Shown here: one piece after another, positions 1-30,477 of the stretch
How the letters are laid out: the number at the start of each line of letters is the position of its first letter
Numbering within the stretch: position 1 is the first letter of the stretch
DNA from: a virus
Length of the DNA: 30,477 nucleotides
Virus record (IMG/VR): IMGVR_UViG_3300044971_000090
Location: 1-30,477 of that record
Strand: one strand, 5' to 3'
Made by a program: the position numbers and the translations under genes
The notes under the pieces: model-generated
Seen by the model: the letters and a program-made list of their open reading frames with translations, nothing else
Told to the model about the DNA's origin: nothing
Databases searched by the model: none

Positions 1-6137: not shown

Positions 6138-6409
6138 TACTCATCCTTTTTTTCTTTCGGTTTAGATTTCAATCCATTTCCTGCAAGTACGCCAGCAAGA
6201 GAACCAGTAAGAAACACGCAAAGGGTACTAACAAGGTCAATAAATGCAGCATCGTTAGGTGCCTGTTCTCCTAGTGGTTGGGTAATAAATAGCAATGCAT
6301 ACAGCAGTGCAAATACAGAACCAGCAAACACAATGGCAAGTATGATTCCGATAGTTACAATCAGTCGTGCGTGTAGTTCTTCTGGGCTTAACTTATTTCT
6401 TGGGTTCAT
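6137..6409 (-). CDS. Two-span membrane protein, candidate holin
   Basis: A 90-aa protein with a charged N-terminus (MNPRNKLSPEELHARL), a strong hydrophobic span at about residues 16-45 (LIVTIGIILAIVFAGSV and onward), a second span at about 58-78 and a very basic/acidic tail (KSKPKEKKDE). The two spans and charged C-terminus fit a class II holin. It lies directly before, and is translationally coupled to, the endolysin gene by a TAATG junction, which supports the holin reading over the smaller protein at 5438-5623. Its start lies inside the end of the lipoprotein gene (17-nt overlap). Confidence 0.65.
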   Translation of the reverse strand: MNPRNKLSPEELHARLIVTIGIILAIVFAGSVFALLYALLFITQPLGEQAPNDAAFIDLVSTLCVFLTGSLAGVLAGNGLKSKPKEKKDE

Positions 6410-6641
6410 CTAATACTCCTGGAAGAATGTCTTTAGTACAGGTGCCAGTAGGTAAACACTGAGGAGGATTACACTCAGGCTTATTCCAATTCTCGTACTC
6501 CTGGCATGGGTATCTAACCCATCCTTGATAACCGCAACTACTCAGTGCGCTCGCAGAGAATACGATAGATGTCATCAACACGAGCCTCAAGGCGATTAAC
6601 TTGGTCTTTAACACTTCCACCTCCATTAGGGCGCAGTTCAT
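6393..6641 (-). CDS. Small cysteine-rich lipoprotein, o-spanin-like
   Basis: The protein (82 aa from the ATG at 6641) has a positively charged n-region, a hydrophobic core (LIALRLVLMTSIVFSAS) and a lipobox-like ALSSC, so it is probably a lipoprotein processed to about 48 residues. The mature part is Cys- and Pro-rich (RYPCQEYENW, ECNPPQC, GTCTKDIL). It overlaps the preceding spanin-like gene by 104 nt in another frame, the arrangement known for Rz/Rz1 pairs that fuse inner and outer membranes of diderm hosts. The start is uncertain: ATG 6641, ATG 6626 or GTG 6614 (GGAGGT 4 nt upstream) all leave the signal peptide intact. In a monoderm host it would be a surface lipoprotein of another role. 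Confidence 0.6.
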   Translation of the reverse strand: MNCALMEVEVLKTKLIALRLVLMTSIVFSASALSSCGYQGWVRYPCQEYENWNKPECNPPQCLPTGTCTKDILPGVLDEPKK

Positions 6642-6738
6642 AGAGATAATGTTTTACTAACCATCTAACTGCAACACTAAAGCCAGCAATTAAGGTCATT
6701 ACGGATACGGCTATACCAGCCCACTCAGCAGGAGTCAT
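6538..6738 (-). CDS. N-terminally anchored coiled-coil protein, i-spanin-like
   Basis: A 66-aa protein with one N-terminal membrane span (residues 7-27, WAGIAVSVMTLIAGFSVAV) followed by a charged helix with a heptad-like pattern (VKDQVNRLEARVDDIYRIL). This topology matches small i-spanins but also small membrane proteins common in lysis regions of Gram-positive phages. The ATG at 6738 has AAGGAAAA upstream. It opens the lysis block and is overlapped by the lipoprotein gene. The PNGGGS turn between span and helix is a conserved-looking feature of the group. Confidence 0.6.
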   Translation of the reverse strand: MTPAEWAGIAVSVMTLIAGFSVAVRWLVKHYLYELRPNGGGSVKDQVNRLEARVDDIYRILCERTE

Positions 6739-6754
6739 TTATTTTCCTTATATT

Positions 6755-8719
6755 TTAGACAACGGTACGAGCAACAACGGTAACAATTCCTCCGTAGCCA
6801 GAGAAGCCTGCCTGTGGTGGTGTTGTTCTTGTGAATGTAACTTGTTCAATAATAGATTCTGTAGGCTCTCCGCCTGCAGTAAAGTCTTGGATGATGACAG
6901 TTTCACCTTGTGCTTCCATTTGCTCAAGGGCTTGAAGGCGGGCTAGTGCATAGCCATCAAAGCCAACAATCTGTCGGTTTCTATCTGTCTCTTTGTCAAA
7001 CAAGAAGATAGGAATCTGTAGCACGCGAGCGCGAGTAGGCGTAGGTAGCGCCTTGACTGAGTATCCGTAGATGATAGCGCCCTTTGTAGGGTCAGTATCA
7101 TTTCTGTTTAAACGGAACTTGAACTGTGCTTCGGCTGATACCTCTGGAAATACTGAGGCTAGGTCGTAGTCATAGATTGCAGTCGTTCCTTCTGGGATTG
7201 TCTGAAAGGCTATGTCAACGCCATCAATAACGCGGAACATATCTATGTCGCCTTGTAGTACATCCTCAAGACGAATCTTGATACGCTTCCATGCTTTGTT
7301 TTCAAAGGTATCAAAGCGGATAATGCCTGTTGTAATTTCACCAGACTCAACAAAGTTAGTCTGGGACTCAACCCATAACCCAGAGTTCTCAACAGTAAAT
7401 GCTTTGTGGTCATTAGCAAATGTAGCAATGGACCATATAGCACCAGTAATTCCTGCTGCATAAATATCCTTGGCGTAGGCATACTTGCCACTGCTTAGTG
7501 GCGCACCAAGGTTAATGCGAATAAGTCCTGAGTATCCATCTACTTCACTATTAACACCAGCATAGATAAACTCATTGCTTGCAGTAAATGCGTAGATGTC
7601 ATTGCTAGACTCATAAACTAATGGACCATAAGACAGATTACCTTCGGCATCTGCAATGGCAATACGCACACCTCTACTTGTACCAACAGCAACAAAAGTA
7701 CCAAGGTATCCATATAGGGCTGTAAGCGTTTCGCCTCGTGGCAAGACAAGTACTGTTGTCATGGTGCTAAGAGAACCTGTATTATCTACAGAAATCTTAA
7801 GGGCTAAGCCTTCATCACCTGAGAATCCACCGACATAGATGGCTCCACTAGATTCAGTTATACCCATAAACCTAAAGCCAATAGGCAAGGTGCTACTGCC
7901 GTTTACAGCGGTAAGTGTGCTGATGTTAATGCTTGACCCAAGGTTGCGTACCAACTCATAAACAAATGTGTTTCTGGCTGTGTCTGTAAAGGCAAGCATA
8001 AAGCGTTGCTTTACATAAGCAATAAATGCAGAGGTAGCATTGGCTGTATTGATAGCGTAGTCTTGATGTAGCGCAGGGCTGACTGCATCAAACGAATAAC
8101 GCCATACCTTTGTAGGTGTAACCATCATTAAGTCATTGCCACCCATTGCAGCATAAAGAATTTCTTCATTGATTGCTGTGTTGTTAATAACTGTTGTTGA
8201 TGTTCCAGCGGTAGTAGTAAGAGTCACGCGTGCTGTTACGGCTGCTGAGCCAGTGACTTTAACAAGATACTCAACACCACTAATGATGGTTGAGAATACG
8301 CCAGAGCGAGCAGTGGATGCCTGTGAAAGGGATGTTGAGTGAAGGAGTTTCAACTGCCCTGGTGTCCACGGGTCAATACCTACTGAGTCAGAGAACTGAA
8401 ACTTAACTTCATCGGGTGTGCCAACGATAGGCTCCTGGTATGTAATACCTCCGCCTAAGTGGAAGGATGACTGCGAGCGAATCCAGTAGCCTGAACCAGA
8501 TAGTGATTGCTCACCTGGGTCACGGGCATTGTCAAAGCGCTGAGTACGAAACTCTGCAGTCTGTCGCTTGTAAGGAGTCTGGTCCGTAATGGCATAGATA
8601 AAAGGCATGCCACCAATGGCGACATCAAACTTGTATGTGGTTGGGTCATAGTAAGCAGCGGTTCGACCAGATAGGTCAATTATCACGCGCTCGGATATAT
8701 CAGGTGGGCGACTTGCCAC
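6755..8719 (-). CDS. Tail nozzle/hub-like structural protein, beta-rich
   Basis: A 654-aa protein, almost entirely beta-rich with repeated short strands and Gly/Thr/Ser turns (for example SASNEFIYAGVNSEVDGY-like blades from about 170 to 430), consistent with a beta-propeller such as in podovirus nozzle proteins (the role of T7 gp12). The N-terminus (ISERVIIDLSGRTAAYY) and the C-terminal IIQDFTAGGEPTESIIE region look conserved in phage tail proteins, but the exact family is not recognised. The start is a GTG at 8719 with a clear AAGGAG site 5 nt upstream. It lies between fibre genes and the lysis block, and no tape measure or tail tube genes are seen, which supports a short tail. A baseplate or long-tail hub is the alternative. 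Confidence 0.6.
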   Translation of the reverse strand: MASRPPDISERVIIDLSGRTAAYYDPTTYKFDVAIGGMPFIYAITDQTPYKRQTAEFRTQRFDNARDPGEQSLSGSGYWIRSQSSFHLGGGITYQEPIVGTPDEVKFQFSDSVGIDPWTPGQLKLLHSTSLSQASTARSGVFSTIISGVEYLVKVTGSAAVTARVTLTTTAGTSTTVINNTAINEEILYAAMGGNDLMMVTPTKVWRYSFDAVSPALHQDYAINTANATSAFIAYVKQRFMLAFTDTARNTFVYELVRNLGSSINISTLTAVNGSSTLPIGFRFMGITESSGAIYVGGFSGDEGLALKISVDNTGSLSTMTTVLVLPRGETLTALYGYLGTFVAVGTSRGVRIAIADAEGNLSYGPLVYESSNDIYAFTASNEFIYAGVNSEVDGYSGLIRINLGAPLSSGKYAYAKDIYAAGITGAIWSIATFANDHKAFTVENSGLWVESQTNFVESGEITTGIIRFDTFENKAWKRIKIRLEDVLQGDIDMFRVIDGVDIAFQTIPEGTTAIYDYDLASVFPEVSAEAQFKFRLNRNDTDPTKGAIIYGYSVKALPTPTRARVLQIPIFLFDKETDRNRQIVGFDGYALARLQALEQMEAQGETVIIQDFTAGGEPTESIIEQVTFTRTTPPQAGFSGYGGIVTVVARTVV

Positions 8720-8741
8720 TATGTCTCCTTAGTCTAGGCAT

Positions 8742-8776
8742 AAAAAATAGAGCAGTTTGATTAGCACGACATGCTC
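8742..8776 (-). terminator. Weak terminator-like hairpin
   Basis: In the 104-base gap between tail genes, on the minus strand, a 5-bp stem GAGCA/TGCTC (8772-8776 with 8750-8754, 17-base loop) is followed at once by TATTTTTTA. The stem is short for a strong terminator, so it would at most give partial termination before the 654-aa gene, or serve as mRNA processing structure. The arm bases ATGCTCAGG (8771-8779) recur in the other large intergenic gap at 27930-27938. Confidence 0.35.
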
Positions 8777-8823
8777 AGGTCGGCACTCAGACATCGAAAT
8801 GAACTGAGGGGGTTAACTATTTG

Positions 8824-9525
8824 TTATTTATATTCTTTGGGCTGTCTAAACATAGACTTGTAGCGGTCAAAGAATTTAGTTTGCAAACGATTAGTAACTT
8901 GTTGCTGTTCAATAAACTCTGCTTGTGTGCCTAGACTCATTTGCCATTCATCACGCTTAATAGGAATGACTTGAGCAATAGGCGTACCAGCGGGAATAAT
9001 TCCTTCAAAGGTTACATCGTTAAGAACAAATGGAAAGTTTACTGGTGCAGTATAAGTGTCAGTATCTACAATTCCTGGAAGGATTGTAAATGGAGACTCT
9101 CTGTGCATAGGCTGGGTAAACAAGACAGAGTAACCCTTAGGTGTTTTAATTGCCCAAGGGTTAATCCACTTTGGATAAGCCATATGACCATTACGCTTAG
9201 GATGTTCAGGCATCTGTTCTACTGGATGAAATTGAATAAGCCCGTAATTTGCCCATTCAAAGTATGGTTGTTTAGTACCATCTTCCATTTCTTTTTGAGA
9301 AACAAATACATCCGCAGCAGATACAATTATATATCCACCAACAATAGCATCAAATACTGGCATACAGCGTTTGGCTGTAGCAGCAGATGAACCCTGACCA
9401 GTAGGTTTTTTTTCTCCATTGATATAAGATTCTAATTTCTTATACCAATCTGGAACAAAAGCACTTGCTGTCTTAGGGGCATATTCTTCTGGAACACCTA
9501 CGGTATTTGTAAATTTTATTTCCAT
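8824..9525 (-). CDS. Phage protein of unknown role (possibly DUF6065-like)
   Basis: A 233-aa soluble protein with a compact alpha/beta look: AFVPDWYKKLESYI near the N-terminus, AATAKRCMPVFDAIVGGYII around residue 50-67, a Trp/Pro-rich middle (KWINPWAIKTPKGYS, FTQPMHRESPF) and FEGIIPAGTPIAQVIPIKRD near residue 175-192. The combination recalls DUF6065-type phage proteins whose function is unknown; this is recalled resemblance, not a search result. The ATG at 9525 has AAGGGG upstream. Its place between fibre and nozzle-like genes suggests expression with late genes, but the sequence does not look structural, so an accessory metabolic or modifying role is possible. Confidence 0.55.
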   Translation of the reverse strand: MEIKFTNTVGVPEEYAPKTASAFVPDWYKKLESYINGEKKPTGQGSSAATAKRCMPVFDAIVGGYIIVSAADVFVSQKEMEDGTKQPYFEWANYGLIQFHPVEQMPEHPKRNGHMAYPKWINPWAIKTPKGYSVLFTQPMHRESPFTILPGIVDTDTYTAPVNFPFVLNDVTFEGIIPAGTPIAQVIPIKRDEWQMSLGTQAEFIEQQQVTNRLQTKFFDRYKSMFRQPKEYK

Positions 9526-9541
9526 TTTGACCCCTTTGAGT

Positions 9542-9667
9542 TTACTCAGTTATTTCTGTGTAATCTGCACCGCAACCGTGTTGCTTAAATATTTGTTCTT
9601 GACTAGCATCTCGTATTTCTACATACTCAAAGTTGCAAGGCTCACATTTGTAAGTATATTTAGGCAT
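9542..9667 (-). CDS. Mini FmdB-like zinc-binding protein
   Basis: A 41-aa protein beginning MPKYTYKCEPCNFEY (Cys8, Cys11) with a second possible ligand group, KQHGCGADY. It follows a GGAGAGA ribosome site and starts one base after the upstream gene's stop. The N-terminus matches the FmdB-type ribbon of the plus-strand gene at 5140-5316, but the second Cys pair is reduced to His/Cys and the C-terminal glycine motif is missing. It may be a degraded or minimal paralogue. No function is known. Confidence 0.65.
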   Translation of the reverse strand: MPKYTYKCEPCNFEYVEIRDASQEQIFKQHGCGADYTEITE

Positions 9668-9668
9668 T

Positions 9669-9860
9669 TTATCTCTCCTCTGGCGGAAGTAAACTTTTGT
9701 CCACCCAAGTATCGTTTTCGTACACCCATCCTACCCCATAAGGGAAGTCGCTATTTAACTCAAAACACTGTAGTTTTGTTGCCATTTCTGCATCTTCTTT
9801 TGAGTCAGCAAGAATTGAGTTAATTATTTTATTGTTTTCTATTACTAAAAATAAAGGCAT
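9669..9860 (-). CDS. Small hypothetical protein next to fibre gene
   Basis: A 63-aa protein, no function recognised. It has a hydrophobic strand at the start (PLFLVIENNKIINSIL), then a helix (SKEDAEMATKL) and a Trp-containing turn (YGVGWVYEND) with an acidic end. This layout resembles short proteins encoded just after tail-fibre genes that act as fibre chaperones or caps, but no specific motif proves that. The ATG at 9860 has only a weak AGAGAG site, 18 bases after the glycine-rich fibre gene. Confidence 0.6.
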   Translation of the reverse strand: MPLFLVIENNKIINSILADSKEDAEMATKLQCFELNSDFPYGVGWVYENDTWVDKSLLPPEER

Positions 9861-9878
9861 AATATTTTTCTCTCTTTC

Positions 9879-10946
9879 TTAGTAGTATATCAGTACGCAG
9901 CCACTGCCGCCATTAGGTGCAGTTCCAGAGTTAGAACCACCACCAGCACCGCCGCCAGTGCCGCCGTTGCCACCAGTGCTTCCAGAACCAGCATTTCCAG
10001 CAGCAAGCCAACCTGCACCACCACCACCTGCTGCAAAACTGCCAGCACCAGCGCCACCTGAAAAGTTTCCACTATTACCGCCAGCAGCACCGCCACCATT
10101 GGCTGAGCCAGCAGCACCTCCTCCGCCGCCGCCGTATAGACCATTACCGCCTGCACCAGCCGAACCAGTAGCGCCAGGTGCGCCAGCACCTCCACCACCG
10201 CCGCCAACTTGTGAACTAATACCAGTAACACTTCCGCCTGTAACACCACTAGCACCGCCAGCAATAAGTGTAGGACTTCCTTGTGATTGATTCCAGTAAG
10301 CGTTCATATTACCGCCACTAACATTCATTACACCTCTTATGCAATGACCATAATATGCGCTTTGTCCGCCCGCACCACCACCGCCAGGAAATTGTCCGTA
10401 TCCACCATCACCTGATGAACCACCACCGCCTCTTAACTCACCATACGAAGACGCTCCACCATTTCCAGCATTTTGTGTTCCACCCGCGCCAACTACTGCA
10501 ACATTTTTCATTGCAGTCCAGCCTTGTTCGCCGCCTGCGCCACCACCGCCTGCTGCACCGTTGCCGTTAGAGCCTTTTCCTCCACCGCCAACAACGATTG
10601 CATATACAAGACCAATGTTGCTTGGGATTCCAATAGAGTTAGAAGATGATGTTAAAGTGAAACGCAACTGTGGCGCTCCGCCAGTTAAGTTACCAAAATT
10701 TGTAACAATATTTTGAATGTTGGCATTTGTTGGTACGGCTGCAGCCACAGCATTTGCAATGCTTGTATTAGTAGGTACTGCTGCTGCTACTGCAGATGCA
10801 ATAGTAGAGTTTGTAGGAAGCGCTGCAGCAATCTGTGTAGTTGTAGGACCAGTTGCAGCAAAGCCTGCAGCGTTACCAGCAGTTACAACCGCTGTAGCAA
10901 TATCTGTATTTTGAGGACCAACCCCAGGGATTTGTTCAATAGCCAT
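9879..10946 (-). CDS. Glycine-rich tail fibre / adhesin
   Basis: A 355-aa protein with a repeat-built N-terminal shaft (residues 30-80: units like IASAVAAAVPTN about every 14 residues), a short beta segment (QLRFTLTSSSNSIG) and then about 235 residues extremely rich in glycine (VVGGGGKGSNG and many GGGGAGG blocks). Such glycine-rich ends form packed polyglycine helices in phage adhesins of the T-even gp38 type and in other receptor-binding tips. The protein is therefore a likely receptor-binding fibre or its tip. It is coupled to the upstream 100-aa gene (TAATG). Antisense frames over this region are long only because of the GGN/GCN codons. Confidence 0.72.
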   Translation of the reverse strand: MAIEQIPGVGPQNTDIATAVVTAGNAAGFAATGPTTTQIAAALPTNSTIASAVAAAVPTNTSIANAVAAAVPTNANIQNIVTNFGNLTGGAPQLRFTLTSSSNSIGIPSNIGLVYAIVVGGGGKGSNGNGAAGGGGAGGEQGWTAMKNVAVVGAGGTQNAGNGGASSYGELRGGGGSSGDGGYGQFPGGGGAGGQSAYYGHCIRGVMNVSGGNMNAYWNQSQGSPTLIAGGASGVTGGSVTGISSQVGGGGGGAGAPGATGSAGAGGNGLYGGGGGGAAGSANGGGAAGGNSGNFSGGAGAGSFAAGGGGAGWLAAGNAGSGSTGGNGGTGGGAGGGSNSGTAPNGGSGCVLIYY

Positions 10947-11248
10947 TAGGAAATCTCCACTCCGCTGATGTGATAGTTAATAGTTGTTGCTGATGCTTGA
11001 CCAGTAATTGTGTTAGTTGCAGCAAGTACCTGCTTAAGGTCAATCGCTGTTATGCTATTAGCAGGAATTGACACTGCTGATGCTAAAGCCACACCATTAA
11101 GTGCAAGCGTAAATGTACCTGCTGAGGCAGCAGTATTAGTAATAACAATATTACTTACTACTGTGGTTGTTGCAGATGGGACTGTATAAAGCGTAGCCGA
11201 TGATGTAGCAAAGGCTGCTCTTGCTAGTGCTTTAGTTGTTGTTGGCAT
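10946..11248 (-). CDS. Small beta-rich virion-associated protein
   Basis: A 100-aa protein rich in Ala, Thr, Val and Ile with alternating strand-like segments (TLYTVPSATTTVVSNIVI, GTFTLALNGVALASAVS, SITAIDLKQVL). The composition and length suggest a single beta-sandwich such as a fibre-connecting or decoration protein. It lies between two fibre genes and has GGGAG ahead of its ATG. No family is recognised. Dependence on the neighbouring fibres for assembly is inference. Confidence 0.6.
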   Translation of the reverse strand: MPTTTKALARAAFATSSATLYTVPSATTTVVSNIVITNTAASAGTFTLALNGVALASAVSIPANSITAIDLKQVLAATNTITGQASATTINYHISGVEIS

Positions 11249-11263
11249 TGATTGCTCCCTTTC

Positions 11264-13714
11264 TTAGAGCGCACCCATTAGCAATAGCGTTAATTCATCC
11301 GCTACGCTGCCAGGTCCGTTGAGTACGATGTCTGTTAATCCTGAAATTGTTGTAATAGTAACGCCACTCGTTACTACTGTTGTTCCTAGTGTTGGTGCTG
11401 AGTATCCAGCGACAGTACCCCATGATGGTGTAGTTCCATCTGTTGTTAGGTACTTGCCTGAGTTGCCAGTCTGTGCTGGTAGTCCTGCATAGTACTCGCT
11501 AAAGGTAATATTAGTAGTACCAATAACAATAGGGTCAACTGTTGTTGAGTTAATGAATGACTTGTTAGTGTTTACTGTTCCACCAGAACAGAACAACTCA
11601 TCACCATTTTTCATTTCACCTGATGGGTTATTATCCGCATCGGTTGCACGAGTAAGAACCCAGTTGGTTGAACCACTGCCAACGGTAGTAAGTGTGTAGA
11701 TACCGTTCTCAGTTTGTGTTGTCTGATTCTTTACAAGTACACGAGCATTAAGAGCAGGACTTACTCCATCTGTGCTAAATGCTGCTTGCGTGCCAGAGTT
11801 GGTAAGAGTTGCCCCAACACCTGAACTTCCGTTGCTATAGGTAGCAGTTAGATTTGCTGTAGTCGCTGCAACAACTGACTCATGATAGTTAATCTGAGTA
11901 ACTACTGCATCAACATATTGCTTAGTAGCAAGACCAAGGTTTGTAGTTGGGTCTGCACTAGCCAGTCCACTACTAAGGGTTAGACCAGTAATTGTTGAGT
12001 ATGTAGTACCTGAGTCAATAGTTGTAGAGCCAAGAGTTGGTGCTGAGTAAACGCTAGTTGTAGCAATTTGAACCCAGGCGCTTCCTGACCACACATACAT
12101 ATTGCCAAGAGTAGAGTTCCAATAGATAGCACCAACAAGAAGTGGGTTGCCATCGTTATCTACTGATGGGGGAGATGACTTGCTACCAAGGTAGCGGTCA
12201 TCAAACTCATCGTAGGTTGTAGCAGCAGATGTAGCACTTGTAGCAGCAGATGCTGCAGATGTTGATGCTGCTGTTGCATATCCTTGTGATGCCGTTGCTG
12301 AGTTTTCTGCAGATGTTGCAGAAGTAGCAGCAGCAGTCTGACTGGTCAATGCTGATGCTGCACTTGTAGCAGCGGCAGTTTGGCTAGTTAAGGCAGAGGA
12401 TGCAGATGTAGCAGCGCTAGTTGCTGATGTTGCTGCTGCTGTTGCGGAGGCTGCTGCTGATGTAGCCGAAGTCGAAGCCGAAGTCGCAGATGTCGCTGCA
12501 GCACTTGCGCTAGTAGCAGATGAAATAGCAGATGCTTCCGAACTACCTGCGCTAGTTGCGGCACTTGTAGCACTTGTTGCTGCAGCAGATGCACTATTGG
12601 CAGATGCTGTTGCATATCCAGCAATAGTTGCCACAGAAGCAGCAGCGGTTGTAGCACTTGCTGCAGCACTGGTTGCACTTGTAGCAGCAGCAGTGGCACT
12701 AGCAGCAGCGCTTGTTGCTGATGTTGCTGCTGCCGTTGCGCTATTAGATGCGCTTGTAGCGGAAGTAGCAGCGGCTGTAGCAGAGGTTGCAGCAGAAGTT
12801 GCTGAGGTAGCCGCTGCACTTGCTGATGTAGCAGATGCACTGGCTGATGAAGCAGAGGCTGTTGCGCTATTTGCTGCGCTTGTTGCTGATGTTGCAGCAG
12901 CGGTAGCACTGGCTGCAGCAGAAGCAGCACTTGTGGCTGCAGCAGTTGCTGAGCCAAGAATTGCATCTACATAATCTTTAGGTGTAGCAGAAGATGAAAC
13001 CATGCCAGCAGATGACAAGCCAGTAAGAGTTCTGCCAGTCATGTCAATAGTTTTATTGGTAAGAGTCTGAACTGCGTTGGCGATTACTACTGTGCCAGTT
13101 GTATTAGGCAGAGTAATTGTATTGTCTTGTGTTGGGTCAACTACAGTCAGAGTTGTTTCAAAGGCATCAGGTGTTGCACCTTCAAAGACAATGCTTGCAT
13201 CTACGCCAGCACCAGAGATGCTTGGGTTAGTGATAACTGGAGAAGTTAAAGTTTTGTTTGTAAGTGTTTGTGTCTTAAGAGTACCAACAATAACACCATC
13301 GCCTGTTGCAATACCATGAACATGTGTCTGGTTAGCAGCGTTAAGGATTGTCTGGTCAATGTCATATCCACGAGCAGCAATGTGGTTCTCTGACTCACGG
13401 AACTCACGACCTGAAACACCATGTCTTACGACAGCACCAGCAGAGTGGGCTACAGCCTGTGTATTGTCAGAGCCACGGGTTACGCTAAGTGTTGTTCCGC
13501 TACCAGAAGTAACAGTAACAACTTCTTCTTTAGATGTATCAGGGTCAACAATAAGAGTGTATGGGTAATCAGTTGGGAAGCCAGAGATGGAGCCAACGAT
13601 AAACGAAGTGTTTGCTTGTCCCTGTGATTGTGCGGGAATTGATGAACCGAGCGCGGTTTCAACTGCTGTTGAGGAGTAGTACCGCGCTGGGGAGCCTGGG
13701 TCGCCTGCTGCCAT
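11264..13714 (-). CDS. Long tail fibre with Ala/Ser heptad shaft
   Basis: An 816-aa fibre. Residues 1-115 form a virion-proximal domain (TSKEEVVTVTSGSGTTLSVTRG) of a type shared with the adaptor-like protein upstream. Residues 140-245 hold repeated strands such as QTLTNKTLTSPVI and QTLTNKTIDMTG. Residues about 253-498 are a nearly pure Ala/Ser/Thr/Asn shaft in seven-residue units (AATSATS, AANSATA), as in lambda-type side fibres, likely a trimeric coiled coil. Then comes DEFDDRYLGSKSSPPSVDND and WNSTLGNMYVWSGSAWVQI, a junction motif widespread in phage fibres, and a beta-rich C-terminal part. It probably sets reach and host contact. No intramolecular chaperone domain is evident. Confidence 0.85.
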   Translation of the reverse strand: MAAGDPGSPARYYSSTAVETALGSSIPAQSQGQANTSFIVGSISGFPTDYPYTLIVDPDTSKEEVVTVTSGSGTTLSVTRGSDNTQAVAHSAGAVVRHGVSGREFRESENHIAARGYDIDQTILNAANQTHVHGIATGDGVIVGTLKTQTLTNKTLTSPVITNPSISGAGVDASIVFEGATPDAFETTLTVVDPTQDNTITLPNTTGTVVIANAVQTLTNKTIDMTGRTLTGLSSAGMVSSSATPKDYVDAILGSATAAATSAASAAASATAAATSATSAANSATASASSASASATSASAAATSATSAATSATAAATSATSASNSATAAATSATSAAASATAAATSATSAAASATTAAASVATIAGYATASANSASAAATSATSAATSAGSSEASAISSATSASAAATSATSASTSATSAAASATAAATSATSAATSASSALTSQTAAATSAASALTSQTAAATSATSAENSATASQGYATAASTSAASAATSATSAATTYDEFDDRYLGSKSSPPSVDNDGNPLLVGAIYWNSTLGNMYVWSGSAWVQIATTSVYSAPTLGSTTIDSGTTYSTITGLTLSSGLASADPTTNLGLATKQYVDAVVTQINYHESVVAATTANLTATYSNGSSGVGATLTNSGTQAAFSTDGVSPALNARVLVKNQTTQTENGIYTLTTVGSGSTNWVLTRATDADNNPSGEMKNGDELFCSGGTVNTNKSFINSTTVDPIVIGTTNITFSEYYAGLPAQTGNSGKYLTTDGTTPSWGTVAGYSAPTLGTTVVTSGVTITTISGLTDIVLNGPGSVADELTLLLMGAL
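12220..12955 (-). repeat. In-frame heptad repeat tract of the tail fibre
   Basis: About 735 bases encode some 35 imperfect seven-residue Ala/Ser/Thr units (AATSATA type), visible in the DNA as repeated GCAGCAGTTGCA-like words on the minus strand with varied codons. The codon variation argues against very recent expansion. Unequal recombination between units could still change shaft length. Confidence 0.8.
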
Positions 13715-13723
13715 TTGTCTGCC

Positions 13724-14617
13724 TTATCTCTGGTAGTGGGAACGAAGTGGATGTTGACGGCGCTGGTTGTCCGCTACTTCATTTAAACGCTGTTGGTAAA
13801 TGTTGTATAGGAATCTGGAAGCGTTCTGTCCAGAACCTACTGGTGTTACGCCATCAAAAATATCTGCTGCTGCAGATTGTGGACCAAGGCGTGATGGGTC
13901 TAAGAATGAAACCATACGAAAGGCTGCGCCATAGATGACAACATCTTCTGAGTATGATGGTAAACCTGTAGTTGCTGCGTAGTCATCGTTTTCATTGACT
14001 AACAATGTAGGGCGCTTCTTGTATGCCACATGCACTGTTTGTCCAGGAGTAATACCTGCGTAGATACTGATGCTACGAGCAGTCGCAAAAGCATCTGTGT
14101 CTGCTGTGTGGTCTAGTGTGTAGCCACGAACTGGGAACCATTCACGAGATGGTCCTACTGTTGAGTAAGACACACCAAGGACTGCTTGAAAATCTGCTGG
14201 CAACTGGTAAGTAGTGCGTGCTGCGATGAAGGGGAAGTCAGTTGTAGCAGTGGCAAATACCATTGGGTACATAGCATCAATAGTGTTATTGATTGCCTTT
14301 TTAATTTCTGCTCGTGGAAAAATTGGGCTGGCAATTACCTTTGCATTTTCTAGGTGTGGTGCAGCAGTTGTTCCACGCTGTCCGCGACCCCATGGGGTAA
14401 GCGTTAGTGTATTGGTTACATTGTCTGTACTGTTAACAAATACAATTTCATCGTCAATTTGTACAAAGCCACGACCCATACCTGTTGCATCTGCAATAGA
14501 TAGTGTGGTTGCAGTAGATGATGCAGGTGATGTTAGCCAACTGGTTGGCTCAACATTGTCTGTGTATCCATGAAGAACTGAATCAACACGCTCAATTAAA
14601 TCTAAATATGAACTCAT
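13724..14617 (-). CDS. Head-tail adaptor-like structural protein
   Basis: A 297-aa protein with an N-terminal helix (LDLIERVDSVLHGY), a beta domain (residues 30-95, with GFVQIDDEIVFV and WGRGQRGTTAAPH) and a helical C-terminal half (AEIKKAINNTIDAMYP, EDVVIYGAAFRMVSFLD). The helical half fits portal-binding adaptor proteins of short-tailed phages (role of T7 gp11), while the beta domain resembles that at the base of the tail fibre, suggesting the two contact each other. Position between head and fibre genes agrees. No clear family signature was recognised. Its ATG overlaps the upstream stop by ATGA. Confidence 0.55.
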   Translation of the reverse strand: MSSYLDLIERVDSVLHGYTDNVEPTSWLTSPASSTATTLSIADATGMGRGFVQIDDEIVFVNSTDNVTNTLTLTPWGRGQRGTTAAPHLENAKVIASPIFPRAEIKKAINNTIDAMYPMVFATATTDFPFIAARTTYQLPADFQAVLGVSYSTVGPSREWFPVRGYTLDHTADTDAFATARSISIYAGITPGQTVHVAYKKRPTLLVNENDDYAATTGLPSYSEDVVIYGAAFRMVSFLDPSRLGPQSAAADIFDGVTPVGSGQNASRFLYNIYQQRLNEVADNQRRQHPLRSHYQR

Positions 14618-14889
14618 AGGTTAATGCTCCTTAATGCTACGACTCCTGATAACCCAGTGGTTCCTGCTAACTCATTGCAAATAGCATTAAAGTCTTTATA
14701 GTTTTGAGGCTGGCGAGATGAACTTGCCTTGTAATTCAGGGCAGCAATAAGACCCAAGCCATTGGTACCAGCCCATGCATTGGCAGCACCTTGTTCAGAT
14801 TCGTATGCTGTCATTACTGGATAGGTACCACCATTGGCTAAACGATTGAGTTCGTCTGCTAGTGAACTTCCTGCTGTTCCTGTTGCCAT
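14614..14889 (-). CDS. Small structural-region protein, unknown
   Basis: A 91-aa protein with a helical start (SLADELNRLANGG), an Ala/Gly-rich centre (ESEQGAANAWAGTNGLGL) and a C-terminal NAICNELAGTTG helix. It is coupled to both neighbours (TAATG before, ATGA after), so it is made together with the adaptor-like protein and may be a small connector or completion protein. No family is recognised, and it has no membrane or metal-binding features. Confidence 0.6.
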   Translation of the reverse strand: MATGTAGSSLADELNRLANGGTYPVMTAYESEQGAANAWAGTNGLGLIAALNYKASSSRQPQNYKDFNAICNELAGTTGLSGVVALRSINL

Positions 14890-15047
14890 TACTTAGCCTT
14901 TCTCTTTGCTGCTGCGTTATCTACAAGGTTTGGGTAAGGGCGACCAGCCTTCTTAGCAGCAGCCTTAGCCTTTGCCTTTTGTGCTGGTGTTAGTGGTGTT
15001 GACTTTTTCTTTGGATTCTTTGTATCCCAAAATGCTTTCTTCTTCAC
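14889..15047 (-). CDS. Tiny lysine-rich protein (GRPYPNLVDN type)
   Basis: A 52-aa very basic protein with a GTG start (15047) that overlaps the TGA of the upstream gene (GTGA). It begins MKKKAFWDTKNPKKK, has an AKAKAAAKKAG basic helix and a conserved-looking GRPYPNLVDN near the end. Similar short basic proteins occur in many environmental phage genomes next to capsid genes; their function is not established. Binding to packaged DNA is plausible from the charge only. Confidence 0.68.
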   Translation of the reverse strand: MKKKAFWDTKNPKKKSTPLTPAQKAKAKAAAKKAGRPYPNLVDNAAAKRKAK

Positions 15048-15310
15048 CACTTCACCTTGTCTGCCCAATACGCTGCACTCATCTTGCCTTTGGCAATATT
15101 CTTTGCATGGCGTGCTTTGAACGATGCTTGACGGGCAGAAGGTTGTCTGTCTCCTGTGACTCCCTGTTGCCCAAAACGAATTGTTTTTACCTGTGAACCT
15201 GACTTAGCCACAACAACATGAGACTTTGTTGGATGACTTGGTGTGCGCTTAGGCTTGTTAAAGCCTGACACACCAGCACGGGCTAGGCGTGGGTCCTTCT
15301 TGGCTGGCAT
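15044..15310 (-). CDS. Basic phage protein (KTIRFGQQGVTG type)
   Basis: An 88-aa basic protein: HPTKSHVVVAKSGSQVKTIR then FGQQGVTGDRQPSARQASF and a terminal KARHAKNIAKGKMSAAYWAD segment. The block from SHVVV to AYWADKVKW is a recurrent phage pattern that I recognise without a proven function. It might be a DNA-binding or head-completion protein. It is coupled to its neighbours (TAATG upstream, GTGA downstream). Confidence 0.7.
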   Translation of the reverse strand: MPAKKDPRLARAGVSGFNKPKRTPSHPTKSHVVVAKSGSQVKTIRFGQQGVTGDRQPSARQASFKARHAKNIAKGKMSAAYWADKVKW

Positions 15311-15468
15311 TACTTCTTCTTCTTAGCCATCTTTGCTGCGCTCAAAGCGATAGCAACTGCCTGCTTCTTAGACTTAACAGCGGGTCCACCCTTACCTGAC
15401 TTGAGAGTTCCGCGCTTGTACTCGCCCATTACTTTTTCAACCTTCTTCATTGCTGCTTTTTTCTTCAT
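15310..15468 (-). CDS. Tiny basic protein, DUF6496-like
   Basis: A 52-aa protein starting MKKKAAMKKVEKVMGEYKRG, with TLKSGKGGPAVKSKKQAVAIA and a Lys-rich end. The VMGEYKRGTLKSG...KQAVAIALS pattern resembles DUF6496 (small basic proteins of unknown function in bacteria and phages). It lies 3 bases after the 56-aa gene (GAGGAC upstream) and its TAA overlaps the next ATG. Confidence 0.68.
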   Translation of the reverse strand: MKKKAAMKKVEKVMGEYKRGTLKSGKGGPAVKSKKQAVAIALSAAKMAKKKK

Positions 15469-15471
15469 GGT

Positions 15472-15642
15472 TTAGTCCTCGTCATCTTCCATCTCAAGGC
15501 GCTTGCCTGTTGGCACTTCGCCAATACGCTGGATAGGCTTGTTGTACTGAGCAACATTTGCTGCAGTTGGAGCAGAGTTAACCTTTCTACCACCAACACC
15601 ATATGGACTTACTGTTCCATAACATCCGCACTTAATGCACAT
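15472..15642 (-). CDS. Small Cys-containing protein
   Basis: A 56-aa protein starting MCIKCGCYGTVSPYGVGG, with Cys2, Cys5 and Cys7 clustered at the N-terminus and an acidic tail (RLEMEDDED). The ATG at 15642 follows AAAGGAG 5 nt upstream, better than the longer frame to 15681. It overlaps the end of the HslV-like peptidase gene by 11 nt. The Cys cluster may bind a metal; no second ligand pair is seen, so it could act as a dimer. No family is recognised. Confidence 0.62.
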   Translation of the reverse strand: MCIKCGCYGTVSPYGVGGRKVNSAPTAANVAQYNKPIQRIGEVPTGKRLEMEDDED

Positions 15643-16195
15643 TTCTACTCCTTTGAACTGTAACTTGTGTTTCTCCGCCAACAGTTGTGTTGTAGTTAGC
15701 AGAAATCTGTATTGCTTTTATAGCAACTTCTTCGGCATCTTTGATTGTCTTAGGACCAACCATTGCCACAGCGCCAAGCGCTAAGTTGCCACCACCACCG
15801 ATTGCATAGAACCCGCCATCATCGCGGGAGAAGGAGTAGTAATGGCTAATCTCATAAATGATTCCGTCAAAGGCAACGAGTGCATCAAAGCCTGCATCTC
15901 TATCAGCAGGGTCTGGGTTGTACCCATTGTCAATCATTGCCTTGCGAAGTGATGGCAATACCTTGCTCATCATAAACTTATCTGTATCCATAACCCTAGA
16001 TACTTTGGGTGGTACCCATAGGTACTGTGCGATATTGGCTGCTTGGTCATCACCTGCAAAGGCAATTACATATTCACCTTTGGTAATAACCTTTTCAATA
16101 CCTTTGGCTGTGTAGGGCTTATCGTTATAGGTAATCCTGGAATCACCAGCAATAACTGCTGCGTTCTTTAACTGGATACCAACGATGGCTGTCAT
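15632..16195 (-). CDS. Proteasome-beta/HslV-like Ntn peptidase
   Basis: A 187-aa protein with the fold signature of the HslV/20S proteasome beta family of N-terminal threonine hydrolases. MTAIVGIQLK places Thr2 as nucleophile after Met removal. AGDSR supplies the Asp17-equivalent, KGIEKV the catalytic Lys region, AFAGDDQAANI matches the FAGG loop, and FYAIGGGGNLALGAVAM matches the AIGSGGNYAL segment of HslV. Length fits HslV (about 175 aa). No HslU-type unfoldase or separate prohead protease is seen in the window. Its position four genes after scaffold and capsid suggests it degrades scaffold or matures the head, but degrading host proteins is equally possible. AAGGGG precedes the ATG. Confidence 0.85.
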   Translation of the reverse strand: MTAIVGIQLKNAAVIAGDSRITYNDKPYTAKGIEKVITKGEYVIAFAGDDQAANIAQYLWVPPKVSRVMDTDKFMMSKVLPSLRKAMIDNGYNPDPADRDAGFDALVAFDGIIYEISHYYSFSRDDGGFYAIGGGGNLALGAVAMVGPKTIKDAEEVAIKAIQISANYNTTVGGETQVTVQRSRNVH

Positions 16196-16204
16196 GTTTG
16201 CCCC

Positions 16205-16456
16205 TTAAGCGCCGTATGCTTTTCCTGTCTTGTTTGAAATATCTACTGCCTTTTGGACTGCCTTCATACTTGTACCTGCTGGCTGAATCCCTTGAGCGCG
16301 GGCATCTTTGTATGCTTTGAGTTCTGCATCCCACTTTGTAGTGGACATACTTACTTTAGAATTAGCATCTCCTACACCCATTTCAAGTGTAGAAATTTTG
16401 CAGCCAAAACAATTCTCAACATACTCAGGATGTATAGTTCGTCTATGTAAACTCAT
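16205..16456 (-). CDS. Small phage protein with CFGCK motif
   Basis: An 83-aa protein: MSLHRRTIHPEYVENCFGCK at the start (Cys16, Cys19, possibly with His9), then a WDAELKAYKDARAQGIQPAG helix and a C-terminal KAVQKAVDISNKTGKAYGA helix. The HPEYVxxCFGCK and ARxQGIQPAGT words recur in phage proteins near capsid genes; their role is unknown. The ATG overlaps the preceding TGA (ATGA). A lone zinc-binding half-site is possible. Confidence 0.68.
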   Translation of the reverse strand: MSLHRRTIHPEYVENCFGCKISTLEMGVGDANSKVSMSTTKWDAELKAYKDARAQGIQPAGTSMKAVQKAVDISNKTGKAYGA

Positions 16457-16713
16457 GCTGGTGTTATGTACTCCCCGTAGCCTTGAGCAGTCAAGGCATC
16501 TGCTGTCTCTTGCGTGATTACAGTCTTAGTGCCACCAAGGTAAAACTCAGTAGCAGCATCAACATCTACCTGTGCTGGGTAACGATATGAGGAATAGATA
16601 CCGTTAACTCTTAAGACAGAAACTCCTTTAATAATTTTATAGCGTGAGAACAATGGACCATCACTCATTGGAGTTTCTTCAACGGTGGGTGTAGTAAAAA
16701 TGTACTGTGTCAT
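16453..16713 (-). CDS. Small head-region protein, unknown
   Basis: An 86-aa protein with YIFTTPTVEETPMSDGPLF, a strand-rich centre (FSRYKIIKGVSVLRVNGIY) and VDAATEFYLGGTKTVIT followed by a short helix. First gene after the major capsid protein, so a decoration or head-completion role is possible by position only. AGGACAAT precedes its ATG. No family is recognised. Confidence 0.62.
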   Translation of the reverse strand: MTQYIFTTPTVEETPMSDGPLFSRYKIIKGVSVLRVNGIYSSYRYPAQVDVDAATEFYLGGTKTVITQETADALTAQGYGEYITPA

Positions 16714-16737
16714 ATTGTCCTATTCCGTTGCAGAGGA

Positions 16738-16753
16738 TGGGGCTTTCGCCCCA
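16738..16753 (-). promoter_or_regulatory. GNRA-tetraloop hairpin after capsid gene
   Basis: On the minus strand TGGGGC-GAAA-GCCCCA forms a perfect 6-bp stem capped by a GAAA tetraloop, 19 bases after the capsid stop codon. It is very stable but has no U-tract, so it is not a classical terminator. Protection of the capsid mRNA 3' end or attenuation of downstream genes is inferred. Confidence 0.6.
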
Positions 16754-16771
16754 CCCCCCGACAACTACTGC

Positions 16772-17944
16772 TTAGAGAGCAGCGATTGATGAACCTGATT
16801 CGATGCGGTATAGAGCAGCCTCGCGGTAGCGTGACCATCCGATTACACCGTACCAACCGATTGGACGGAAGCGCATCAACTTATCGGTGATTGGTCCGAT
16901 AACAACTGATGGCTCTTGTGCAACAGCCTCAGCCAATGCCTGCTTTCCAGCAAGGATTGTGTCGAATACGCGAGTTACAGGTGTTACAGTTACAACAGTT
17001 GTTGCTGTAACTGCTGCTGTGTTAGCAATAGATACAGTAAATGTTGTTGTTGAACCTGCTGTTGTGATAGCAGTAATCAAGGCACCAGAAGCGATACCTG
17101 TTCCTGCAACCTTGTCGCCGACCTCTGCACGAGATGCGATGACTGATGTTGAGGCAACACCGAATGTGAAGCCTGCTGATGTGCCAGCAACAGTTACGGC
17201 TGTTGTAGCCAATGCTGTCTGGTCTGCACCTGACTTGCTTGAGTACATGCGTGGGTTCTCAATGAAGAAAGCACCTTCGTATGTACCGATTGAGCCTGCG
17301 AATAGGTTGCCCAATGAAGCATCTGTGTGCTGGTGTGTGTCACGCCAGCCGATGTTTCCTGTCTCAGCACGAAGGTCGTGTGAAACTTCTGGGTGGATAC
17401 CTGTCCAGTATAGGCTTCCTGAGCGAGGCACAGCCTTGTTTGTACGCAACTTAGCAACTGCCTTACGAAGGTTAGCAGATGTGATTGTCATACCTGCTGT
17501 GATTGTTGCTGTTGATGTTGCTGTACCTGAATAGATAACATTCACACCGTTGACAAGCGCTTGCTGCGCGATGTCATCGAGTGAGTCAGCCATGTTGTAA
17601 GCGATGATGTCAGCGATTGCTGGGTCAACATCTGATAGTGAGAGCAGTTCCAACTTGCGTGTTGCAAGTGCTGCGTTACCCTGTTCGTTTAGAGTAACTG
17701 AAACTGTTGAGACATCTGGTAGTGCTACTGCATCTACATCGGTTGTCTCTGATAGAGCAGCAGTTGCTGCAGCCAAGTCATTGTAAAGTGAGAATACAAC
17801 GCTTGAACCTGGCATCGCCTGCTGTACTGGGCGCTTGTCCGCTACTGCACGAATCATCGGCGTATCGCGGAGGGCAAATTCTACATAACGGTCATAAGCG
17901 GTCTTTACAAGACCTGCCATAGACGAGGTATCTGTATATGCCAT
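16772..17944 (-). CDS. Major capsid protein
   Basis: A 390-aa protein read as the HK97-fold major capsid protein. It follows the scaffold-like gene, has the strongest ribosome site of the region (AGGAGGTG), and its sequence suits N4-gp56-type capsids: an N-terminal arm (SSMAGLVKTAYDRYVEFAL), a long helix region (DIIAYNMADSLDDIAQQAL), SLYWTGIHPEVSHDLR, and the C-terminal RPIGWYGVIGWSRYREAALY. Residues about 240-322 differ: Ala/Thr/Val-rich and strand-like (EVGDKVAGTGIASGALITAI), interrupting the P-domain-like part, and look like an inserted beta domain exposed on the shell. The call rests on position and general pattern, so the exact family is less sure than the role. Confidence 0.82.
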   Translation of the reverse strand: MAYTDTSSMAGLVKTAYDRYVEFALRDTPMIRAVADKRPVQQAMPGSSVVFSLYNDLAAATAALSETTDVDAVALPDVSTVSVTLNEQGNAALATRKLELLSLSDVDPAIADIIAYNMADSLDDIAQQALVNGVNVIYSGTATSTATITAGMTITSANLRKAVAKLRTNKAVPRSGSLYWTGIHPEVSHDLRAETGNIGWRDTHQHTDASLGNLFAGSIGTYEGAFFIENPRMYSSKSGADQTALATTAVTVAGTSAGFTFGVASTSVIASRAEVGDKVAGTGIASGALITAITTAGSTTTFTVSIANTAAVTATTVVTVTPVTRVFDTILAGKQALAEAVAQEPSVVIGPITDKLMRFRPIGWYGVIGWSRYREAALYRIESGSSIAAL

Positions 17945-17985
17945 GTGGGTTCACCTCCTGGTGATTGGTTAGTTGGTTGGGTTAA

Positions 17986-18438
17986 TTACAAACCAAGGAG
18001 TGCATCTAGTTCATCGCGTGACTTTGCCTGCAAGACTCGCGACATGGAATCTGTGTCAAGGTTTGGAGCCTGACCAGTAGCGACCATGTTGTTAATTCTT
18101 GCTTGAGCAGTCACATCTTGAGACTGTTGTGTTGGCTGAGATTCAGCCTGGGTTACTGCACCAAATACATCGCCATATTCGTTAATCCAGTTATTGATTG
18201 CTTCTTCCGAAGTATCAATGTCTGCTGGTACGAACGCTGCAATCTTTGGATTTAAACCCTTTGCTTGTAGCACATCCTTGACAGTACGCTGACGGGTCTG
18301 TGTCTTAAGACCTAACAACTCCTGTTCTAGTTCTTTTGCACGCTTTTCAAGCGCACGGTTTACTTGGCGGAGTTGCTTGATGCCACCGTCTTGGGTGGTT
18401 TCATCATCTTCGTCATCGTATTCATAGTTGGTAGCCAT
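17986..18438 (-). CDS. Scaffolding-like protein
   Basis: A 150-aa acidic protein with an Asp/Glu-rich start (YEYDDEDDETTQDGG), a coiled coil (residues 20-47, RQVNRALEKRAKELEQELLG), a middle helical pair around AAFVPADIDTSEEAIN, a Gln-rich linker and a C-terminal helix (DSMSRVLQAKSRDELDALLG). Charge, coiled coil and position directly before the capsid gene are characteristic of phage scaffolds, which guide shell assembly through the C-terminal helix. It could be a substrate of the HslV-like peptidase. Confidence 0.75.
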   Translation of the reverse strand: MATNYEYDDEDDETTQDGGIKQLRQVNRALEKRAKELEQELLGLKTQTRQRTVKDVLQAKGLNPKIAAFVPADIDTSEEAINNWINEYGDVFGAVTQAESQPTQQSQDVTAQARINNMVATGQAPNLDTDSMSRVLQAKSRDELDALLGL

Positions 18439-18476
18439 CTACCTATCTCCCTTTGTTAGTTGTATTCGCAATCCAC

Positions 18477-18500
18477 AATGCAGTTAGGGGAAACTACATT
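18477..18500 (-). promoter_or_regulatory. Hairpin upstream of scaffold gene
   Basis: The 121-base gap between the 448-aa gene and the scaffold gene contains, on the minus strand, AATGTAGTT and AACTGCATT, a 9-bp stem (one G-U pair) with the 6-base loop TCCCCT, 39 bases before the scaffold ATG. No U-tract follows, so it is more likely a leader or processing structure that separates strong capsid expression from the upstream genes. No clear promoter was seen in the gap. Confidence 0.4.
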
Positions 18501-18559
18501 GGCTATCACTACCAGTCTTTTACGCCCACCTAGGCTGGTCGGTTAAGTGGGGATTCTTT

Positions 18560-19906
18560 TTATATTCCTTCGGTACCCTTGAGTGAAGTACTTGTTACTC
18601 CAGAGCGCCCACCGAAGCGAGTCATTGTTTCTCGCTCAGCACGCTTTTGAGATGCCATCTGGCTTTGAATGTCTCTGCCAACGATTCCTTGAATCGCCTC
18701 ATTTTGTGAGTAGTTAGTTCCTTCAATACGAGCAAGGCGTGCTTGCTGGTCTGAAAGAACCTTGGCTTGACCAAAGGCTGACCTGATTGTCTGGTAGTCT
18801 TGCTCACCAACACCACCGCGTAGTTCTTCTGCTTCAACTATTGAAACACCAGTACCAAACCCAGCATCCATAGAAGCAGCACCAATCTCAGCAAGGCGTA
18901 CTTGCTTCTTGATGATGTCCATACCAACGGTTGGATTAAGTAGGTAAGCAGTAAGTGCTGCATTATCTACCTCTGGGTAATAAACCTTAAACTGTGCGAT
19001 AACATCTGCGTTGTCTTTAACGCGATTAGCAGCAAGAGTAACTCGCTCCTCAAATTCACGAGGACTAACAAGGTTAGCAATGTAAGTACCTAATTGCTTG
19101 CGAGAACCAAGTACCCTGGTGTCAAGTCCATAAGCCTGTAATGTTTGCAGATAACCTCTCTCCATAGAGATGTAGGTATCTTCTCTGACAGCCTGACCTG
19201 CAGCACGAAGTGCTTCCATTCCAGGAAATCTTTCTTTGTAAGATTGTGTTTTAGGTAATTCTAATTTAATCTGTGCAACTGTTAAATCTTGTCTAATAAA
19301 ACCATCAATGGTATCAGCAAGGTCTGCTAAACCAAGTTCTGCAAGAGCAGCCTTAAAGTCTTGCTGTGCAGTGCGCTTGGCTGTATCTTCCTTGACACCA
19401 TTGACATAGTTGACTCCGCCAATGTTTCCAGTAAAGTTTGCACCGTTAAGTTTTAGTGGGTCTGTAGCGCTTCCAGCACCTGTGTAGGTTGTGCCACCAG
19501 TGTTACCACCACCACCGCCTGTGCCTCCGCCACCGCCACCGCCACCGCCGCCGCCTGGACTAGGTGAGCCAAAACCAGTAGCACGAATTTTTGCCCATTT
19601 CTTATTGCGCTCTTGCCATTGCCAGTAGAATCCCACACCTGGGTCCTCTGTAGGTTTATCAGCAAATGCTGCATCGCGTGTTTCACGCTCAGCATTTTGC
19701 TTTTCATACAAGTCGCCAAGGGGTGTGCCTTTTTTGGCTTTAAGACCACTGCGCCAGTTAGTAACAAACTCATCTTCTGTAGGTGTAGGTGCAGGTACAT
19801 TAGGCGCTAATGCTCTCTTTGCTGCTGCTTGGCTTTGCTCATCTACATTTGAAAAAGATGCAGGAGTTCTAGCGCCATCTGGCATATCTCTATCTCTGCG
19901 TGCCAT
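18560..19906 (-). CDS. Virion/internal protein with polyglycine linker
   Basis: A 448-aa protein with three parts: a polar N-terminus (1-110) with YWQWQERNKKWAKI, a linker of nearly pure glycine (residues 118-138), and a helical C-terminal domain (about 160-440) containing DLADTIDGFIRQDLTVAQIK and NPTVGMDIIKKQVRLAEIGA. The helical part is distantly similar in style to that of the 469-aa protein upstream (both have a DxxI..L....W/L pattern and repeated helices). It lies in a set of four consecutive genes between portal and scaffold, which suggests an internal or injected virion protein. No enzymatic motif is seen. Confidence 0.55.
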   Translation of the reverse strand: MARRDRDMPDGARTPASFSNVDEQSQAAAKRALAPNVPAPTPTEDEFVTNWRSGLKAKKGTPLGDLYEKQNAERETRDAAFADKPTEDPGVGFYWQWQERNKKWAKIRATGFGSPSPGGGGGGGGGGGTGGGGGNTGGTTYTGAGSATDPLKLNGANFTGNIGGVNYVNGVKEDTAKRTAQQDFKAALAELGLADLADTIDGFIRQDLTVAQIKLELPKTQSYKERFPGMEALRAAGQAVREDTYISMERGYLQTLQAYGLDTRVLGSRKQLGTYIANLVSPREFEERVTLAANRVKDNADVIAQFKVYYPEVDNAALTAYLLNPTVGMDIIKKQVRLAEIGAASMDAGFGTGVSIVEAEELRGGVGEQDYQTIRSAFGQAKVLSDQQARLARIEGTNYSQNEAIQGIVGRDIQSQMASQKRAERETMTRFGGRSGVTSTSLKGTEGI

Positions 19907-19910
19907 TTAT

Positions 19911-21320
19911 TTACCCCTGGAATCCAAACATCTTAGCAATATCAAGTGCTGTATTGCTGTATGTTTCTTTAGCGTTTCTTGTGTACTGCCACAACGGGTC
20001 ATTTTTAAGTTGCTTTGTAAAGTCTGCAAATGTACGAGCATTACCTGTAGTGTTGTCAACAACTTTACCCATCAAGTCGTTCCATGTAATAGCAGTTGAG
20101 TCAACCTCAAGTAGGTTAGCCATTTGTGTTCGATAACTGTTAGTTACTTCGTATAGGTTGCGACCTGCTTGCAATGAAGCCAAGAATGGCTTGTTCTGCG
20201 GTGCATCGTAAGCCATATCTTTTACTGTCTTAATCCAGTAGTTTGCATCGCGACCATCTAGTGGGTCAAGCAATGATGTGTTAATTGTCTGCTTCATTGT
20301 TGCATCAAGAGGCACGCCATAGAGGTATGCTTGCTGAGCAATGCGGTCATAGAATGAACCAAGGGTTCCTCCGCCAGAGAAAAGAACGCTACTTTGCGTA
20401 GAAAGATACTGCTCTAGTTGGTCATCATCCCAGTTGTTTTCGATTGACTTAAGTGCAATACCCTTAACAAAATCTGTATTGTCAACTACCTTGCCTGTCG
20501 TAGGGTCAACCTGACGAATAGTAACACCCAAAGCCTCTAACTTGCCAAGCATTGTATCCATTGTGTTAGATACTTTTTCAGCAAATGTTGATGCCTTGCG
20601 TGGGTCATGTGTATCTAAGAAAAATGAACGGATGCTTGGATAAGTTGCTTGCCACCATACGGTACCCTCAAGGGCATCCATAAAGGTATCTTCATCCCAC
20701 TTCTCATCTTTAGCACGCTTGAGAAGAATATCAATCTCAGCCTTTTGTGTCTTATCTTCTAAAGATGCAAAGGTTGTGCGAAGGTATGAAACCCACAAAT
20801 CCTTTATATCTTGACCAGGAGTTGCTGGCGCAGGTGCTGGTGTTGGAGTTGGAGTAGTTGGCTTTGGCTTCGGCTTTGGCGTTGGCTTATCAAATGTATT
20901 TGGGTTTTTGTCAAGAGTATTTGGGATGCCATCGCCATCTGAATCTGCAGGCGTAGTATCCTTTTTAAGTGTTGGGTCAGAACTTGCAGCAGCAGCATCG
21001 TCAGCAGCACGAATTTTATCACGGGCTTTTTGAGCAGCCTTTGAATCATTAAGCGCCTCAGCACGGGCTAAATCTTCCTCAGCCTTAGCCTTTGCTTTTT
21101 CAGCAGCAGCCTTTTTAACTTTGTTGCGTTCTGCTGTTAACTCAGAATTTGCATCATTAAGTGCTTTACGCAATTCCTCAAGTGCTTTTTGAGCAGTCTT
21201 AAACCTAGCGCTACCAGGCTTTTCGGATTTAATAATTTGCTCATTTTGATAAATGGCAACACCAATTTTACGGATGCGCTCCTGTGGAGTCTCAGGTACT
21301 GCGGTTCTGCGGTCCACCAT
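19911..21320 (-). CDS. Coiled-coil protein with calcium-binding repeat, internal virion candidate
   Basis: A 469-aa protein: a charged coiled coil (residues about 37-108, KKAAAEKAKAKAEEDLARAE), a single thrombospondin type-3-like calcium loop (DSDGDGIPNTLDKNP, Asp126/128/130 and Asp137), a Pro/Lys/Thr linker (KPTPKPKPKPTTPTPTPAP) and a helical C-terminal domain (170-469). The linker would let the two ends move apart. TSP3 loops are usual in extracellular bacterial proteins, so this fits a protein that acts outside the cytosol after ejection. It is coupled by TAATG to the 135-aa gene. No catalytic motif is recognised. Confidence 0.55.
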   Translation of the reverse strand: MVDRRTAVPETPQERIRKIGVAIYQNEQIIKSEKPGSARFKTAQKALEELRKALNDANSELTAERNKVKKAAAEKAKAKAEEDLARAEALNDSKAAQKARDKIRAADDAAAASSDPTLKKDTTPADSDGDGIPNTLDKNPNTFDKPTPKPKPKPTTPTPTPAPAPATPGQDIKDLWVSYLRTTFASLEDKTQKAEIDILLKRAKDEKWDEDTFMDALEGTVWWQATYPSIRSFFLDTHDPRKASTFAEKVSNTMDTMLGKLEALGVTIRQVDPTTGKVVDNTDFVKGIALKSIENNWDDDQLEQYLSTQSSVLFSGGGTLGSFYDRIAQQAYLYGVPLDATMKQTINTSLLDPLDGRDANYWIKTVKDMAYDAPQNKPFLASLQAGRNLYEVTNSYRTQMANLLEVDSTAITWNDLMGKVVDNTTGNARTFADFTKQLKNDPLWQYTRNAKETYSNTALDIAKMFGFQG

Positions 21321-21727
21321 TATCCTTGTGCCTCTCTTACATCTTGTGCAACGCGGTTGTAGATAGCATCCATATACTTATTTTCTTGACGAACAATAAA
21401 TTCTCTGTCACCTTGAACCATGTCAACGATTGCTTGCTGGCGACCAGATGCACCAGTATCTTCACCTTGACCAAGGAACACGCTGATTGCTTTAGACTTC
21501 TCAGCACCAACAGCATTACGCCCAAGGAGTTGTTGGTAAACAGACTGAACAGCAGCCTCGGCATCTTGCTTGGTGTAAACAGGACCCTTGCTTGAAACAT
21601 CGCCGCCTAAACCTGCAGCCTGTGCTTTTTCAATCAAGTCTGCTAAATTGATACCACTTGATGGCGTGCCTGTACCTGCAGGGGTACCTGATTTAGTATT
21701 AGGCTTTGGTTCTTTTCCTGTAGTCAA
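21320..21727 (-). CDS. Small helical protein, TTG start
   Basis: A 135-aa protein beginning with a flexible Gly/Thr/Pro-rich stretch (residues 2-24) followed by helices (INLADLIEKAQAAGLGG, EAAVQSVYQQLLGRNAVG, QQAIVDMVQGDREFIVRQEN). The start is a TTG immediately after the TAA of the giant gene, with GGTGGTG just upstream; there is no suitable ATG. The helical core (SVYQQLLGR followed by a second helix) recalls short helical repeats in secreted proteins, but no family can be claimed. Position suggests it accompanies the giant protein into the virion. Confidence 0.58.
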   Translation of the reverse strand: MTTGKEPKPNTKSGTPAGTGTPSSGINLADLIEKAQAAGLGGDVSSKGPVYTKQDAEAAVQSVYQQLLGRNAVGAEKSKAISVFLGQGEDTGASGRQQAIVDMVQGDREFIVRQENKYMDAIYNRVAQDVREAQG

Positions 21728-24700
21728 TTACACCACCACCGTATCATTGATAAAATAACGATTCATAAATTCTTCAAACTCTGGGCTTTCAGCAATAAGT
21801 TGTGTGCGTACTTGGTCAAGTACAAATACAACATCTGCATTACTTTTAGCCTCTAGCATGCGTGAACCACCTGCTCGTTCACGCTGTTGTAGCAAGTTAC
21901 CTAGTTGCTTACGAGCATCTAGGTACACAGCCATAGCCTTAACTACTGGACGATTTCCATTTTGCGCCATCCACTTTTTATCTGCCAAGGCTGTCTCAAG
22001 TACTTGCGCTCTACGCTCATACTTTCCACGGTCTGGAGAAATGTATTCTGAGTACCAGTCAAGGTTATCCTCAGCCATCTGACGAAGCCATAGTTTCTTA
22101 GCAGCATTGACTGGCTTTAGGGCATCATCATTATCAGAAACGATTCCGTTCTGAATCTTGTAAGTGTTAATCTGACCCATCAATGAATTGAACTGTGTCC
22201 AACCACGCTTGATGTTTGCATCGCGTAACAATTCTTCTGGGCTACGGTTCTGACGGTAAGTGTTCTTTGAACCAGGATATGCTCCTTGACGGTACTGCCA
22301 TTGGTATGCAGCCTGGCTAAAAGTGTACTGCCCATCGAAGTCATTGGCAAGGAAGCCAATAAGTTCTGGGTTGTCATTAGCCTCGGCATTAGCCATAAGG
22401 TTCTGGAACTTCTTAAGATTTCTAACAGTATCAATGTTAGCCTCAAGTCCACCTGGTGACTTAGATAGGCTTACAGTTGCCTCAAAGAAATCAGGGTACA
22501 TCTCAAGGAACTTAGCCTCTGCTTCACCTGGACCATACTGAGTCATGAACTGACGGAATGTTTGTTGGTAGAAGTCAGTCTCTGGGCTAACTGCAACAGG
22601 CAATGAGATTGAACCTAATGCACGAAGCATAAAGAACTTGTTTGTCTTGTCTCTAATTTCATCCAAAGTTGGCTCGTCTGTGCGCTTACCGCTGTTAAAG
22701 TTGTAAGTCTCATAACGAAGCATCTGGTTGAATGTACGGACATATAGTTCATCCTGTGTCCACATAGTACGCAAGCGGCGTAGCGCTGCAGGTGTGAACA
22801 AGTCAAAAGCATTTTGCGGCTGACCAGCAGGGAACAGTGGTCGGAACGCATCCTCTAACTCTGGACGGTTGCGAACAATCAAATATGTTGGCAGTACAGC
22901 ATAAGGACCAAATCCTGGGTTTCCAGGCTGACCCTGTGTAATAACATCAAGAGATGAAAGCGGGATGCTTACGCTCTTGAATGAATTCTGCGCTACTTCT
23001 CGCCATGCCTTTGGAAGTGAATCAATAAAGCCTTGTGGCACTTGAATAACCAAGTTAGCCATGCCTTCTTCTGATAACTTCTTAGCATCTGTAATGCGAT
23101 TGCCATCTTGGTCAATAACTGTTTGACCATTAACAATCTGTGCAATGACACGACCTGCAGTTGCTACGGCTGTTGGGTTCTCGGCAATGATGCCAGACCA
23201 ACGCTTCATTGTATTTTCGTAGGCTGCAAAGAATGGGAACATCAACTGCATTACTTGGCTAGATGATGCACGGCTACGGCGAACAATGGTAAACAATGTA
23301 CGCTCAACTTCACGGCGTGCTTCTTCACGAGCGCCACGGGTAGCACGGTCAATTTCCTCAGCAGTTAACTTTTCAGTTCCCTTTGCTGCAGCCATTGCCT
23401 CAATGTTGCCCTTGATGCGCCTGTTGTATGTTGCTCTTACCAATGGATGACGAGCAAATACATCTTCTGGCATTGAGCCAAGGAAGCGCATAACGCGGCG
23501 GTTAAAAGTATCAATCAGGCGTTCCTGGTCGCGGTACTCTTTACTTGTTGTAACGAGCAAGCCGTTAATCTCTGGAAGGCTCTCTGGGTTGCTACCGAAT
23601 CTATCGCGCAACCAGTTCTGAACTTCTCCACCTGAGATGACCTTGCCATCTTCTTCCTTGACTCGGCTAAGCACAAGTGCTGTTTCCTCATCTGGAATAT
23701 AAACCTTTACTGCGCCACGAGTGATGTTAATCTTCTCAAGCAAGTCCTCATCTAGTTCGCCACCCTTGAGGGCAGTAAATCCAAATGACTGGCGTGGTGT
23801 TGTGTAAGTATCATTAGCGTACTTACGACCTTCAAAGTTACGAGTCATCCAACCAAGGATGTCCTCATCTGTATCGCCATCAAGAATCCTGCGGACAACA
23901 GGGTCCATAATTCCTGTCTCAGGGTCACGGAAGTGCATGTTCAAAACATTTGCCCATGCTTCAAAGTAGCGTGGGTCTGATGGCTTAACAGGGGCTACTG
24001 TACGAGCGCCAATGCCTGTTGTAAATGCCATCTCCTGTGTAGCAACCATTGCGTTCCATGTGTCCTCGGCTGAGGTACGACCCATGAACCATGATGCATC
24101 TTGGAATACTTCTGGAACATTGTACTTGTAACCGCCAGCCTCAATGTCCATGTAGCCATAACCTGTGCGCTGCTTAATTGCATTAGATTCAGCGCGAGTA
24201 ATAGCAGCGCCAAGGCGCTCTGACATATCATCAAGATGTGCATGTGAAAGTGTAAATAGTCGAGCAAGGTTTTCTGCAGCATCTTCTACGCCGTTGTTAA
24301 TAGCAGCGTTAACATTGTCCTTATTGTAGTAAGGAGAGATTGCATTGTTAGGACGGCGTGCTGCTTTCTTTGCAGCATGGCGTGCATCACGGCGTTCCTT
24401 TGGGGTAACCATTCTTGGTTCAAGACCAAGTTCTGGTAAATCTTCTGCTGCTTGAATCTGGGCGCGTTGTTCCATCTCTGTAACACTGCGAGTAACTTCA
24501 CGCTTGCGACCTGCTGCATCAACAGACTCTGGCAATACAATGTATGAAACTCCGCCAGCACGCTTGTCATCGAGTACTACGGCATTGCCATAACCATTCT
24601 CGCGAAGGTACTTATAGACAGGCGAGTTCTGGTCTTGCCAACCCTTTGACTTATTCCATGCGTTAAATTCAGAAGCCTTGTTATTAAACAAAGCGCGTAC

Positions 24701-27421
24701 ATCCATTGGCAGTTCGCTCCAACGGGTCATGAACAATGATGGTCCATATACACGAATTGGTTGAACATTACCCTGAGAGTAATTAACTCTGAACACTGGT
24801 CGGCGAGTCCAGTCTTTAAATAGAACAGTCTCTAGGTCATCTGACTCTGTAGCAAGAACTAATGTTCTGTAATCAATAGAGTTGACCCTACGCCATTTTC
24901 CAGCACGGTCCTTAACTTCAACCAATCTGCCAGCATTGACTGCATCAATCATGTCTGTTTGCAATGCAATCATTGCTTCATCAAGTACGGCTGCACGCTT
25001 TTCGGTAGGAAGTGTGCCACCTTCTGGAGTTGGCTTTTCTCCTAGACGACCAGGGCGACCAGTCTTGGTAGGAATGTATTGCTCAATAGAAACAATCTGT
25101 CCACCTTGTGCATAACGGCGAGCAATAGCAGGTGATGCTGACATCGCAATAGAACGAGACTCATCAAGTTTAAATGCACCAGTTGCTGAGCCATGGTAAA
25201 GAGTGATTGACTCTAAATCTGCAAGTACACCTTTGAGTGTACGAACTTCATCTTCAACAGTAAGTGGACCAACACCTGGAGTAAAACGCTGCTTAAATGC
25301 ATCACGCTCTAGTTCACCAATGCGTGTTGAGATAGCCTTAGCAAGTTGCTTGCGGCTCATGTCAACTGCACGCAGTTTGTCAACCTCTGACATAAATGCA
25401 TATTGCAAAGTTGACACATCATCTGCACGACCAGCGTTAATATTTACCTGGTCAATGAGGCGAGTAAAGCCAACCTGACGGTTTTTAAAGAATCGTCCAA
25501 CTGCATCCTTGCCACCTGCTGCAACCATCGCTGGCATAGCAAATCCCTTAGCCAACATAGATAGTTGTGCTTCGGTAATGTTACGAACGGTGTAACCAAG
25601 GCGCATAAGAACAGAAGTCTTAAAGATGTCGTTGATAGTACCAAGGGCTGCAAGTCCCTTATCTGTACGCATAGTTAAATCTTGAACATCAATGCCATCA
25701 AGTAACCCTGGAAGGATTCCTTCGTGTGCTTTGATAGCACGGGTTAACTTACGCATGTCTGCGATAATTACAAAGTTTGCAGACTCGCGCTGTAACACTG
25801 GCGATACTGCATTGATAACTTGACCATTCTCAAGGTATGAGACGAATCCTTGGTCGCGGTGTGCCTTAATACGAGAAGCACGGCGGTAATCAAAGATTGC
25901 ATAAAGGCTATCAACAGTTGCTTGGTCGTAGTTAGGAAAGAGAGTAGCAAGTGCTTCTTTCTCAGCACGCTGGATAACTCCATTGCGCTCGCCTGCAGAG
26001 GCTGCACCTAAATACTGGTCAGCATAATATGCTGCTCGTGCGCCAAATCCACCCTTAGATAAGTTATTAACTTCACCCAAGAAAGCATTAAACTCTGTGT
26101 ATGAATCGCCATCGTTAACATTAAATACACCACTTGGCATTTCATCTTTAAAGTAGTTAACTACCTTGATGATTGGGTGCAGGCTTGTCTTTTGTATTAA
26201 GACAGATTCAGGTTCTGCAAATGTACGAGCAGCCTTTGCCTTGGACTTCTGAGCAAGTTTGCCCTCCCAAGGTCCACGGCTGAAACCATATTTAAACTGT
26301 CCACCAGTTTGTACTGTCTCAAGTGCTACGCGGAAACGGTCATCTTCGGTACTAGCCCGTGAGATGTAGCCCTGTAAAACTTCATTGTACTTAGGCGAAG
26401 TAATCATGTCGCCTTCTGACTTACCTTCAAGAAGCATGCGGTGTGGATGTGGAACATCGTTCATCGCATCAAGGACTAAGCCAGCCTCATCATCTACATC
26501 TACAATTTTTGAGATTGCATCTGTGTCTTTAAACATAACTGCACGAAAAGTATCTACTACCTCTTGGTCAGTTCCAGCGCGACCAAACAAGTATGCCATT
26601 GCATCTGGGTTAGTAACTTTCTTTTTGCGCCAGTACTCATATTGTTCTCTAGCACCTGAGTTAGCCAAGAACTTAATATCTGCTACTGCTTCACCTTCGC
26701 CATCGAGTGCTTTAACTAGCAATCCATCAAGGCGGTCCTCTGTCATTGCAAACTTACCAAATACTGCACGAGCAGTCTTGCCAGAGATTGTATCTAGCAT
26801 TGGAGCCTTAGCAGCAATGACTGCACCCTTACCAATAAAACCTGTAAAGGTCAATGGGTCAATGATTGTTGATGCAGTGATGTCTTGAATACCTGAAAGA
26901 AACTTTCCTGTGTACTGGTTTTGAAACGCAGTCTCACGGTCTGTTGGGTCAAACAGGTCAAAGCCAGCAGATAAAAACTTTAGGTTGTTATCTGTCCAGT
27001 CCTGTAACCATCCTGACTTGTCACCAGAATTTTTACCAGGAGAAAGAATAGAAAGAGTTGCCTGACCAAGGCTAATGTTTTCTTTTTCGCGTTCAACGCG
27101 TGCTGTGTAGTCGGAGTATGACTCATTCTGATTCTTAAACTTGTTGTACATGAAAGGTTGGTCAAGGATTGCTTCAACACCTTCACGGCGTACCTTGCCA
27201 CCTAATTCGTATGATGCCTCACCTACTGCAAGTAAACCGCCTACGGCAGCACGAACAGGTGTAGTTGAAACCTTTATTGTATTCTTAGCAAGGTTAATGC
27301 CATCTACATACCACGGGTCATCATTGGAACCCGCAGTTGCTAAATCTTTAAAAAGTCCAGGCAATCCAGTAAAGTCAACTGCTGACTTTGCCATCTTGCC
27401 TAAGTTTTCAATCCAACTCAC
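21728..27421 (-). CDS. Giant virion/ejection-type polyvalent protein with ART-like region
   Basis: The longest gene, 1897 aa, starting with GTG at 27421 inside the preceding TAG. The protein is mostly helical, without signal peptide. Residues 738-780 contain ITLYHGSATGAF, SASPAIARRYAQGG and QIVSIEQY, and 939-966 contain LRENGYGNAVVLDD...YIVLPE; together these resemble the YHGS, S-x-S...A..YA and GYDG...VVF motifs of ADP-ribosyltransferase-like domains of phage polyvalent proteins. Another conserved-looking stretch is QLMFPFFAAYENTMKRW (about 1392-1408). It lies two genes after the portal. Likely packaged and ejected with the DNA. Other options, such as a tape measure or virion RNA polymerase, lack supporting motifs. 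Confidence 0.68.
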   Translation of the reverse strand: MSWIENLGKMAKSAVDFTGLPGLFKDLATAGSNDDPWYVDGINLAKNTIKVSTTPVRAAVGGLLAVGEASYELGGKVRREGVEAILDQPFMYNKFKNQNESYSDYTARVEREKENISLGQATLSILSPGKNSGDKSGWLQDWTDNNLKFLSAGFDLFDPTDRETAFQNQYTGKFLSGIQDITASTIIDPLTFTGFIGKGAVIAAKAPMLDTISGKTARAVFGKFAMTEDRLDGLLVKALDGEGEAVADIKFLANSGAREQYEYWRKKKVTNPDAMAYLFGRAGTDQEVVDTFRAVMFKDTDAISKIVDVDDEAGLVLDAMNDVPHPHRMLLEGKSEGDMITSPKYNEVLQGYISRASTEDDRFRVALETVQTGGQFKYGFSRGPWEGKLAQKSKAKAARTFAEPESVLIQKTSLHPIIKVVNYFKDEMPSGVFNVNDGDSYTEFNAFLGEVNNLSKGGFGARAAYYADQYLGAASAGERNGVIQRAEKEALATLFPNYDQATVDSLYAIFDYRRASRIKAHRDQGFVSYLENGQVINAVSPVLQRESANFVIIADMRKLTRAIKAHEGILPGLLDGIDVQDLTMRTDKGLAALGTINDIFKTSVLMRLGYTVRNITEAQLSMLAKGFAMPAMVAAGGKDAVGRFFKNRQVGFTRLIDQVNINAGRADDVSTLQYAFMSEVDKLRAVDMSRKQLAKAISTRIGELERDAFKQRFTPGVGPLTVEDEVRTLKGVLADLESITLYHGSATGAFKLDESRSIAMSASPAIARRYAQGGQIVSIEQYIPTKTGRPGRLGEKPTPEGGTLPTEKRAAVLDEAMIALQTDMIDAVNAGRLVEVKDRAGKWRRVNSIDYRTLVLATESDDLETVLFKDWTRRPVFRVNYSQGNVQPIRVYGPSLFMTRWSELPMDVRALFNNKASEFNAWNKSKGWQDQNSPVYKYLRENGYGNAVVLDDKRAGGVSYIVLPESVDAAGRKREVTRSVTEMEQRAQIQAAEDLPELGLEPRMVTPKERRDARHAAKKAARRPNNAISPYYNKDNVNAAINNGVEDAAENLARLFTLSHAHLDDMSERLGAAITRAESNAIKQRTGYGYMDIEAGGYKYNVPEVFQDASWFMGRTSAEDTWNAMVATQEMAFTTGIGARTVAPVKPSDPRYFEAWANVLNMHFRDPETGIMDPVVRRILDGDTDEDILGWMTRNFEGRKYANDTYTTPRQSFGFTALKGGELDEDLLEKINITRGAVKVYIPDEETALVLSRVKEEDGKVISGGEVQNWLRDRFGSNPESLPEINGLLVTTSKEYRDQERLIDTFNRRVMRFLGSMPEDVFARHPLVRATYNRRIKGNIEAMAAAKGTEKLTAEEIDRATRGAREEARREVERTLFTIVRRSRASSSQVMQLMFPFFAAYENTMKRWSGIIAENPTAVATAGRVIAQIVNGQTVIDQDGNRITDAKKLSEEGMANLVIQVPQGFIDSLPKAWREVAQNSFKSVSIPLSSLDVITQGQPGNPGFGPYAVLPTYLIVRNRPELEDAFRPLFPAGQPQNAFDLFTPAALRRLRTMWTQDELYVRTFNQMLRYETYNFNSGKRTDEPTLDEIRDKTNKFFMLRALGSISLPVAVSPETDFYQQTFRQFMTQYGPGEAEAKFLEMYPDFFEATVSLSKSPGGLEANIDTVRNLKKFQNLMANAEANDNPELIGFLANDFDGQYTFSQAAYQWQYRQGAYPGSKNTYRQNRSPEELLRDANIKRGWTQFNSLMGQINTYKIQNGIVSDNDDALKPVNAAKKLWLRQMAEDNLDWYSEYISPDRGKYERRAQVLETALADKKWMAQNGNRPVVKAMAVYLDARKQLGNLLQQRERAGGSRMLEAKSNADVVFVLDQVRTQLIAESPEFEEFMNRYFINDTVVV

Positions 27422-27873
27422 TACTGAGCCTGGCTTTCAATCTGACTACGAATGTAGCGATACCAGTTACGAGTTGCGTTAGTTGCATTTGGTGACTCAG
27501 CAACCTTTGCATAGAAAGGCATATAAGCAGCGAGCGCAGCAATATCTTCGTTATTTTGCGCTGCAAGCATGCTTGGTGCTGCCATGATTTCTTCACCTGC
27601 GTTAGGTCCCAAGGCTGCGCCTGTATCTACTCCTTCTTCTGGGTAGATTGTTGGAGCATCGAGAGGAACAATATCGCCAGTTGGAATCTTAGGTACAACA
27701 GGATTGCCTCTATTTGGCAACTGTACGCCAGACTTTGACATTGGGGCTTGAGTTTGAAGTTCATAAAAATCTCCTGCGTTGTCAATACCTGCAGCATACT
27801 GTGCTGCTTGTCCGCTTGAACCGTCTCCACCTGTAGCGGATACTTTAAAATTCTTATTTGCTTCTACTGCCAT
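27421..27873 (-). CDS. Hypothetical 150-aa protein before giant gene
   Basis: No function recognised. The first 80 residues are Gly/Ser/Pro-rich and probably disordered (VSATGGDGSSGQAAQYAAG, VQLPNRGNPVVPKIPTG); the rest is Ala-rich helix (AAPSMLAAQNNEDIAALAAY) ending in a Trp/Tyr segment (NWYRYIRSQIESQAQ). Its TAG overlaps the GTG start of the giant gene (TAGTG), so the two are coupled and the protein may assist loading of the giant protein. Ribosome site is weak (TTGGGGTAATC). Confidence 0.6.
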   Translation of the reverse strand: MAVEANKNFKVSATGGDGSSGQAAQYAAGIDNAGDFYELQTQAPMSKSGVQLPNRGNPVVPKIPTGDIVPLDAPTIYPEEGVDTGAALGPNAGEEIMAAPSMLAAQNNEDIAALAAYMPFYAKVAESPNATNATRNWYRYIRSQIESQAQ

Positions 27874-27901
27874 GATTACCCCAATGCTAAATTAGCGTTT
27901 G

Positions 27902-27976
27902 AAAAATTGGTGAGCCTTTTAATGTCAAATGCTCAGGACTGTTTGATTTGTTAATCGCGGTTATCAACCCATTAAC
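27902..27976 (-). promoter_or_regulatory. Intergenic hairpins between portal and cargo genes
   Basis: The 131-base gap holds two structures. Bases 27950-27976 form a nested hairpin: GTTAAT/ATTAAC outside and GGTT/AACC inside. On the minus strand, TGAGC/GCTCA (27931-27935 with 27911-27915) is followed by CCAATTTTTC, a weak terminator-like element; its loop also contains TTGACA (perfect -35 hexamer, 27922-27927), but no good -10 lies 16-18 bases on. It may reduce or restart transcription before the cargo genes. Confidence 0.35.
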
Positions 27977-28004
27977 TCTGCGTTTTCGGCAGCCGACTAT
28001 TTAA

Positions 28005-28178
28005 TTACTTGTTCTTTGAACCGCGTGTGCCAGATGGCTGTGCAGTCTGATAGACCTTTCCTCCCTTAGAGGATGCCTTCTTCGCTGTCATTGGCTTCTG
28101 CATATTAGGCTTTCCTGCTGAACCCTGGTTAGCAGGCTTCTTGCTGTAGCCCTTCTTGAGTGCTGATGCTTTCTTCAT
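28005..28178 (-). CDS. Tiny lysine-rich protein after portal
   Basis: A 57-aa very basic protein (MKKASALKKGYSKKPANQG, then KPMTAKKASSKGGKVYQ and a RGSKNK end), with about 15 lysines and no acidic residues. The ATG at 28178 has one of the best ribosome sites of the window (AAGGAGGTG). Disordered and DNA-condensing character is inferred from composition. It resembles in style the small basic proteins at 14889-15468 but shows no clear sequence match to them. Confidence 0.62.
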   Translation of the reverse strand: MKKASALKKGYSKKPANQGSAGKPNMQKPMTAKKASSKGGKVYQTAQPSGTRGSKNK

Positions 28179-28190
28179 TTATTCACCTCC

Positions 28191-30020
28191 TTACACTGGT
28201 ACTCGTCTGATGAGGGATGCCTGCAAATTAGGTTCGCCTCGTGCTGTTAAACTTGCTAGTAAGGATTGAACATCTGGTCTGCCACCTGGAGCAATCTGTC
28301 CTGGTGCCACACCTGTCATACGACCTGTTGGGCTTAGTCCTTCTGGAAGTTGCCCCTCACCTGGAGGGACCGCGCCTGCTTGCCCAAGTATCTCAGGACT
28401 TACACCATCAGGGGTCATCGCACCAGGTGGGGGATTCTGTGGTTTAAACGCATCAGAAACCGCAACCTCGATAGAGGTTCCCTTCTGGCGTGCATTGATA
28501 ACGGATGAAAGTTTGTAAAGAATGTCAGATGGGTCTTGACCTTGAGATGCAAGGGCTGGAATAGCCTGAGCATAAGAAGCAATAGCCTGTTTCATGGCAT
28601 CGCGTAGTTCTTCTGTGTCAACCTTTTCTTCTTCTTGTGTTGCATTGAAGGAGAATGGCATTTGACGGCGAAGGAAGTCGCGTGAAATCAACTTGTCACC
28701 GCGTGCCTGTAGTCCAAAGACCAAAGCGCGGTTAGGGTCAAGTCCTGCCATCAAGCCATACTGAACATCAACAGTGTAATCACCGTCAATATCGCGTATT
28801 GGCTTGTACTTAATGTTGTAAGGAGTACCGTTGCGTGTACCGCGTAGGTTCTTCTCTACATTACCAAAAATCTTTTCATCAACTTTGAGTGCAAGGCTGA
28901 TAAGTTCTACAAAAGCACGGGCAAACATTGCATGTGCTGTCTTAATCTGTGTGTCAAAGCCACCCATAAGTGCCTGAACACCACGACCTGTGATGATTGA
29001 AGCATCAATGTTACCTGTACGAGACTCTGGATAGCGTGAACCTAGGCGTAGTTCGCCTTCAAGTACCTGTTGCTGTGCGAATGTTCCACCAGGAATCTCA
29101 ATAGATACACGGCGCACATCTTGTGGGCGTTCAGTTTGGATGACAGCATCTGGACCAAGTGCTAAATCGCTAACATCGCGTGGCACAACGATAGGTGCCT
29201 GTACTGCCTTAGTTGCAGCCTCAAGAGAAAGCAACGCATAGCGTGCTTTTGCTACCTGAATTGCTAGAACATCATCAAATTGTCCGCGTGATTGTGAATC
29301 AAGTGATGGTCGCTGTACAACACGGACCATAACTTCGCCAAGAGCGTTGGCTGCTCTATCTATAACAAGATTGTTGCGTGATGGAATGAACAAAACATCT
29401 TGGTCTTTGTCGTGGTAACGAACAATCTCAAGTACAGAGGTTGTTGTGTTCTCATCTTTGTCAAAAATAATGTGGGCATACTCTGGGTATGCAGCCATTA
29501 ACTCTGATACTGGCTTCTCAATGCGTTGGTAGAAGTACTGAACGCGACCAAAGCGGTCAATCATTGGGTATGAACCGTATGAATCTAAGAAACGGATGCG
29601 TGGCATCTGTGCTTCTAGGTCATACTCTACCTGTGCAGGTACGAATCCGTAGGTTACATAACGGTCTGCCGCTGTAAACATTTGAGTTTGAATATCAGAG
29701 AAGTCAACAATGCCGTTGACAATCTCCTCGCGCTTATCTGCCTTCTTGCGTTCCTTTTCAGAAACCATAGTAGGTGAGTTGCAGTTAAACGCAGGCATAG
29801 GAGCAATGACTTCTGATAAGTCACGCGCTGAAATGTCCACCATGTTTGCCACGATTGGGTTCTCGAAAGGACCATCTGGGAATAAATCAGGGTACACATC
29901 GCGCATGCGACCTTTACGAACTAGGAGGACATCTTCCATGCGACTATCGCGCTCAGCAAATGCTTGTTTGATAATGAGGAAGTTATTCTTAATTTCATCT
30001 ACAGTTAGAATCGCACCCAC
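28191..30020 (-). CDS. Portal protein
   Basis: A 609-aa portal, the dodecameric ring at the packaging vertex. Order directly after the terminase, the length, and segments such as FENPIVANMVDISARDLSEV near residue 52, DRYVTYGFVPAQVEYD, the RIRFLDSYGSYPMIDRFGRV stretch and the long C-terminal helical/Gly-Pro-rich tail (residues about 530-600, with MTPDGVSPEILGQAGAVPPG) support this. The start is unusual: the frame opens with GTG at 30020, but the GGAGGTGG that should serve as ribosome site includes that GTG. An AUU eight bases after the GGAGG is a possible alternative start at 30011, and the next ATG is about 26 codons further in. Confidence 0.85.
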   Translation of the reverse strand: MGAILTVDEIKNNFLIIKQAFAERDSRMEDVLLVRKGRMRDVYPDLFPDGPFENPIVANMVDISARDLSEVIAPMPAFNCNSPTMVSEKERKKADKREEIVNGIVDFSDIQTQMFTAADRYVTYGFVPAQVEYDLEAQMPRIRFLDSYGSYPMIDRFGRVQYFYQRIEKPVSELMAAYPEYAHIIFDKDENTTTSVLEIVRYHDKDQDVLFIPSRNNLVIDRAANALGEVMVRVVQRPSLDSQSRGQFDDVLAIQVAKARYALLSLEAATKAVQAPIVVPRDVSDLALGPDAVIQTERPQDVRRVSIEIPGGTFAQQQVLEGELRLGSRYPESRTGNIDASIITGRGVQALMGGFDTQIKTAHAMFARAFVELISLALKVDEKIFGNVEKNLRGTRNGTPYNIKYKPIRDIDGDYTVDVQYGLMAGLDPNRALVFGLQARGDKLISRDFLRRQMPFSFNATQEEEKVDTEELRDAMKQAIASYAQAIPALASQGQDPSDILYKLSSVINARQKGTSIEVAVSDAFKPQNPPPGAMTPDGVSPEILGQAGAVPPGEGQLPEGLSPTGRMTGVAPGQIAPGGRPDVQSLLASLTARGEPNLQASLIRRVPV

Positions 30021-30028
30021 CTCCAGTT

Positions 30029-30477
30029 CTATGAATAGTTGTAGTCATTTAAGTTAACGGTTATTTGTCTTGATTCGTCATACTTTGTATGAAACATATT
30101 CATACGATTGTGTGACTTGAAAAAATTTGTAGCACTTGCTACGCGGTCACGCACACCAAGTTCAGCAAACCAGAAAGCCATGACGGTATCTGTCTTTTGT
30201 GACTTAGGTGCATCTGGGTACCAGGTGACGAGTTGTTCGATTAGTGTCTTAATACCTTCTGATGCATGCGTTGATGGAAACTCAATCAGAGCCTTGCCAT
30301 CTTCCCATCCGTAAAAGAGGGTCGTCAGGGATGCAACTCCGAAGTTGGTGTCCCATTTATTTTGACCCGTATGATGTTCGCGTAAAATTGCACCCCGTGA
30401 CGACAGGTATTCCCGTACCTCACGGTCCTGAGTCAACATCGTTTGGAAAGCATTTTTCTCAACACGCCACTCAGAAA
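30029..30477 (-). CDS. terL: Terminase large subunit, C-terminal part
   Basis: The frame is open to the right edge, so the gene starts outside. The visible 148 residues are the end of the nuclease domain of a phage terminase: EWRVEKNAFQTMLTQDREV at the edge, FYGWEDGKALIEFPSTHAS, and KTDTVMAFWFAELGVRDR, in which the Asp of the TDTVMAFWFAE segment matches the last catalytic Asp of the RNase H-like nuclease. The ATPase part and first nuclease acids lie outside. It ends 8 bases before the portal frame opens. This enzyme cuts concatemers and pumps DNA into the head. Confidence 0.85.
   Translation of the reverse strand, partial: SEWRVEKNAFQTMLTQDREVREYLSSRGAILREHHTGQNKWDTNFGVASLTTLFYGWEDGKALIEFPSTHASEGIKTLIEQLVTWYPDAPKSQKTDTVMAFWFAELGVRDRVASATNFFKSHNRMNMFHTKYDESRQITVNLNDYNYS

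Follow-up and report, generated by a model that had tools for sequence, protein, structure and literature searches.

Is a proteasome-like peptidase encoded among the head genes of a phage a new type of prohead protease? This question is raised by NTN, a proteasome-like Ntn hydrolase of 187 aa (15632-16195, minus strand) found in IMG/VR virus record IMGVR_UViG_3300044971_000090, of which we analyzed a stretch of 30,477 nucleotides (hereafter, the window). The NTN ORF starts with ATG, and its coordinates and strand are exactly those given in a first-pass annotation made from the sequence alone.

That annotation had described the product as an HslV/proteasome-like peptidase, and the proteasome-like half of the description was borne out. 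NTN matches PHROG 1040 (“peptidase HslV family”) over residues 1-185 at 2.5e-20, and it passes the Pfam Proteasome profile (PF00227) with 24.4 bits against a cut-off of 22.4. The HslV half was not: the NCBIfam HslV equivalog yields 27 bits against a cut-off of 157.75, the 20S equivalog cut-off is likewise unreached, and NTN is therefore named proteasome-like rather than HslV. Structure prediction of the single chain, which had been proposed as a check, returned the Ntn fold of the PF00227 superfamily. The AlphaFold model, computed with 23 sequences from the window and viral contigs as input, has a pLDDT of 89.6, a pTM of 0.87 and four flanking helices, and a Foldseek search with it gave BPH of Thiobacillus as the best solved match (TM 0.75), followed by HslV and 20S beta. 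Judged by these profiles and the predicted structure, the similarity to the proteasome superfamily is well above chance. Foldseek also found the fold to be common to many phage proteins, in line with Fuchs et al. 2021 (PMC8665760), while searches of plasmids and bacterial genomes returned distant homologs and nothing closer. NTN is a new member of an already known phage family.

The catalytic residues that had been pointed out in NTN are all present, namely Thr2, Asp18 (in the AGD motif), Lys35 and the segment AIGGGGN at residues 131-137. Among 25 representatives of the NTN family, Thr2 (N-terminal after putative removal of Met), Asp18 and Lys35, the latter two equivalent to Asp17 and Lys33, are invariant (25/25), and Gly48 is kept in 22. 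The median dN/dS is 0.08 in the window’s capsid-slot clade and 0.14 in the E7-type portal-slot clade. Because the triad is invariant and a dN/dS of about 0.08 indicates purifying selection, NTN is likely an active enzyme. One position may count against reading NTN as an active peptidase: the equivalent of HslV Ser125 is Gly in the NTN of the window, and Ser, Thr, Ala or Cys in other representatives. This non-canonical residue would suit a specific processing enzyme or ligase that acts on one phage protein rather than a general peptidase, for which connectase, a member of the same superfamily, offers a precedent (PMC8665760). We consider this very unlikely. Connectase carries an S3/S4 insertion and is missing the first pair of helices (PMC8665760), whereas the compact four-helix fold of NTN matches BPH and HslV, and the Pfam connectase profile scores NTN at only E 0.1, below its cut-off.

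As the first-pass annotation had recognized, the gene lies within the head module, between the genes for the major capsid protein (N4-gp56 family by profile matches; 16772-17944) and an SU10-type head-tail adaptor (13724-14617); these and all other window genes with coordinates given here are on the minus strand, except where no strand is stated. The gene run around NTN comprises the portal protein (28191-30020; PHROG 104), internal proteins, a probable scaffold (17986-18438; DUF4355 and scaffold families of PHROG match it weakly), the capsid protein, small genes and the adaptor. The small genes include an 86-aa gene after the capsid gene (16453-16713; PHROG 8987), an 83-aa gene just upstream of NTN (c83; 16205-16456) and a small gene with a CxxCGC motif (w69; 15472-15642), the last two being the left and right borders of a slot in which genes are exchanged. 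Since only 9 nt separate the c83 stop from the NTN start, and the NTN stop and the w69 ATG overlap within 11 nt shared by the two genes, NTN is firmly built into the late run of structural genes; its GC and GC3 agree with those of the neighboring genes. An 88-aa basic protein (15044-15310, no strand stated) is the best conserved between the window and Planktophila phage E7, with 90% identity, where the capsid reaches 70% and the scaffold 36%.

The window’s capsid protein is about 53-65% identical to those of Streptomyces Beephvirinae and of OX376640 and OX376641, which by name are the Planktophila phages LanE43AprE7 (E7) and LanE43AprF5 (F5), isolated on ‘Ca. Nanopelagicales’ (PMC10202952). 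Of 31 related records, 26 have WhiB, which is characteristic of actinophages. The window’s phage belongs to a group of WhiB-type actinophages, with E7 and F5 as cultured members, and from these relatives we infer freshwater-type Actinobacteria as the probable host of the window’s phage.

Comparison with known systems places NTN more precisely. The PHROG 1040 “HslV” proteins of E7, F5 and Actinomycetia phage DSL-LC01 share its family, catalytic residues and size at 35-38% identity. The head-gene order of E7 and F5 is that of the window, but they carry the NTN gene directly after the portal gene. BPH (Thiobacillus denitrificans, 5ovs; Cupriavidus, 5ovu) is the best structural match (TM 0.71-0.76) and, like NTN, has no dedicated unfoldase (for BPH, PMC8665760); it differs in that identity is about 20% and in that NTN is phage-encoded. 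HslV (ClpQ) has the Thr/Asp/Lys triad and the core fold in common with NTN (TM 0.61-0.67), whereas NTN falls far under the NCBIfam cut-off, has no encoded HslU partner and has the catalytic Ser replaced. AAH and PPH are group I proteasome homologs known in phages, with no AAA+ partner (PMC8665760). PPH has about 140 aa and lacks helix H2 (PMC8665760), unlike NTN, whose 187 aa, helix H2 and four modeled helices put it outside the PPH definition, and AAH was not found in Actinobacteria-specific phages by Fuchs, Alva and Lupas 2021 (PMC8665760). Of the host unfoldases with which NTN might pair, HslU appears an unlikely partner because HslV is unmarked for Actinobacteria in Table 1 of Fuchs et al. 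2021 (PMC8665760); another host unfoldase may still take part. NTN would likely work in the manner of BPH, needing no unfoldase, or else with the help of a host chaperone.

The gene context of NTN in related phages revealed an alternative occupant of its slot, SMALL, a protein of 76-97 aa with no relation to NTN. In window-type phages, NTN sits after the capsid, 86-aa and 83-aa genes. When 80 capsid-centered loci were fetched irrespective of NTN presence, this capsid slot held NTN in 20 and SMALL, here 81-97 aa long, in 54, with no locus holding both, none empty, and 6 ending before the slot. The same two families alternate at a second position, between the portal gene and a 150-aa gene, where NTN occurs in about 48 loci, with NTN identities as low as 50%, and SMALL in 38. 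E7/F5-type phages have NTN there and others SMALL; in the window this position (27874-28190) contains just a 57-aa Lys-rich ORF. Tallied by record, many of the records being fragments, SMALL was absent from 26 NTN-positive single-genome records and present in 8/8 NTN-negative ingroup records, and NTN was absent from 16 SMALL-type records; there were also near-full-length relatives altogether devoid of NTN. A Fisher test on these tallies was discarded because the rows are related by descent. Two IMG/VR records with both genes, G004 (76.6 kb) and G043 (79.4 kb), are not counter-examples, as each has two distinct capsids and two WhiB genes; they look like two related phage genomes joined, with one gene set per half.

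A minimum of five switches in the capsid slot follows from the best capsid tree (91 rows), and well-supported branches force three of them. The exchange can be precise to a single gene: between a SMALL locus (L126) and an NTN locus (L128), the capsid is 98%, the scaffold 96% and w69 100% identical, and another pair with a swapped slot (L089 and L001) has 93% capsid and 95% scaffold identity. That NTN was captured independently into each slot is unsupported, since both NTN clades group together (88/77 support, not decisive); one ancestral NTN gene that moved between slots is as likely as two captures. An exchange at one slot is no proof of shared function, since recombination within conserved flanks can bring it about, and homologous flanks do explain the swapping of alleles within one slot. 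They do not account for the alternation of NTN and SMALL at the second slot, which is non-homologous, or for the lack of empty intact slots. Functional equivalence of NTN and SMALL would be the simplest reading. Streptomyces phage Zeigle, which has the same capsid family, carries neither NTN nor SMALL by profile search, and therefore neither is universally needed.

These exchanges bear directly on a role in head morphogenesis, in which NTN would clear scaffold or trim capsid or internal proteins in the prohead, and SMALL would do the same job differently, e.g., by recruiting a host protease. Such a role fits the finding that every intact ingroup slot holds exactly one of the two genes. It also fits the position of both slots within the head module, one of them right after the portal gene, the usual place of a maturation protease, and this position counts against a role outside the head. 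The first-pass annotation had noted that the window has neither an HslU-like unfoldase nor a classical prohead protease, and for the families searched this stands: Peptidase_S78 and CLP_protease (S14) were found neither in the 30.5-kb window nor in ingroup relatives, nor was the AAA_2 unfoldase domain (23 records), with positive controls working in each case, and a Peptidase_S77 search of the window and ingroup records, in which no positive control responded, gave no match. Many podoviruses, such as T7 and P22, mature without a prohead protease, and the missing protease is for this reason not telling.

Like NTN, the serine prohead proteases (S14, S49, S77 and S78) are encoded within the head module, but they have another fold and nucleophile, and NTN, unlike them, can be dispensed with while scaffold and capsid hardly change. 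The survey of related phages that had been proposed found no S78 or S14 protease in the ingroup, and it found near-identical scaffold and capsid also without NTN. A scaffold and capsid used with NTN in one phage serve a sister phage without it, with hardly any change in sequence. NTN does not always accompany the same scaffold and capsid, and because sister phages carry SMALL in its place with scaffold and capsid 93-98% identical, NTN is probably not a head-maturation protease. SMALL could stand in for NTN in a head role, but the positional argument alone is insufficient for such a role. Zeigle, with neither gene, also speaks against a head role, as do more distant homologs outside head modules: in DSL-LC01 and contigs L078, L080 and L082 they lie among small genes upstream of the terminase gene, in other phages amid PhoH, ribonucleotide reductase and thymidylate genes, and one phage with a homolog, D’Alembert, is annotated with a separate head maturation protease. 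Moreover, a SMALL homolog is found in the probable lysis region of an unrelated phage (L285:7185-7406 and L286:9995-10216), with a probable endolysin/holin pair on one side and a phosphoesterase-like gene on the other (gene identities judged by sequence only). In the open-access literature we found no paper that treats a proteasome homolog as a phage head protease. Overall, the head-maturation or scaffold-clearing role first proposed for NTN seems unlikely.

SMALL is predicted to be helical and has a basic N-terminus and an acidic tail; it has no match in PHROG or Pfam, and its structure model has three helices at low-to-moderate confidence. In L126, an ORF for an acidic peptide of about 29 aa, MSNPIIPEPMWGLPSPTITDEDIYEDEDE, follows SMALL (which ends at 12009) and precedes the w69 gene (12094), and sister loci of L126 have sequence similar to it. 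A host-directed or counter-defence function, in which NTN would degrade a particular host protein late in infection and SMALL would neutralize the same target by binding, agrees with the reciprocal and repeated exchange, and also with other phages having NTN homologs and SMALL in their accessory regions. But PADLOC gave no defence match, and early counter-defence genes are not usually placed within a structural operon; we regard this function as improbable.

Our best reading, held with moderate confidence, is that NTN is an active, late proteasome-like peptidase that is interchangeable with SMALL and not dedicated to capsid cleavage. It is based on the fold prediction, the invariant triad, purifying selection, the operon position and the reciprocal exchange at two slots. 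NTN would be made late in infection on the structural transcript, as its gene position suggests. Met1 would probably be cut off by methionine aminopeptidase, exposing Thr2 as the nucleophile; Asp18 and Lys35 would be the other members of the triad, and Gly48 would provide the oxyanion hole. The protein probably self-assembles and would work as a ring like BPH, without a dedicated unfoldase, and its activity is predicted to be that of a peptidase. NTN and SMALL are probably alternative answers to one late-infection need, most likely that of dealing with unwanted host or phage polypeptides. A more specific version, which we consider quite unlikely, is that this actinophage group needs one of two non-homologous late factors, either the NTN peptidase or SMALL as a small helical adaptor through which a host protease or chaperone would be brought to the substrate of NTN. 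If true, the virus would in some cases encode a protease and in others commandeer one, and this at two separate genome positions.

Proteasome homologs have for years been recognized in phages, but with neither a function nor a telling gene context (PMC8665760). The context of NTN is informative, being a strict either/or with one small gene at two positions; this reciprocal exchange, seemingly unreported, is the part that appears new. A proteasome-like gene in a head operon tempts one to see a new type of prohead protease, and the exchange corrects that view. The phage group has cultured members on a cultured host (PMC10202952), and it offers natural pairs of phages that are nearly identical in capsid and scaffold but differ in whether they have NTN, together with a defined counterpart in SMALL.
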